This document shows positions 1 to 64,000 of a stretch of DNA of 64,000 bases, one piece after another. The notes under the pieces were generated by a model that made no database searches, had not been told where the DNA came from, and was given only the letters and a program-made list of their open reading frames with translations. The stretch is taken from the NCBI RefSeq assembly GCF_000217955.3, contig NZ_AFOY02000019.1, positions 496,001 to 560,000 of the forward strand, read 5' to 3'. A program made the position numbers and the translations under genes. Every line of letters begins with the position of its first letter. The stretch's first letter is position 1. This DNA is from Pseudomonas fluorescens HK44. GTDB lineage: Bacteria; Pseudomonadota; Gammaproteobacteria; Pseudomonadales; Pseudomonadaceae.

Positions 1-224
1 TCGCAGCCGTCGCGCAGGGGAATGGCCAGAAGTTGGGCGAAATCATGGAGCACCACGGCGTCGCTGCTGATTTCATCGCGAAAGGCGATGTTTTCCAGTA
101 GTTGGGTGACGGTACGGATGCGGTAGGCAGCGGTTTCGTGGAGCACGTCGAGTGGAGCTTCGGTGTCGATGAGCAGGGAGGCGCGGTTGCAGTCGACGCC
201 GGTGATGGGCATGTAGCGGTTCAT
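1..224 (-). CDS. Short hypothetical protein, 3' end cut by window edge
   Basis: Only the first 74 codons are present, starting MNRYMPITGVDCNRASLLID and running off the window. The ATG at 222-224 is preceded by a good ribosome site (GGATGGAG, minus strand 240-233). The visible part looks like a small soluble protein, mostly helical, without signal peptide or membrane segment. Its layout recalls the short DUF3077-type proteins that are numerous in fluorescent pseudomonads, but that match is from memory and weak. The notable part is the long structured leader in front of it, which suggests post-transcriptional control. Function unknown. Confidence 0.6.
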   Translation of the reverse strand, partial: MNRYMPITGVDCNRASLLIDTEAPLDVLHETAAYRIRTVTQLLENIAFRDEISSDAVVLHDFAQLLAIPLRDGC

Positions 225-458
225 AGGTAGAACTCCATCCTGATTAAGAAGAGAGCGACCGCTCAATCGTCGCCAAACGATATGGGTGGCAGCTGTACGC
301 AGGTTGGCGAACCGGGGATGGAGACCGGCAGACCCGAAGGTCTCCCGCGCACAGCTGCCATAAAGCAGCCTTGCGGGTGCAAAAACGCGTGCAAGAGAGC
401 ACAGAGCTTTTGCATCACATCCCCCGAGTCGCCAAACCCGAATCGCCATGTGGGCGAC
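225..458 (-). promoter_or_regulatory. Structured 5' leader with switch-like alternative pairings
   Basis: About 230 nt of untranslated RNA is expected between the promoter at 465-493 and the ATG at 224. A perfect 9-bp closing stem pairs 351-359 with 288-296 (GGCAGCUGU/ACAGCUGCC). Inside it, minus-strand GGAGACC (345-339) can pair with GGUCUCC (326-320). Alternatively AGACC (343-339) can fold on GGUCU (334-330) across a UUCG tetraloop, which frees 326-320. The freed CUCCAUCC (323-316) is an exact 8-nt complement of the Shine-Dalgarno GGAUGGAG (240-233). A further stem upstream pairs 408-414 with 378-384 (UGCAAAA/UUUUGCA) around an inner GUGC/GCAC. No long open frame here has a usable ribosome site. 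Confidence 0.6.
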
Positions 459-464
459 GGGCGA

Positions 465-493
465 ACTATAAGCGCCATTCTCTGGAGCGACAA
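465..493 (-). promoter_or_regulatory. Sigma70-type promoter for the leader RNA
   Basis: On the minus strand TTGTCG (493-488) and TATAGT (470-465) are separated by exactly 17 nt. The expected start is near 458, so the transcript would begin just before the structured leader. It is the best sigma70 match I noticed in this intergenic region. Confidence 0.6.
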
Positions 494-547
494 GGTTCGG
501 GTAAGGAGGTGTTTTCCCAAAATGCCGTCGGACGGAACCTGACGGAC

Positions 548-1222
548 CTACAACCCCGCCAACGCCCCCTGATACAACACCGGCCCCGTCGGTTGCCCGG
601 TCGGCGAACCGCCTTCAGGCTCAAGGCTGACTGCCAGCGCTATCGGTTTACCGAGCAGCGCATGCTGTTTTTCGCTCAACGCGACCCGGCCTTTGCCGCC
701 GGCCGGGATTACGCCCAGGGAAATCGGTTTGCCATCCGCTGGAACCGCCCACAGCTCAAGGCTGTGTCCGGGGGCGACGGTGGCCAGGGCCAGCGGTTCG
801 ACTTGCAGGTAATCGTCGTGAGCCTTGATTCGCAACGCAGGCTGCGCGCTGGCGCTGAGTAAGGTTGCGCTGTACTGGCTGCTGTCACGGTTGTAGAGAA
901 TGCCCAGCGTCACGGCCACCAGCAGCGAGCAGACGGCCACTGTCACGCGCAACCCGTTCCAGAACGGACGTTTGGCCGGCACGTGCAGTTCTTGGGGCTC
1001 GATCCGCGCATTGATGGCTGTCCATATCCGGTCGGGCACGGGTACTTCCACCAGCGGCTCGTTGAGGCTGGCCAGGCTTTCTTGCCACTTGGCCAGCTCA
1101 ACGCGCAGTTCGGCGTCGTCCAGCAGTAGCTGCTCAAAGCGGCGGCGCGCGGCGGCGGGCATCAGGCCAATGGCGTAGTCGGCGGCGAGGGCGCGGCGCA
1201 AGCGCCTGGTTTGATAGTTCAT
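548..1222 (-). CDS. RskA-type membrane anti-sigma factor
   Basis: The protein has 224 residues: a cytoplasmic N-terminal part (about 1-88), one membrane segment at about 91-110 and a periplasmic C-terminal domain of the anti-sigma-K (RskA) type. It should hold the ECF sigma factor encoded just upstream. Its ATG overlaps the sigma stop codon by four bases (ATGA, 1219-1222), so the two are translationally coupled. The three-gene set with a secreted fasciclin protein mirrors the mycobacterial SigK/RskA locus, whose targets include fasciclin-like MPT70/MPT83. That parallel is family knowledge; the signal sensed here is unknown. Confidence 0.85.
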   Translation of the reverse strand: MNYQTRRLRRALAADYAIGLMPAAARRRFEQLLLDDAELRVELAKWQESLASLNEPLVEVPVPDRIWTAINARIEPQELHVPAKRPFWNGLRVTVAVCSLLVAVTLGILYNRDSSQYSATLLSASAQPALRIKAHDDYLQVEPLALATVAPGHSLELWAVPADGKPISLGVIPAGGKGRVALSEKQHALLGKPIALAVSLEPEGGSPTGQPTGPVLYQGALAGL

Positions 1223-1851
1223 GATTCAAGGCACCTGCGCAGGCGCTCCATGCCACGACGAATCCAGGACTTGACCGAGCCCAGTGGCGCCGCCAGATGG
1301 TCGGCCAGCTCAGAGCAGGACAAACCCTGAAAGTAGGCCACGGTGATCGATTGACGCTGCATGCCTTCAAGGGTCTCCAGGCAGCGTTTCAGCGCGCTGG
1401 CTTCACGGTCGCTGCTGAGTAACTCGTGGGCCGAGGGCGCTTCGTCGACCAGCGCCTGTTCTTCCCGTTCGCTGAGGCGGCGGTCGCGGTGTTTGCGTAA
1501 CTGGTCGATGGCCTGGTTGCGGGTGATGTTGATCATCCAGGTCATGGGCGCCGACAAATGCGCCTGGTAGCGCGAGGCATTGTTCCAGATGCGCACGAAG
1601 CTTTCCTGCAGTACTTCTTCGGCCAGGTCGCTGCGTCCCATGAAGCGTAGCGCCACGCCATGCAGGCGTGGTGCAACGTTGCGGTAGAGCGTCTCGAAGG
1701 CACGGCGATCGCCCAGTGAACATTGGGCGAGCAGCTGTCTGAGCGGTTCGGCGTCGGCGGTGGAAATGACCGTTCTCCAGGCAATCTTGGTGGGTATGCG
1801 CTGTCGGTTGCAGGCTGAGGTTAGTTCACGGCGCGTTGTCGTTCCATTCAC
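1219..1851 (-). CDS. ECF RNA polymerase sigma factor, SigK-like
   Basis: This is a group 4 sigma factor with region 2 (LYRNVAPRLHGVALRF to the IRNNA/DQLRK part) and a region 4 helix-turn-helix near the end (LSCSELADHLAAPLGSVKSW). The start is uncertain. The first in-frame ATG (1887) lies in the loop of a terminator-like hairpin and is unlikely. A GTG at 1851 has TGAGGG upstream and is used here. The usual family start would fall at an ATT codon at 1767-1765 (ISTADAEP), which has GGAG seven bases upstream. The gene is coupled to the anti-sigma gene and follows the fasciclin gene on the same strand. Confidence 0.85.
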   Translation of the reverse strand: MNGTTTRRELTSACNRQRIPTKIAWRTVISTADAEPLRQLLAQCSLGDRRAFETLYRNVAPRLHGVALRFMGRSDLAEEVLQESFVRIWNNASRYQAHLSAPMTWMINITRNQAIDQLRKHRDRRLSEREEQALVDEAPSAHELLSSDREASALKRCLETLEGMQRQSITVAYFQGLSCSELADHLAAPLGSVKSWIRRGMERLRRCLES

Positions 1852-1870
1852 GGCGACAGCCCTCAAGGCA

Positions 1871-1899
1871 ACGCCGGCCCTGTGCATCAGGGCCGGCGT
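1871..1899 (-). terminator. 12-bp hairpin after the fasciclin gene
   Basis: ACGCCGGCCCTG (1871-1882) and CAGGGCCGGCGT (1888-1899) form a perfect 12-bp stem with a 5-nt loop, seven bases beyond the fasciclin stop codon. There is no U-tract, so it may act as a partial terminator or as an RNA-stability element that lowers expression of the sigma and anti-sigma genes relative to fasciclin. Confidence 0.6.
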
Positions 1900-1905
1900 C
1901 CGTGC

Positions 1906-2499
1906 TTAGCTTTTCGGCATCAGCACTTTGTCGATGACTTGAATCACGCCGTTGGATTGGTACACGTCGTAGGTAGTGATGTCGGCGGTGGCGCCTTTTT
2001 CGTCCTTGAGGGTGATGTTGTGCGGGCCGTTCATCGTCACCCACAGCTTGCCGCCGCTGACGGTGGTGAGTTCGGCTTTACCGCCGCCGGCCTTGATCTG
2101 CTGGGCCAGCGTCGCCATGTCGAGTTTGCCGGCGACCACGTGGTAGGTGAGGATGTGGCTCAGCGTGGCTTTGTTGGCGGGTTTGAGCAGGGTATCGACG
2201 GTGCCGGCGGGCAGGGCGGCGAACGCCGAGTTGACCGGTGCGAACACGGTGAACGGACCTTTGCCCTTGAGGGTGTCGACCAGGCCGGCGGCTTTCACCG
2301 CAGCGACCAGAGTGGTGTGATCCGCCGAGTTCACGGCGTTATCGATGATGTCCTTGCTCGGCATCATGGCTTGTCCGCCAACCATCACAGAGTCATGGCT
2401 CATGTCTGCCGCGTGCACGCTGTTGAGGGTCAAACCGCAGGTCACGGCCAGGCTCAGCAGGCTGGCGATCAACGGGGCTTTAATCGAAGTGCGCTTCAT
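1906..2499 (-). CDS. Secreted fasciclin (FAS1) domain protein
   Basis: The product has 197 residues. A signal peptide (KR at the N-terminus, hydrophobic core, SVHA-A cleavage near residue 30) is followed by one FAS1 domain from about 50 to 195 with the FTVFAPVNSAF and HILTYHVVAG signatures of that fold. FAS1 proteins are extracellular or periplasmic adhesion-type proteins; the ligand here is unknown. It is first in an operon with the ECF sigma and anti-sigma genes and is a probable target of that sigma factor. The start ATG at 2499 has TAGGACAATCACC upstream. Confidence 0.88.
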   Translation of the reverse strand: MKRTSIKAPLIASLLSLAVTCGLTLNSVHAADMSHDSVMVGGQAMMPSKDIIDNAVNSADHTTLVAAVKAAGLVDTLKGKGPFTVFAPVNSAFAALPAGTVDTLLKPANKATLSHILTYHVVAGKLDMATLAQQIKAGGGKAELTTVSGGKLWVTMNGPHNITLKDEKGATADITTYDVYQSNGVIQVIDKVLMPKS

Positions 2500-2549
2500 G
2501 GTGATTGTCCTAGGTGAGGAATCGGCCAGGAATGTCTGTCCGTGCTTGA

Positions 2550-2577
2550 TATACGCAGTGGGTCAGAGATCGGATGC
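2550..2577 (-). promoter_or_regulatory. Candidate ECF-type promoter of the fasciclin-sigma operon
   Basis: Minus-strand GCATCC (2577-2572) and CGTATA (2555-2550) are 16 nt apart, about 50 nt before the fasciclin start. A CATCC -35 with a CGTA-type -10 is the kind of sequence ECF sigma factors use, so the operon may be autoregulated. This is pattern matching only. Confidence 0.4.
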
Positions 2578-2723
2578 AGCGCAGGAAAATTGTTTTTCGG
2601 CTAGATTTCACGCAAGCCGGTGCGGCGCACAATGGCCGGGAACAATTAATGTCGCGGCCCGTTAAACGGCTGGTTTCCGCCACCTGATTGCAGGTGGTTT
2701 TCAGGTTTCAGGAGTTCGTTTCG

Positions 2724-3287
2724 ATGAAGATTTCCCGCGGTTTTGCTTTGGCTTCGCTCATGACGCTGGCGACCAGTCCGGTCTTCGCCGCAGGCTTCAG
2801 CCTGAACGATGTGGCCGGTGCCGTGTCCGGTATGCAGGGCAGCGACAAGACGGCTGCCGCCGCACCGACCCCGCAGGCAGCAGGCCTGTTGAGTGCGCTG
2901 AGTTCGCTGAACGTCACGCCGGAGCAGGCGATTGGTGGCACGGGAGCCATGTTGGGGCTGGCGAAGAATCAGTTGGGCGCGGCCGATTATTCTCAGTTGA
3001 CCAATAAAGTGCCGGGTCTTGATCAGCTATCGGGCAGCAATGCATTGGGCAGCCTGGGTGGCTTGAGCGGCCTGCTCGGTGGTTCGCCTGCTAAGTCGGC
3101 AGGCCTGGACAGCGCCTTGGGCAACGTCAAGAACACCAGTGACCTGAACAACGCCTTCACCGCGCTGGGCATGGACAGCGGCATGATCGGCCAGTTTGCT
3201 CCGATCCTGCTGCAATACCTCGGTCAGCAGGGCGTGGGCGGTTCGCTACTCAACAGCCTCGGCGGGATCTGGGGCGTTGGCGGCTGA
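2724..3287 (+). CDS. DUF2780 secreted protein, copy 1
   Basis: The product has 187 residues with a signal peptide (MKISRGFALASL..., cleavage near VFAA, residue 22-24). The mature part is rich in Gly, Leu, Ser and Ala and matches the DUF2780 type from memory, with a conserved C-terminal ILLQYLGQQGVGGSLLNSLG segment. The ATG at 2724 is preceded by CAGGAG; longer in-frame starts lack a ribosome site. It is about 80 per cent identical to the next gene on this strand and is one half of a tandem duplication. Function unknown; probably periplasmic. Confidence 0.8.
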   Translation: MKISRGFALASLMTLATSPVFAAGFSLNDVAGAVSGMQGSDKTAAAAPTPQAAGLLSALSSLNVTPEQAIGGTGAMLGLAKNQLGAADYSQLTNKVPGLDQLSGSNALGSLGGLSGLLGGSPAKSAGLDSALGNVKNTSDLNNAFTALGMDSGMIGQFAPILLQYLGQQGVGGSLLNSLGGIWGVGG

Positions 3288-3453
3288 TTCAACCTGCTCG
3301 GCGCGCAAGGCGTCGAGGCGTGAGCCCTTCTCGGTCCAGAGCTGGTTGACCCCGCTCTGGACGCTCTGGCGAAACGCTGGATCGTATTCGTAATCACCCT
3401 GCCACAACGCAGGATCCAGCTCACGGGTCTTGATGTCGATGATCGCCTTCTGG
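3246..3453 (-). pseudogene. Duplicated C-terminal fragment of the acyltransferase gene
   Basis: The minus strand reads in frame for about 67 codons as the tail of the acyltransferase encoded at 4096-5025 (IDIKTRELDPALW..., FRQSVQS, NQLWTEKGSRLDALRAE) and ends at a matching TAG (3246-3248). Similarity stops abruptly near 3453. There is no start or catalytic domain, so it is a gene tail carried along by the tandem duplication. Its frame is still open, so the event is fairly recent or the tail has been kept by its overlap with the DUF2780 3' end. Confidence 0.8.
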
Positions 3454-3576
3454 ATCTTCGCCTGGCAGTGCTAAAAAGGGTGGCGTAGCCACGGAACAAT
3501 GCCTGACCCATTCCGGTCAAACCAGCAGTTTTCCGCCCGCATTCGGGTGGCTTTCAGGGTTCAGGAGTTGGTTTCG

Positions 3577-4137
3577 ATGAAGATTTCACGCGGTTTTGCT
3601 TTGGCTTCGCTCATGACCCTGGCGACCAGCCCGGTCTTCGCTGCCGGCTTCAGCCTGAACGATGTGGCGGGTGTTGTGTCCGGCATGCAGGACGACGACG
3701 AGACGGCTGCCGCTGCACCGACTTCACAAACAGCCGGTTTGTTGAGCGCGCTGAGTGTGCTGAACGTCACCCCGGAACAGGCCATCGGTGGCACGAGCGC
3801 CATGCTCGGTCTGGCGAAAAACCAGTTGAGCTCGACCGACTATTCACAGTTGACCCAGGACGCGCCGGGGCTGGGCATGCTGTCGGCTGGCGGTGGTCTG
3901 GGGATGTTGGGCGGGCTGCTCGGCGGTTCCTCCGGCAAGTCGCCACTGGAAAGCGCCTTGGGCAACCTGGACAACGTGAAGAACACCAATGACCTGAACA
4001 GCGCCTTCAGCGCGCTGGGCATGGACGGCGGCATGATCGGCCAGTTCACCCCGATCCTGCTGCAATTCCTCGGTCAGCAGGGTGTCGGCGGTTCGCTACT
4101 CAATAGCCTTGGCGGGATCTGGGGCGCCGACGGTTGA
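3577..4137 (+). CDS. DUF2780 secreted protein, copy 2
   Basis: The product has 186 residues and is a paralogue of the protein encoded at 2724-3287, with the same signal peptide and C-terminal segment. Differences cluster in the acidic stretch after the signal (MQDDDETAAA against MQGSDKTAAA) and in the Gly/Leu-rich middle. The ATG at 3577 has TCAGGAG upstream. Its 3' end overlaps the convergent acyltransferase gene by 42 bp. Copy 2 probably keeps the ancestral arrangement because the complete acyltransferase lies beside it. Confidence 0.8.
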   Translation: MKISRGFALASLMTLATSPVFAAGFSLNDVAGVVSGMQDDDETAAAAPTSQTAGLLSALSVLNVTPEQAIGGTSAMLGLAKNQLSSTDYSQLTQDAPGLGMLSAGGGLGMLGGLLGGSSGKSPLESALGNLDNVKNTNDLNSAFSALGMDGGMIGQFTPILLQFLGQQGVGGSLLNSLGGIWGADG

Positions 4138-5025
4138 TTCAGCCCGCTCGGCGCGCAACGCGTCGATGCGTGAGTCTTTCTCGGTCCAGAGTTGGTTGAC
4201 CCAGTTCTGGACGCTCTGGCGAAACGCCGGATCGTTTTCGTAATCGCCCCGGCACAACGCAGGATCCAGCTCACGGGTCCTGATGTCGATGATCACCCTT
4301 GGCACCGCGCCGCTGATCAGATCCCAGAACCCCGGAATCTTTGCCTGTGGATACACCACGGTCACATCGAGCACCGCATCCAGTTGTTCACCCAGCGCCG
4401 CCAATACAAATGCGACGCCGCCGGCCTTGGGCTTGAGCAAGTGCTTGAAGGGTGATTGCTGTTCGGTACGTTTGGCCGGCGTGAAGCGGGTGCCTTCCAG
4501 GTAATTGACTACACTCACCGGCTGGCGCTTGAACAGCTCGCAGGCGGCTTTGGTGATCTCCAGGTCCTTGCCGTGCAATTGCGGGTGGCGGGCCAGAAAA
4601 GCTTTGCTGTAGCGCTTCATGAACGGGTAATCCAGCGCCCACCAGGCCAGGCCCAGAAACGGCACCCAGATCAGCTCTTTCTTCAGGAAGAACTTGAAGA
4701 ACGGCGTGCGCCGGTTGAGGGTCTGGATCAGCGCCGGGATGTCGACCCAGGACAGGTGATTGCTGATCACCAGATACGAGGTGTCGACCCGCAGGCCCTC
4801 GCCGCCGCGAATGTCCCAGTGTGTGGGGATGCACAGGGCGAAAATCAGCTTGTCGATTTCGGCCCAGGTTTCGGCAAGCCACATCACCGCCGCGCTGGCA
4901 TCATCACGCAAGCGCCCCGGCAAGAGCAGTTTGAGCAGGGCAAACACCATCAACGGGCCGAACAGGACCAGGGTGTTGAGTAACAGCAGCAAGGTGACGA
5001 AACAGCCGGTGAGCAGGCGGCGCAT
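4096..5025 (-). CDS. 1-acyl-glycerol-3-phosphate acyltransferase-like protein (YihG type)
   Basis: The product has 309 residues with a hydrophobic N-terminal segment (about 5-35) followed by a PlsC-type domain. The catalytic NHxxxxD is NHLSWVD (89-95) and the phosphate-binding EGTR is at 177-180. It should transfer acyl groups to a lysophospholipid at the inner membrane; the C-terminal extension resembles E. coli YihG, a secondary LPA acyltransferase. Its last 67 codons are duplicated at 3246-3453. It stands alone, convergent with the DUF2780 gene. Confidence 0.85.
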   Translation of the reverse strand: MRRLLTGCFVTLLLLLNTLVLFGPLMVFALLKLLLPGRLRDDASAAVMWLAETWAEIDKLIFALCIPTHWDIRGGEGLRVDTSYLVISNHLSWVDIPALIQTLNRRTPFFKFFLKKELIWVPFLGLAWWALDYPFMKRYSKAFLARHPQLHGKDLEITKAACELFKRQPVSVVNYLEGTRFTPAKRTEQQSPFKHLLKPKAGGVAFVLAALGEQLDAVLDVTVVYPQAKIPGFWDLISGAVPRVIIDIRTRELDPALCRGDYENDPAFRQSVQNWVNQLWTEKDSRIDALRAERAESTVGAPDPAKAIE

Positions 5026-5188
5026 AAATAACTCTTGAAAGCGTTTGGGCGCGCAATGATAAGCAGCTTCGGCCCAGAGGCCAAATCCGGGTGGCTGACG
5101 AATGTTTCACTTTTGTCTGGGTATGCTCGAACGATCATTACAACGGCGGTCTAAAATCCCGTCGTCCTACTCCCAGGGAATCCATTAC

Positions 5189-5692
5189 GTGAAATCCATC
5201 CTCGCATTGTTAGCCCTTGTGGCCCTGCCGGTCATGGCAGCCGAGCCGACCCTTTATGGTCGTTACGAATACATCAAGCTGCCGGAAATCGGTGGCCAGG
5301 TCCTCAAGGCCAAAATGGACACCGGCGCGCTGACGGCTTCCCTGTCGGCCAAAGACATCGAAACCTTCACCCGCGATGGCGAAGACTGGGTGCGCTTCCG
5401 TCTGGGTACCAAGGATGCAAGCAGCAAGGTTTTCGAACACAAAGTCTTGCGGATCAGCAAAATCAAAAGCCGCGCCGACGAGGAAGATGAAAAGGACACG
5501 GCGGACGTCGCCAAGCGTCCGGTCGTCGAGCTGGAGCTGTGCCTGGGCAGCATCAAGCGCACGGTCGAGGTCAACCTGACCGACCGCAGCAGTTTCAATT
5601 ACCCGCTGCTGATCGGTGCCAAGGCATTGCGTGAGTTTGGCGCGGCGGTGAACCCGGCGCGGCGGTTTGTGGCGGATAAACCCGACTGCTGA
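5189..5692 (+). CDS. Retropepsin-like aspartic protease (putative ATP-dependent zinc protease family)
   Basis: The product has 167 residues from a GTG start (5189) preceded by CAGGGA. A signal peptide (MKSILALLALVALPVMAAE) is followed by a domain with the active-site-like motif DTGA (44-47), ending LLIGAKALREFGAAVNPA. This family is listed as ATP-dependent zinc protease (PF05618) but the fold and the DTGA motif are those of retropepsins. Probable location is the periplasm. The longer in-frame ATG at 5102 would destroy the signal peptide and is rejected. Confidence 0.8.
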   Translation: MKSILALLALVALPVMAAEPTLYGRYEYIKLPEIGGQVLKAKMDTGALTASLSAKDIETFTRDGEDWVRFRLGTKDASSKVFEHKVLRISKIKSRADEEDEKDTADVAKRPVVELELCLGSIKRTVEVNLTDRSSFNYPLLIGAKALREFGAAVNPARRFVADKPDC

Positions 5693-5836
5693 TTCCCGCG
5701 GCTACTGCAAATTCAAACCGGTGGCCGAGTCGCGAGCATCGACGGCCGCTGGCTTACTTCGGCATGCCAGGCGCTTCTCGTATAAGACTGCAACCCTTCT
5801 GACGTCGGTCATCAATTGGAAAAAATTTGATGAAAG

Positions 5837-6624
5837 TCAGACATCTCGAATTCCCTTGGATTGATTGGGTATTTCGGCAGATTTTGATGCTTTGATTTTT
5901 AGTTCCAGAAAGTCTCTATTGCCACCTAGTACATGCGTATTTCGCGAGCGTGTCGGTCTCACCTTAGGAACCGTCGCGGGCGTAGGTGCCGTCCCTGAAT
6001 TGTTAGCGGTCAGGCTAATGGGATTTCCCTCTTCGGCTGCTCGGTGGAGTGAATTACGAAACTCGACGTCGGTAGTGCTTGAGAGTGTGGGGGGGTGTTT
6101 TTTCTGTATGGGTGTCGTGTTCGAAGCGATGTCGGGGGTTGCGAGTTGCTTGGCGACAATGCTCGTTGTTCCTTTAGTTGTTGAAGGTTCAATAATCTCG
6201 GTTATCGGCAGCAGTGCGTTTTTGGGGGAAGCGACCCGGTTAGTAAGGCTACCTTTTATAGGTGGTGTTTTTAGCGGCAATTTGAACATATGCCCGGTTC
6301 TGTCATCCCGGTTGACGGGTTCACCTGCGCAATAGGCATATGCATTCACCCCCCCTTCCCAAACGGACTCCAACTGTCCGGGCTGTTGAACCGCATCAAC
6401 ACCGGGTTGAACTGCCGATACCCATTGCCCAAATGATAATGCCCGGTCAGCGGGTCCGGCATTTCACCGTTAAACCCGAGCAGGCTCAACAAACCGTTCC
6501 CGTGTGGGCGATGGCCATAAGGTGTGTAGGCGATGGGATGAGGTCGATTTTCGTCGAGGGCGATCAACACTGAGCGCTGCTGATCGGTTGCCAACAGGAT
6601 TGTTTTGCGTGAGTGCGTAGACAT
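5837..6624 (-). pseudogene. RHS-repeat core protein, frameshifted at a G7 run
   Basis: The first part (ATG at 6624, GGAG upstream) encodes the RHS core (IAYTPYGHRPHG, LLGFNGEMPD, GNGYRQFNPVLMRFNSPDSW) and stops at a TGA just after GKGG. The core resumes in another frame as VNAYAYCAGEPVNRDDRTGH and runs to 5837 with a 150-residue Ser/Thr/Pro-rich tail. The break is a run of seven G (plus strand C, 6349-6355); eight would restore one frame of about 260 residues. It is an orphan RHS tip without upstream YD repeats. The tail region is AT-rich compared with its neighbours, suggesting transfer. It could be a pseudogene, a phase-variable gene or a sequencing error. Confidence 0.75.
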
Positions 6625-6727
6625 TGGCTGAGCTCCGAGCAAGGTCCATAAAACCAGACTATCAGCATCGGAGCTTTTTCAGGGTTTGCCTACTATCAGA
6701 ACTGCTAGTGCGATGGTGTCGCTAGCC

Positions 6728-7357
6728 TCAAAGTTTCGGCATCGTTGCCAGCATCGAAGGCCGCTGACTGACCTCGAAATACCATGCTGCCAACTGCGGA
6801 TTAGCGTCGCGCCATGTCAGATCCGGATGGCGCAAATCCAAGTAACCCAACGCACAGGCAACGCTGATGGCCGCGACGTCGAAATGGCTGGTCAGCTCGG
6901 CGATGGCGTCGGCTTCCAGCACCGCCAGAGCCCGGCGGATTTTGTCGCGCTGGGCGTCGAGCCATTGGTCCCAGTGTTTCTCCGGCGCGCGCAGGGCGAG
7001 TTCGTAACGGATCAGTACCGCGGCGTCCATGATCCCGTCGGCCAGCGCAGCCAGGGTCAGGCGCCGCCAGCGAGCCGAGCCTTCGCGAGGGATCAGCGGG
7101 TTGCCGACATGTTGCTGATCGAGGTATTCGAGGATCACCCGGCTGTCGTACAACACGTTACCGTCGTCCAGGCGCAGCGCCGGAATCTTGCCCAGCGGGT
7201 TGTCCTGGTTCAACGCGGCATCGGGGCTGACCGGGGTCAGTTGGCTGTGTTGCAGCGCCACGCGGTCCAGTTGACCGGTTTCGTGCAGCAGCACCATCAC
7301 TTTGCGCACGTAAGGCGAAGCAGGGTTGTGGAACAAGGTCATGCTGGGGGCGGACAT
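6728..7357 (-). CDS. Glutathione S-transferase family protein
   Basis: The product has 209 residues. The thioredoxin-like N-terminal domain starts TLFHNPASPYVRKVMVLLHE and contains the glutathione-site DDGNVLYDSRVILEYLD. A helical C-terminal domain follows. The start at 7357 (MSAPSMT) is chosen because GAGGA lies six bases upstream; earlier in-frame starts lack this. The position where many bacterial GSTs have a catalytic Cys is Ser here (ASPYVRK). Substrate unknown; it has no obvious operon partners. Confidence 0.85.
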   Translation of the reverse strand: MSAPSMTLFHNPASPYVRKVMVLLHETGQLDRVALQHSQLTPVSPDAALNQDNPLGKIPALRLDDGNVLYDSRVILEYLDQQHVGNPLIPREGSARWRRLTLAALADGIMDAAVLIRYELALRAPEKHWDQWLDAQRDKIRRALAVLEADAIAELTSHFDVAAISVACALGYLDLRHPDLTWRDANPQLAAWYFEVSQRPSMLATMPKL

Positions 7358-7456
7358 GGACATTCCTCGGCTGTATTCAGGGAGCATAGGCAAGAGATCT
7401 AGCCTAGTAAGTTCCAACGCGGCTGGCGAGGGTTTAGTGGTGCTGACAAGATCGCT

Positions 7457-7512
7457 ATCGCGGGCAAGCCTTGCTCAGGTTCGCGTGTTGTCTGAGCAAG
7501 GCTGCCCGCGAT
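7457..7512. repeat. REP pair (REPIN), GCGGGCAAGCC family
   Basis: ATCGCGGGCAAGCCTTGCTCA and its near-complement TGAGCAAGGCTGCCCGCGAT face each other across a short spacer between the GST and exonuclease genes. The same family occurs at 40556-40645 and 61315-61404. Confidence 0.75.
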
Positions 7513-7536
7513 GACGTCAGAACAGGCGCTGAACAC

Positions 7537-8244
7537 CTAGAAGGAATGGCTTTGCTGCCGACGTTTCCACTGGCTCAACCGCTGTTGCAGATTCAGTGGG
7601 CTGTGAATCTGCTGCATTCGCGCGCGGTTGAACAGGATCAACACCAATTCAGCCGTGGCCATGGCGTCGGCGCTGGCGTTATGGCGCTCGAAGACTTGCA
7701 GCTTGAACCAGTTGATCCAGTCGTCCAGTCCGGCTTCGCGGATGTTCGCCTGTGGGCACAGCAGTGGCGCCATGTCGGCCACATCAAGGAAAGGATGCTG
7801 CAAGCGATAACCCAGGCTGTCCTTCAGGGCGCGACCGAGCATGTGTTGGTCGAACGGGGCATGAAACGCCAGCAACGGACTGTCACCGACGAACTCCATG
7901 AAATCCAGCAACGCGTCCCGCGGATCACTGCCAGCGGCAATCGCGCTTGGGCCCAGGCCATGAAGCAACACGCTAGGCCCGAGTTTATGGTTGCCGCGCT
8001 GCAAGGTTTGCTCGAACTGCTGACTGAAATCGATCGCGCCATCTTCGATCACCACGGCACCGATCGACAGCACCACGTCCTTGTTCAGGTTCAGCCCGGT
8101 GGTTTCCAGGTCGACCACCACCCAGCGTTGCTCGCGCAGGCTGCATTCGCCCAGCGTCGGGGCGCTTGGCAGTTGGTCCAGGCGTTGTTGCTGCGCGACC
8201 GTCAATGTCAGCGCTGCGGGGCGCAGCCAGGAAAACAGCTTCAT
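7537..8244 (-). CDS. DnaQ-like 3'-5' exonuclease
   Basis: The product has 235 residues with the DEDDh exonuclease signature: Exo I DLETTG (45-50), Exo II in the AFHAPFDQHML segment and Exo III HNASADAMATAEL. It resembles the stand-alone epsilon-like exonucleases of the PolC/DnaQ group rather than the replicative subunit. Its ATG overlaps the stop codon of the preceding cNMP/CBS gene (8241-8244), so the two form an operon. Pairing of such an exonuclease with a DUF294 protein is common in gammaproteobacteria, often near acetate-uptake genes; the functional link is unclear. Confidence 0.85.
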   Translation of the reverse strand: MKLFSWLRPAALTLTVAQQQRLDQLPSAPTLGECSLREQRWVVVDLETTGLNLNKDVVLSIGAVVIEDGAIDFSQQFEQTLQRGNHKLGPSVLLHGLGPSAIAAGSDPRDALLDFMEFVGDSPLLAFHAPFDQHMLGRALKDSLGYRLQHPFLDVADMAPLLCPQANIREAGLDDWINWFKLQVFERHNASADAMATAELVLILFNRARMQQIHSPLNLQQRLSQWKRRQQSHSF

Positions 8245-10175
8245 AGCTGATACCGCAGGGTCAGGCTGCTTTGCAGGCGTTGAGCCTGGCGCAGGGACTC
8301 ACGCAGGATTCGCCGGTCCAGCTGATTCAGGCTGTCCGGATCGACCCGATTGGAATAGGGCAAGTTCTCACGGGTCTGTCGCTGATGCTGCTGCATGCGG
8401 GTTTGCTGGATGAAGTGATAGGCCTCTTCATAGGCCGCACCGTCCAGCGGGTCGATGATTTCTTTGGCCACCAGTTGACGAAAGCGCTCCAGCGTATTGT
8501 TGACCCCAATGCCATGGGCCAGCGCCAAAAGCCGGGCACCGTCGACAAACGGGGTCAGCCCTTGGACTTTCAGGTCGAGAGTGGCTTTTTCACCGTTCTT
8601 TTTCTCCAGCACGAACTCGCGGAAACGCCCAACAGGTGGGCGTTGGCGTAGGGCATTTTCGGCCAGCATGCGCTGGAACAGCCGATTGTCTGCCACCTGA
8701 TCGAGAATCGCGCGGCGCAATTGCTCGCAGCCTTGTTCATCGCCCCAGACCACCCGCAGGTCGAAGTAAATACTCGACCCGAGCAAATTTTCGGGCGTTG
8801 CTTCGCGGATAAACGCCGCGAAACGCCGCGCCCATTCGGCGCGGGACAAACACAGCTCCGGATTGCCAGCCATGATAGTGCCCTTGCACAGCGTAAAGCC
8901 GCAGAGCGCCAGGCTCTGATTGATCTGCTGGGCGATCGGCAACAACTTGCTGCGAATCTCGGCCGCCTGCACCGCATCGCGCGCCTCGAAGAGAATGCCG
9001 TTGTCCTGATCGGTGTGCAGTGTCTGCTCGCGGCGGCCTTCGCTGCCGAAGCACAGCCAGCTGAACGGTATGCCGGGATCGCCTTTATCGGCCAGCGTCA
9101 GCTCGATGACCCGGCACACGGTGTGATCGTTGAGCAAGGTGATGATGTGGGTGATTTGGGTCGAGGACGCGCCGTGGGCGAGCATGCGCTCGACCAGTTG
9201 GCCGATTTCACCGCGTATCGCCACCAGGTTTTCCACCCGTGGCGCGCTGCGAATGGTGCGTGCCAAGTGCACCAGATCGACGCGTTGCAGGGAAAACAGG
9301 TCGCGTTCCGAGACCACGCCGCACAAGCGTTGGTCTTTCACCAGGCAGACATGGGCGATGTGCCGCTCGGTCATGGCAATGGCTGCATCGAACGCGCTGT
9401 GGTCCGGCGTCAGGAAGAACGGCGCGTGGATCATGTGCCGATCGATGGGCTGATTGAAGTCACTGGTGCCATCGGCGACCACCTGACGCAAGTCGCGCAG
9501 GGTGAAAATCCCCAGCGGGGCTTTCTGCTCATCGACCACCACAATGCTGCCGACCTGTTGCTCGTGCATCAGGGTCACGGCTTCACGCAGTGGAGTCGTA
9601 GGGCTACAGGTTACGGGATGACGCATGGCCAATTCGCCGAGGCGGGTATTGAGCGAGTACTGGGTGCCGAGGGTTTCCACGGCTTTTTGCTGGACTTGCT
9701 GGTTGACCTGATCGAGCAGACTGCTGACGCCGCGTAGGGCAAAGTCGCGAAACGTACTGGAAATGGCGAACAGCTTGATGAAGGCTTGCTTGTTCAGCTG
9801 TAGGCAAAAGGTGTCTTCGGCAGCCAGGTGTTCGGTGCGGGTCGCGCGCTCACCCAACAGTGCGGCGAGGGGGAAACACTCGCCGGTGGTGATTTCGAAG
9901 GTGGTCTCGGTGCCACCCTTGGTCGTATGCGGACGTTCGCCGACCACCCGGCCTTGTTTGACGATGTAAAAATGCTCAACCGGTCCGTCCGCAGGCTTGA
10001 TGATGCTGTCGCCCGGGCCGTAGAAGCGCAGTTGGCATTGTTCGACCAGGTAGGCCAGGTGCGCGTGTTCCATCTGATTGAACGGCGGGAAACGCTGAAG
10101 GAACTGCAAGGTGCCCTGGATGTTCTGCAACACCGCTGTTTTCCCTGCCTGGGTGAAGGCGTCCGCTTTACTCAT
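8241..10175 (-). CDS. Cyclic-nucleotide-binding / CBS / DUF294 nucleotidyltransferase-like protein
   Basis: The product has 644 residues from the ATG at 10175 (MSKADAFTQ); another ATG two codons earlier is possible. Domains in order: a cNMP-binding domain (about 20-135, FYGPGDSIIKPADG), a CBS pair (about 165-285), a DUF294 nucleotidyltransferase-like domain (GSEGRREQTLHTDQDNG) and DUF294_C. The GS...DxD pattern of the transferase active site is retained. Such proteins are thought to join nucleotide sensing to transfer of a nucleotidyl group. It is cytoplasmic and co-transcribed with the exonuclease gene. Confidence 0.85.
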   Translation of the reverse strand: MSKADAFTQAGKTAVLQNIQGTLQFLQRFPPFNQMEHAHLAYLVEQCQLRFYGPGDSIIKPADGPVEHFYIVKQGRVVGERPHTTKGGTETTFEITTGECFPLAALLGERATRTEHLAAEDTFCLQLNKQAFIKLFAISSTFRDFALRGVSSLLDQVNQQVQQKAVETLGTQYSLNTRLGELAMRHPVTCSPTTPLREAVTLMHEQQVGSIVVVDEQKAPLGIFTLRDLRQVVADGTSDFNQPIDRHMIHAPFFLTPDHSAFDAAIAMTERHIAHVCLVKDQRLCGVVSERDLFSLQRVDLVHLARTIRSAPRVENLVAIRGEIGQLVERMLAHGASSTQITHIITLLNDHTVCRVIELTLADKGDPGIPFSWLCFGSEGRREQTLHTDQDNGILFEARDAVQAAEIRSKLLPIAQQINQSLALCGFTLCKGTIMAGNPELCLSRAEWARRFAAFIREATPENLLGSSIYFDLRVVWGDEQGCEQLRRAILDQVADNRLFQRMLAENALRQRPPVGRFREFVLEKKNGEKATLDLKVQGLTPFVDGARLLALAHGIGVNNTLERFRQLVAKEIIDPLDGAAYEEAYHFIQQTRMQQHQRQTRENLPYSNRVDPDSLNQLDRRILRESLRQAQRLQSSLTLRYQL

Positions 10176-10433
10176 AACCATTACCGCAGTCTTTTTCGAT
10201 TTGTTGTTGTCGGAGTGACTGCTATGGTCGACCCCTGCGTGAAGAGTGCCCATTGGACGTAAGTCTAGGTCGCGGTGCAGGAAGCGAGATTTCGGAAATA
10301 CCCTACGCTATTAATGCGCAAAACCGCTGGTTAGCCCACTTGGAAAACTATTCGGCGAAGCGCACATTTAGGTTCTGCTTAGCGATGTCCGACTATGGTG
10401 CTAGGGGATTAATCTGAACATGTAGAGAGATTT

Positions 10434-10880
10434 ATGTCCGACCACGATATTTTGAGTGATGCCGAGCGTGAAGCGCTGAGTGCAGTCATGCACGAACCGG
10501 ATTTGCCAGCACAGCGTGTGCTGATCGTCGATGATGACAAGGACACGCGGGAGCTGCTTTCGGAGATTCTTGCTCTGGACGGCATCCGGTGCATGACGGC
10601 AGCCAGTGGCGAAAGCGCTCTCAAACTGTTGAATTCGAACAAGTCGATCGGTTTGCTCATCACGGATTTGCGGATGCGTCACATCGATGGTCTGGAGCTA
10701 GTCCGCGAAGTGCGTGAGTCGGAACGGGCGGCATTGCCGATTATCATCGTTTCCGGTGACGCCCAGGCCCGAGATGTCATTGATGCCATGCACTTGAGCG
10801 TGGTGGATTTTCTGCTCAAGCCCATCGATAGCAAAGAGCTGTTGGCACTGGTCAAGCATCAACTGGGGACGATCTTTTGA
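10434..10880 (+). CDS. Single-domain response regulator (receiver)
   Basis: The product has 148 residues: a short N-terminal extension and one receiver domain. The acidic pocket is DDD (33-35), the phosphoacceptor is D78 (LLITDLRM), the switch Ser is in VSGDA and the conserved Lys is K129 (LLKPID). There is no output domain, so it acts through a protein partner or as a phosphate shuttle. GAGAGATTT precedes the ATG. No kinase gene is adjacent. A strong terminator follows. Confidence 0.88.
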   Translation: MSDHDILSDAEREALSAVMHEPDLPAQRVLIVDDDKDTRELLSEILALDGIRCMTAASGESALKLLNSNKSIGLLITDLRMRHIDGLELVREVRESERAALPIIIVSGDAQARDVIDAMHLSVVDFLLKPIDSKELLALVKHQLGTIF

Positions 10881-10887
10881 TCAACAA

Positions 10888-10919
10888 AAAAAGCCCTGAT
10901 CTCTCGATCAGGGCTTTTT
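10888..10919. terminator. Bidirectional rho-independent terminator
   Basis: AAAAAGCCCTGATC and GATCAGGGCTTTTT form a 14-bp stem with loop TCTC between the convergent receiver gene and glcB. T-tracts on both strands let it serve both genes. Confidence 0.92.
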
Positions 10920-10937
10920 CATGTCGCTAACGCTTAT

Positions 10938-13115
10938 TCACAGGCCATTGGCAGCCTTGAACTCGCGGCGACGACGGTGCAGCACCGGCTCGGTGTAGCC
11001 GTTTGGCTGTTTGGTACCTTCGATCACCAGTTCGACCGCTGCCTGGAAGGCAATGTTGCTGTCGAAGTTCGGCGCCAGCGGGCGGTACAGCGGGTCGTTG
11101 GCATTCTGGCGGTCAACCACCGGCGCCATGCGCTTGAGAGTTTCCAGCACCTGAGCTTGGCTGACAATGCCATGGCGCAGCCAGTTGGCGATGTGCTGGC
11201 TGGAGATACGCAGCGTCGCACGGTCTTCCATCAGGCCGACGTCGTTGATGTCCGGCACTTTCGAACAGCCCACGCCCTGGTCGATCCAGCGCACCACATA
11301 ACCGAGGATGCCCTGGGCGTTGTTGTTCAGTTCGTTCTGGATCTGTTCTGCTGTCCAGTTGGGGTTGTGTGCCAACGGGATAGTCAGGATATCGTCGACT
11401 GACGTGCGTGCGCGTTTGGCCAGTTCGGCCTGACGGGCGAACACGTCAACCTTGTGGTAATGCAACGCGTGCAATGCAGCGGCGGTCGGCGAAGGCACCC
11501 AGGCAGTGTTGGCGCCGGCCAGCGGGTGAGCGATTTTCTGCTCGAGCATGGCGGCCATCAGGTCGGGCATGGCCCACATGCCTTTACCGATTTGCGCGCG
11601 ACCTTGCAGGCCGGTGCTCAAACCGATGTCGACGTTCCAGTTTTCGTAGGCGCCGATCCACTTTTCAGCCTTCATGTCGGCTTTGCGCACCATCGCGCCA
11701 GCTTCCATGGACGTGTGGATTTCATCGCCGGTACGGTCGAGGAAGCCGGTGTTGATGAAGACCACGCGCTCGCTGGCAGCCTTGATACAGGCCTTGAGGT
11801 TGATCGTGGTACGCCGCTCTTCGTCCATGATGCCGACTTTGAGGGTGTTGCGCGGCAACTCGAGCACGTCTTCGATGCGTCCGAACAGTTCGTTGGTGAA
11901 CGCCGCTTCTTCCGGGCCGTGCATTTTCGGTTTGACGATGTAGACCGAACCGGTACGGCTGTTCTTGCGGGTGGTGTTGCCGTTGAGGCTGTGCAGCGCC
12001 GCGAGGTTGGTGACCAGGCCGTCGAGGATACCTTCCGGAACTTCGTTGCCGTTCTTGTCGAGGATCGCGTCGATGGTCATCAAGTGGCCCACATTGCGCA
12101 CGAACAACAGCGAGCGGCCGTGCAGGCTCAGTTCGCTACCGTCTGGGGCGGTGTAGGTGCGGTCGGCGTTCATGGTGCGGGTAAAGGTCTTGCCACCCTT
12201 GACGACTTCTTCCGACAGATCGCCTTTCATCAGGCCGAGCCAGTTGCGGTAGATCACCACTTTGTCATCGGCATCGACGGCGGCCACGGAGTCTTCGCAG
12301 TCCATGATGGTGGTCAGCGCGGCTTCCATCAGGATGTCTTTGACGCCGGCGGCGTCGGTCTGGCCGACCGGTGTGCTGGCGTCGATCTGGATTTCGAAAT
12401 GCAGGCCGTTGTTTTTCAGCAGGATCGCGGTCGGCGCCGCCGCATCGCCGTGAAAGCCGATCAGCTGTGCGTCGTTGCGCAGGCCAGTGTTGCTGCCGCC
12501 TTTAAGTGCGACCACCAGTTTACGGTCAACGATCTTGTAGCCGGTGGAATCGACGTGAGAGCCGGCAGCCAATGGCGCGGCTTCGTCGAGGAAGGCGCGG
12601 GCGAAGGCGATGACCTTGTCGCCGCGAACCTTGTTGTAGCCTTTGCCTTTTTCCGCGCCGCAGGCGGAGCTGATGGCGTCAGTGCCATACAGCGCGTCGT
12701 ACAACGAACCCCAGCGGGCGTTCGAAGCGTTGAGGGCGAAGCGGGCGTTCATGACCGGAACCACCAGCTGTGGGCCGGCCATACGGGCGATTTCGTCGTC
12801 GACGTTTTGCGTCGTTGCCTGGAAATCGGCCGCTTCTGGCAGCAGATAACCGATGTCTTGCAGGAAGGCTTTGTAGGCCACAGCGTCATGTGCAAGACCA
12901 GCACGGGACTGGTGCCAGGCATCGATTTTCGCCTGGAGGTCGTCGCGTTTGGCGAGTAGGGCTTTGTTCTTCGGCGCCAGGTCGTGGATGACCTTGTCGG
13001 CACCGGCCCAGAACTTGTCGGCGGTGAGGCCGGTACCGGGAATGGCTTCGTTGTTCACGAAGTCGAACAGGACTTTGGCGACCTGCAGGCCACCGACTTG
13101 AACGTGTTCAGTCAT
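10938..13115 (-). CDS. glcB: Malate synthase G
   Basis: The product has 725 residues, the usual length of isoform G. It condenses glyoxylate with acetyl-CoA to malate in the glyoxylate shunt and glycolate use. Recognisable stretches are [17 protein letters not shown] and [16 protein letters not shown], with the long insert typical of MSG rather than MSA. The ATG at 13115 ([10 protein letters not shown]) has GAGG six bases upstream. It is a single-gene unit ending at the shared terminator. Confidence 0.95.
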
Positions 13116-13589
13116 TGCTTGCCTCACTCTGCTCAGCTATTTCGCTTTTCAGCTCTTCAATTTGACAATGAAGCCTCTGGCCATTTAAACCACAAACCCC
13201 TCTACCAGTACATGCCATTGCTGGCGGCTGGGTGGTTCCAATCAACGGCATAACGCCGTTCTGACAGGGCTTTGAGGGTTGCGATGGCGCCTGGGCAGAC
13301 ATCGATCCAACGTTATGTAGTGCGCGCTGCGGCATACTACATGATGAATTGCGGTTGTGAAAATTAGACTAATTACGTCGTTTAGCGACCCGGCCAGGCA
13401 GTCCGGTCACGCCGGGGGACAGGATGTTCTCAAAAAACTATTGGATTGTTCCAGATAAATCTAAAAACTTGTACACATAATATTGAATTCACTGCTATGG
13501 AGCTTTGATTTTTTTGCTGCCGCGCTGAATTGGCCTCCTTGCCTATACTTGCCTTTCTATAACAAAAGTCATGACAAGAGGGCTGTGCC
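13116..13589. other. Intergenic region between glcB and gcvR
   Basis: This 474-bp divergent region must hold the promoters of both genes. The half nearest gcvR is AT-rich (about 13340-13560), unlike its surroundings. I see no convincing gene, no clear sigma54 site and no terminator-bounded sRNA. Confidence 0.5.
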
Positions 13590-14108
13590 ATGGATCACCT
13601 CGTACTCACCGTATTCGCCCCGGACAAGCCCGGCCAGGTCGAGCGCATCGCCCAATGCATTGCCGAGCATGGTGGTAACTGGCTGGAGAGCCGCATGTCT
13701 CGGATGGCCGGGCAGTTTGCCGGGATCCTTCGGGTTGGCGTGCCAGCCGAGGGCTATGACGAACTGGTCGATGCACTTCAGGCGTTGTCCGCTCAAGGGA
13801 TTCGGGTGCTGATCGCCGAAAGCAGTATCGAGCAATCCTGCACCTGGAAGCCGATTGCCATGGAGCTGGTCGGAAACGACCGGCCGGGAATAGTCCGGGA
13901 CATCACGCGTTTGCTGAGTGAGCAGGGGGTCAACCTTGAACGCCTGGTAACCGACGTACGTCCGGCGCCGATGAGCAGCGAGCCACTGTTCCACGCCGAA
14001 GCGATTCTTGCGGTGCCGTTGACCCTTTCACTGGACGTGCTGCAGTCGCGGCTGGAGACCCTGGCCGATGATTTGATGGTGGAGTTGGTGCTGCGCAGCG
14101 AGCCGTAA
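13590..14108 (+). CDS. gcvR: Glycine cleavage system regulator GcvR-like, tandem ACT domains
   Basis: The product has 172 residues made of two ACT domains (about 3-80 and 90-168), each with the start typical of the fold (TVFAPDKPGQVERIAQCIAE and ELVGNDRPGIVRDITRLLSE). In E. coli GcvR binds GcvA and represses the glycine cleavage operon when glycine is low. Nearness to malate synthase fits glycine/glyoxylate metabolism. GcvA is not in the window, so the role is by family only. Confidence 0.82.
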   Translation: MDHLVLTVFAPDKPGQVERIAQCIAEHGGNWLESRMSRMAGQFAGILRVGVPAEGYDELVDALQALSAQGIRVLIAESSIEQSCTWKPIAMELVGNDRPGIVRDITRLLSEQGVNLERLVTDVRPAPMSSEPLFHAEAILAVPLTLSLDVLQSRLETLADDLMVELVLRSEP

Positions 14109-14113
14109 ACGGG

Positions 14114-14260
14114 TTATCCAAGTAAAGCGTGCACCTGCCTGTGGATAACCTGTAGAGATACGTCGCCAGCCCCCGCGGGCCGGGGCTCATCAGGGATTGA
14201 TCAAAAAACCAGCAGTTTCAAGGGCTTGTGCACAAACGGCGGGGATCACGCTGTGGATAA
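14114..14260. promoter_or_regulatory. Cluster of DnaA-box-like sites
   Basis: Two perfect TGTGGATAA (complement TTATCCACA) lie at 14140-14148 and 14252-14260. There is also a near match TTATCCAAG at 14114-14122 and a palindrome TTGTGCACAA at 14226-14235 that differs from the box by one base on each strand. All lie within 147 bp of non-coding DNA between gcvR and rarD. This could titrate DnaA or regulate a neighbour. It is not near dnaA/dnaN in this window. Confidence 0.45.
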
Positions 14261-14278
14261 CCTTGGGAAGGATGCTTG

Positions 14279-14301
14279 CAGGCCACGTCAACCGTGGCCT
14301 G
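14279..14301 (-). terminator. Hairpin downstream of rarD
   Basis: CAGGCCACG and CGTGGCCTG form a 9-bp stem with a 5-nt loop, about 20 bp past the rarD stop. On the minus strand no U-run follows directly. On the plus strand TTTTTT occurs about 15 nt later, so it could also serve gcvR. Confidence 0.5.
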
Positions 14302-14323
14302 TAAGGTGTTGTGCGTTTTTTGA

Positions 14324-15211
14324 TCAGCGGCGCCGACGCAAACTCATCCAGGCGTCGACGCTGTAAACCGCCAGACCTGCCCAGATAAACATGAAGGCCA
14401 CCAGCGTGGTGGACGACAGGTGCTCGCCGAACAGCAGTACGGCTTGCAGCAGCACCAGCGTCGGCGCCAGGTATTGCAGGAAGCCGAGAGTGGTGTAGGG
14501 CAGATGCCGTGCCGCAGCGTTGAAGCAAACCAGCGGCACCAGCGTTACCGGACCGGCGGCGACCAGCCACCAGGCTTCAGACGTACTCCAGAACGCCGCT
14601 TGTGCGCTGCTCGCTGTGGGGTTGAAGAGCAGCCAGGCAAGGGCAATCGGCACCAGCATCCAGGTTTCCACCACCAGCCCGGGCAATGCTTTGACCGGAG
14701 CCTGTTTACGGATCAATCCATAGAAGCCAAATGTCAGCGCCAATACCAGCGACACCCACGGCAGGCTGCCGACTTGCCAGACCTGCTGCGCGACGCCAAC
14801 GGTGGCCAGCCCGACAGCGACCCACTGCAGGCGTCTCAAGCGTTCGCCAAGGATCAACATGCCCAGCAGCACGTTCACCAGCGGGTTGATGTAGTAACCG
14901 AGGCTGGCCTCAAGCATACGTCCGTTGTTCACCGACCAGACGTAGGTCAGCCAGTTGGCTGCAATCAATGTGCCGCTCAGTGCGAGGACTGCCAGCCGCC
15001 GTGGGTTCTCGCGCAGTTCACGCCACCAGCCCGGGTGCTTCCAGACCATCAGCAGCAAGGCGCCGAACAGCGCCGACCAGAGTACCCGGTGGATGATGAT
15101 TTCCACGGCAGGTACGTCGGCGATGGCTTTGAAGTAGAGCGGGAACAATCCCCAGATGATGTAGGCACTCAGGCCCAATAGGTACCCGCGACGCGGGTTG
15201 GCGGCTTGCAT
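14324..15211 (-). CDS. rarD: EamA/RarD family inner-membrane transporter
   Basis: The product has 295 residues with about ten membrane segments and the two EamA halves. The N-terminal RGYLLGLSAYIIWGLFPLYF and the following HRVLWSALFG are characteristic of RarD (chloramphenicol-sensitive protein subgroup). The substrate is not established in the family. The C-terminus ends in a basic RRRR tail. It is transcribed alone, opposite gcvR. Confidence 0.88.
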   Translation of the reverse strand: MQAANPRRGYLLGLSAYIIWGLFPLYFKAIADVPAVEIIIHRVLWSALFGALLLMVWKHPGWWRELRENPRRLAVLALSGTLIAANWLTYVWSVNNGRMLEASLGYYINPLVNVLLGMLILGERLRRLQWVAVGLATVGVAQQVWQVGSLPWVSLVLALTFGFYGLIRKQAPVKALPGLVVETWMLVPIALAWLLFNPTASSAQAAFWSTSEAWWLVAAGPVTLVPLVCFNAAARHLPYTTLGFLQYLAPTLVLLQAVLLFGEHLSSTTLVAFMFIWAGLAVYSVDAWMSLRRRR

Positions 15212-15312
15212 GCAGAATCCTTGCTTAGGCAGCTAACAAAGGGGGGATTGTAAGGAGATTTTTCAGCGGATGTCGTATCTGAATGGGTAGAGCATTTGTG
15301 AACACCAAATCC

Positions 15313-15350
15313 TGTGGGAGCGAGCCGCCCGGAGCCGGCTCGCTCCCACA
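15313..15350. repeat. REP hairpin, TGTGGGAGCGAGCC family
   Basis: TGTGGGAGCGAGCC (15313-15326) and GGCTCGCTCCCACA (15337-15350) make a perfect 14-bp stem just downstream of the srkA stop. It probably protects the mRNA 3' end. Relatives lie at 16447, 17846 and 22641. Confidence 0.85.
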
Positions 15351-15366
15351 AGGGGACAGTGGTGAA

Positions 15367-16341
15367 TCAAAAGAGCTTCAACGGTTCTTCGTTGAGCGCC
15401 GCCAGTTGTTCACGCAATGCCAGCACCTGGTCGCCCCAATAACGTTCGGTGCCAAACCACGGAAAGCTGTGGGGAAACGCCGGGTCATCCCAACGACGGG
15501 CCAGCCACGCGCTGTAGTGCATCAGGCGCAGGGCACGCAGTGGCTCGATCAGCGCCAATTCACGCGGGTTGAAGTCGTGGAACTCACTGTAGCCGTCCAT
15601 CAGTTCCGACAATTGGCCAAGACATTCCTGACGATCACCGGCGAGCATCATCCACAGGTCCTGCACCGCTGGCCCCATGCGACAGTCGTCGAGGTCGACG
15701 ATGTGGAACATCTCGTCACGGCACATCATGTTGCCGGGGTGGCAATCACCGTGCATGCGGATGTTCTGGTGCGGCGTGTCTTTGTAGACTTCTTCCACGC
15801 GCTTGAGCAGGTCGCGGGCGACCGACTCGTAGGCGGGCAGCAAACTGCGCGGTATGAAGTTGCCTTCAAGCAAGGTGGTCAGAGAATCATGGCCGAAGTT
15901 TTTGACGCCCAGCGCTTCGCGGTGTTCGAAGGGGCGGGTGGCACCCACTGCGTGCAAGCGACCAAGCAATTGCCCCAAACGGTAGAGCTGATCGAGATTG
16001 CCCGGCTCTGGCGCACGGCCGCCTCGGCGCGGGAACAGGGTGAAGCGGAAACCGGCGTGTTCGTGCAGGCTTTCACCGTTGTGAATCAACGGCGCAACCA
16101 CTGGCACCTCGCACTCGGCGAGTTCGAAGGTGAAGCGGTGCTCTTCAAGAATGGCGGCGTTGGTCCAGCGTTGCGGACGGTAGAACTTGGCTATCAGTGG
16201 CTCGCCATCTTCAATGCCAACCTGATAGACACGGTTTTCATAGCTGTTGAGCGCAAGGACACGGGCGTCGCTGAGAAAGCCGATGCTTTCTACGGCGTCG
16301 AGCACCAGATCGGGGGTAAGTGTTTCAAACGGGTGAGACAT
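15367..16341 (-). CDS. srkA: Stress response kinase A (RdoA/YihE)
   Basis: The product has 324 residues from the ATG at 16341 (MSHPFETL), which has AGGAG six bases upstream. It is a Ser/Thr kinase of the aminoglycoside-phosphotransferase fold: HGDCHPGNM supplies the catalytic Asp and Asn, and IVDLDDC the metal-binding Asp. E. coli SrkA limits MazF-dependent death under stress. The kinase substrate is unknown. The longer upstream frame runs through a REP element and is not coding. Confidence 0.9.
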   Translation of the reverse strand: MSHPFETLTPDLVLDAVESIGFLSDARVLALNSYENRVYQVGIEDGEPLIAKFYRPQRWTNAAILEEHRFTFELAECEVPVVAPLIHNGESLHEHAGFRFTLFPRRGGRAPEPGNLDQLYRLGQLLGRLHAVGATRPFEHREALGVKNFGHDSLTTLLEGNFIPRSLLPAYESVARDLLKRVEEVYKDTPHQNIRMHGDCHPGNMMCRDEMFHIVDLDDCRMGPAVQDLWMMLAGDRQECLGQLSELMDGYSEFHDFNPRELALIEPLRALRLMHYSAWLARRWDDPAFPHSFPWFGTERYWGDQVLALREQLAALNEEPLKLF

Positions 16342-16446
16342 GCTGACTCCTGCGCGCAGCAGGCTGCCGCGTCCGGCCAAACATGGTAGCGCAGAAGGGA
16401 CGTCTTTAGTGGTTGGGCTTGAGATGAGTGTTGATCTTGCTGACGC

Positions 16447-16471
16447 CATCGCGAGCAGGCTCGCTCCCACA
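16447..16471. repeat. Single REP half-site
   Basis: CATCGCGAGCAGGCTCGCTCCCACA is one arm of the same REP family as 15313-15350. It lies in the 387-bp gap between srkA and the IS110 remnant, in which I see no gene. Confidence 0.7.
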
Positions 16472-16728
16472 TCTATGGTTACCCCCTTTTCTGCAATACT
16501 GTTTTTGATGCGTGTTTGGCTTGCTTTCATCTATCCGGCGTCTGTGTGGGGGTGGCAACCCGCGCCTCGATGAGAATCGATGCCCGACGATCCTAATTAT
16601 TCGAACGGCCCTTTCAGCGTGGTGGGAGCTCAGGGTTGTCGTCAGGCCGGTTGGCCGTTCACGGTCATCAGTTATCCAGCATCGCAAAACCAGGTGGTGG
16701 TGCTCGGGTGACAAGCAGGGTCAGGCGT

Positions 16729-17744
16729 TCATCGCGGCTGGCCCTGCATCGAATTCGGTGTGTGGGCCGCAATCGCCCAGGCGATCCTCGCCAGCTTGTT
16801 GGCCAGCGCGCAGACCACATGGTTGGAGTGATGGTGGGCCAATAGCTGCCGGACCCAGTCCGCCAGCCAGCCTTTCTGTCGGTCCAGTTGCATCAGGTAA
16901 ACACGGGCACATTGGACAAGCAGGCGCCGCTGGTTGCGATCACCTCGCTTGCTGATGCCCAGCAGGACGGTCTTGCCGCCCGTAGAATGCTGGTTTGGGT
17001 ATCAGCCCGATTGAGGCCGAATAGCCTCGGCCGCATTTGAACTGCTTGCCATCGCCCAATTCGGCAGCCAGGACGCTGGAGGTGATCGGGCCTACGCAGG
17101 GCATGGTCATCAAACGAGCCGCCAGATCATCTTCGGCGGCCTGGCATTCCACTTCCTTGTCCAGCGTCTTGATCTGCCCATCCAGATAGGTGAAGTGCTC
17201 CTGCAACCTCGTCAGAAGTTTTTTGATGGGCACAGGAATTGAACTCGCTTCAAGCCGAGCGGGCAGTTCTTTGATGGGCTTGAAGCCTGTGGCCAGACTG
17301 ACGCCGACCTCCAAAAGCGCTGCGTGAATCCGATTGACGGTCGCGGTGCGCTCTTTGATGAACGAATCGCGTGTCGAGTTGAGCATGGCCAGCAGCTGCT
17401 GAGCCTGGGTTTTGGGGTGTACAAAGCGCATTGTTGGACGAGTCGCCGCCTCGCAGATCGCCTCGGCATCAGCGAAGTCGTTTTTGTTGCTTTTCACGTA
17501 AGGGCGTACGAGATGCGGGGCAATGAGCTTGGGCGTATGTCCCAGCTTCGCGACCTCCTGCGCCATGAAGTGGGCTCCGCCGCAGGCTTCCATCACAACG
17601 GTGCAGGGTTCGAGATTCATCAGGTGCTGCATGAGCGCCGCACGAGTAAACTTTTTGCGGTAACTCATGACCACGATCATCTTGCGCGTGTAGATGGAAA
17701 GAGTGTTTTCCCAGATCGATGGCGGCAATAGCTACTTTGTTCAT
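16729..17744 (-). pseudogene. IS110-family transposase with two frameshifts
   Basis: Three frames together give a complete IS110 transposase. MNKVAIAAIDLGKHSFHLHA carries the first Asp of the DEDD catalytic domain. After a shift near 17660 come VVMEACGGAHF and the DFADAEAIC segment, then the C-terminal MPCVGPITSSVLAAELGDG. After a second shift near 16995 the frame reads GISKRGDRNQRRLLVQCA to the stop at 16729-16731. Each shift is explained by one extra C (TTACCGC for TTACGC; AAACCAGC for AAACAGC). IS110 elements lack clear terminal repeats, so the element ends are not placed. Confidence 0.85.
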
Positions 17745-17845
17745 GGCAACGGTCTCCGATGAGCCCCCTGCGAAAGCTTAGTGGGCGATCACAGGGGGCG
17801 GCGGGGGTAGCCATTTCATTATTGGATCTGTGAACACGTAACCCG

Positions 17846-17869
17846 GTGGGAGCGAGCCTGCTCGCGATG
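17846..17869. repeat. Single REP half-site
   Basis: GTGGGAGCGAGCCTGCTCGCG is a member of the same family as 15313-15350. It lies between the IS110 remnant and the phoX 3' end. Confidence 0.7.
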
Positions 17870-17877
17870 GGGCCCGA

Positions 17878-19778
17878 TCAGGCGCCGACGATCCCGCCAT
17901 CTTCCCGGGTAATCGCCATCACCGAGGAGCGCGGTTTACCGTTCGGCACATGCTCGGGGAAGGTCGACCCACCGTTTTCCCCCGGATGCTGAATGCCGAC
18001 AAACAAGGTCTTCTGGTCCGGCGAAAAGCTGATGCCGGTCACTTCACAGCCTACCGGGCCAACCATGAAGCGGCGGATTTCACCGGTCGCAGGATCAGCA
18101 CAGAGCATCTGATTGTTGCCCATGCCGGCGAAGTCGCCGGCGTTGTTGTAGTCCCCGTCGCTGAGAATCCACAGGCGACCGGCCTTGTCGAAGCCCAAAC
18201 CATCCGGGCTGTTGAACATGTTGTGTGGCGTGATGTTCGACGAGCCGGCTTTCGGTGTGCCGGCGTGTATGCTCGGGTTGCCCGCCACCACGAACAGATC
18301 CCAGGCAAATGTCAGCGATGCGTGGTCGTCGTGATCAGTGCGCCAGCGCAAGATTTGCCCGTAGACGTTTTTCTCCCGTGGGTTTGGCCCGCCCACCGGT
18401 TGCCCGTCTTCGCCACGCTTGGCGTTGTTGGTCAGGGTGCAATAGACCTGGCCGTCTTGCGGGCTGACCACGATCCACTCCGGGCGGTCCATGCGCGTGG
18501 CGCCGACGACGCTGGCGGCCAGGCGCGCGTGAATCAGCACCTCGGCCTGATCGGCAAAACCGCTGCCGGCATCGATACCATTCTTGCCGTGAGTCAGTTC
18601 GATCCACTGGCCCTGACCTTTTGGATGGTCGGGGTTGCTGTCGCCGGCATCGAAACGTGCGACGTACAACGTGCCGTGGTCCAGCAGGTCATGGTTGGCT
18701 TTGGGGGGGTGTGATTGATCTTGTCGCGGCTGACGAATTTGTAGATGAACTCGCCGCGCTCATCGTCGCCCATGTACACCACCGCACGACCGTCGTGGGT
18801 CTCGGCCAGGGCGGCGTTTTCGTGTTTGAAACGGCCCAGGGCGGTGCGCTTGACCGGGGTCGATTGCGGGTCGAACGGGTCGATTTCCACCACCCAGCCG
18901 TGACGGTTGAGTTCGTTGGGGTTTTTCGCCAGGTCAAAACGCGGGTCGTGCTGATGCCAGTTGATCTCTTTACTGGCGATCGATGCGCCATAGCGCTTTT
19001 GTGCGGCATCGAACTTGTGCTCGGGATTGCTGCTGCCAAAACAGTCAGTGAAGTTCTCTTCACAAGTCAGATAAGTGCCCCACGGCGTCTTGCCATTGGC
19101 GCAGTTCTGGAAGGTTCCGAGCACATTCTTGCCGGCCTTGTCGGCACTGGTTTTCATCAGCTCATGGCCAGCAGCCGGGCCGCTCAACTGCAGCGGCGCA
19201 TTGCCGTGGATTCGGCGGTTGTAGTGCGAGCCCTGAACGAATTGCCAGTGGCCATTTTTACGCTGCACTTCGATTACCGACACGCCTTCGCAGGCCACCG
19301 CTTTGCGCACTTCTTCGGCTGACTGCGGCATGCCGCCGTGAGGATAGAGGTAGCGATAGTTGGTGTATTCGTTGTTGATTGCCATCAGTGCGCGATGGTC
19401 GTCGCCGGGGAAAGCGAACAGACTCATGCCGTCGTTGTTGTCGCCGAACTGGACTTCCTGGGCCTGGGCGCTGCCATTGCCACTCGGGTCAAAGGCCGGT
19501 CCGTTCTTGTGCAGTGGCTGGCCCCAGCTGATCAACACCGAAGAGCTGTAACCGGGCGGCAGGGTGATGGTGTCGCTGGTGGCGGTTGCAATGCTGTCGA
19601 AGCCCAGCAACTTGCTCGAAGCTGCGCTGACACTGGCGGCCAGAACGCTACGGCTCAGCAGGTTGCCACCGAGGAACATCGCCGCACCGCAGAGGGCGCC
19701 AGCGCTGATAAAACTACGACGACTGAGGCCGACGATTTTTTCGAGGTCGGTGGCTTGGTTTTCTTCTAATAGGCTCAC
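17878..19778 (-). pseudogene. phoX: PhoX-type alkaline phosphatase (DUF839), frameshifted at a C7 run
   Basis: The N-terminal part from a GTG at 19778 (AGGGAG upstream) has a twin-arginine signal (LSRRSFISAGA) and the PhoX domain (WGTYLTCEENFTDCFG, GWVVEIDPFDP, GDDERGEFIYKFVSRD). Just after INHTPP the frame is lost. The protein resumes in another frame (LYVARFDAGDSNPD) to 17878 with the terminal metal-site segments SSNITPHNMFNSPDG and GVQHPGE-like GIQHPGENGG. The break is a run of seven C on the coding strand (plus G, 18703-18709); eight would give one protein of about 630 residues. It should be a Tat-exported calcium-dependent phosphatase if intact. Confidence 0.8.
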
Positions 19779-19885
19779 ATCAGGCTCCCTGCTGGTTTTT
19801 GCAGCCACCTTAGGGAGCGTCTATGACACAAATGTTGCAGTTACGCGGCTGAGGAACACTGGCAATCCGTAGCAACAGGCCTGAG

Positions 19886-20650
19886 TCAGATCGGTGTGCC
19901 GAGCAAAACGTTGGAGGGCGAGAACTGCACCTGAACGGCCTTTTTGGCGCTCAAACCCAGGGTTTTGAGGTGCAGCGGCTCGGCCAGGGCGCATAACGTC
20001 TGACCGTTGGGCAGGGTAATTCGAACTTCACTGGGGCCATCTTCGGCGTCGAGAATCTCCTCGACAGTGCCTTTCAGACAATTGTGTCCGGGTGTTGCGG
20101 GTTGCTCGGCAGCGAGTAAATCGAGCCAGCCAGCCTTGATCAACGCCACCACATCAGTACCCGTTTCCAGTTCCAGACGCAGGGTGCTGTCGTGGGTGAT
20201 CTGAGCCTGAATGGTCAACCCGGCAGCCAGTTCCAGGCTGATCAAATCGTTATGACCGTAAGTGTCGATGGCGGCGACGGTGCCATGCAGCTGATTGCGC
20301 GCGCTGGTCCTGAGCATCAGGCGCCCGAGCAAGTCGAGGTCACTGGTGTCTTCGGCAGCTTCCAGTACCTGTGCCTGTAAGGCTTGCAAGCGCTGATAGA
20401 GCCGCAGCACCCGTTCACCTTCGCTGGACAGTTTTGCGCCACCACCGCCCTTGCCGCCGACGCTGCGTTCCACCAGCGGTTTCTGCGCCAGATTGTTCAA
20501 CTCGTCGATCGCATCCCACGCCGCTTTGTAGCTCATCCCGGCGCTTTTCGCGGCGCGGGTAATCGAGCCTTGTTCGGCGATGTGTTGCAGCAAGGCGATG
20601 CGCTGCGGACGACGGACGATGTGTTGGGACAACAAAGTAGGCAAGGACAT
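19886..20650 (-). CDS. ModE-like molybdate-responsive regulator
   Basis: The product has 254 residues. The N-terminal winged helix (about 15-115) contains QGSITRAAKSAGMSYKAAW and the VGGKGGGGA wing typical of ModE. Two TOBE/molbindin domains follow (about 122-185 and 192-254), for molybdate or tungstate binding. ModE represses molybdate uptake genes when metal is present, but no modABC genes are nearby in the window, so it is an orphan here. It lies between phoX and comF on the same strand. Confidence 0.87.
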   Translation of the reverse strand: MSLPTLLSQHIVRRPQRIALLQHIAEQGSITRAAKSAGMSYKAAWDAIDELNNLAQKPLVERSVGGKGGGGAKLSSEGERVLRLYQRLQALQAQVLEAAEDTSDLDLLGRLMLRTSARNQLHGTVAAIDTYGHNDLISLELAAGLTIQAQITHDSTLRLELETGTDVVALIKAGWLDLLAAEQPATPGHNCLKGTVEEILDAEDGPSEVRITLPNGQTLCALAEPLHLKTLGLSAKKAVQVQFSPSNVLLGTPI

Positions 20651-20710
20651 GGCAAGGGGCTGCGAGCGGGTAGTGATGGATTCGGACGTTGGCGGCTTGG
20701 CGCGTGAGAG

Positions 20711-21457
20711 TCAAGTCAGCTCCCCGGGTTTTGGCGTGCGCGCCAGGCAATAAACGTCGACCCGTGCCGCCCCCGCCCCCGCCCCGATCAGCAAGCGTGC
20801 CAGGCTTTGCGCGGTGGCGCCGGTGGTCAGCACGTCGTCGACCAACGCCAGGTGGCGCCCCTTGATCTGTGCATTCGGCTTCAATGCGAAGGCCCTGAGC
20901 AAATTCTGTTTGCGCGCCTTGGCGTCCAGATTCTGTTGCGCGGTGGTGTCCTGGGGTCGTGACAGCAGGTTCTCATCGCAGCTGATCCCCAGGCTGTCGC
21001 TGAGCCAGCGGGCGAGCATTGCCGCCTGGTTGTAACCTCGCTCACGCAGCCGTTTGCGGGCCAGGGGCACCGGCACCAAAGCGTCGGGCCGCTTGAGGCC
21101 TTCATCGAAGTGATGTTGCAGGGATTGAGCAAGAAGTTCGGCAAGCAAGCGACCGTACGGCCACTTTGCCGCATGCTTGAAACGAGTGATCAAACTGTCG
21201 AGCGGAAAGCTATAGGTCCAGGGGGCGATGACGTGCTCGAAGGCTGGTGGGTCTTTCAAACACTGGCCACAGGTGAGGCCAGCTGCGGGCAAGGGCAGGG
21301 CACAGACCTGGCAATGATCGCCGAGCCAGGGCAGCTCGGTTTCGCAGGGCGTGCAAATCGGTTGAAGGGTGTCGGACCGTTCATCGCAAAGCACGCAAAG
21401 TTGTTTATTGTTTAACCAGATGTAGACTTGTCCTACGTATCGTGGTTGACAGCGCAT
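20711..21457 (-). CDS. ComF family phosphoribosyltransferase-like protein
   Basis: The product has 248 residues. An N-terminal zinc-ribbon-like part has paired Cys (CVLCDE, CTPC, CQVC, CGQC). The type I phosphoribosyltransferase fold has the PRPP loop [15 protein letters not shown] and the [15 protein letters not shown] helix. Homologues are ComF (DNA uptake) and GntX; the role in Pseudomonas is not settled. It is divergent from bioB, sharing a short promoter region, and its coding start overlaps the plus-strand region just before bioB. Confidence 0.87.
21421..21451 (+). promoter_or_regulatory. Candidate BirA operator before bioB
   Basis: TGTAGACTT and GGTTGACA are separated by 14 bp, the spacing and half-site shape of BirA operators (TTGTAAACC-N14/15-GGTTTACA by family knowledge). 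The match is imperfect. Position between comF and bioB, about 100 bp before bioB, fits control of the biotin operon. Confidence 0.4.
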
Positions 21458-21547
21458 AGCTCTTCCTTAAATATGCCGAACATCCGTGTCGCGTCTGTGG
21501 ATATTCCGTTCCACAGCCGCTTGCCAAGCATAAACAAGGAAACGCCC

Positions 21548-22603
21548 ATGAGCGCCAGCACCACTGCAAACCTGCGTCATGACTGGTCTTTGGCCGAAGT
21601 CAAAGCACTCTTCGTTCAGCCATTCAACGACCTGTTGTTCCAGGCGCAGACGGTGCACCGCGCGCACTTCGACGCCAATCGCGTCCAGGTGTCGACTCTG
21701 CTGTCGATCAAAACCGGTGCTTGCCCGGAAGATTGCAAATATTGTCCGCAGTCCGGTCACTACAACACCGGCCTGGAAAAAGAAAAACTGATGGAAGTGC
21801 AGAAAGTCCTCGAAGAGGCTGCTCGCGCCAAGGCCATCGGTTCGACGCGTTTCTGCATGGGCGCCGCCTGGAAGCATCCATCGGCCAAAGACATGCCGTA
21901 CGTGCTGGAGATGGTCAAAGGCGTGAAGGCCATGGGCCTGGAAACCTGCATGACCCTCGGCCGTCTCGATCAGGACCAGACCGTAGCCCTGGCCGAAGCC
22001 GGCCTCGATTACTACAACCACAACCTTGATACCTCGCCGGAGTTCTACGCCAGCATCATCACCACCCGTACTTACAGCGAACGCCTGCAAACCCTGGCGT
22101 ATGTACGTGATTCGGGGATGAAAATCTGCTCGGGTGGTATTCTCGGCATGGGCGAGTCCCTCGACGACCGCGCGAACCTGCTGATCCAGCTGGCCAACCT
22201 GCCGGAGCACCCGGAGTCGGTGCCGATCAACATGCTGGTGAAAGTCGCCGGTACGCCGCTGGAAAATGCCGACGACATCGACCCGTTCGACTTCATTCGC
22301 ATGCTCGCCGTCGCCCGTATTCTGATGCCGCAATCCCACGTGCGCCTGTCCGCCGGCCGCGAAGCCATGAACGAGCAGATGCAGGCCCTGGCGTTCTTCG
22401 CCGGTGCCAACTCGATTTTCTACGGCGATAAACTGCTGACCACCGCCAACCCGCAGGCCGACAAGGACATGCAACTGTTCGGGCGCTTGGGGATCCTGCC
22501 GGAAGCCCGCGAAGAGCACGCCGACGAAGTGCATCAGGCAGCGATCGAGCAAGCGCTGGTCGAGCAGAAAAGCAGCGAACAGTTCTACAACGCCGCTGTT
22601 TGA
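21548..22603 (+). CDS. bioB: Biotin synthase
   Basis: The product has 351 residues. This radical-SAM enzyme inserts sulfur into dethiobiotin. The [4Fe-4S] motif CPEDCKYC has Cys 59, 63 and 66. The second-cluster segment [13 protein letters not shown] and the C-terminal [13 protein letters not shown] are canonical. The ATG at 21548 has AAGGAA upstream; the longer frame upstream belongs to the promoter region. It is first in the bioBFHCD operon. Confidence 0.97.
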
Positions 22604-22640
22604 CGTCTCCACCGATCCTTCTGAAGGAATGCAAAAACAC

Positions 22641-22744
22641 TGTGGGAGCGAGCCTGCTCGCGATTGGGCTGTAACAGCCAGCATCAATGTTGAATGTTAT
22701 GACCTCATCGTCGGATCGCCGCCCGGAGCCGGCTCGCTCCCACA
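22641..22744. repeat. REPIN between bioB and bioF
   Basis: TGTGGGAGCGAGCCTGCTCG (22641-22660) and its inverted partner ending GGCTCGCTCCCACA (22731-22744) flank about 55 bp. The hairpin sits inside the bio operon and could stabilise the bioB message or set bioB apart from bioFHCD. Confidence 0.8.
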
Positions 22745-22789
22745 AGGTAATGCGACATCGCTTCCGAATTCTGACCCTTCGAGGCCTGC

Positions 22790-23968
22790 ATGTCTTTTGA
22801 TCTCGCCGCACGCCTTGCTGCCCGTCGTGCCGAAAACCTCTATCGCCAGCGTCCCTTGCTGGAGACCCCACAAGGTCCGCAAGTGGTGGTCGATGGCCAG
22901 CCATTGCTGGCGTTCTGTAATAACGACTACCTGGGCCTGGCCAATCATCCGCAAGTGATCGAAGCCTGGCGTGCCGGCGCTGCCCGCTGGGGTGTCGGTG
23001 GCGGTGCTTCGCACCTGGTGATCGGCCATAGCAGTCCGCATCATGCGCTCGAAGAAGCCTTGGCCGATCTGACGGGGCGCCCGCGCGCGTTGCTGTTTAC
23101 CACCGGTTACATGGCTAACCTGGGCGCGGTCACCGCGTTGGTCGGACAGGGCGATACCGTGCTTGAAGACCGACTCAATCATGCGTCATTGCTGGATGCC
23201 GGGTTGTTGTCGGGGGCGCGCTTCAATCGCTATTTGCACAATGACGCGGTCAGCCTGGCCAAACGTCTGGAGAAGGCCACCGGCGATACGCTGGTGGTGA
23301 CCGACGGGGTGTTCAGCATGGACGGCGACATTGCCGACCTGCCTGCGCTGGCTCGCGAGGCCAAGGCCAAAGGCGCCTGGCTGATGGTCGATGATGCCCA
23401 CGGCTTTGGTCCCTTGGGCGCCAATGGCGGCGGGATCGTCGAGCACTTCGGTTTGAGTCTGGAGGATGTGCCGGTATTGGTTGGTACCTTGGGTAAAGCG
23501 TTCGGCACCGCGGGCGCGTTTGTCGCGGGCAGCGATGACCTGATCGAAAGCCTGATCCAGTTCGCCCGACCGTACATTTACACCACCAGTCAGCCCCCGG
23601 CCCTGGCGTGCGCGACCTTGAAAAGTCTTGAGTTGCTGCGCAGCGAACATTGGCGACGCGAGCACTTGAACGTGCTGATCCGCCAATTTCGAAAGGGCGC
23701 CGAGCAGATGGGTCTGGAGTTGATGGACAGCGCTACGCCGATCCAGCCGATCATGATCGGCGACGCCGGACGCGCAGTGCTTTTTTCGCAGATGCTGCGT
23801 CAGCGCGGGCTGATGGTGACCGCGATCCGCCCACCCACCGTGCCAGCCGGCAGCGCACGTTTGCGCGTGACCCTGACAGCGGCGCACAGCGAAGCGCAGG
23901 TCCAGCTATTGTTAGAAGGTCTGGCCGATTGTCTTCAGCAACTGGGAGCGGAGCCGAACCATGCGTGA
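22790..23968 (+). CDS. bioF: 8-amino-7-oxononanoate synthase
   Basis: The product has 392 residues. This PLP enzyme joins pimeloyl-ACP and L-alanine. The PLP lysine is in [14 protein letters not shown], and the cofactor Asp/His in [13 protein letters not shown]. Length and motifs are standard. The start ATG follows GAGGCCTGC. Its 3' end overlaps bioH by 8 bp. Confidence 0.96.
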
Positions 23969-24692
23969 TCGTCTGATTCTGTTGCCCGGTTGGGGGCTCG
24001 GCATCTCACCGCTGGAGCCTTTGGCTGCAGCCTTGCAGGGGTTGGACGAACACCTGCGCGTCGAGATCGAACCGCTGCCGGAACTGGAGTCGAGCGACCT
24101 CGATGAATGGCTCGACGAACTGGATACGACCCTGCCAAAAGATGCCTGGCTCGGCGGCTGGTCGCTCGGCGGGATGCTCGCCTCAGAGCTTGCGGCTAGA
24201 CGTGGCGAGCGTTGCTGCGGCTTGCTGACGCTGGCGAGTAACCCTTCGTTTGTGGCGCATGCCGAGTGGTCGAGCGCCATGCCGGGCGAGACCTTCGATG
24301 CGTTTCTGGCTGGGTGCAGCGCGGACCCGCGCATGACCCTCAAGCGCTTCAGCCTGCTCTGCGCCCAGGGGGCCGAAGACCCGCGCGGGTTGTCGCGACG
24401 GTTACTGGCGGGGGCGCCGAATACTCCGCAGGCGCAGTTGATGAGCGGGTTGGAAGTGCTCGCACAACTGGACAATCGGCAAGCCTTGCAGGCCTTTCGA
24501 GGTCCGCAGCTGCATTTGTTCGCCGGGCTTGACGGGTTGGTTCCGGCCGAAGCCGCCGGTGAGCTGCTGGCGTTACTCCCCGATGTCGAAATTGGTCTGA
24601 TTGAACAGGCCAGTCACGCGTTTCTTCTGGAAGACCCCCACGGTGTGGCGGGGGCCATCCAGGCCTTTTTGCATGAGTCCGGCGATGACTGA
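23961..24692 (+). CDS. bioH: Pimeloyl-ACP methyl ester carboxylesterase
   Basis: The product has 243 residues of alpha/beta hydrolase fold. The nucleophile elbow is GGWSLGG; the acid is in FAGLDGLVP and the His in [11 protein letters not shown]. It removes the methyl group placed by BioC at the end of pimeloyl-ACP synthesis. It starts inside the bioF 3' end and overlaps bioC, so bioF, bioH and bioC are coupled. Confidence 0.92.
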
Positions 24693-25497
24693 TTTAGCCC
24701 TTCCCAACCTGCCCGGAGGCTTGCCCGACAAGCGTCAGGTCGCGGCATCCTTTTCCCGTGCAGCGGCCAGCTATGACAGCGTTGCCGAATTGCAACGGGC
24801 TGTCGGCAGTGAATTGCTGGGGCGTTTGCCTACTGATCGAACGCCCGCTCGCTGGCTGGATCTGGGCTGTGGCACAGGGTATTTCAGCCGTGCGCTGGGT
24901 GAGCGATTCGATGCCAGCGAAGGCTTGGCGCTGGATATCGCCCAAGGCATGCTCAAGCACGCACGACCCTTGGGTGGCGCGACACATTTCATTGCCGGCG
25001 ATGCCGAGCGCTTGCCGTTGCAGAGCGCGAGCTGCGACTTGGTGTTCTCCAGCCTTGCAGTACAGTGGTGCGCTGATTTCAGGGCGGTGCTGAGCGAGGC
25101 TTATCGGGTTCTGAAACCTGGCGGTGTATTGGCGTTTGCCAGTCTCTGCGTGGGGACGCTCCATGAATTGCGCGACAGTTGGCGCCAAGTCGATGGCCTG
25201 GTGCACGTCAATCGCTTCCGCGAGTTCAGCACGTATCAACAGCTGTGTGCGGCCAGCGGCTTGAACGTGATCAGTCTGCAAAGTTGCCCGCACGTGCTGT
25301 ATTACCCGGATGTGCGTAGCCTGACTCACGAACTCAAGGCTTTGGGCGCGCATAATCTCAATCCTGGTCGGCCGGGCGGGCTGACAGGTCGGGCGCGGAT
25401 CATGGGGTTGATCGACGCCTATGAGCAGTTTCGTCAGGCGCAAGGGCTGCCCGCGACTTATCAGGTGGTTTACGCCGTGTTGGAGAAACCACTATGA
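24685..25497 (+). CDS. bioC: Malonyl-ACP O-methyltransferase
   Basis: The product has 270 residues from the ATG at 24685 (MTDLALPNL). It is a SAM methyltransferase with motif [15 protein letters not shown] and the BioC start [17 protein letters not shown]. It methylates malonyl-ACP to begin pimelate synthesis. It overlaps bioH by 8 bp and bioD by 4 bp (ATGA). Confidence 0.95.
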
Positions 25498-26174
25498 GCG
25501 CAGCCTATTTCATCACCGGTACCGATACCGACGTCGGCAAGACCACTATTGCCGCCGGCCTGTTACACGCCGCGCGGCTGGCGGGGTTGAGCACCGCGGC
25601 CGGGAAACCCGTGGCGTCTGGCTGCGAGGTGACGCCCAAAGGGTTGCGCAATGCCGACGCGTTGGCGCTGTTGGCGCAATGTTCGTTGCCGCTGACTTAT
25701 GCCGAGGTCAATCCGGTGGCCTTCGAACCGGCCATCGCACCGCATCTGGCTGCACGTGAGGCGGGTTTCGCGCTGACGGTCCAGTCGTTGCTGGCGCCGA
25801 TGCGGCACATAGTGGACAAACAGGCCGATTTCACCTTGATCGAAGGTGCGGGCGGCTGGCGGGTGCCGTTGGCTGATCAGGACAATCTCTCGGATCTGGC
25901 AGTGGCGCTGGGTTTGCCGGTGATTCTGGTGGTTGGCGTGCGTCTGGGCTGCATCAATCACGCGTTACTGGCAGCTGAGGCAATTGCCCGGGACGGTTTG
26001 CAACTGGCGGGTTGGGTGGCCAACATCATTGACCCCAAGACGTCGCGGCTGGAAGAGAACCTCGCCACGCTGGCAGAACGGCTGCCGGCACCGTGTCTGG
26101 GGCGGGTGCCGAAACTCAAGCTGGTCACGGCAGAAGCAGTGGCGGAGTATCTTCAGCTGGATTTGCTCGACTAG
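25494..26174 (+). CDS. bioD: Dethiobiotin synthetase
   Basis: The product has 226 residues. The P-loop [10 protein letters not shown] is at the N-terminus (about 8-17) and [12 protein letters not shown] carries the substrate-site Glu. It closes the ureido ring of dethiobiotin with ATP and CO2. It is the last gene of the operon. Confidence 0.96.
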
Positions 26175-26281
26175 GTTTTGCCTATGGCAAGGCACTGTGC
26201 CATTAGTGTTTTTGTCGGGCCTTTTGTGGGTGTCTCTGGTTCAATGAGCGCTGTTTATCCTGTGCAGGATGGAGTTGCTCC

Positions 26282-26578
26282 ATGGACATTTCGGGAAACA
26301 CCGCGTTTTATGCTGGTCTGAGTTCCATTCAGGCTGGGCAGAACCGTGTTGATCAAGCCGCCAGCCAGATCGCCGGCACCACAGTCGATCGTTCGGCCTC
26401 CAGCCAGTCCTCCGACGCTCAGATCGACCGATTGCGTTCGGTCGATCGCAGCCAGCAATCGAATCTGGCCAGTAATATGGTCGATATGTCCCAAGGCAAG
26501 ACCCAGGCAGAACTGGGCGTCAAAGTCGCCAAGGCTGCTGACGAAATGCTTGGTACGTTGATCGATACTTTCGCTTGA
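26282..26578 (+). CDS. Small conserved hypothetical protein, rod-like helical
   Basis: The product has 98 residues, soluble, rich in Ser, Gln, Ala and Asp, with a long central helix. The N-terminal MDISGNTAFYAGLSSIQAGQ and C-terminal EMLGTLIDTFA recall the ends of flagellar rod/hook proteins, but it is far too short for one. GGAG lies about nine bases before the ATG. It follows bioD after 107 bp, a place where PAO1 also has a small hypothetical gene (PA0505, from memory). Function unknown. Confidence 0.7.
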   Translation: MDISGNTAFYAGLSSIQAGQNRVDQAASQIAGTTVDRSASSQSSDAQIDRLRSVDRSQQSNLASNMVDMSQGKTQAELGVKVAKAADEMLGTLIDTFA

Positions 26579-26601
26579 TCCCTCGCTGAACCTATTTACC
26601 T

Positions 26602-26626
26602 GAACGCCGCTCCAGGCGCGGCGTTC
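26602..26626 (+). terminator. Hairpin after the small gene
   Basis: GAACGCCGC and GCGGCGTTC form a 9-bp stem with a 7-nt loop, 24 bp past the stop codon. There is no U-run, so termination would be weak. Confidence 0.4.
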
Positions 26627-26855
26627 TGACAGGCATGTCCTTCTCGTTCAACTAATCTTTCCAACACGGCTTGTTGCCTTGCGCACCGGCTGCGGTCCTT
26701 TGCGTGCGCGCTATTCATGTGGGTCATGACGAACGGAAAAAGATCGACGCTTGACAAGATTTCGGCGTAAACGTATGTTTCAAACAACTGTTTGACCGTC
26801 ACAACACATCATTTCGGTCGTTCATTCCCGGTTACATCAGCAGAGGTTTATCGCT

Positions 26856-28661
26856 ATGCCTGACTACAAGGCCCCCTTGCGTGATATTCGCTTCGTTCGT
26901 GACGAACTGCTCGGCTACGAAGCGCACTATCAGAGCCTTCCGGCTTGCCAGGACGCTACCCCGGACATGGTTGACGCCATTCTCGAGGAAGGCGCCAAGT
27001 TTTGTGAGCAGGTGCTGGCTCCGCTGAACCGTGTGGGTGACACCGAAGGCTGCACCTGGAGCGAGTCCGGCGTTAAGACCCCGACTGGCTTCAAGGAAGC
27101 CTACAAACAATTCGTCGAAGGTGGCTGGCCAAGCCTGGCTCACGACGTAGCACACGGTGGCCAAGGTCTGCCGGAGTCTCTGGGTCTGGCTGTGAGCGAA
27201 ATGGTCGGCGAGGCCAACTGGTCGTGGGGCATGTACCCAGGCCTGTCTCATGGCGCGATGAACACCATTTCCGAACACGGTACGCCTGAGCAGCAAGAGG
27301 CTTACCTGACCAAACTGGTGTCCGGCGAATGGACCGGCACCATGTGCCTGACCGAACCGCACTGCGGCACCGACCTCGGCATGCTGCGCACCAAGGCCGA
27401 GCCTCAGGCTGATGGTTCCTACAAAGTTTCCGGCACCAAGATCTTCATCTCGGCCGGTGAGCACGACATGGCCGACAACATCGTCCACATCGTTCTGGCT
27501 CGCCTGCCGGATGCACCTGCTGGCACCAAAGGCATTTCGCTGTTCATCGTTCCAAAATTCCTGCCGAACGCTGACGGCAGCATCGGTGCGCGCAACGCCG
27601 TGACCTGTGGTTCCCTGGAACACAAAATGGGCATCCACGGTAACGCCACCTGCGTGATGAACTTCGACGCGGCCACCGGTTTTCTGATCGGCCCGGCGAA
27701 CAAAGGCCTGAACTGCATGTTCACCTTTATGAACACCGCACGCCTGGGTACGGCTCTGCAAGGTCTGGCTCACGCCGAAATCGGCTTCCAGGGCGGTCTG
27801 AAATACGCTCGCGATCGTTTGCAAATGCGTTCCCTGACTGGCCCGAAAGCGCCAGACAAAGCCGCTGACCCGATCATCGTTCACCCTGACGTACGTCGTA
27901 TGCTGTTGACCATGAAGGCATTCGCCGAAGGCAACCGTGCGATGGTTTACTTCACGGCCAAGCAGGTCGACATCGTCAAGTACGGCGTGGATGAGGAAGA
28001 GAAGAAGAAAGCCGATGCACTGCTGGCGTTCATGACGCCGATCGCCAAAGCCTTCATGACTGAAGTCGGCTTTGAATCCGCTAACCACGGTGTGCAAATC
28101 TACGGCGGCCACGGCTTCATCGCCGAGTGGGGCATGGAGCAGAACGTTCGCGACAGCCGTATTTCGATGCTGTACGAAGGCACCACCGGTATCCAGGCGC
28201 TCGACTTGCTGGGCCGTAAAGTGCTGATGACTCAAGGCGAGGCTCTGAAAGGCTTCACCAAGATCGTCCACAAGTTCTGCCAGACCAACGAGGGCAACGA
28301 AGCGGTCAAAGAGTTCGTCGAGCCATTGGCTGCACTGAACAAGGAATGGGGCGAACTGACCATGAAGGTCGGTATGGCCGCGATGAAAGACCGCGAGGAA
28401 GTCGGTGCCGCGTCGGTGGACTACCTGATGTACTCCGGTTACGCCTGCCTGGCCTACTTCTGGGCTGACATGGCGCGCCTGGCTGCCGAGAAACTGGCTG
28501 CCGGCACCACCGAAGAGGCGTTCTACACCGCCAAGCTGCAGACAGCGCGCTTCTACTTCCAGCGCATCCTGCCGCGTACCCGCACTCACGCTGCAACCAT
28601 GCTGTCGGGCGCTAACAACCTGATGGACATGAAAGAAGAAGACTTCGCACTGGGTTACTAA
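26856..28661 (+). CDS. Long-form acyl-CoA dehydrogenase (FadE-type), first copy
   Basis: The product has 601 residues, of the long dehydrogenase group with an N-terminal extension ([16 protein letters not shown]) and an extra C-terminal domain (about 470-600). The flavin-site [19 protein letters not shown] and the catalytic-Glu segment [18 protein letters not shown] are present. It catalyses the first oxidation of beta-oxidation on acyl-CoA, with FAD passing electrons to ETF. It is about 60 per cent identical to the gene at 30506-32284; PAO1 has a similar group (PA0506-PA0508). A strong terminator follows. Confidence 0.92.
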
Positions 28662-28682
28662 GTCCCGCGGAGCGCTTCAAAC

Positions 28683-28715
28683 AGCCGCTGCTTCTTCGGG
28701 AGCAGCGGCTTTTTT
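28683..28715 (+). terminator. Rho-independent terminator
   Basis: AGCCGCTGCT and AGCAGCGGCT form a 10-bp stem with an 8-nt loop followed by T6, 21 bp after the dehydrogenase stop. Confidence 0.92.
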
Positions 28716-28882
28716 CTGCCCGCTGCAAACGGCTGAAAATATTCCCGACTAAAACGCTAAGTAGAACGCTTTTGTTGCCGTTAAAGAGTGTGCGGTGTGA
28801 TGTACGTCACATTGCATGTGCTTAAATGCCAGGAATGCAGGCACAATGCCATCTATTGATTTGCCGGGCCGGAGCTCTACCC

Positions 28883-30172
28883 TTGCCGCGTTCTTGCGCT
28901 GTACGTCTCAGTCACTTTTTACCCTCATTACTGTTGTTGCTTGCGGGGCTCGCAGCTGCCTACGTCAAGGATCTCAACGTCTTTTTCACCTCACTGTTCA
29001 ACGTGCTGCCGACTCTGGTGCTGTTGCTCGGCGGCTCGTACTGCGCGGTTTACCGACGCCAACGTGAACTGTTTCTGATGGTCACGGTGTACATCACCTA
29101 CTTCCTGCTCGACACCCAAACCGATTACTACCGTGATTACGGCAAGGTTCGTGACGACGCGGCGGTGGTTTTCCATCTCTGCTGTTTGCTGCTGCCTTTG
29201 CTGTACGGGCTGTTTGCTGCCTGGCAGGAGCGCACCCATCTGTTTCAGGACATGGTCGCGCGCTTCGCCGTACTGCTGGTGTTCGGCAGCGTTGCACTGG
29301 GGTTGGAGCAAAGTTACCCACAGACGTTGTTGATGTGGCTGTCGGAAATACGCTGGCCGGCCCTCCATGGTGCCTGGATGAGTTTGATCCAGTTGTCGTA
29401 TCCGGTGTTCTTCGCGTCCTTTGTGTTGTTGGCGTATCAATACTGGCGTAACCCACGGCCGCTACATGCCGCGCAACTGGTGGGCTTGCTCGGGCTGTTC
29501 TGGATGTTGCCCAAGACCTTCATCCTGCCGTTTACCCTGAACATCATGTGCAGCCAGGTGATGTTGATGATTGCCACGGCGGTCGCCCACGAAGCCTATC
29601 AAATGGCTTTTCGCGATGAGCTGACCGGCCTGCCGGGGCGCCGCGCCTTGAATGAGCGCATGCAGCGCCTGGGCCGCAACTATGTGTTGGCGATGAGCGA
29701 CGTCGACCACTTCAAGAAATTCAACGACACCCACGGGCACGATGTCGGCGACCAGGTGTTGCGGCTGGTCGCCAGCAAGTTGTCGAAAATCGGCGGCGGT
29801 GGCCGGGCGTATCGTTACGGGGGCGAGGAATTCGCCTTGGTGTTCGCCGCCAAGACGCTTGAAGAGTGCATGCCGCACCTGGAAGTCATCCGTGAGTCGA
29901 TTGCCACCTACAACATTCAGTTGCGCAATCAGGACAGCCGTCCGCAAGACGATCAGCAAGGTCGGCAGCGCCGTGCGGGCTCTGGCGCCTCAAGCGTATC
30001 GGTCACGGTGAGTATCGGCGTCGCCGAGCGACTGGAACAGCGGACCCCGGAAGAAGTCCTGAAATCCGCTGACCAGGCGCTCTACAGCGCCAAGGGCGAG
30101 GGGCGAAACTGCGTGATGGCATTCGGGCAAAGCCGCCGTGGTGCGGTGCGTATGGATGGCGTTGCGGGTTGA
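28883..30172 (+). CDS. Membrane diguanylate cyclase (GGDEF)
   Basis: The product has about 429 residues. Seven or so membrane segments fill residues 10-235, followed by a GGDEF domain with the active motif RYGGEEF and AMSDVDHFKKFNDTHGHDVGD. There is no RxxD inhibitory site five residues before it. An unusual 35-residue polar loop (Gln/Arg/Asp/Ser-rich) sits inside the domain before VTVSIGVAE. It should make c-di-GMP. The TTG at 28883 has GGAG eight bases upstream; an ATG at 28826 has no ribosome site. It sits between two acyl-CoA dehydrogenase genes, where PAO1 has a third dehydrogenase. Confidence 0.88.
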   Translation: MPRSCAVRLSHFLPSLLLLLAGLAAAYVKDLNVFFTSLFNVLPTLVLLLGGSYCAVYRRQRELFLMVTVYITYFLLDTQTDYYRDYGKVRDDAAVVFHLCCLLLPLLYGLFAAWQERTHLFQDMVARFAVLLVFGSVALGLEQSYPQTLLMWLSEIRWPALHGAWMSLIQLSYPVFFASFVLLAYQYWRNPRPLHAAQLVGLLGLFWMLPKTFILPFTLNIMCSQVMLMIATAVAHEAYQMAFRDELTGLPGRRALNERMQRLGRNYVLAMSDVDHFKKFNDTHGHDVGDQVLRLVASKLSKIGGGGRAYRYGGEEFALVFAAKTLEECMPHLEVIRESIATYNIQLRNQDSRPQDDQQGRQRRAGSGASSVSVTVSIGVAERLEQRTPEEVLKSADQALYSAKGEGRNCVMAFGQSRRGAVRMDGVAG

Positions 30173-30307
30173 GTGATGAGCGCGCACTCAACGTCTGGAC
30201 GGTGATTGTTCGGGCGATTTGCAGCAGTAGGTTTGGATGATCTGCTGACGGAGAAACGACCAGCTCGAGTACAAGTCTCTCCCTGCGCGACAGTGCTGCC
30301 TCTGAAA

Positions 30308-30371
30308 GATCGCAGCTGCGACAGCTCCTACAATACAGATGGACCTGTAGGAGTTGCCGCAGGCTGCGATC
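30308..30371. repeat. REP-type hairpin pair, second family
   Basis: GATCGCAGCTGCGACAGCTCC faces GGAGTTGCCGCAGGCTGCGATC across a short spacer containing two CCTAC/GTAGG arms, followed by T6. This differs from the other two REP families in the window. It may double as terminator of the GGDEF gene. The rest of the 333-bp gap (30173-30505) shows no gene. Confidence 0.7.
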
Positions 30372-30505
30372 TTTTTTCTGATGACTAAAAATTACAAATA
30401 GGTCACGAGATGACCCTATGTGTCGTAAAAGTTGTTCGGGTACACTCAATACCTTGCTGAAACCCGATCCTACGAATCACTTTTCAAGTTCTCACGAGGT
30501 TTGCC

Positions 30506-32284
30506 ATGGCTGACTACAAAGCGCCCCTGCGCGATATGCGCTTCGTCCTCAATGAAGTTTTCGAGGTTGCCAAACTGTGGGCTGAACTGCCCGCCCTGGC
30601 CGACACCGTCGATGCCGAGACCGTCGAGGCAATCCTTGAGGAAGCCGGCAAAGTCACCAGCAAAAGCATCGCACCGCTGAGCCGTGCCGCCGACGAAGAA
30701 GGCTGCCACTGGAGCGACGGCGCCGTCACCACGCCAGCTGGTTTCCCACAGGCTTATCAGACCTATGCAGAAGGCGGTTGGGTTGGCGTCGGTGGTGATC
30801 CGTCCTACGGTGGTATGGGCATGCCGAAAGCGGTTTCGGCTCAGGTCGAAGAAATGGTCAACTCCGCCAGCCTGTCATTCGGTCTGTACCCGATGCTGAC
30901 TGCCGGGGCTTGCCTGTCGATCAACGCTCACGCCAGCGAAGAACTGAAAGCTGCTTACCTGCCAAATATGTACGCCGGTGTCTGGGCAGGCTCCATGTGC
31001 CTGACCGAACCGCATGCGGGGACTGACCTGGGGATTATCCGTACCAAGGCTGAACCGCAAGCGGACGGTTCCTACAAAGTCAGCGGAACCAAGATCTTCA
31101 TCACCGGCGGTGAACACGACCTGACCGAAAACATCATTCACCTGGTGCTGGCCAAACTGCCGGATGCCCCTGCAGGTCCGAAAGGTATTTCGCTGTTCCT
31201 GGTTCCGAAGTTCATGGTCAACGCCGACGGCAGTCTCGGCGCGCGTAACCCGGCTAACTGCGGTTCGATCGAACACAAAATGGGTATCCAGGCATCTGCT
31301 ACCTGCGTGATGAATTTCGACGAAGCCGTGGGTTACCTTGTGGGTGAGCCGAACAAAGGCCTGGCGGCCATGTTCACCATGATGAACTACGAGCGTCTGG
31401 GCGTTGGTATCCAGGGCCTGGCCAGCGGTGAGCGCTCTTACCAGAACGCGGTTGAATACGCCCGTGATCGCCTGCAAAGCCGTTCGCCGACGGGTGCGCA
31501 GAACAAAGACAAGGTCGCCGACCCGATCATCGTTCACCCGGACGTACGTCGCATGCTGTTGACCATGAAGGCCTCGAACGAGGGCGGTCGTGCATTCTCA
31601 ACCTACGTGGCCATGCAACTGGATACCGCCAAGTTCAGCGAAGACGTGACCACCCGCAAACGCGCTGAAGACCTGGCGGCCTTGCTGACGCCGGTCGCCA
31701 AGGCATTCCTCACGGATCTGGGCCTGGAAACCACCGTTCACGGCCAGCAGGTCTTCGGCGGCCACGGCTACATTCGTGAGTGGGGCCAGGAGCAACTGGT
31801 GCGTGACGTGCGGATCACCCAGATCTACGAAGGCACCAACGGCATTCAGGCGCTTGACCTGGTCGGGCGCAAGATCGTCGGCAGCGGCGGGGCGTACTAC
31901 AAGTTGTTTGCTGATGAGATTCGTCATTTCACCGCCACCGCGAGCGCTGATCTGGCCGAGTTCACCCAGCCGTTGAACGACGCGGTCGAAACGCTGGACG
32001 AACTGACCGCCTGGCTGTTGGACCGTGTGAAAAATAACCCGAACGAAATCGGCGCAGCCTCGGTCGAGTATCTGCAAGTGTTTGGCTATGTGTCCTACGC
32101 CTACATGTGGGCGCTGATGGCCAAGGCAGCCTTTGGCAAAGAGGCGCAGGACGACTTCTATGCCAGCAAACTGGGCACTGCGCGTTTTTACTTCGCTCGC
32201 CTGCTGCCACGGATTCATTCGCTGAGCGCTTCGGTCAAGGCCGGTAGTGAGTCGCTGTTCCTGTTGGATGCGGCGCAATTCTGA
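30506..32284 (+). CDS. Long-form acyl-CoA dehydrogenase (FadE-type), second copy
   Basis: The product has 592 residues with the same build as the gene at 26856: N-terminal YKAPLRDMRFVLNE, FAD-site LTEPHAGTDLGIIRTK, catalytic segment QIYEGTNGIQALDLVGRK and a C-terminal extension. The two paralogues probably differ in acyl chain length, as described for the PAO1 FadE pair (family knowledge). CACGAGG precedes the ATG by about 7 bases. Confidence 0.92.
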   Translation: MADYKAPLRDMRFVLNEVFEVAKLWAELPALADTVDAETVEAILEEAGKVTSKSIAPLSRAADEEGCHWSDGAVTTPAGFPQAYQTYAEGGWVGVGGDPSYGGMGMPKAVSAQVEEMVNSASLSFGLYPMLTAGACLSINAHASEELKAAYLPNMYAGVWAGSMCLTEPHAGTDLGIIRTKAEPQADGSYKVSGTKIFITGGEHDLTENIIHLVLAKLPDAPAGPKGISLFLVPKFMVNADGSLGARNPANCGSIEHKMGIQASATCVMNFDEAVGYLVGEPNKGLAAMFTMMNYERLGVGIQGLASGERSYQNAVEYARDRLQSRSPTGAQNKDKVADPIIVHPDVRRMLLTMKASNEGGRAFSTYVAMQLDTAKFSEDVTTRKRAEDLAALLTPVAKAFLTDLGLETTVHGQQVFGGHGYIREWGQEQLVRDVRITQIYEGTNGIQALDLVGRKIVGSGGAYYKLFADEIRHFTATASADLAEFTQPLNDAVETLDELTAWLLDRVKNNPNEIGAASVEYLQVFGYVSYAYMWALMAKAAFGKEAQDDFYASKLGTARFYFARLLPRIHSLSASVKAGSESLFLLDAAQF

Positions 32285-32298
32285 GAAGTGTAACGCCA

Positions 32299-32316
32299 TG
32301 TAAGCATTTGCTTACG
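32299..32316 (+). promoter_or_regulatory. GacA upstream activating sequence
   Basis: TGTAAGCATTTGCTTACG is an inverted repeat matching the GacA box (TGTAAG-N6-CTTACA) that sits before rsmY and rsmZ in pseudomonads. It lies about 75 bp before the expected RNA start. A -10-like TAATCT is at 32362-32367. Confidence 0.9.
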
Positions 32317-32373
32317 TGACGTGCTGCTGTTTTCCCCCTGTTCCAAAATTGGATCCAGAGCTAATCTACTTCA

Positions 32374-32498
32374 CATGGACGTCGCGCAGGAAGCGCAAAG
32401 CAATAACACGGACACGTAGGATTCTGCCAGGATGGCGGAGTGAAATGGATGTCAGGGAAACAGTCTGCAAAGCCCCGCTTCGGCGGGGTTTTCTTTTG
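32374..32498 (+). ncRNA. rsmY: RsmY small regulatory RNA
   Basis: The GacS/GacA-controlled RNA that titrates RsmA/RsmE (CsrA). Many GGA motifs are present: GCGCAGGAAGCGC with the GGA in a hairpin loop, then CACGGACACG, GTAGGATT, CCAGGATGG, GGCGGAGTG, ATGGATG and CAGGGA. It ends in a strong terminator. The start is inferred from the -10-like TAATCT and from length (about 120 nt, as in P. fluorescens CHA0). The next gene downstream encodes a LysR protein, as in PAO1 beside PA0528. Confidence 0.92.
32469..32496 (+). terminator. RsmY terminator
   Basis: AAAGCCCCGC and GCGGGG close on a TTCG tetraloop and are followed by TTTTCTTTT. The complementary strand has AAAAGAAAA and the stem again, so it may also serve the convergent LysR gene. 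Confidence 0.92.
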
Positions 32499-32524
32499 TC
32501 TGCGGTTTATGTTTTTGCCGTTGT

Positions 32525-33454
32525 TCAGCCCTGAACATCGAGTACCGTCGGGCTCGTCATCCGCCCGGCCGGGGCGTTCATCACGTCTTCCAGCAGGTTG
32601 CGCAGCAACTCCAGTGTCGCTTGCTGACGTTGGACGTCTCGACAGACCAATCCTACTTTCAGGGGGACCCGCGGCTCACTCAAGGGTTTCCACAAGAGTG
32701 CCTTGTTTCCATGTTCCTGCTGCGAGCGACCGGGCAGGACAGTGGCCAGTCTGGTGTGGGGCAAACTGTCGAGGATCCCCGCCATGTTGTTCAGTTCCGC
32801 CTGAACTTGCGGGCGGCGTCCGAGATTGGCCAATTGCCCCTGCCAGATCTGCCGGACCTGAAACTCTTCCCCCAGCAACAGCATCGGCAACTCCGCTGCC
32901 TGACTCATGGAGACTTTCTTGAATTCACGCAACGGATGATCGGCAGGAATCACCAGGGTCAGTTCATCTTCATACAGCAAAACGCCATGCAGCCCGGGTT
33001 GGCGTGGCGGCAGATAGCTGATGCCGATGTCGAGTGAGCCATTGAGCAATCGACGTTCGATTTCCAGCCCCGTGAGTTCATAGATCTGTACCACCAGGTG
33101 CGGTTGCGCCGTGCGCACACGCTCCAGCATTTTGGGTACCAGGCTGGTGTGAACGGTTTGCAGCACACCGATGGCCAAAGTGCGCAATGCCTGACCCTTG
33201 AAGTTGCCCAACGCCTCGCGCGCACGCTGCAGACCGTCGAGCAACGGCAGGGCGTGGTTGTACAAAGTATGCGCGGCCAGAGTGGGCAGCAGACGTTTAC
33301 TGCTGCGTTCGAACAGGCCCACGTCGAGGTTTTGTTCCAGTTGGCGGATCTGTTGCGACAACGCTGGCTGGGAGATCGACAGGCGTTCGGCGGCCCGTCC
33401 GACATGGCCTTCTTCATACACCGCGACGAAATAACGCAGTTGCTTAAAATCCAT
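32525..33454 (-). CDS. LysR-family transcriptional regulator
   Basis: The product has 309 residues. The N-terminal helix-turn-helix (GHVGRAAERLSISQPALSQQ) is followed by a LysR effector domain (about 95-295). The EEGHVGRAAERL start is close to the BenM/CatR-like branch but the effector is unknown. Divergent from the MOSC gene, which with the aminotransferase may be its target. Convergent with rsmY. From memory, the P. fluorescens B16 PQQ study assigned a regulator, an aminotransferase and others in this area to the extended pqq set; I have not used those names. Confidence 0.88.
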   Translation of the reverse strand: MDFKQLRYFVAVYEEGHVGRAAERLSISQPALSQQIRQLEQNLDVGLFERSSKRLLPTLAAHTLYNHALPLLDGLQRAREALGNFKGQALRTLAIGVLQTVHTSLVPKMLERVRTAQPHLVVQIYELTGLEIERRLLNGSLDIGISYLPPRQPGLHGVLLYEDELTLVIPADHPLREFKKVSMSQAAELPMLLLGEEFQVRQIWQGQLANLGRRPQVQAELNNMAGILDSLPHTRLATVLPGRSQQEHGNKALLWKPLSEPRVPLKVGLVCRDVQRQQATLELLRNLLEDVMNAPAGRMTSPTVLDVQG

Positions 33455-33555
33455 AAGTAATTCTTATCGAAAAAGCTGGAAAATCGAAATGGCTCAGCGC
33501 CTGACAGAAGCCTAGTCTAACCGTATTCACAAGGCTTACAGGGCCAGAAAGCGCG

Positions 33556-34254
33556 ATGAATACCGTTTACGTTGATGGTGTTTACATAGGCAAGGCAAAA
33601 AATCTCGGGCAGGGTTTGATCAGCGATACCGACAAACAGCGGATTGCCAATCGACTCTGGTTGTGGCCGCAAGGCCTGGGCAGCGATGAGCACGGTGATC
33701 CGCGTTTTCATACCGGCCCCGAACGCGCCCTGCATCATTACCCGGCCGAGCACTACGCTTACTGGCGCAATCTTTATCCACAGATCGACTGGAACGCGCC
33801 GGCCTTCGGTGAAAACCTTTCAACCCTTGGCCTGACTGAAGAGCAGGTGTGCCTCGGCGATATGTTTCGCTGGGGCGGTGCGTTGTTGCAGGTCAGCCAA
33901 CCGCGCTCGCCGTGTTATCGGTTGAGCCATCGCTGGGACGTGCCGATTTTGCCGCAACTGGCCCAGGACACGGGACGCTGTGGCTGGTTCTATCGCGTTC
34001 TAAAACCCGGTTTCATTAGCGCCGATCAGCCGTTCGAGCTGATCCAGCGCAGCTACCCCGGCCTGACTGTGGCCTGGGCGTTGCGCTGTTTTTATCGGGA
34101 GCCGCTTGAGCATGCCGGTTTGAAAAAACTCGTCGACTGCCCGGCGCTGTCTTCGCGCTGGCGTGATATTGCACTCAAACGCTTGCGTACCGGGCGCGTC
34201 GAGGATTGGTCTTCGCGTCTGCTGGGCTCGCCGCTTGAAGGAATGCGCGCATGA
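33556..34254 (+). CDS. MOSC domain protein (YiiM-like)
   Basis: The product has 232 residues. The MOSC domain (about 20-160) contains HTGPERALHHYPAEHYAYW, FGENLSTLGLTEEQVCLGD and SQPRSPCYRL with the conserved Cys. YiiM-type proteins bind molybdenum cofactor and reduce N-hydroxylated compounds. It overlaps the following aminotransferase by 4 bp (ATGA), so they are one operon. Confidence 0.85.
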   Translation: MNTVYVDGVYIGKAKNLGQGLISDTDKQRIANRLWLWPQGLGSDEHGDPRFHTGPERALHHYPAEHYAYWRNLYPQIDWNAPAFGENLSTLGLTEEQVCLGDMFRWGGALLQVSQPRSPCYRLSHRWDVPILPQLAQDTGRCGWFYRVLKPGFISADQPFELIQRSYPGLTVAWALRCFYREPLEHAGLKKLVDCPALSSRWRDIALKRLRTGRVEDWSSRLLGSPLEGMRA

Positions 34255-35528
34255 ACCTGTTCAGCCTGCATCGCCAACAGCCGAGCCTGGATGATCTGGT
34301 GGTGGAGCATTTTCGGCCTTCCAGGCACGACAACCTTTCCAGCGAGTGCCTGATGCCCAGTGTCGAGCGACCCCAGCACATTTTTGTTCGCGGCCAGGGT
34401 TCCTGGCTCTGGGACAGTGACGACCGCGCGTATCTGGATTTCACCCAAGGTGGCGCGGCCAACAGCCTCGGCCACAGCCCGTCGGTGCTGGTCAAAGCCA
34501 TCGCTGCTCAAGCGCAAACACTGATCAATCCGGGTTCGGGTCTGCTTAACCGCGGCCAACTCAATCTGGCCGAGCGGTTGTGCGCCAGTACCGGCAGCGA
34601 CCAGGTTTACCTGCTCAACAGTGGCAGTGAAGCTTGCGAAGCGGCGATCAAGCTGGCGCGTAAGTGGGGGCAACTGCATCGTGGCGGCGCTTCGCGAATC
34701 ATCACCGCCAGCGGTAGCTGCCATGGTCATGGTTTCGCAGCCATGTCCGCGTCGGACTGTCAGAACAATCGCTTTGAGCCGCAGCTTCCGGGTTTCAGCC
34801 ACGTTCCGTTCAATGACCTGCCAGCATTACATGCGACAGTAGATGCGCAGACCGTCGCCATCCTGCTTGAACCGATCCAAAGCGCCGCCGGGGTGGTTCC
34901 GGCGACTGAGCATTACCTCAAAGGTGTCGAGCGCCTATGCCGTGAGTTGGGGATCCTGCTGATACTCGACGAAGTGCAAACAGGGATTGGCCGTTGCGGC
35001 AGTGTGCTTGCCGAACAGTTTTACGGCGTGCGTGCCGACATTGTCGTGCTGGGCAAAGGGCTGGGTGGCGGGGTGCCGGTGGCGGCGCTTCTGGCGCGCG
35101 GTAAAGCCTGCTGCCTCGAGTCGGGCGAACTGGATGGCACCCATCATGGCAACGCGTTGATGGCCTCGGCGGCGCTGGCGGTTCTGGACAGCGTGCTGGA
35201 TCACGGCTTCCTCGAACAGGTTCGCGATAGCGCCCAACACCTGCGCAAAGGGTTGAGCCGATTGGCCAACCGTTACGGGCACGGTGAACTGCGTGGCCAG
35301 GGGCTGCTCTGGGGGCTGACACTGAGTGACGATTCGGCTGACGCCGTGTTGAATGCGGCGCTGTACGAAGGTTTGCTGTTAAGCGCCCCGAAACCCGATT
35401 GCCTGCGGTTTACGCCGGCGCTGACAGTCAGCAAGGCCAATATCGACGAAATGCTCCTGCGCCTGGCTCGAGCTTTCTCCCGGGTGCGCACGGCCCAACT
35501 CCAATGCCGCAAAGGCATCGCGGTCTGA
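34251..35528 (+). CDS. Class III PLP-dependent aminotransferase
   Basis: The product has 425 residues of the acetylornithine/aspartate-type aminotransferase family. Visible motifs are LLNSGSEACEAAIKLAR, the cofactor Asp in LILDEVQTGIGRCG and the PLP Lys in VVLGKGLGGGVP. It resembles PAO1 PA0530 (from memory). Substrate unknown. Its partner MOSC gene lies immediately upstream and a strong terminator follows. Confidence 0.87.
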   Translation: MNLFSLHRQQPSLDDLVVEHFRPSRHDNLSSECLMPSVERPQHIFVRGQGSWLWDSDDRAYLDFTQGGAANSLGHSPSVLVKAIAAQAQTLINPGSGLLNRGQLNLAERLCASTGSDQVYLLNSGSEACEAAIKLARKWGQLHRGGASRIITASGSCHGHGFAAMSASDCQNNRFEPQLPGFSHVPFNDLPALHATVDAQTVAILLEPIQSAAGVVPATEHYLKGVERLCRELGILLILDEVQTGIGRCGSVLAEQFYGVRADIVVLGKGLGGGVPVAALLARGKACCLESGELDGTHHGNALMASAALAVLDSVLDHGFLEQVRDSAQHLRKGLSRLANRYGHGELRGQGLLWGLTLSDDSADAVLNAALYEGLLLSAPKPDCLRFTPALTVSKANIDEMLLRLARAFSRVRTAQLQCRKGIAV

Positions 35529-35577
35529 ACAGACCAGCACTTCTCTAATTCCCTAACCGTCTCGCGGTATAACGCAG

Positions 35578-35616
35578 CGCCCCATGCCTGACTCTTTTGG
35601 CATGGGGCGTTTTTTT
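35578..35616 (+). terminator. Rho-independent terminator
   Basis: CGCCCCATGCC and GGCATGGGGCG form an 11-bp stem with a 10-nt loop followed by T7. It closes the MOSC-aminotransferase operon. Confidence 0.93.
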
Positions 35617-35745
35617 GTCTCAGCGATTTTCCAAACCCTACTCAGTGCTTGAGTGATTGCCAGAACAATGGCTTTTTTACGGAGTCGGCGAGGACTGCCG
35701 ATGCCATCACGCATTGATACTGCGGATGGCTTGGTTTGTAAGTGT

Positions 35746-35762
35746 ATACCACTGGGTGGTAT
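35746..35762 (+). promoter_or_regulatory. Palindromic operator of the toxin-antitoxin operon
   Basis: ATACCAC-TGG-GTGGTAT is a perfect 7-bp inverted repeat ending 20 bp before the toxin start. It is the likely binding site of the HTH antitoxin for autoregulation. Confidence 0.65.
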
Positions 35763-35782
35763 GGTAATGGGAAGGGATGTCC

Positions 35783-36139
35783 ATGACGATCAGGCTGTTC
35801 AAGACCAAGCGTTTTACCGTCCAGGCAGGCAAAGCCTGGATCGGCGATGACGAGCTCAGGTCAGCGTTCCGCGAGTTGCTTAAAGGGCAGGCAGACAGTC
35901 TGGGAGGCGGCGTTTGGAAAAAGCGCTTGAGCGAAAACCGTCACCGTTCGATTGTTCTGGCCAAGGGAGGACGGTACTGGGTTTACCAGTTTCTGTTTGC
36001 CAAGAAAGACCAGAGCAACATCAGCCAAACGGAGTTGGCTGCCTTTCGAGAGTTGGCCAAAGCCTACGAGAGGTTGAGTGACACACAGGTCCAGCAACTG
36101 CTGGATATGAGGGAGTTTGTGGAGGTACATCATGAGTAA
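35783..36139 (+). CDS. RelE/ParE-superfamily toxin
   Basis: The product has 118 residues: KRLSENRHRSIVLAKGGRYWVYQFLFAKKD is the RelE-type core, followed by a helical tail. The start at 35783 (MTIRLF) has AAGGG suitably placed; an ATG two codons upstream is too close to it. The toxin gene comes first and overlaps the antitoxin gene, the reverse of the usual RelBE order but common in HigBA-like systems. Target probably ribosome-bound mRNA, by family. Confidence 0.82.
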   Translation: MTIRLFKTKRFTVQAGKAWIGDDELRSAFRELLKGQADSLGGGVWKKRLSENRHRSIVLAKGGRYWVYQFLFAKKDQSNISQTELAAFRELAKAYERLSDTQVQQLLDMREFVEVHHE

Positions 36140-36452
36140 GAAGTTCAAGAGTGAAGCCCTTGAGTCGGTTCACGACTCGGCTACTGCATTGTTGTCGATC
36201 GGCGCTATCAGCAAGACCACCATGCGCCAGTTCGATGAGTCATGCCTGGCACAGGTGCCAGAGGCGATTCCCGCCGAGCAGATCAAGCAACTGCGCGAGC
36301 GTAACAATGTCAGCCAACCGGTGTTCGCCCGATATTTGAATACCAGTGCTTCTACCGTCAAACAGTGGGAAGCGGGCGACAAGCACCCCAGTGGCATGGC
36401 ATTGAAGCTGCTGAGCATCGTGCAGAAGCACGGGCTGGAAATACTGGCCTGA
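36132..36452 (+). CDS. HTH antitoxin (HigA/NadS-like)
   Basis: The product has 106 residues. An N-terminal toxin-neutralising part is followed by an XRE-type helix-turn-helix (NNVSQPVFARYLNTSASTVK, about 65-85) that ends QWEAGDKHPSG. GGAGG stands seven bases before the ATG at 36132, inside the toxin gene, giving strong antitoxin translation. It probably binds the palindrome at 35746-35762. Confidence 0.85.
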   Translation: MSKKFKSEALESVHDSATALLSIGAISKTTMRQFDESCLAQVPEAIPAEQIKQLRERNNVSQPVFARYLNTSASTVKQWEAGDKHPSGMALKLLSIVQKHGLEILA

Positions 36453-36533
36453 GATGATCCGCAAGCGCTGAGAAGCTGGATCGCCGCCCCAGTGGCTGCG
36501 ATCTTTTCAAGCTGCTCCGATTCCTGTCACCGA

Positions 36534-38366
36534 TCACGCGTTCTTCTGCTCCATCACCGCGCGATAAAACAGCCACTCCTGCTCCAGCACATGGGCCTGA
36601 TTGTGGGCCTTGCGAAAGCCGTGGCGCTCGTCCGGGTAGTAATGGGCCTGGGCGGGAATACCATTGTCTTGCAGGGCCTTGAGCATATCGCGGGTCTGTT
36701 GCGGCACCACTACAGCGTCGAGTTCGCCTTGGAAGAAGATTACCGGCACGCGGATTTCACTCGCGTGCAGCAGCGGTGTACGGGCGACGTAGCGCTCGGA
36801 GTCCTGCTGCGGATCGCCGATCAGCCAGTCCAGATAGTCACCTTCAAACTTGTGGGTGCTGCGGCCCAGGGCAGCCGGGTCGCTGACGCCATACAAACTG
36901 GCGCCCGCGGTGAAGACGTCCCGAAATGCCAGCGCGCAGAGTGTGGTGTAACCGCCGGCACTGCCACCGCGAATGAACGCGTGATCGTCGTCGATCAAAC
37001 CTTGTCCGGCGAGGTAGGCGACCACGGCGCAGGCGTCTTCGACATCCACGTCGCCCCAGCTCAGGTGTAGCGCCTGCCGATAGGCGCGACCGTAGCCGCT
37101 ACTGCCGCGATAGTTGAGGTCGGCGACCGCGAAGCCCCGTTGTGTCCAGTACTGGATTCGCGGATCGAGCATCGGGTAGCACGCCGACGTTGGCCCGCCA
37201 TGAATAAACACCAGCAACGGTGGTTTGGCGACATCGGTCATGGCCGGATAAAAGAAACCGTGGGCCTCGCCGGCACCGCTTGGGTAGCGCAGTGTTTGTG
37301 GCTGGCTGATGTGCTCGGCGGGCAGCGGTGCTACTCCGCCCGCCAGCACCCGGACTTGATGGCTTTTGCGGTTGATGGCAATCACCGCAGAAGGGCTGAC
37401 CGGCGAAGCCACGATGCAGTAGACAGATTCCTGATCCAGCGCCAGATTTCGGAAGCGACTGTAGTCGCCGGTGAAATCCTCGGTGGAATTGCCAGCGCAC
37501 AGCCCCAAGCGTCCGAAACCCTCCACGGTCCAGCTCGCCAGGTAATTCTTTTCGCCAAGCGGCAACCAAGTGCAACCGCCAAGCTGCCACGGCGCCGGAG
37601 CATGATCGGCGTCGCTGCTGGGCAGCGGCTGCAGACCTGAATCGGTTTCGACCCACGGCTGCCAGAATCCGGCGCGATCGGTCAGGCAATACAGGCGGCC
37701 GGCATCATCGAAGCGAGGCTGTTGCAAGGACTCTTCAGACGCATCACCCGCTACGCAGCGCGGCTGGCCGAAAGCGCCGTTGGTGTCGCGTTCGGCGACC
37801 ATCAAGCGGGTCGCGGTCCAGGGTTGATGCGGCCGGCTCCATTCGATCCAGGCCAACCGCCTGGCATCTGGACTCAAGGTTGGCGCCGAATAGAAGTCTG
37901 CGCCTTCAACCAACAGCTGACGTTTACCGTCTGCCGGATCGATGGCCACCAGGCGATGCTGATTGCCTTGCTCTTCGACGGCGAGTACCTGCCCGCCGGC
38001 AAATTGCAGATCGCCGTAACGGCATTCACCCGAGGTCAGCGCTTGAGGTATTTCGCCTACCAACGATTGCCGATACAGCTGCTGATCTGTCTCGTTGACG
38101 AAGACCACGCCATCATCGCTCAAGCAAAACGATCCGCCACCGTATTCATAGACCCGACTGCGCGCGCTGAACCCCGGCGGGGTCAGGCAATGGGCGGTGT
38201 TTTCGCGCCAGTGCCAGATTCGGCAGGCGCCATCTTCGGGGCGGTACTCATTCCAGAACACACCCTGAGCGCCGACGCACAAGTCAGTGAAATCGACACC
38301 GGCCGCTACGGCTTTGAGGGCGCTCAAGGGTTCAGCTTTTAACGATGAGGCGTGAGTTTCGTTCAT
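36534..38366 (-). CDS. S9 family prolyl oligopeptidase-like peptidase of the PQQ cluster
   Basis: The product has 610 residues: a beta-propeller domain (about 40-365) and a C-terminal alpha/beta hydrolase. The catalytic Ser is in [10 protein letters not shown], the Asp in GELDAVVVP and the His in DERHGF. It has no signal peptide, so it is cytoplasmic. It overlaps the pqqE 3' end by 35 bp and continues that operon. In other pseudomonads a peptidase of this type follows pqqE (named pqqH or pqqM by different authors). A role in processing the PqqA-derived peptide is proposed but not shown. Confidence 0.85.
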
Positions 38367-39507
38367 TGCGAAAGGCCAATTGTTCGATGGTCTGGGTAGC
38401 GTGCTCGGCTTCTTCGCGGGCCTTGAGGATCACGCCGTGATGTTCTGACTTGCTGCACACCGGGTCGGCGTTGCTCGCGTCACCCGTGAGCATGAAGGCC
38501 TGGCAACGGCAGCCGCCGAAGTCCTTTTCTTTCTCGTCGCAGGAGCGGCACGGCTCGGGCATCCAGTCGTAACCGCGGAAGCGGTTGAAGCCGAACGAGT
38601 CGTACCAGATGTGCTGCATGCTGTGATCGCGAACGTTTGGAAATTGCACCGGCAACTGTCGCGCGCCGTGACACGGCAGGGCGGTGCCGTCCGGGGTCAC
38701 GGTGAGGAAGATGCTGCCCCAGCCGTTCATGCAGGCTTTGGGGCGTTCTTCATAGTAGTCCGGGGTAACGAAGATCAGCTTGCACGGGTGACCTTCGGCT
38801 TCGAGTTTGGCGCGATATTTGTTGGTGATGCGCTCGGCGCGTACCAGCTGTTCCTTGGTCGGGAGCAAACCGACGCGGTTGAGCTGGGCCCAGCCGTAGA
38901 ACTGGCAGGTGGCGAGCTCGACGAAGTCGGCTTCCAGGGCAATGCACAGCTCGATGATGCGGTCGATCTTGTCGATGTTGTGCCGATGGGTGACGAAGTT
39001 CAGCACCATCGGGTAGCCGTGCGCTTTCACTGCACGGGCCATTTCGAGCTTCTGCGCGAAGGCTTTTTTCGAACCGGCCAGCAGGTTGTTCACCTGTTCA
39101 TCGCTGGCCTGGAAACTGATCTGGATGTGATCGAGACCGGCCTTCTTGAAGTCGCTGATTTTCTGCTCGGTGAGGCCAATCCCCGAGGTGATCAGGTTGG
39201 TGTAGAAGCCCAGTTTGCGGGCCTCGGCGATCAGCTCTGCAAGATCCTGACGCACCAAGGGCTCACCGCCAGAGAAGCCCAACTGCGCCGCGCCCATTTC
39301 CCGCGCCTCGCGAAACACCTTGAGCCACTGCTCGGTGCTGAGCTCTTTGCCTTGTTCGGCGAAATCCAGCGGGTTCGAGCAGTAGGGACATTGCAGCGGG
39401 CAGCGGTAGGTCAGCTCGGCGAGCAGCCACAGCGGCAGGCCAATTTCGGGTTTGGGCGGCAATGGCGGGGCCGCTGATTCAGGCAAGCTCGATCCAGTGC
39501 TCTGCAC
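38332..39507 (-). CDS. pqqE: PQQ biosynthesis radical SAM enzyme
   Basis: The product has 391 residues from a GTG at 39507 with GGAGG six bases upstream, inside the pqqD 3' end. The radical SAM motif is CPLQCPYC. C-terminal SPASM cysteines include [28 protein letters not shown] and CSKSE. It forms the Glu-Tyr carbon link in PqqA presented by PqqD. The longer frame reading into pqqD is rejected. Confidence 0.95.
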
Positions 39508-39754
39508 GGGCGACCTCCATGAATTGCTCGATGTCGTCAACGAGCTCGGGTACGCCGGGAAACTGGGCATCCAGTTCGGCAATGATCGCCGCGACGTCAC
39601 GCTCACCGTCGATCAGACCACCAATCAGCGCGGCGCTTTCGTTGAGCTTGATCATGCCTTCCGGGTACAGCAGCACATGGCCTTTTTGCGCCGGTTCGTA
39701 CTGGAAGCGGTAGCCGGGACGCCAGCTTGGGGTCTTGCTGCGGTCGAAACTCAT
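39479..39754 (-). CDS. pqqD: PqqA-binding chaperone
   Basis: The product has 91 residues, a winged-helix RRE-type peptide chaperone (PQQD). [20 protein letters not shown] is the characteristic N-terminal stretch. It presents PqqA to PqqE. Its start overlaps the pqqC stop by 4 bp and its end overlaps pqqE by 29 bp. Confidence 0.94.
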
Positions 39755-40503
39755 AAGGCGATCCCTTTATGCCAGACCCGTTGCGCGGTCACGCTGTGAT
39801 AAGGCGGGCGGTTCAGTTCATAAGCCATGCTCATGGCATCGAGCATGCTCCAAAGGATGTCCAGTTTGAACTGGAGAATTTCCAGCATGCGCTGCTGGCC
39901 TTCGTACGTGGTGTAGTGCTGCAGGGTGATCGCCAGACCGTGCTCGACATCACGCCGCGCCTGACCCAGCCGCGTGCGGAAATACTCATAACCGGCCGGA
40001 TCGATCCACGGGTAATGCTGCGGCCAACTGTCCAGGCGTGACTGGTGGATTTGCGGCGCGAACAGTTCGGTCAGCGAGCTGCTGGCGGCTTCCTGCCAAC
40101 TGGCCCGACGGGCGAAGTTGACGTAGGCATCCACTGCGAAACGCACGCCGGGCAACACCAATTCCTGGGAACGCAGTTGCTCCGGGTCCAGGCCAACGGC
40201 TTGGCCGAGACGCAACCAGGCTTCGATGCCACCGTCTTCACCGGGCGCGCCGTCGTGGTCGAGCAGGCGTTGAATCCACTCGCGACGGACTTCACGGTCC
40301 GGGCAGTTGGCCAGAATGGCAGCGTCCTTGAGCGGGATATTCACTTGATAGTAGAAGCGGTTGGCGACCCAGCCCTGGATTTGCTCGCGAGTCGCCCGGC
40401 CTTCATACATCGCCACGTGATACGGGTGATGGATGTGGTAGTAGGCGCCCTTCGCCCGAAGCGCCTGTTCGAACTCGGCAGGGGAGAGTGGTGTGTCAGT
40501 CAT
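39751..40503 (-). CDS. pqqC: Pyrroloquinoline-quinone synthase
   Basis: The product has 250 residues from the ATG at 40503 ([11 protein letters not shown]), which has CGGAG seven bases upstream. It is a cofactor-free oxidase that closes the ring and performs the final eight-electron oxidation. [20 protein letters not shown] at the N-terminus and [20 protein letters not shown] are hallmark stretches. Separated from pqqB by a REPIN of 90 bp. Confidence 0.96.
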
Positions 40504-40555
40504 TTCGGTTCTCCGGGGAATAACCGTTGGATTCTGTGGTGTTTGCTCTGGCCTC

Positions 40556-40645
40556 ATCGCGAGCAAGCCTTGTTCCTACAGTATTGCGTCGCACGCCATT
40601 TGCGCGCTCGCCAAAGGTCTCGTAGGAGCAAGGCTTGCCCGCGAT
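40556..40645. repeat. REPIN inside the pqq operon
   Basis: The element is 90 bp: ATCGCGAGCAAGCCTTGTTCC and the inverse GGAGCAAGGCTTGCCCGCGAT flank a spacer containing TACAGTATTGCGTCGC. The spacer is nearly identical to that at 61315-61404, also 90 bp. It lies between pqqB and pqqC and could affect the message stability on either side. Confidence 0.85.
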
Positions 40646-40668
40646 AGACCGCGCAGCGGTCTCCGCTC

Positions 40669-41580
40669 TTACAGCTCGATACTCATGCCATCGTAGGCTA
40701 CTTCAACATTGCGCCGAACCAGTTCGGCGCGCTCGGCCGAGTCCTCATCGAGGATCGGGTTGGTGTTGTTGATGTGGATAAGTACTTTGCGCTGTTTGGG
40801 GAGTTGCTCCAGCACTTCGAGCATGCCGCCGGGGCCGTTCTGTGCCAGATGGCCCATCTCCCGGCCGGTGCGGGTGCCGACGCCACGGCGCTGCATCTCA
40901 TCGTCGTCCCACAGCGTGCCGTCCACCAGCAGGCAATCGCTGCCTGCCATGATCTCCAGCAGCGGCGCATCGACCTTGCCCAGCCCTGGCGCATAGAACA
41001 ACTTGCCGCCCGTTTGCAGGTCTTCGACGATCAACCCGATGTTGTCGCCCGGGTGTGGGTCGAAGCGATGTGGCGAATAGGGTGGTGCAGCGCTACGCAG
41101 TGGCAATGGGGTAAAACGCAGGTTCGGGCAGGCCGGGACGCTGAAGCTCTGGTCGAGTTCAATGCGGTTCCAGTTCAATCCGCCGTTCCAGTGGGTGAGC
41201 ATGGTGAACAGCGGGAAGCCGGTGCTCAGGTCTTCATGGACCATGTCGGTGCACCAGACCTGATGCGGGCAACCTTCGCGCAGGCTCAGCAGGCCGGTGG
41301 TGTGGTCGATCTGGCTGTCCATCAGGATGATCGCGCTGATGCCGGTGTCACGCAGGGAGCGGCCCGGCTGCATCGGGGCGAAGCTCTGGAGCTGCGCGCG
41401 AATGTCCGGCGAGGCGTTGCACAGGACCCAATTCAGGCCGTCATCGGAAATCGCGATGGACGACTGGGTGCGCGCCTCGGCCCGCAGGCTGCCGTCGCGA
41501 AAACCTGCGCAGTTCACGCAATTGCAGTTCCACTGCGGAAAACCACCGCCGGCGGCGGAACCTAGAATCTGGACAAACAT
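40669..41580 (-). CDS. pqqB: PQQ biosynthesis protein B
   Basis: The product has 303 residues of metallo-beta-lactamase fold. It begins [17 protein letters not shown]; the Cys-rich CNCVNC is in the first 25 residues. The metal site includes SQIDHTTG. It is thought to hydroxylate the tyrosine of the cross-linked peptide. It is separated from pqqA by an attenuator. Confidence 0.95.
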
Positions 41581-41605
41581 GGTTGCTCCATCACTTCAAC
41601 GCTGA

Positions 41606-41637
41606 AAATAAAAACGCCCCGGACGGGCCGAGGCGTT
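41606..41637 (-). terminator. pqqA-pqqB attenuating terminator
   Basis: On the minus strand AACGCCTCGG and CCGGGGCGTT form a 10-bp stem with one mismatch and a 5-nt loop, followed by a T-rich tract (TTTTATTTT). It lies 28 bp after the pqqA stop. It would let pqqA RNA far exceed the rest of the operon, as PqqA is a consumed substrate. Confidence 0.85.
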
Positions 41638-41665
41638 GTACCGCATGTTCTACCCAAGGGCAGTA

Positions 41666-41740
41666 TCAACGGCTGGCGAAGTACATGGTGACTTCAAAGC
41701 CGATACGCAGGTCGGTGTAAGCAGGTTTGGACCAAGTCAT
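41666..41740 (-). CDS. pqqA: PQQ precursor peptide
   Basis: The product has 24 residues: MTWSKPAYTDLRIGFEVTMY and then FASR. Glu16 and Tyr20 (EVTMY) supply the atoms of PQQ. The ATG at 41740 is preceded by GAAGGAACGTTTTT. The small size explains why it is easily missed. It is followed by the attenuator and pqqB. Confidence 0.97.
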   Translation of the reverse strand: MTWSKPAYTDLRIGFEVTMYFASR

Positions 41741-41877
41741 AAAAACGTTCCTTCAGGCTCGTGAGAAAATTCACTCTATACCTATAGTCCACCTCCCGCA
41801 GGAGATGTTCAGAGGCTTGCCGGGCTATGTTACTGAAACGTTTCTGCAAATTGGAGACATCTCTCGAAGAAAGCCCA

Positions 41878-44361
41878 TTACAGCCCCGGTAATGATCGGG
41901 CTATCGGTTGCCAGGTGCCGTCCGGGCAGGCATTGGTGGCCAGGCATCTGCGGCCACCTGCTGCGTGAATCAGGCGCCTTGCTGCGTCGAGCAAAGCTGT
42001 GCGATCCAGCAGCAACACGGCCTGTTGCAACTGGAACAGGTAATCCGACGAATGGCCGCCCAGTTTGCCCTGCCACAGCAGTTCAAAGGCCTGGGCAAGC
42101 GGCATGGCATTGCCGTCGAGTTGTTCGGCCAGGGTCTGGCGTTGATTGATCAAGACCGCATCATCGAGCGTCGAGATCAGTTCGGGCAGTTGCTTCAGGA
42201 AGGCTTCGATGTGTTCGAGGATCTCTTTCACCGGCGCGTTCGGCGATTGCACGCCGAACAGCAGCCCGGTTTGCCCGTTGATCTGGCGGACACCACTGAA
42301 CACTGCGTAGCCCAATTGCAGTTCGACCCGCAGGCGCTGATAGAACGGCGTTTGGCAGAGTTGTGCCAGCAGTCGCCACACGGCTTCGTCGGCCAGCTCT
42401 TGAGTAGGCGTCGGACAAAACAGCAGCAGTGCATTCTCGTTGGTGTTGCTAGGTACTGCGCTCCAGAGGTGTTGGCCGGCAATGGAGACCGGCGCGGTCA
42501 TCTCGCTGTCGGGAATGCCGGGAACACGGCTCAAGGTGCGGGTGAGCGCTGTTTGACTGGTTGCCGGCAGACCTGCAGCCAGTCCATCCCAGCGTGCGCT
42601 GGCCCAGATGTGCTGTAGGTCATCGGCACTGGCCGGCTGCGATGTCGGGTGCGCATCCTGTCCCTGGCAATGCACCGGCAATACCTTAAGCAACTGCCGG
42701 ATTGCAATCAGCGGCGCTGGTGATTCGGTATTGAGCCAGGCATCGGCGGCGGGCTTCGTCAAACGCAGCAGCGCCTGTTCGAGAATCGCCGGCATTGGCT
42801 CATGCCGTCCGCTTATTTTCAGCAGCCATTGATTGCCCGTTTCATTGAAGGACAGATCGACGCCCGCCTGACTGGCGTCATCGCACAGGTCTTGCAGGCT
42901 ACGGGCCAGTGTCGGCTGAAGATTGGCTGGCGGTGCGGAGTCGAGGCGCCAGCGCAGGCAAACTGCCGCTTCGCCGCTATCGTCTGCCAGTGCCGGGCTG
43001 AACTGCATGGGCGAGCGTTCGCGGCGACTGCGCGTGCGATCCTGGGCAAACGTGCGCAAGCCGCGATGGGCGCTGGTTTGTCCGCGGATCAAACCGGCCG
43101 GTGCTGACACCTCGGCCGAGCGCAGGAACGGATTGGCGGGCGGCAGTTGCCAGGTGACATCCAGGTTATCCATAGGTGTCGGATTCATCTGCTGCAAGAT
43201 CGCCTTGAGGGCAATCACACCCGACTCCGAGAGTTCTGGCTCCAACTTCTCGCCATCCAGTCGGGCAAGCGTCAAGGTGTTGCTGGCCTGACGTTTTCGC
43301 TGTTGCAGCAGGGCATATTCTTCGCGCAGCTCCGACCAGTCGGCATGGCCGGCGAAGAAGCTCAGCCAATCGCCGAGCAGCTTGCTGATTGTCCCGGTCT
43401 GCGTTGCGGCACTGGCCGTCAGGTTGAACTCGACCTGCAGCAGTGCTTGCCCGGCGAATTGGTACAGCGGCACCGCCTTCAGGCTGTCGATCAATTGGCG
43501 ATAGCATAGCTCGGCGAACACGCCGCCCGGTTTCGATGCGTTCAGCCAGGTGCAGAGAAAATCCAGCGCTTCACGGGAAGCGCTCGGCAAGGCTTCGAAT
43601 GCAAACAGCAGGTTGAGTCGGCGTTCGTCAGCCTGTTGATAACTGTGGTTTGCGGTTGCCATCAACGCGGGCGGGGCGTTTTGTGGTTGCTGCTCACCGA
43701 CGGCGAAGTCGGCGCTCAAGCGCTCGGCCAGGCTGCGCAATTCATCCACAGACTGCGGACCGGCAAGGCTCAGAGTTATTTGACCGGTCTGGTAGAAACG
43801 CTGATAGAACGCGCTTAAGGCCTGTTGAAACTCAGGTTTCTGCACCGCCAGGCTGTCGCGATTGCCGGCATGGAAACCGCGCAATGGATGATCTGATGCA
43901 AGCCCGTCGAACAACGCGACTTGTCGTTGCGCCTCGGCATCCTGAGTCCAAGCGATGAATTCGGCTTCCAGGACTTCCCGTTCACGCAACTGATCGTCTG
44001 GATTCAGACGCGGGTGGGCGAGCATGTCGCACAAACGCTCAAGCCCTCCGGCAAAGGCCTGAGGCGGTAATTCGAAGAAAAAGTCGGTGGTGCGCTCGCG
44101 GGTGCTGGCGTTCAGTTGTCCGCCATGACGTTGCACGTAAGCCATCAACCCATCGTTTGCCGGAAAGCGTTCGGTGCCGAGAAAGAACAAGTGTTCAAGA
44201 AAGTGCGCCAGCCCAGGCCAGGCCAGTGGGGCGTCGTGGCTGCCGGCTGCAACCCGTAAAGCCGCGGCGCAGCGCTTCAAACCGGGCGTATGACGAAGTG
44301 AAACCCGCAGGCCGTTGGCCAGGGTTTCGATGTGAGGGAGAAGGTGGGTCGGCGCAGGCAT
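41878..44361 (-). CDS. pqqF: PQQ biosynthesis M16 protease
   Basis: The product has 827 residues of the M16 (inverzincin) family. The zinc motif HxxEH is HFLEH, followed by LFFLGTERFPANDG. It has two M16 halves, the C-terminal one lacking the zinc motif. It is thought to cut the modified PqqA peptide. The ATG at 44361 lies in one arm of a 12-bp inverted repeat, with GCGGAAG in the loop. It lies upstream of pqqA on the same strand. Confidence 0.92.
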   Translation of the reverse strand: MPAPTHLLPHIETLANGLRVSLRHTPGLKRCAAALRVAAGSHDAPLAWPGLAHFLEHLFFLGTERFPANDGLMAYVQRHGGQLNASTRERTTDFFFELPPQAFAGGLERLCDMLAHPRLNPDDQLREREVLEAEFIAWTQDAEAQRQVALFDGLASDHPLRGFHAGNRDSLAVQKPEFQQALSAFYQRFYQTGQITLSLAGPQSVDELRSLAERLSADFAVGEQQPQNAPPALMATANHSYQQADERRLNLLFAFEALPSASREALDFLCTWLNASKPGGVFAELCYRQLIDSLKAVPLYQFAGQALLQVEFNLTASAATQTGTISKLLGDWLSFFAGHADWSELREEYALLQQRKRQASNTLTLARLDGEKLEPELSESGVIALKAILQQMNPTPMDNLDVTWQLPPANPFLRSAEVSAPAGLIRGQTSAHRGLRTFAQDRTRSRRERSPMQFSPALADDSGEAAVCLRWRLDSAPPANLQPTLARSLQDLCDDASQAGVDLSFNETGNQWLLKISGRHEPMPAILEQALLRLTKPAADAWLNTESPAPLIAIRQLLKVLPVHCQGQDAHPTSQPASADDLQHIWASARWDGLAAGLPATSQTALTRTLSRVPGIPDSEMTAPVSIAGQHLWSAVPSNTNENALLLFCPTPTQELADEAVWRLLAQLCQTPFYQRLRVELQLGYAVFSGVRQINGQTGLLFGVQSPNAPVKEILEHIEAFLKQLPELISTLDDAVLINQRQTLAEQLDGNAMPLAQAFELLWQGKLGGHSSDYLFQLQQAVLLLDRTALLDAARRLIHAAGGRRCLATNACPDGTWQPIARSLPGL

Positions 44362-44393
44362 GAGCACTTCCGCTACTTAAGAAGTGCTCATGC
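44358..44393. promoter_or_regulatory. 12-bp inverted repeat containing the pqqF start codon
   Basis: GCATGAGCACTT (44358-44369) and AAGTGCTCATGC (44382-44393) are perfect inverted copies with a 12-nt spacer. In the pqqF transcript the start codon is in the 3' arm and the ribosome site GCGGAAG spans the loop. It also lies only 17 bp beyond the davA stop, so it could be a davA 3' hairpin, a regulator site or a translation control hairpin. Confidence 0.7.
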
Positions 44394-44409
44394 TAGCGAA
44401 AACCTGGGA

Positions 44410-45204
44410 TCAGCGCTTGTTCAGGTCGCCGTAGAGCTCTGGCCGACGATCGAGAAAGTAGCGATTGGCGGCGCGAGAATCGAGCATCAACTGCCGATCC
44501 AGCGTACCAATGATCAATGCTTCATCCAGGCCGGCCTGGGCGATGCGACTGCCATCCGGCGCGGCGATGCTGCTTTGACCGCAGTAATGGATCTCGCCTT
44601 CGTGACCACAGTAATTGGCGTACGCCACGTAACACTGGTTCTCGAAGGCCCGCGAGCGCACGGTGACATCGGCGATGAAGTCGTAGGGAATCATGTTCGC
44701 CGTCGGCGCCAGAATCAGCTCGGCACCGGCCAGTGCCAGGCGCCGGGCGTTTTCCGGAAACTCCAGGTCGTAGCAGATCAAAAAGCCAAGCTTCCAGCCA
44801 TTGAGCTCCACCAGTGGAAACTCATCCGGTCCAACGCTGAACATCGAATGATCGAGCTCGCCGAACAAGTGAGTCTTGCGGTAGTTGGCCAGACGTTCGC
44901 CTCGGCTGTCGATCAACTGCACGGCGTTATAGATCTGCCCGTCCTCGGCGCGCTCCGGGTAGCCATACACAATGGCGATGCCGGAGGCCTTGGCAACGCT
45001 CGCAATGTACTGCGCGCAAGCACCGTCTTGCGCCTCGGCCAATGCGCCAACCGCTTCGGCGCCGATGTTGTAGCCGGTCAGGAACATCTCCGGGAACACC
45101 AGCAGATCGGCGCCCGAGGCCTCTGTCGCGAGCTTTTGCAGGCGTTGCAGATTACCGGCAACGTCGAGCGGTAGCGGCGGGCATTGGTAGAGAGCTACGC
45201 GCAT
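44410..45204 (-). CDS. davA: 5-aminopentanamidase (delta-aminovaleramidase)
   Basis: The product has 264 residues of the nitrilase (CN-hydrolase) superfamily. The triad is Glu in VFPEMFLTGYN, Lys in YRKTHLFGE and Cys in FLICYDLEFPE. It hydrolyses 5-aminopentanamide to 5-aminovalerate in L-lysine catabolism. The assignment rests on the adjoining davB gene 12 bp upstream and the same arrangement in P. putida (PP_0382/PP_0383, from memory). Confidence 0.88.
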   Translation of the reverse strand: MRVALYQCPPLPLDVAGNLQRLQKLATEASGADLLVFPEMFLTGYNIGAEAVGALAEAQDGACAQYIASVAKASGIAIVYGYPERAEDGQIYNAVQLIDSRGERLANYRKTHLFGELDHSMFSVGPDEFPLVELNGWKLGFLICYDLEFPENARRLALAGAELILAPTANMIPYDFIADVTVRSRAFENQCYVAYANYCGHEGEIHYCGQSSIAAPDGSRIAQAGLDEALIIGTLDRQLMLDSRAANRYFLDRRPELYGDLNKR

Positions 45205-45216
45205 TTCGGACTCCTC

Positions 45217-46899
45217 TTACTCGGGCAGGGCAATCGGGCCGATTTCATGGAACACATCGCCCGGGCCCGGGTTTTCGACATGGGTTTTACCGCCGAAGTG
45301 ATTCATGATGCCCCATACCGCGTTGAGCGAGGTCTGTACGGCGCCTTCGACCCAGGCCGGTGTCCACGAAACGTCGTCGCCAGCGATAAATATCCCACGC
45401 TGTTCGGCAGGCATGTCGTGTTGCATGAAGTGCGCGTACATCCGTTGGTTGTAGCGATAGTGGCCGGGCAGGGCGCCTTTGAATGCACCGAGGAAATGCG
45501 GGTCGGCTTCCCAGGACACGGTAATCGGGTCGCCGATGATGCGCGCGGCGATGTCGACTTTTGGATAGATTTTCTTCAATGCATCCAGCGCCAGCTTCAC
45601 GCGTTTTTCGATCGGTTGCGGGAGCATTTTCAACGCGTCGCTCATCCACGAATACGACAGGCAAATCACGCCTGGCTTGTCGTCGCCGTTATCGAAGAGG
45701 TAGGTGCCGCGAGTCAGACGGTCGGTCAAGGTCATGCTCATCAGGTCGCGACCGGTTTCCGGGTCTTTGTCTTTCCAGAACGGCCGGTCGACCATCACAA
45801 AGGTTTTCGACGATTGCATGTAGCGGGTGCGGTCCAGGGCCATCCACATTTTTTGCGAGAACAGCGACTCTTCGCACTCGATCTGAGTGGTCAGCAGCCA
45901 GCTCTGGCAGGTGGTCAGCACAGCCGCGTATTCGCGGGTGTCACCCCAGTTGTCGGTCACGCTGAAACGGCCATCCGCGGCGCGCGCGATGCGTTTGACC
46001 CCGGTGCGTGGCGCACCGTTGTGCAGCGAGCTCAGGCTGGTGCCTTCCGGCCAGTGAGCGCAGCGCTCCGGCACATGGCGCCAGATGCCCAGCGGCACTT
46101 GTTCCACACCGCCGACCACCAGATGTTGGTGATCGTCGCAGTTGGTCATGACTACGCGGAAGATTTCCAGCATCGAGTTCGGGAAGTCCGAGTCCCAGCC
46201 GCCGGTACCGAAGCCGACCTGGCCAAACACTTCACGGTGATGGAACGACAGCTTGGCGAAGGCTTTGGAGGTGGCGACGAAGTCGTAGAACGTCCGGTCA
46301 TCCCACAGCGGAACGAGGGTGTTCCACAGCTCTTTGAGGCGCGGCACATCGCGGTCGCGGATCGCTTGCTGGATCTCGCCAAAGCGCGAGCCATCTTCCA
46401 GTGCGTCAGCCCAGGCGTCGGCCACTTCCTGGAACAGTGCAGGAAGGTCGGCGAGTTTCTGTGCGTAATGGGTCTGGCCTTCCAGGTCGATGACGGTGCT
46501 GCCGGAGGCAGGCGTCAGCGGGTTAGGGAAAGGCTTGGTCTGAAGGCCGAGCTTGTCGACGTAGTGATAGAACGCAGTGGACGACACCGGAAAGCGCATG
46601 CCGCCCAACTCGGCGATGATCCCTTCAGCGCCTTCGAAGGCCTGGGAGCGCAAGCGGCCACCCATTTTCGAGGCTTCGTAGACGACCGGCTTGAGGCCCA
46701 GCTTCATCAGCTCGTAAGCGGCTACCAGACCTGCGATACCGGCGCCGACAATCGCCACTTCCGCGCCGTGGTTGTGCGCAGGAATACTGCCTAGACCGGC
46801 CGGATGCTCAATCCAGTCGTCAAAGGCGAATGGGAAGTCCGGGCCGAAAATGGTGACTGGTTTTTTACCGTCTGCAGGATGGCGATTGTTCTTGTTCAT
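45217..46899 (-). CDS. davB: L-lysine 2-monooxygenase (FAD)
   Basis: The product has 560 residues of the flavin amine-oxidase family. The dinucleotide fold VAIVGAGIAGLVAAYELM is at about 47-65, and the C-terminal FAD-binding GIFIAGDDVSWTPAWVEGA is typical of amino-acid oxygenases. It decarboxylates L-lysine oxidatively to 5-aminopentanamide. It forms a two-gene operon with davA and is probably controlled by the Lrp-type gene just upstream. Confidence 0.9.
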   Translation of the reverse strand: MNKNNRHPADGKKPVTIFGPDFPFAFDDWIEHPAGLGSIPAHNHGAEVAIVGAGIAGLVAAYELMKLGLKPVVYEASKMGGRLRSQAFEGAEGIIAELGGMRFPVSSTAFYHYVDKLGLQTKPFPNPLTPASGSTVIDLEGQTHYAQKLADLPALFQEVADAWADALEDGSRFGEIQQAIRDRDVPRLKELWNTLVPLWDDRTFYDFVATSKAFAKLSFHHREVFGQVGFGTGGWDSDFPNSMLEIFRVVMTNCDDHQHLVVGGVEQVPLGIWRHVPERCAHWPEGTSLSSLHNGAPRTGVKRIARAADGRFSVTDNWGDTREYAAVLTTCQSWLLTTQIECEESLFSQKMWMALDRTRYMQSSKTFVMVDRPFWKDKDPETGRDLMSMTLTDRLTRGTYLFDNGDDKPGVICLSYSWMSDALKMLPQPIEKRVKLALDALKKIYPKVDIAARIIGDPITVSWEADPHFLGAFKGALPGHYRYNQRMYAHFMQHDMPAEQRGIFIAGDDVSWTPAWVEGAVQTSLNAVWGIMNHFGGKTHVENPGPGDVFHEIGPIALPE

Positions 46900-47039
46900 G
46901 GCTGACCTTGCTGGCGACTCGCACTCGGTGCTGAGTATAGGAAAAGACTGTCGCCATTCTAGGGAGCGTCGAGCACGTTAATAAGACGCAATGTGTCGTC
47001 GTTCTGCATGTTGTTGATGCAATGTGACGAGCTTATTGA

Positions 47040-47507
47040 TCAAACTGGCTGACTGCGGTCAATCTTGCTGCTGAGGATGATCGAAGTAGTGGTTTTTTCT
47101 ACACCGTCGACGCTGCCTATCTGGTCGAGCAACTGATCGAGCTGTTCTGGTGAATCGGTACGCAGCCAGGCCACGTAATCGAATTCGCCACTGACCGCAC
47201 ACAACTGCTGGACCTGCGCCATGGCGCTGAGCCGACGCAGCACTTCCTTGCCGGAGCGTGGTTGCACGGTGATCCCGACATAAGCCTGCAAACCGCCATC
47301 GACCACCCGCTGTCCGAGCCGCACGCCGTAGCCGGTAATGACCCGAGCCTTTTCCAGCCGCGCCAGGCGTGACGTTACCGTGGTGCGTGCAATCCCCAAT
47401 TGCCGGGCGAGCATGGCCACGCTTTCACGGGCATTGATCTGCAAGGCCGCGATCAGCTGGCGGTCAATTTCGTCGAGGACGGGAGGGCGGGTATCAGGCA
47501 AGGTCAT
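47040..47507 (-). CDS. Lrp/AsnC family regulator, probable davBA regulator
   Basis: The product has 155 residues: an N-terminal helix-turn-helix (MLARQLGIARTTVTSRLARL) and an Lrp ligand-binding (AsnC/RAM) domain. The start is uncertain: the ATG at 47507 has GGAG directly adjacent, while an ATG ten codons upstream (47537) has no ribosome site. Its place before davB suggests control of lysine use. The longer upstream frame reads into IS-related DNA and is not coding. Confidence 0.87.
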   Translation of the reverse strand: MTLPDTRPPVLDEIDRQLIAALQINARESVAMLARQLGIARTTVTSRLARLEKARVITGYGVRLGQRVVDGGLQAYVGITVQPRSGKEVLRRLSAMAQVQQLCAVSGEFDYVAWLRTDSPEQLDQLLDQIGSVDGVEKTTTSIILSSKIDRSQPV

Positions 47508-47595
47508 CTCCGGTGGCACATGGCGGTGGGCGAGCATGTTACACGTTGCCGGGAAAGGGGAGCAGGCGGGACGATTTGTGGACACTTTCTGTTGA

Positions 47596-47735
47596 CGCCG
47601 ACGCCGAATTGACCCACGTGCCGATGTAAGACTAACCCACCTCAAGATCGGCACTGATCTAGAACAGGCAACGGTTCGCGAGGAATCAGACTGGGTCAGT
47701 GCCATCTCGGCAACTAAGTCAATTCGGCGTCGGCG
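47596..47735. mobile_element. Small element bounded by 18-bp perfect inverted repeats
   Basis: CGCCGACGCCGAATTGAC (47596-47613) and its exact inverse (47718-47735) bound 104 bp without coding capacity. One arm runs into the IS66 tnpA 3' end and supplies its last codons and stop. It looks like a MITE or the fused ends of an insertion sequence that removed the rest of the IS66 element. Family not recognised. Confidence 0.6.
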
Positions 47736-47926
47736 CCAACATTCACAGGAATGAAAGCTGGCAGAGTGGCGGCCTCCTGATCGCGGTAAAGCGGTAGCCA
47801 CCGGCGAACGACATTCGCGTTGATGCCATGCCTCATCGCAATAGCCGCCACGGAAACACCGGGCTGCTTGCACTCTTGGACGACTTGGGTCTTGAAGGAT
47901 TTCGGGTAGGACTTACGTTGGCGCAT
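47714..47926 (-). pseudogene. IS66-family TnpA (small accessory protein), C-terminally truncated
   Basis: The frame has 70 codons, beginning MRQRKSYPKSFKTQVVQECK with the helix-turn-helix GVSVAAIAMRHGINANVVRRW typical of IS66 orf1. Usual length is about 110. After FIPVNV the sequence runs into the 18-bp inverted repeat and ends AELT-stop. No tnpB or tnpC remains. It is an IS remnant. Confidence 0.8.
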
Positions 47927-48116
47927 GGCGATCCTGGCGTTAAGGGTAATTGCGTCCGCTCAAAAATACGCGGACACAATCGCCCTTATCGGCCGAGCTC
48001 GGAAGATGTGTTCACCAGCCCCTACGATTCAATTATTGGAGGCGTCCCGCAAACGAAGCAGATCTTAGTCCCGTTGGCTACGCTGATAGAGTTCAGCGAC
48101 CCAGGGCGAGTGATAA

Positions 48117-48281
48117 TTCTTCTGGTGCCCGTTTCCAGTGATCAAGCGCCAGTTTGGCTACACGAAGGTGCGCTTTCAGGGATTAGTAAAAAACACCGCA
48201 CAGCAGACCACGCTGTTCGCGCTGTCGAACCTGAGGATGATGCGAAAATGGATATTGAATGTGGGAGGGTTGCGCCTGTGA
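48117..48281 (+). pseudogene. IS5-family transposase C-terminal remnant
   Basis: The frame reads VIKRQFGYTKVRFQGLVKNT, then AQQTTLFALSNLRMMRKW, which is the conserved C-terminal end of IS5-group transposases (VIKRQFG...KVRYRGLxKN). It stops at the TGA 48279-48281. In-frame stops occur immediately upstream (48111-48116), so only about 55 codons are left. The likely right end of the element is at 48407-48432. Confidence 0.75.
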
Positions 48282-48349
48282 TGCGCGCCAAACGCTTTGG
48301 AAAGGTGCAATTCAAGAAAAAAGCGAAAGCATGATTTTGGCAAAGCATA

Positions 48350-48381
48350 GGCCTGACTTTCAATCAGGCCACCGATTTTTT
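48350..48381 (+). terminator. Hairpin with T-run at the end of the IS5 remnant
   Basis: GGCCTGA and TCAGGCC form a 7-bp stem with a 7-nt loop, followed after a few bases by T6. It would insulate the methyltransferase gene downstream from read-through. Confidence 0.65.
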
Positions 48382-48406
48382 GAACCCCGAACGCGGAAGA
48401 CATCAA

Positions 48407-48432
48407 TTATCGGCGTCTATTTCAGACCTTCC
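48407..48432 (+). repeat. Probable right terminal repeat of the IS5 remnant
   Basis: CGGCGTCTATTTCAGACCTTCC is the complement of GGAAGGTCTGAAATAGACG, a typical IS5-group terminal repeat (from memory). It is followed by TTAG, which suits the YTAR target of that group. No left copy was found. Confidence 0.5.
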
Positions 48433-48457
48433 TTAGCATTTATCGGATAGGAAAAAG

Positions 48458-49375
48458 ATGAACACTACCGAGACTGCGAAATTTACTGTACGAACCGCAT
48501 GTATCAGTTGCGGCGGCACCGGCCTAGTCGAATTGTCTGCGGGACGGTTTGATGAAGGTGCGGTTCAGCGCTTCATCGAAGAGGATCCTTGGGGTGAGCA
48601 TCCAGCTCCGTTCTTGCGAGAACAGCAATGGTCTTTTGTCGCCTGCAAAGATTGCGGTCTGATGTTTCATCGCTATATTCTCGACCCGGAATGGAATGAG
48701 CGCCGATTTTCTAAGTGGATGTCGCAGGACGCCATCGAAGCGTTCGAGAAACATTCGAAGACACCTGCAAATGTGTTTAGGAAGGCAGCAGGCTACACAG
48801 CACACGTCCTCCAAATCGAACAACTAACCCGTTCCTTACGTGGTTCCGAAGTACCTCGTGTGCTGGACTTCGGTTGCGGCTATGGTGGCTTCCTTTCAAT
48901 GTGTTCAATGTACGGTTTCGAGGCGTATGGCGTGGATAGGTCAGCCGCAAAGCGCGATAACAACAGCTTCTCCAAAGTATTCGCCGAGATTGAGGACATT
49001 GCCAACATGTCCCCATTCCATGCTTTGACACTCTTTGAGGTTTTAGAGCATCTTGACGACCCACACGGCTTAATGCTGCGATTGAGCGAACTTCTCGCAA
49101 CCGGTGGCATTCTAGTGCTTGAGACACCTGACTGCTCAGGAGTGCGCACCATCGGAACTAGAGACGATTATGGAAAAATCCACCCGCTTGAACACATCAA
49201 CGCCTTTACTCCAGAAACGCTTAAGCGCTTCGCTACGCGATTAGGTTTCGCCCCTATTCGCAAGCCGGTCAGTTGCGTAACGTGCGACTCGATGAAGTTC
49301 GTGAAGACCGTTGCGAAGCGGCTGCTAGGTCCAGTGATGTTGCCGACGACCCAGTTGTATTTCCGCAGACTTTAG
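48458..49375 (+). CDS. Class I SAM-dependent methyltransferase with N-terminal Cys pairs
   Basis: The product has 305 residues. The N-terminal CISCGG and, 50 residues later, CKDCGLMFHRYIL form a zinc-ribbon-like pair often seen in methyltransferases of surface-sugar clusters. Motif I is VLDFGCGYGGFLS; LFEVLEHLDDPHGLMLRLSE and GILVLETPD follow, then PLEHINAFTPETL. GGATAGGAAAAAG precedes the ATG. GC content is below its neighbours and it stands between IS remnants and a tRNA, so it was probably acquired. Substrate unknown. Confidence 0.82.
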   Translation: MNTTETAKFTVRTACISCGGTGLVELSAGRFDEGAVQRFIEEDPWGEHPAPFLREQQWSFVACKDCGLMFHRYILDPEWNERRFSKWMSQDAIEAFEKHSKTPANVFRKAAGYTAHVLQIEQLTRSLRGSEVPRVLDFGCGYGGFLSMCSMYGFEAYGVDRSAAKRDNNSFSKVFAEIEDIANMSPFHALTLFEVLEHLDDPHGLMLRLSELLATGGILVLETPDCSGVRTIGTRDDYGKIHPLEHINAFTPETLKRFATRLGFAPIRKPVSCVTCDSMKFVKTVAKRLLGPVMLPTTQLYFRRL

Positions 49376-49994
49376 CCGGCTCTTTAGGGAGCCTCTAAAA
49401 ACTGGTTTTTCGAGCAACAGTGAGCGATAAAAATCCGATGCTGCGCAAACAGACGTAAGGTCGCCAGCGCCATAGCCTTGCTTCAAGGCGCCATTAGGTG
49501 GCGCGAGGAAATATAAGGCCGTGGATTCGAAGTCCGCACGGCACTTTTCCGAAAAATGAGCTGCACGGTTTCTAATGGACGAGGCATGACCCAGAAGGGG
49601 GTCTTTGATTTTCACATCGCCGAATCCAAACCTGCAATGGCCTTCACCGCCGAACTTGAGTCAATCCTCAGGAGTGCGGATTGGAGCACCACGCCGGTCT
49701 AATTTACGCTTATGTACGCGGACTTGGACACCTCACAGGTATAGGTAAGCGCAGATTGCTACTGCTATCAACGGCTCGACCAATCTTCAGCGTCACGCTT
49801 GGCACGGAAGGTTTTGGATGTGGTTGGCCAACCATTCTTACGAATGACTACCTTCCATGTGCCAGAGGGGTTTTTACGAGAGTTGCCATACGTTCTCCGA
49901 GGGAAGATCGGTACGGACTGTACCGAAACTGTACCTCGGGAACATCTGATTGCGGTGTCAAAACCTGCAGCTGAGCTGCAGGCCTTGATTCATA
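49376..49994. other. Non-coding stretch between methyltransferase and tRNA
   Basis: This 619-bp stretch has no convincing gene. AGGGAGCCTCTAAAAACTGG at 49387-49406 looks like an IS terminus or a dispersed Pseudomonas repeat. The frames around 49681-49985 have no ribosome site or recognisable domain. It may be degenerate mobile DNA next to the tRNA. I found no second copy of the tRNA 3' end to mark an attachment site. Confidence 0.4.
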
Positions 49995-50071
49995 TGGTGG
50001 GCCCACACGGACTTGAACCGTGGACCAAAGGATTATGAGTCCTCTGCTCTAACCAACTGAGCTATAGGCCC
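49995..50071 (-). tRNA. tRNA with CAU anticodon, probably tRNA-Ile2 (or Met)
   Basis: The 77-nt gene begins GGGCCTATAGCTCAGTTGG and ends CCACCA with encoded CCA. All four arms fold: acceptor GGGCCTA/TGGGCCC (one G-T pair), anticodon stem AGGA/TCCT around CTCATAA, and T arm with GGTTCAAGTCC. A CAT anticodon is shared by Met and by Ile2, where lysidine modification reads AUA. The T-arm and variable loop (TTGGTC) resemble Ile2 more than elongator Met. Confidence 0.9.
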
Positions 50072-50086
50072 TCAGTAGGCCGCGGA

Positions 50087-53000
50087 TTATAGCGATGGTT
50101 TCTTGGCTGTGCTATCCGAAAAATCTGAAACTGCTATACGAAGAAAGGTTGCGGCGAATTCGTCGGCGGGCAGAGGCAGGCTGACGATGTAGCCCTGGAT
50201 CTGTTCGCAACCTTCGGCAGCCAGGAATTGCTGCTGCGCGAGGGTTTCAACGCCTTCGGCTATGATCGTGAATTGCATGCTGCGGCCCAGGGCAATGATT
50301 GCGCGGACGATGGCGGCATCGTGGGGGTCGTCCGGCAGTCCGCGGACAAAGGACTGGTCAATTTTCAGGAAATCCAGCGGCAAGCGCTTGAGGTAGCTCA
50401 ACGAGGAATAACCGGTGCCGAAGTCGTCGATGGCCAACTGCACGCCGAGGCGTTTGAGCTGATGCAGGACTTCAAGTGCCTCTTCGGCCTGGCTCATGAT
50501 GAAGTTTTCGGTGATTTCCAGTTGCAGGAAGCCCGGTTTGAGTCGGTTGTCCTTGAGCAGTTGTTCGATCCGCACCAGCAGGTTCGGCTGGCGTAGTTGC
50601 GCTCCGGCCAGGTTGACTGATAGCGGGCCGAAACCTTCATAACGCTGGTTCCACTCGTGCATCTGCAGGCAGGCCTGTTCCAGTACCCAGTCACCGATTT
50701 GCAGGATCATGCCGTTTTCTTCGGCCAGCGGGATGAAGTGCTCGGGCGGCACGTTGCCGAAGGTTGGATGCCGCCAGCGGATCAGGGCTTCGGCACCTAC
50801 CAGGCGCGGATGGTTGAGGCTCACTTTAGGTTGATAGAACAGCGTCAGCTCATTGCGCTCGATAGCGCGACGCAGTTCATGCTCCAGTGCCACGCGTTCG
50901 CTGGCCTGTGCGGTCAGGTCGCGGGTATAGCGTTCAACCCTGTTGCGACCTTTGGCTTTGGAGCGGTACATCGCGGCATCGGCGTTTTTGACCAGCGTAG
51001 CGACGTCGCTGCCGTCCTTGGGGTAGAGACTGGTGCCAATGCTGGCACTGATGAAGAACTCGTGCTCACCAGCCTGGAAGGGCGCTGTGAAGCAGTTCAG
51101 CAGCTTGTTGGCAATATGGTCCGCGTCGCTGGCTTGCTGCAGGCCCGGCAGCAGGATGATGAATTCGTCACCCCCCAGCCGCGCCACGGTATCGATGTCC
51201 CGAAGTTGCTCTTTGAGCCGCACCGCGATGCCTTTGAGCAGCAGGTCGCCAACCGGATGACCCAGGCTGTCGTTGATGTGCTTGAAGCGATCGAGGTCCA
51301 GAAACAGTACGGCGCCCTGACCACCGTTTTCCTGCTGGTTGTTGAGTGCGCTCAGCAGCCGACTTTCGAACAGCGTCCGGTTCGGCAACCCTGTCAATGG
51401 GTCGTGGTGGGCCTGATAGTCGAGTTTGGCCTGGGCGTGCTTGAGGCTGGAGATGTCGGCAAATACCGCGACGAAGTGGGTGATGAACCGGTCTTTATTG
51501 CGCACCGCGCTGATGGTCAGCCAACTGGGGTACAGCTCGCCATTCTTGCGCCGGTTGGAAATTTCTCCCTGCCAATGCCCTTCGGCGGTCAGTTGATGCC
51601 ACATCGCCGCATAAAAGGCGCTGTCATGCAGGCCTGAGGCGAGCAGCCTTGGCGTGTGGCCCAGGGCTTCGGTTTCGCTGTAGCCGGTGATCTCGGTAAA
51701 CGCGCGATTGACGGCGCTGATGTGCTGTTGGGTGTCGGTGATCAATACACCTTCTGCGGTGCTCTCGAATACCGTGGCGGCCTGTTGCAGTTTTTCCTGC
51801 ATCAGATGCCGCTCGGTGATGTCCCGGGCGATGGTCAGCATGCAATCGTCATCGCCAATCGGCAGCGGCCGGCTGGACATCTCGCAGAGACGGATCTGCC
51901 CATCGTTGCGGCGTATATGGCAACTGAAGTCACGCACGAAGCCGTCACGTTTCAACAGGTCGAGCATCTGCCTGCGTTCATTCAGGTTGACCCAGATGCC
52001 GAGGTCGAAAGTCGAGCGGTCCAGCGACATAGCGCTGTTGAAGCCGGTGATGCGGCTGAAGCCTTCGTTGACCTCGATCAGCAGGCCGTCGCTCACGCGT
52101 GACAACAACAAGCCGTCAGGGGACGCATGGAAGGCTTTGGCAAATTTTTCTTCAGAGGTTTGCAGTTGTTGTTGGGTTTCCTTGAGCTGGCTGATGTCAC
52201 GCACTACCACGACCAGTGCCGGGGTGGTGTCGAGTTCGAAGGGTTCGGCGGAGATCAGGCCGGTGAACACCTGGCCATTGCTGCGACGAAAGGGCATCTC
52301 CAGATTGCGAATACTGCCGGCTTGCAAGCGCTGCAAGAGCCCGGGGCCGACACCGGCGATGCCCCAGATGTTCAGCTCGGTGGCGGTCTGTCCGATCACT
52401 TCTTCGGCAGTGAGACCGATTTGCTCTTCGAACGCCTCGTTGACCTCCAGCAGGCAACCGTCGGACAGGCGTGCAATGACCAGAATGTCCGGGCATTGCT
52501 GGAACACCGAGGCAAACTTCTGCTCAGAGAGGCGCAGGGCTTCTTCGGTTCTTTTGGCTTCGCTGATGTCGATCATCAGCCCGCGCAGTATTGGCTCGTG
52601 GCCGTGCTCTATCAGGCTGACGATGTCGCGTACCCATAGGCAGCGCCCGTCGGCAGTGATTACCCGGTAGTCGAGGCTGTGATCGCGTCCGGCAAGTACT
52701 TCGTGATCGCAAAATGCCTGGGCGCGCGTAAGGTCGGCAGGATGGATGATATTTCGCCAGAAGCCCGGAATCAGCCAATGGGACAGGGGGTAACCGAGCA
52801 GGCCTTCGGCATGGGGTGAGACGTAGCTGTACGTAAAATCGCTGATTCGCGCTTCCCAGGCTATCGCCGAAAGGCTCTCCACCAGGCCGCGGTAGTGGTA
52901 TTCGCTGGTGCGCAACTCCTGTTCCAGTGCGACCCGGCGGGAAATCTCCGAACTCAAGCGGCGATTGATACGGATCACCACGGCCAGAACGGTGACCAGC

Positions 53001-53830
53001 AGCAGTACGCCGGGCAGGCCGTACATCAGCAGGTCGGACCAGAAGGTGCGGTGGTCGAGGACATTTCCGACCCAATGCTCCTGGATGGCGCTGATTTCGC
53101 CGGGGCTCATGTCCGCCAGCACTTTATCCAGAATCCCGACCAGCATTTTGTCGTCTCGCGGTACGCCCATCGCCAATTGGTAGCGATACGGCGTTTCGCC
53201 GCTGACGTAGAGCCCGTCGAGTTTGAGTTGGCGAAGGCTCCAGACGCTTGAGGCCAGATCGCCGACTACGGCGTCCACCTCGTCGGTGGCCAGTGCCTGC
53301 AACGTCGAGCTGACATTGGGCATGGGAACCAGATTGAGGTCAGGATGGTGGGTGCGCAGCAGTTCGTGGGGGGCGTAGTTTTCCACGACGGCGACTTTCA
53401 GACCGTAAAGGTCTTCCAGCTTGTGCGGTTGTGCACCCTTTACATGGGCCAGGATGACGATCGGAAAGTCCAGGTAGGGCCGTGTGAACGAGAGGTAACT
53501 CTGCCGTTCAGGTGTCGACATGACGCCGGGTAAGAGGTCCAGCTTGCCCTGTTTGGCCTGTTTCAGAACTTCGGTCCAGCTCACAGGCTCAATGGGCGTG
53601 ACCTTGATTGCCAGGCGATCACGCACGATGTTGATGTAGTCAGCGGCAAGGCCTTGGTATCGGCCCTGTTCATCACGAAACTCAAACGGTGGCCAGGAAG
53701 CGTCGACGCCCAGGCGCAGTTCCGGGTGAGCCGCAAGCCAGGCACGTTCTTCGTCGGTGAGAGTCAGCGCGCCTGCTGTTGTGGTCCAGGTCATCAGCAA
53801 TAGCAAAAGCACGGCCGGCAGTCCGGGCAT
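50087..53830 (-). CDS. rmcA: RmcA-like c-di-GMP phosphodiesterase (SBP-PAS4-GGDEF-EAL)
   Basis: The product has 1247 residues. A signal sequence is followed by a periplasmic substrate-binding (SBP_bac_3) domain (about 35-255), a membrane segment near 266-288, four PAS/PAC units (about 305-800), a GGDEF domain with intact LGGDEF and an EAL domain (AEALIRW, IDDFGTGYSSLSYL, IAEGVET). Order, length and place beside rpoD match PAO1 PA0575 (RmcA), which links redox state and phenazines to c-di-GMP removal. The ATG at 53830 follows GAGACCGTT. Confidence 0.9.
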   Translation of the reverse strand: MPGLPAVLLLLLMTWTTTAGALTLTDEERAWLAAHPELRLGVDASWPPFEFRDEQGRYQGLAADYINIVRDRLAIKVTPIEPVSWTEVLKQAKQGKLDLLPGVMSTPERQSYLSFTRPYLDFPIVILAHVKGAQPHKLEDLYGLKVAVVENYAPHELLRTHHPDLNLVPMPNVSSTLQALATDEVDAVVGDLASSVWSLRQLKLDGLYVSGETPYRYQLAMGVPRDDKMLVGILDKVLADMSPGEISAIQEHWVGNVLDHRTFWSDLLMYGLPGVLLLVTVLAVVIRINRRLSSEISRRVALEQELRTSEYHYRGLVESLSAIAWEARISDFTYSYVSPHAEGLLGYPLSHWLIPGFWRNIIHPADLTRAQAFCDHEVLAGRDHSLDYRVITADGRCLWVRDIVSLIEHGHEPILRGLMIDISEAKRTEEALRLSEQKFASVFQQCPDILVIARLSDGCLLEVNEAFEEQIGLTAEEVIGQTATELNIWGIAGVGPGLLQRLQAGSIRNLEMPFRRSNGQVFTGLISAEPFELDTTPALVVVVRDISQLKETQQQLQTSEEKFAKAFHASPDGLLLSRVSDGLLIEVNEGFSRITGFNSAMSLDRSTFDLGIWVNLNERRQMLDLLKRDGFVRDFSCHIRRNDGQIRLCEMSSRPLPIGDDDCMLTIARDITERHLMQEKLQQAATVFESTAEGVLITDTQQHISAVNRAFTEITGYSETEALGHTPRLLASGLHDSAFYAAMWHQLTAEGHWQGEISNRRKNGELYPSWLTISAVRNKDRFITHFVAVFADISSLKHAQAKLDYQAHHDPLTGLPNRTLFESRLLSALNNQQENGGQGAVLFLDLDRFKHINDSLGHPVGDLLLKGIAVRLKEQLRDIDTVARLGGDEFIILLPGLQQASDADHIANKLLNCFTAPFQAGEHEFFISASIGTSLYPKDGSDVATLVKNADAAMYRSKAKGRNRVERYTRDLTAQASERVALEHELRRAIERNELTLFYQPKVSLNHPRLVGAEALIRWRHPTFGNVPPEHFIPLAEENGMILQIGDWVLEQACLQMHEWNQRYEGFGPLSVNLAGAQLRQPNLLVRIEQLLKDNRLKPGFLQLEITENFIMSQAEEALEVLHQLKRLGVQLAIDDFGTGYSSLSYLKRLPLDFLKIDQSFVRGLPDDPHDAAIVRAIIALGRSMQFTIIAEGVETLAQQQFLAAEGCEQIQGYIVSLPLPADEFAATFLRIAVSDFSDSTAKKPSL

Positions 53831-53920
53831 AACGGTCTCGTTATGGCTTTGGGGGAATGTTTCGAGTGTAGACGGGCCAGGCGACGGGAGCGAAGCGAAG
53901 GGGATTTAATCTACAGAAAG

Positions 53921-53949
53921 CAAAACCCCCGGCAGGGCCGGGGGTTTTG
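53921..53949. terminator. Bidirectional terminator between rmcA and rpoD
   Basis: CAAAACCCCCGGC and GCCGGGGGTTTTG form a 13-bp stem with a 3-nt loop (AGG). It begins 4 bp after the rpoD stop. Confidence 0.93.
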
Positions 53950-53952
53950 TGA

Positions 53953-55800
<1,848 letters not shown>

Positions 55801-55867
55801 AACACCCTATCCACTGAAGGTCTTGGCGGGCAAAAAACAAGCCGAGGATTATACCTTAGCTATGACC

Positions 55868-57829
55868 TCACGCGCCACTTGAGGTCGGGTTTGATGCGGA
55901 AACATTCCGTTTTAGTAGGTCGCGCATCTGATTTGCTATTTGATTCGCTTCCTCGGCAGTCAATCCTGGCTGCCGTGCTTTCTTGATGAGGTCGTCGAGG
56001 GTCTGTGTGTGCTGACCCGCTGATAACCTAGTAATGGTGTCTAAAAACTGTTGTTCAAGGTTGTCGCCTTCAATTAACCACTCCTTTTCCGCGAGTGCTT
56101 TAAGCAGGCGTCCTTGCTCGGTTCCATGCCAGCGGGCCATCAACTGGATAGAGTTTAGCTTAGGATTTTTTTGCACGGCCTCGATCAGGGCTACCAGCAG
56201 TTGCGCATAAGTGTTGCTTTCATTTGCGAAGTGATCGGCGGTCTCAACTTTGCCGGCCAGTTGCGGGTGATGAATGAGTGTACGCAGCGCAATCAAGGTG
56301 GGGGCCTCGACAGCAATCGGGGTGCGGGGCGGGCGTCGCTCATCGCGTTTGCCTTTCTTGTCCCAGGGTTTGTTATCCCACTTCTTGCCGCCGCTGCCCG
56401 GTTTTTTCGGCGTCCACTCCTGTTGGGGTGCGTAGGCCTCTTGCGGTTGGTGGTAGTCGGAATAGTCCGGCATGGCGTCGTAATCGATGCCCGGGTCGTA
56501 GGCGGGAGGTGCATCCTGTGGTGCGCTGTGCACCAACTGACTGACGGCTTCGCTGTTCAGGCCGGTAATTTCGGTCAGGCGCTGGCGCATCAGGGTGCGC
56601 AGGTTGGCTCCCGGGACTTTGTCGATCAGCGGCGCGGCGAGGGTGGCCATGTGGGCCTTGCCTTCAAGCGAGCGCGGATCGGATTCCTCGGTCAGTTGCT
56701 GAAAGAAATAGTCTGCCAATGGCTGGGCGTGCTGATTGATCCGCGCGCGAAAGGCGTCGGTGCCTTCGGAGCGGATTAGCGTGTCCGGGTCTTCGCCTTC
56801 GGGCAGGAACAGGAAGCGCGCACGCCGTCCGTCTTGCAGGCTCGAAAGCGTTGACTCCAGGGCGCGCCACGCGGCATTGCGGCCAGCCTGGTCGCCGTCG
56901 AAGCAGAACAGCACGTTGGGCACCACGCGAAACAGCCGCTTCAAGTGTTCTTCGCTGGTGGCGGTGCCGAGTGTGGCGACGGCGTTGCGCAGGCCTTGCT
57001 GGGCCAGTGCGATGACGTCCATGTAGCCTTCGACGACGATGATTTCGTCGAGATTGCGGTTGTTCTTGCGTGCTTCATACAGGCCGTAGAGTTCCTGGCC
57101 TTTATGAAATACCGGGGTTTCCGGTGAGTTAAGGTATTTCGGTTTGTCGTCGCCCAGTACCCGGCCGCCAAATGCGATGATGCGCCCGCGGCTGTCGCGA
57201 ATCGGGAACATCACGCGGTCGCGAAAGCGATCATAGCGTTTGCCGGTTTCGGCGTTCTCGATCAACAGGCCGGCGTCGATCATGGCTTTTTGTTGCAGGG
57301 TGTCGCTGCTCAGATGCTTGAACAGGTTGTCCCAGCCTGGAGGTGCGAAGCCGAGGCCGAAATCACGGGCGATCTCGCCGGTCAGGCCGCGCCCCTTCAG
57401 GTAATCGACAGCTGCTTTTCGCGCCGGATGGCTTTTCAGTGCCTGACGGTAGAAATCAGCTGCGGCGGTCAATAGTGGGTAGAGCGGCGAGTCGGTCGGT
57501 TGTCGCGGTTTATGCGGGCGACCGCTTTCCTCGCGGGGTATTTCCATGCCGGCGGCTTTGGCCAGTTCTTCGACAGCCTGGGGGAAATCCAGGTTGTCGT
57601 GGTCCATGATGAAGCCGAGGGCGTTGCCACCAGCGCCGCAGCCAAAGCAGTAATAGAACTGTTTCTCCGGGCTGACGCTGAAGGAGGGGGTTTTTTCTTT
57701 GTGAAACGGGCAGCAGGCAGTGTAGTTCTTGCCGGCTTTTTTCATTTGCAGGCGCGAGCTGACCACATCGACGATGTCGGTGCGGTTCAGAAGGTCGTCA
57801 ATAAAGCTCTGGGGAATTAGCCCGGCCAT
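55868..57829 (-). CDS. dnaG: DNA primase
   Basis: The product has 653 residues. The N-terminal zinc finger is CPFHKEKTPSFSVSP with CFGCGAGGNA. The TOPRIM core has EGYMDVIALAQ and FDGDQAGRNAA. The C-terminal helicase-binding domain is reached through a long Pro/Lys/Tyr-rich linker (about 435-500). It makes RNA primers for replication. Between dnaG and rpsU the expected yqeY gene is absent. Confidence 0.97.
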   Translation of the reverse strand: MAGLIPQSFIDDLLNRTDIVDVVSSRLQMKKAGKNYTACCPFHKEKTPSFSVSPEKQFYYCFGCGAGGNALGFIMDHDNLDFPQAVEELAKAAGMEIPREESGRPHKPRQPTDSPLYPLLTAAADFYRQALKSHPARKAAVDYLKGRGLTGEIARDFGLGFAPPGWDNLFKHLSSDTLQQKAMIDAGLLIENAETGKRYDRFRDRVMFPIRDSRGRIIAFGGRVLGDDKPKYLNSPETPVFHKGQELYGLYEARKNNRNLDEIIVVEGYMDVIALAQQGLRNAVATLGTATSEEHLKRLFRVVPNVLFCFDGDQAGRNAAWRALESTLSSLQDGRRARFLFLPEGEDPDTLIRSEGTDAFRARINQHAQPLADYFFQQLTEESDPRSLEGKAHMATLAAPLIDKVPGANLRTLMRQRLTEITGLNSEAVSQLVHSAPQDAPPAYDPGIDYDAMPDYSDYHQPQEAYAPQQEWTPKKPGSGGKKWDNKPWDKKGKRDERRPPRTPIAVEAPTLIALRTLIHHPQLAGKVETADHFANESNTYAQLLVALIEAVQKNPKLNSIQLMARWHGTEQGRLLKALAEKEWLIEGDNLEQQFLDTITRLSAGQHTQTLDDLIKKARQPGLTAEEANQIANQMRDLLKRNVSASNPTSSGA

Positions 57830-58318
57830 GGCGTTCTCGTCATCACTGCGCTGAAAATCTAATCCGCGCGAAAGGCGGCCTGATGCTGGTCATAATGTTG
57901 AGGCGCGGAGGATGTGCGGCTCGACCAGGTATCGTCTGCGTATTCGCTGTCGGGAAGTGTATCTGCCGAAAATCCGCTGACGTTAGTGCGCATCGGTATT
58001 CGACTGTTTGAAAGTGTTGCGCTGAGTCCGCATTGGCCAAAGGGAGGCCTCGGATAGCTCATAAGTGGGCACGCAAAATCGTGCCTTGGGCTGATCGTCG
58101 TGAGAGGAATCAGTAAAAGGTTGTGCTCGTCAGTAGCCTTGGAAGGCTCGTCAGAAGAGACGTGCACCGCTGGCAAAAGAGCCAGGTCTGACGTGTGAAG
58201 CAGATTTGTCTCGGTCGCGTCTGCGGCTTTGACAGTGAAGCATCAAGCGATTTCCGCAAATGCCATAAGCCCGGCTGAGGGCCGGGCTTGGCAGAAGCTT
58301 GCTACGAACGTCTGCGTA
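57830..58318. other. Gap between dnaG and rpsU without yqeY
   Basis: This 489-bp stretch holds the rpsU terminator (58267-58289) and no recognisable gene. In PAO1 a GatB/YqeY gene lies here (PA0578, from memory). Frames of 60-105 codons are present but begin at poor TTG starts and match nothing I know. Confidence 0.55.
58267..58289 (-). terminator. rpsU downstream hairpin
   Basis: AAGCCCGGC and GCCGGGCTT form a 9-bp stem with loop TGAGG (plus strand). It lies 30 bp after the rpsU stop and probably separates rpsU from the less expressed dnaG and rpoD. Confidence 0.75.
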
Positions 58319-58534
58319 TTAGTACAGACGAACGGCGCGGCGCTGTTCGCGCTGAACTTTCTTGGCGTGACGCTTAACAGCGGCTGCTGCTTTACGCTTA
58401 CGCTCAGAAGTCGGCTTCTCGTAAAATTCGCGGCTACGAACTTCAGCCAGAACACCGGCTTTTTCGCAGGAGCGCTTGAAACGACGCAGAGCTACGTCGA
58501 AGGGTTCGTTCTCTTTAACTTTGACGGCTGGCAT
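58319..58534 (-). CDS. rpsU: 30S ribosomal protein S21
   Basis: The product has 71 residues, highly basic: [20 protein letters not shown], ending RRAVRLY. This is a full-length S21, which helps 30S subunits at initiation. It starts the rpsU-dnaG-rpoD unit and is divergent from tsaD. Confidence 0.98.
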
Positions 58535-58733
58535 CCAGAGCTACCTTCATTCATTACCGGGGTCAACATCCTCGCGGCAAAAGTGCACTTGAAGACGTCG
58601 GTTTTTAAGGGTTGCGGATGTTAACCCCTCATCGCTCGGAATGCAAAGCCTCTGATCGAAAACCGCTGGTCGGGGCATCACGTGGCGACTATTATGCGCG
58701 CCTTCGAATTTAGCCTAAACAAGGCGCAAACCC

Positions 58734-59759
58734 ATGCTAGTACTGGGATTAGAAACCTCCTGCGACGAAACCGGCGTCGCACTTTACGACAGTGAAAAAG
58801 GCCTGCTGGCCGATGCGCTGTTCAGCCAGATCGACCTGCATCGCGCCTATGGTGGCGTGGTGCCGGAGCTGGCTTCGCGTGACCACGTCAAACGTATGCT
58901 GCCCTTGATTCGTCAGGTGTTGGCTGAAGCCGACTGCGTGCCGACCGAGATCGATGCCATCGCCTACACTGCGGGTCCCGGGCTTGTCGGGGCCTTGCTG
59001 GTGGGGGCTTCCTGCGCTCAGGCGCTGGCGTTTGCCTGGGGTATTCCAGCCTTGGGCGTGCACCACATGGAAGGCCACTTGCTGGCACCGATGCTGGAGC
59101 CGCAACCGCCCGAATTTCCGTTCGTCGCTTTGTTGGTGTCTGGTGGTCATACTCAGCTGGTTCGGGTCGATGGTATCGGTCAATACGCGTTGTTGGGCGA
59201 GACGCTTGATGACGCTGCCGGTGAGGCGTTCGACAAGACCGCGAAAATGATGGGCCTCAATTACCCTGGCGGTCCGGAAATCGCGCGATTGGCCGTGCAA
59301 GGCGTTGCCGGACGCTTCGTGTTTCCTCGTCCGATGTGTGATCGGCCAGGTCTGGATTTCAGTTTCAGCGGCTTGAAAACCTTTGCCTTGAACACATGGC
59401 AACAGTGCGTCAGCGCTGGGGACGACGGCGAGCAAACACGCAGCGACATCTCGCTGGCCTTCCAGCAGGCGGTGGTGGAGACTTTGACCGTCAAGTGCAA
59501 GCGTGCCCTGAAGCAGGCGGGTCTCAAGCGTCTGGTGATCGCTGGCGGCGTCAGTGCGAACAAGGCATTGCGTGTGTCCCTGGAGAAAATGCTTGGCGAC
59601 ATGAAGGGCGACGTTTACTACGCACGTCCGGAGTTCTGTACCGATAATGGCGCGATGATCGCTTTTGCCGGGTGTCAGCGATTGCAGGCCGGTCAGCAGG
59701 AAAGTCTGGCGATCAGCGTGCAGGCGCGCTGGCCGATGGAGCAGTTGTCACCTGTGTAA
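58734..59759 (+). CDS. tsaD: tRNA N6-threonylcarbamoyladenosine transferase subunit
   Basis: The product has 341 residues of the Kae1/TsaD ASKHA fold. It starts [19 protein letters not shown]. The iron-binding HxxxH is HHMEGH (about 110-115), and SGGHTQL and [13 protein letters not shown] are conserved. It completes t6A37 in ANN-decoding tRNAs with TsaB and TsaE. Confidence 0.97.
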
Positions 59760-59794
59760 AGACGGGTGAGTCAGGGCCGTACTCGACAAGAGTA

Positions 59795-60364
59795 TTAAAA
59801 ATGCCGTTCGCGCCCGGCAAACAGGTCGCGTAGATTGCCGCGATGGCGCCAGACGATCAGTGCTGTCAGAGCACTCATGGGCAGCAATGCTCCCGGCTCC
59901 TGCCAGGCGAGCAGTGGCAGGGTCAGGGGCGTGGCGATCAGGGCGGCCAGCGAGCTGGTGCGTGTGAGGTAGAAGGTCAATAGCCACGCGCCGATAGCCA
60001 GAAGCGCTGCCGGAGGGTAAAGCCCCAGCAGCATGCCGGCAGCCGTTGCAACACCTTTGCCGCCGCGAAAGCGGAAGTACAGCGGATACAGATGGCCGAT
60101 CACGGCATAGACGCCGACCCAGGCCTGTTGCTGTACCGAGAGGCCTGCTAGCCCTGCGACCAACACGGGCAGCAGGCCTTTGCAGAGGTCGCCGAGCAAA
60201 GTCAGGACGGCGAGTTTTTTGCCGGCCAGGCGTAACATGTTGGTGGCGCCGGCATTGCCCGAGCCACTCATTCGCGGATCGGGGTGACCGGTCAGGCGGC
60301 TGAGCAAAATGGCAAAGGACAGAGAGCCAAGCAGGTAGGCGAGGATCGCCAGTAACCAAAACAT
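59795..60364 (-). CDS. plsY: Acyl-phosphate:glycerol-3-phosphate acyltransferase
   Basis: The product has 189 residues with five membrane segments. Loop motifs [11 protein letters not shown] and [14 protein letters not shown] are the catalytic and phosphate-binding loops of PlsY. It makes lysophosphatidate at the inner membrane, the step before a PlsC-type enzyme. It is convergent with tsaD and divergent from folB. Confidence 0.96.
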
Positions 60365-60438
60365 GCTAACTATTCCGGGCGAGGACGCCCTGATTCTAAC
60401 GGCGCATTGCGCCCTTGTCGTGCTGCGGAGAAGAGTGC

Positions 60439-60792
60439 TTGGACAGAGTGTTTATCGAGGGCCTGGAAGTCGACACGGTGATCGGTGCCTATGACTGGGA
60501 GCGCGGCATCCGTCAGTGCCTGCGTCTTGATCTGAATTTCGCCTGGGACAATCGCCCGGCAGCGGCCGGTGATGACCTGACCCTGGCGCTCGACTACGCC
60601 AGCGTGACGGCACGTATTCAGGCGTTCGCCGAGCAGGCGCAGTACCAACTGGTTGAAACCTTTGCCGAGCGTCTGGCCGAAGTCTTGATGAGCGAATTCA
60701 AGGTTACCTGGCTGCGCCTCAAGCTGACCAAACCGGGGGCTATCCCGGCTGCAACGGGCGTGGGCGTGGAGATCGAGCGCGGATGTCGCTAA
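60439..60792 (+). CDS. folB: Dihydroneopterin aldolase
   Basis: The product has 117 residues from a TTG start at 60439 ([20 protein letters not shown]) with GGAG eight bases upstream; homologues begin at this residue. LDYASV and [11 protein letters not shown] are typical of the fold, with the catalytic Lys in [12 protein letters not shown]. It belongs to folate synthesis and overlaps folK by 10 bp. Confidence 0.92.
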
Positions 60793-61301
60793 CTCAGGTA
60801 TTTCTTGGGCTCGGCAGCAATGTCGAGCGCGAAGCTCATTTGCAGGCGGGGCTGGAAGCGCTTGCCGGTTTTCTGGTGGATATACGCTGTTCGGCGGTGT
60901 TCGAAAGTCAGCCAGTGGGGATCAAGAGCGGTCCGTTTTTCAATTTCGTGGTGTCGGCGTTTACCGATCTGCCGTTGATGGAACTGGACCGTCGATTGAA
61001 GTTTATCGAGGCCGACAACGGTCGTTATGCCCCGGATCGCAAGGGTTTGCCGTTGGATATCGACGTGCTGTTGTATGGCGATCTGGTGGGTAATTTCGAC
61101 GGATTGATCCTGCCACGAGCGGAAATCCTGAAAAATGCCTTTGTGCTGTGGCCGTTGTCGCTGATAGCGCCGGACAGGGTCCATCCCGGCGTGGGTAAAA
61201 GTTTTGCGACGCTGAGGCGTGAAGCGCAGATTGATCAGGTTCTGGCGCCGGTGGCGTTTGAGTGGCGCGGCGAGCAGTTGACCCCTTCGATTCTGCTGTG
61301 A
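60783..61301 (+). CDS. folK: HPPK, 2-amino-4-hydroxy-6-hydroxymethyldihydropteridine pyrophosphokinase
   Basis: The product has 172 residues. VFLGLGSNVEREAHLQAGL is at the N-terminus; the ATP/substrate-site RKGLPLDIDVLLYGD replaces the more common RWGPRTLDLDI. LPRAEILKNAFVLWPL follows. It transfers pyrophosphate to the pterin made through FolB and is co-transcribed with folB. Confidence 0.93.
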   Translation: MSLTQVFLGLGSNVEREAHLQAGLEALAGFLVDIRCSAVFESQPVGIKSGPFFNFVVSAFTDLPLMELDRRLKFIEADNGRYAPDRKGLPLDIDVLLYGDLVGNFDGLILPRAEILKNAFVLWPLSLIAPDRVHPGVGKSFATLRREAQIDQVLAPVAFEWRGEQLTPSILL

Positions 61302-61314
61302 CCTTGATGACGCC

Positions 61315-61404
61315 ATCGCGGGCAAGCCTTGCTCCTACAGTATTGTGTCGTACGCCATTTACGCGCTCGGCATAGGTCTCGTAGGAGCAAGGCTTGCCCG
61401 CGAT
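61315..61404. repeat. REPIN between folK and cca
   Basis: The element is 90 bp: ATCGCGGGCAAGCCTTGCTCC and its inverse GGAGCAAGGCTTGCCCGCGAT flank a spacer with TACAGTATTGTGTCG. Length and spacer match those at 40556-40645, so both are recent copies of one REPIN. Confidence 0.87.
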
Positions 61405-61409
61405 GCTTT

Positions 61410-62639
61410 TCAAGCAGACGCCGCCTCTTTGTAGGCCTTCAGCGCCTTGAGCCGTTCGCGTTTCAAGGCTTCGCCCAGCTCCGGGCCTTTGAATCCCTGC
61501 TCCAGCAAAGGCTGAACCGCCACGGTGCGTGCGGCGGTCGCCGCATCGCGCAAATAATCTGCTTGTGGATAACTTCTCTGCTCAAGGCCTTTGCGGCCGC
61601 GGGCGTCCATTTCGCAGGCTTTGATGAACTCTTCAAAGCGCTGCGGCCGTCGGTAAACGTCGAAGCTTTGCAGCAACTCCAGCAATGTCGACGGCTTCAG
61701 CTCCAGCGCGCGATGACCATGGGTGTGGTATTCGCCGACCAGCAACGCCAGTTCCTGGCAGTCACGCGGGGCCTTGAAGCGTTCGTTGACTGCTTTGATC
61801 AGCTTCAGGCCCTTGTGCTCGTGAGCGATGTGTCTGGGCCACTGGCTCTCGGGTGTCAGGCCTTTGCCCAGATCGTGCAGCAAGCAGGCCCAGCGCACGG
61901 TCAGCGGCTGTTTGTGCAGGGCAGCCTGTTCGAGAACGCTCAGGGTGTGCACGCCGCTGTCGATTTCCGGGTGGTGGGCTTCGGGTTGCGGTACGCCGAA
62001 CAGCGCGTCAATCTCGGGGATCAATACTTTCAGGGCGCCACAGTCGCGCAGAACCTGGATGAAGACTTGTGGCTGATCTTCCATCAGGGCGCGGGATATT
62101 TCTTTCCAGCTACGTTCTGCTGTCAGTGCCTCAAGCTCACCTGATTCGCTGAGCTGACGCATCAGTTCCAGGGTCTCCGGAGCTATTGTGAACCCGAGCC
62201 CGGCATAGCGCGCGGCGAAACGGGCAACACGCAGAACACGGAGTGGATCTTCGGCGAACGCGGGGGAAACATGACGCAGCAAGCGTGCTTCAAGATCGCG
62301 CTGGCCGTGATACGGATCGGTCAATTGACCATGATCGTCTTCGGCCATGGCATTGATCGTCAGGTCGCGCCGAATCAGGTCTTCTTCGAGGGTGACTTCG
62401 GGGCTGGCGTGGAAGGTGAAGCCGCCGTAGCCGCGTCCGCTTTTGCGTTCGGTGCGTGCAAGTGCGTATTCCTCGCCGCTTTTGGGGTGAAGGAATACCG
62501 GAAAATCGGCGCCTACCGGGCGATAGCCCTTGGCGAGCATTTCTTCGGTGCTGGCGCCCACCACCACCCAGTCGATGTCGGTAACAGGCTTGCCGAGCAG
62601 GCGGTCACGGACCGCGCCGCCGACTTTATAAATCTGCAT
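61410..62639 (-). CDS. cca: Multifunctional CCA tRNA nucleotidyltransferase
   Basis: The product has 409 residues. [20 protein letters not shown] contains the nucleotide-binding GGAVRD, and DIDWVVVG the catalytic Asp pair. [10 protein letters not shown] and an HD domain ([12 protein letters not shown]) follow; the HD part gives phosphatase/phosphodiesterase activity as in E. coli. It repairs CCA ends of tRNAs. Confidence 0.96.
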
Positions 62640-62702
62640 AAAAAACCTCCGTTAGCCCGACAGGATAACCCTTGCGTCGAGCTTTCGGAGGTCCGGGTGA
62701 CA

Positions 62703-64000
62703 TCAAAGATGAATGACGGCGAGGTCCATCCGACCGTATTCACCCTCGCTATGCTCGCCTCTGGGCGGGACATGATGGGTTTTCATTACCTGGTCGCCTT
62801 GCAGGGTTTCCAGGTGAATATCGAAGCCCCAGAGGCGGTGCAGGTGCTTGAGCACCTCCTCGGTGGAGTCCCCGAGTGGTTTACGATCATGTTGCTGATG
62901 GCGCAGTGTCAGCGAGCGGTCGCCGCGCCGGTCGATGCTGTAGATCTGTATGTTCGGTTCGCGGTTACCCAGGTTGTACTGCGCTGCCAGGGTTTCACGA
63001 ATGGTCCGATAGCCTTCTTCGTCATGAATGGCTGGCACCAGCAGGTCGTCCTTCTGGTCGTCATCAAGAATGCTGAACAGTTTCAGGTCACGAATCACTT
63101 TGGGAGACAGGTACTGCAGGATGAAGCTTTCGTCCTTGAAGCTGCTCATGGCGAACTTGATGCTCGACAGCCAGTCGGTCCCGGCGATTTCAGGGAACCA
63201 GCGGTAATCCTCTTCAGTGGGCGCTTCGCACATGCGCCGAATGTCGCGGTACATGGAAAAGCCCAGGGTGTAGGGGTTGATGCCATTGTAGTAAGGGCTA
63301 TCGAACCCGGGCTGGAAGACCACGCTGGTGTGAGAGGCCAGGAACTCCATCATGAAGCCGTCCGTCACCAGGCCCTCGTCGTACAGGTCATTCATCAGGG
63401 TGTAGTGCCAGAACGTCGCCCAGCCCTCGTTCATGACCTGAGTCTGACGCTGTGGATAAAAGTACTGCGCGATCTTGCGCACGATCCGTACGATTTCCCT
63501 CTGCCATGGCTCCAGCAGCGGGGCGTGCTTTTCGATGAAGTAGAGGATGTTCTCCTGCGGTTCTGCCGGAAAGCGTGCGTTGTCCTTCTCGTTGTACTTG
63601 TCTGCGCCTTTTGGAATGGTGCGCCACAGGTCGTTGATCTGCTTTTGCAGGTGTTCTTCGCGATCCTTTTGCCGGCGTCGCTCCTCTTCCGCGGAAATCG
63701 GATAAGGACGTTTGTAGCGGTCGACACCGTAGTTCATCAGGGCATGACAGGAGTCCAGCAGGTCTTCCACGGCATCGATGCCATGGCGTTCCTCGCATTG
63801 CATGATGTACTGCTTGGCAAACACCAGGTAATCGATGATCGAACTGGCATCGGTCCAGGTGCGGAACAGGTAATTACCCTTGAAAAAGCTGTTGTGGCCA
63901 TAGCAGGCGTGGGCCACCACCAGTGCCTGCATGCAGATGGTGTTTTCTTCCATCAGGTAGGCGATGCATGGGTCCGAGTTGATCACGATCTCGTAGGCCA
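62703..64000 (-). CDS. SpoVR family protein, 5' end cut by window edge
   Basis: The visible part has about 432 codons, entering at the window edge as AYEIVINSDPCIAYLMEENT and ending at 62703. The usual length is about 520, so roughly 90 N-terminal residues are missing. FFKGNYLFRTWTDASSIIDY, NEGWATFWHYTLMNDLYDEG and NPYTLGFSMYRDIRR are hallmark stretches. SpoVR/YcgB is usually the last gene of the prkA-yeaH-spoVR stress operon, so those two genes are expected just beyond the window. Biochemical activity unknown. Confidence 0.93.
   Translation of the reverse strand, partial: AYEIVINSDPCIAYLMEENTICMQALVVAHACYGHNSFFKGNYLFRTWTDASSIIDYLVFAKQYIMQCEERHGIDAVEDLLDSCHALMNYGVDRYKRPYPISAEEERRRQKDREEHLQKQINDLWRTIPKGADKYNEKDNARFPAEPQENILYFIEKHAPLLEPWQREIVRIVRKIAQYFYPQRQTQVMNEGWATFWHYTLMNDLYDEGLVTDGFMMEFLASHTSVVFQPGFDSPYYNGINPYTLGFSMYRDIRRMCEAPTEEDYRWFPEIAGTDWLSSIKFAMSSFKDESFILQYLSPKVIRDLKLFSILDDDQKDDLLVPAIHDEEGYRTIRETLAAQYNLGNREPNIQIYSIDRRGDRSLTLRHQQHDRKPLGDSTEEVLKHLHRLWGFDIHLETLQGDQVMKTHHVPPRGEHSEGEYGRMDLAVIHL

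Follow-up and report, generated by a model that had tools for sequence, protein, structure and literature searches.

The leader of a small gene at the edge of a 64,000-nucleotide stretch of Pseudomonas fluorescens HK44 DNA (hereafter the window) is a C4 antisense RNA and not the unknown riboswitch for which a preliminary description of the sequence had taken it. The window very probably carries a complete chromosomal C4 cassette like that of the immI operon in phage P1; its a'/b' code is private and would silence its own gene. The same genome holds 26 C4 matches, 24 of them above the cut-off, and some two dozen C4 cassettes in one bacterium is unexpected. The C4 family is known; the multi-copy, privately coded set in Pseudomonas is new here, and a search of open-licence PMC papers found none on C4 cassettes as a multi-copy Pseudomonas family.

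The C4 cassette in the window

All parts of the cassette lie on the minus strand. A sigma70-type promoter (465-493; TTGTCG at 493-488, 17-nt spacing, TATAGT at 470-465) stands exactly where it had been proposed, and this promoter-like site scores 9/12 (average in shuffled regions, 0.1). A region resembling the c4-a1b1 leader (RF03163) at 421-471 comprises a hairpin at 458-443 and the a1 hairpin at 440-425, and it matches its family with 36.5 bits (E 1.6e-7), short of the gathering score of 46.7. The a1 site TTGGCGA (429-435) is an exact 7-nt complement of a'. A probable b1 site, GGGGATG (418-424), is complementary to CATCCCC of the b' loop plus P3 arm; it is short, with 5 nt (GGATG, score 13) pairing with the loop alone, and its duplex is predicted at -14.0 kcal/mol. 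Upstream of C4 there is also a terminator-like hairpin (403-388) with a U tract (together 381-403); one such hairpin was found against 0.7 expected, and its -9.0 kcal/mol was equalled by 1 of 20 shuffles.

The C4 RNA (RF01695) occupies 282-365, with its P1 stem, a P2 UUCG hairpin and a P3 hairpin that bears the b' loop. It matches the covariance model with 81.5 bits (E 2.1e-16; cut-off 45), so the leader does belong to a known class, where the preliminary description had seen no match to any riboswitch class. The minimum-energy fold of this part, at -45.7 kcal/mol, is the family structure, and the whole leader folds better than 200 of 200 shuffles (z -4.5). The motifs picked out in the preliminary description (GGAGACC at 345-339, GGTCTCC at 326-320, AGACC-TTCG-GGTCT at 343-330, CTCCATCC at 323-316 and GGATGGAG at 240-233) were all located exactly, and the AGACC-UUCG-GGUCU hairpin (343-330) is the conserved P2 hairpin of C4. 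The closing stem is likewise real, not as a separate 9-bp element but as part of the 17-pair P1 helix.

The segment a', UCGCCAA, lies at 304-310, and b', CUCCAUCC (CTCCATCC as DNA), forms the P3 loop at 316-323. On the 3' side of C4, the a2 site TTGGCGA (270-276) completes the pair a'/a2 (TCGCCAA/TTGGCGA), and the b2 site GGATGGAG (233-240), an exact 8-nt complement of b', is the Shine-Dalgarno region, so that b2 covers the ribosome site. The small gene starts with ATG at 224, 57 nt from the C4 match (47 nt in phage P1), and occupies 1-224 before it runs beyond the window edge. It had been called truncated; the edge alone cuts it, and the full 90-aa open reading frame lies at G000:C23:495955-496224. 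Both RNase P signals, GG and ACC, are present in this C4 copy.

In GenBank, phage P1 has annotations for a1, b1, c4, a2, b2 and icd, with a1 and b1 marked as putative. As a positive control, our pairing script was given the C4 coordinates of phage P1 alone; it returned a1 and a2 (TTGACAG) exactly, b1 off by one base and a 12-nt stretch covering b2. Since the annotated sites were recovered in this way, the CUCCAUCC/GGAUGGAG pair of the preliminary description is the b'/b2 pair of the phage P1 C4 type. The order of elements in the window leader also occurs in phage P1 and in two Pseudomonas phage records, and DNA resembling the leader turned up in 27 phage records at E up to 0.01. The cassette shares with the immI C4 of P1/P7 (RF01695, RF03163; compared with P1) the RNA fold, the order a1-b1-C4-a2-b2-gene, in which b1 is a probable site here, and the placement of b2 at the ribosome site. 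It differs in that the Pseudomonas cassettes are chromosomal and exist in many copies with private codes, and in its genes: the phage has icd and ant behind C4, whereas Pseudomonas has small DUF-type genes, in the window the 90-aa gene.

Copy number across genomes

In a survey of 36 genomes of the genus, including that of HK44, C4 was found in 32, with a median of 13.5 and a maximum of 42 copies, and at least ten copies were found in 23. In a class-wide draw of 274 genomes, 17 besides HK44 had 1 to 6 copies. The counts of both surveys are lower bounds because the filters were stricter and the candidates scored per genome were limited (62; 15). A scan of genomes with an 18-nt pattern matched mostly unrelated organisms, and its result was not used. 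Cassettes also cluster within a few kb, at G005:C1:3628832-3630617 and G019:C1:1820921-1827285; codes differ among the three copies examined in the G019 cluster, and one code is common to two neighbours in G005.

Passages of PMC2864571 place c4 in Proteobacteria and phages and c4-a1b1 in gamma-Proteobacteria and phages, and in the part of PMC5320573 that we cite it is the reference for C4 in Pseudomonadales. C4 of phage P1 is described in passages of PMC8198154 and PMC12197685. A close precedent is Acinetobacter baumannii, for which the same part of PMC5320573 reports 21 C4-like sRNAs that appear to be processed and leaves their targets open. These Group 1 sRNAs resemble the Pseudomonas set in the large number of C4-like RNAs per genome, the apparent processing and a variable a' loop; unlike them, most Pseudomonas copies have a matched target and gene.

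Private complementarity between C4 and its targets

Pairing of each C4 with its own and with foreign targets was compared for the 24 C4 above the cut-off (of 26) in HK44 and for the best 30 of 42 in each of the genomes G005 and G019. With a'+b' scored against a2+b2, the own target ranked strictly first for 22 of the 24 C4 RNAs of HK44 and for 27 of the best 30 taken from each of G005 and G019; none of 5000 permutations reached the observed mean of own pairing. Single segments were less discriminating because codes are partly shared, with the own target strictly best for 16/24 by b' alone and for 7/24 by a' alone. This analysis superseded an earlier energy matrix that included P3 stem letters and in which the own target was best in 9/24 (b'/b2) and 4/24 (a'/a2).

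Exact complements were counted in 105 cassettes, namely these 84 plus 22 from loci with homologues of the window gene, minus one duplicate. A 6-mer complement of a' occurs at a2 in 102 cassettes (foreign, 12.5%) and at a1 in 101 (foreign, 14.0%), the same 6-mer is found at both sites in 99, and 24 distinct a' 6-mers are matched at a2. A 7-mer complement of b' occurs at b2 in 79/105 (foreign, 3.8%) and at b1 in 44/105 (foreign, 3.2%). The 8-nt complementarity to the Shine-Dalgarno region, on which the preliminary description had centred, is well beyond chance because an exact 8-nt complement of b' stands near the gene start in 50/105 own leaders and in 1.1% of foreign combinations.

The structure has also been kept through compensated change. 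In the 105 cassettes the P1 helix is 98.3% paired, against 94.8% when the 3' arms are dealt anew, and double changes occur at 12 of its 17 pairs; the P2 helix is 95-99% paired per pair. Covariation support was not found for P3, which is 88.8% paired versus 88.4% dealt anew. GG stands at the expected RNase P cut in 104/105 cassettes and ACC after the stem in 101/105, counts that are partly circular in Rfam matches, since the consensus of the family itself includes both signals. Among the 93 of 105 cassettes that could be anchored (12 could not), 77 have a TANNNT box just 5' of the a1 hairpin, compared with 175 of 4000 random 15-nt pieces, and 65 of the 77 have TTG 14-25 nt upstream of that box.

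The codes change faster than the genes behind them. Pairs within a genome (HK44, G005 and G019) were compared for the 91 of 105 cassettes with a gene of at least 70 aa. In the 32 pairs whose proteins share 85% identity or more, which are not independent events because members are shared between pairs, b' differs in 32/32 and a' in 26/32; complementary runs average 7.8 nt for own and 4.0 nt for cross combinations, and in 24/32 each of the two own runs is longer than either cross run. Two loci (L018, L020) have identical proteins and unlike codes, and two neighbours in G019 (L078, L079) behave likewise; the neighbours L064 and L065 in G005 have one common code. The nearest relatives of the window cassette were compared at 20 loci including its own; among the 19 others the C4 core was found in 15 and not in 4. 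In these 15 the leader is 83-87% identical, b' differs from that of the window cassette and changes together with the region before the start codon, and the new b' has an exact 6-8 nt complement downstream. L110, for wrong coordinates, and L120, for a stop codon, were excluded from another comparison.

Genes behind C4

An ATG open reading frame of at least 70 aa starts 35-75 nt 3' of C4 in 91/105 cassettes, against 22 at a control place. For counting gene families, a1b1 matches below the cut-off were included, up to E 1. DUF6124 has 22 matches in HK44, 12 behind C4 and 7 behind a1b1 without C4, and DUF3077 has 5, 4 of them behind C4; together, 23 of 27 matches are behind a C4 or a1b1 leader. 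One open reading frame, matched by both families, is behind neither. At two loci, L016 and L008, C4 targets a short open reading frame upstream of a DUF3077 gene, in L016 overlapping the DUF3077 start, an order that recalls icd-ant of phage P1. Searches of open-licence PMC papers found none on DUF6124 and one on DUF3077, which concerns a mutated pseudogene of this family in Pseudomonas putida.

The 90-aa protein of the window has no match in Pfam, PHROG, PADLOC or NCBIfam, and a function search by sequence gave none below E 0.1. Its predicted two-helix model (pLDDT 82.6) has no match at E <=0.001 in PDB or viral structures. By eye, its gene belongs to a family that looks similar to the DUF6124 and DUF3077 genes but is unnamed. 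Homologues occur in 77 of 149 genomes of the genus, including HK44. The earlier remark that similar DNA precedes other short genes in the genus was right. The best homologues in 29 other genomes have a C4 above the cut-off at 22 loci; of the seven loci without a C4 match, six have an a1b1-type leader by eye and one is the second gene of an operon. In tblastn searches (E up to 1e-5), three such small proteins matched none, one and none of 50,697 phage records.

The chromosomal position of the window cassette looks ordinary. An RHS-core-like open reading frame lies behind it, beyond the window start (L010:3-989, minus strand). A link between the cassettes and RHS was considered and rejected, as an RHS-core-like motif is found behind one of the 24 cassettes in HK44, that of the window alone. 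The window also contains an RsmY small RNA (RF00195; 32375-32492, plus strand, 127 bits).

Leaders without C4

Sixteen a1b1 matches in HK44 are without one of the 24 C4, and two of these adjoin the two C4 matches below the cut-off. Of the 14 a1b1 stretches that were inspected, L038 and L040 did not resemble the others and were excluded, and the remaining twelve (L027-L037, L039) are leaders closely before genes, without C4. Nine of the twelve genes are DUF6124 or window-family members among the matches listed (9 of 13 for the window family). By pairing score, the strongest candidate for control of one locus by another in trans is the C4 of L014 with the leader L033, with a score of 40, compared with 34 for the best of 60 foreign C4 RNAs. 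Trans control of all twelve leaders was rejected, as only this combination stands out: L034 with L007 scores 38 against up to 39 for foreign C4, L032 with L005 scores 33 against 31, and for the remaining nine the foreign C4 scores are equal or higher.

A possible attenuator ahead of C4

In phage P1, b1 runs into TGCGG, which can pair with CCGCA; a second GCGG, followed by a U tract, is an alternative partner of CCGCA, and all these segments lie upstream of C4. This three-segment layout was found in 14 of 108 cassettes (11/105 chromosomal, 3/3 phage), compared with a mean of 0.9 and a maximum of 2 in shuffles and 2 on the reverse strand. The window copy is not among the 14; a search for the strict layout there gave the terminator-like hairpin only. 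The viral sample consisted of at least 120 stretches, of which 116 had flanks, 100 were distinct and 68 had a P1-like stem. Among the viral matches listed, 46 of these 68 have the layout (shuffles: mean 1.8, maximum 5); b1 could be placed in 43 of the 46 and overlaps segment 1 in 42. An attenuator in every cassette is ruled out by the contrast between 11/105 chromosomal cassettes and 46/68 viral ones among the matches listed. Runs of at least five T upstream of C4 are present in 33/84 cassettes (16/24, 10/30 and 7/30 in the three genomes) against 233 of 3698 background pieces, and their hairpins are modest.

Two further comparisons were made among the viral matches listed. Of the 61 with b1 and a T tract, a set conditioned on both, 43 had distinct codes; when segments were placed regardless of pairing, the layout was found in 37/43 and with a foreign segment 1 in 45%; the predominance of two sequence types limits this contrast. 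Static folds of the full leader predict the terminator in 28/37 with b1 free and in 37/37 with b1 blocked, and the antiterminator despite a blocked b1 in 33/37. Static folding thus backs a switch only in part, and modestly.

Plasmids pT181 and pIP501 have attenuators in which an antisense RNA on the nascent leader favours a terminator over an antiterminator. The C4 leader would be similar in that binding of C4 to b1 may favour termination upstream of C4; it would differ in that C4 would reduce its own synthesis. The overlap of b1 with an antiterminator arm, seen in most viral cassettes and in a minority of those on chromosomes, suggests such feedback attenuation. The prediction is strong for the viral cassettes and not clear for the window copy, which lacks the strict layout. 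The a1/b1 idea may already have been raised in the original C4 papers, and no open-licence PMC paper was found that links C4 to attenuation or premature termination.

Discussion

How might the cassette in the window work? A single promoter would give one transcript with the order a1b1, C4, a2b2 and the small gene. The C4 part would fold independently of the rest, RNase P probably excises it, a' would then pair with a2 and b' with b2, and the 90-aa gene would be silent for as long as C4 is present. The earlier expectation that a structured leader with an anti-Shine-Dalgarno segment controls translation is supported in the form of this C4 layout, as judged from sequence. Since most a'/b' codes are private to their own targets, silencing by each C4 should be largely confined to the gene behind it.

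The original proposal, a riboswitch that binds a ligand and works through an anti-Shine-Dalgarno platform, is now very improbable. The leader is indeed structured, the anti-Shine-Dalgarno segment is exact and mutually exclusive pairings can be drawn, yet the leader belongs to the known C4 family, and its unpaired segments are variable and track their targets. No aptamer is apparent, nor a conserved core independent of the targets, a' and b' varying in step with them. Nor is the alternative pairing of GGAGACC with GGUCUCC conserved: when the P2 5' arm was scored against the P3 loop in the 105 cassettes, own combinations averaged 10.68 and foreign ones 10.60, a test that covered five of the seven proposed pairs because it used the loop alone and omitted the P3 arm, and at least seven pairs formed in 16/105. 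A decayed prophage remnant without function is slightly less probable still. C4 is a phage immunity RNA, which would fit such an origin; against decay, most cassettes show changes that are compensated at several of their sites, and gene homologues occur in 77/149 genomes. By eye the neighbouring open reading frames resemble genes for a sigma factor, its anti-sigma counterpart and an RHS-type protein, and not phage genes.

Because C4 and its target lie on one transcript, pairing could also act in cis, with b' binding b2 within the same molecule and no free C4 acting. The 3' strand of the P1 helix may pair with a segment behind C4, which would set C4 against a hairpin that presents a2. A complement of this strand (score at least 18) is found behind C4 in 20/24, 17/30 and 14/30 cassettes, and in none of the gene-body controls. 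In the window, however, this complement is weak (score 11), and it is hardly private, permutations doing as well in 168, 466 and 7 of 5000 cases (HK44, G005 and G019). The cassettes retain their RNase P signals, and the C4-like RNAs of Acinetobacter appear processed in RNA-seq in the passages cited from PMC5320573. A switch acting in cis only is therefore unlikely, if somewhat less so than the riboswitch. CTCC upstream of the GGAG ribosome site is seen in 11/24 cassettes in HK44 (10/30 and 12/30 elsewhere) and is weak or absent in the window.

Thus, the reading that we prefer is a C4 antisense RNA, probably released from its own transcript, with a private code for its own gene. We put at about even odds the broader idea that in Pseudomonas a phage immunity RNA gave rise to chromosomal modules, up to dozens of them, that are insulated from one another and govern a single group of small proteins; selection for insulation would speed the codes past the genes, and a1/b1 would serve as a sensor of C4 in an attenuator through which C4 limits its own production.

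The cassettes provide natural sets of mostly non-interfering RNA repressors in a single cell (median 13.5 and up to 42, as lower bounds) and would thereby allow a study of how duplicated RNA regulators keep their specificities separate. They also tie DUF6124 and DUF3077 to one regulator and give a testable role to the a1 and b1 sites, which are called putative in the phage P1 record.
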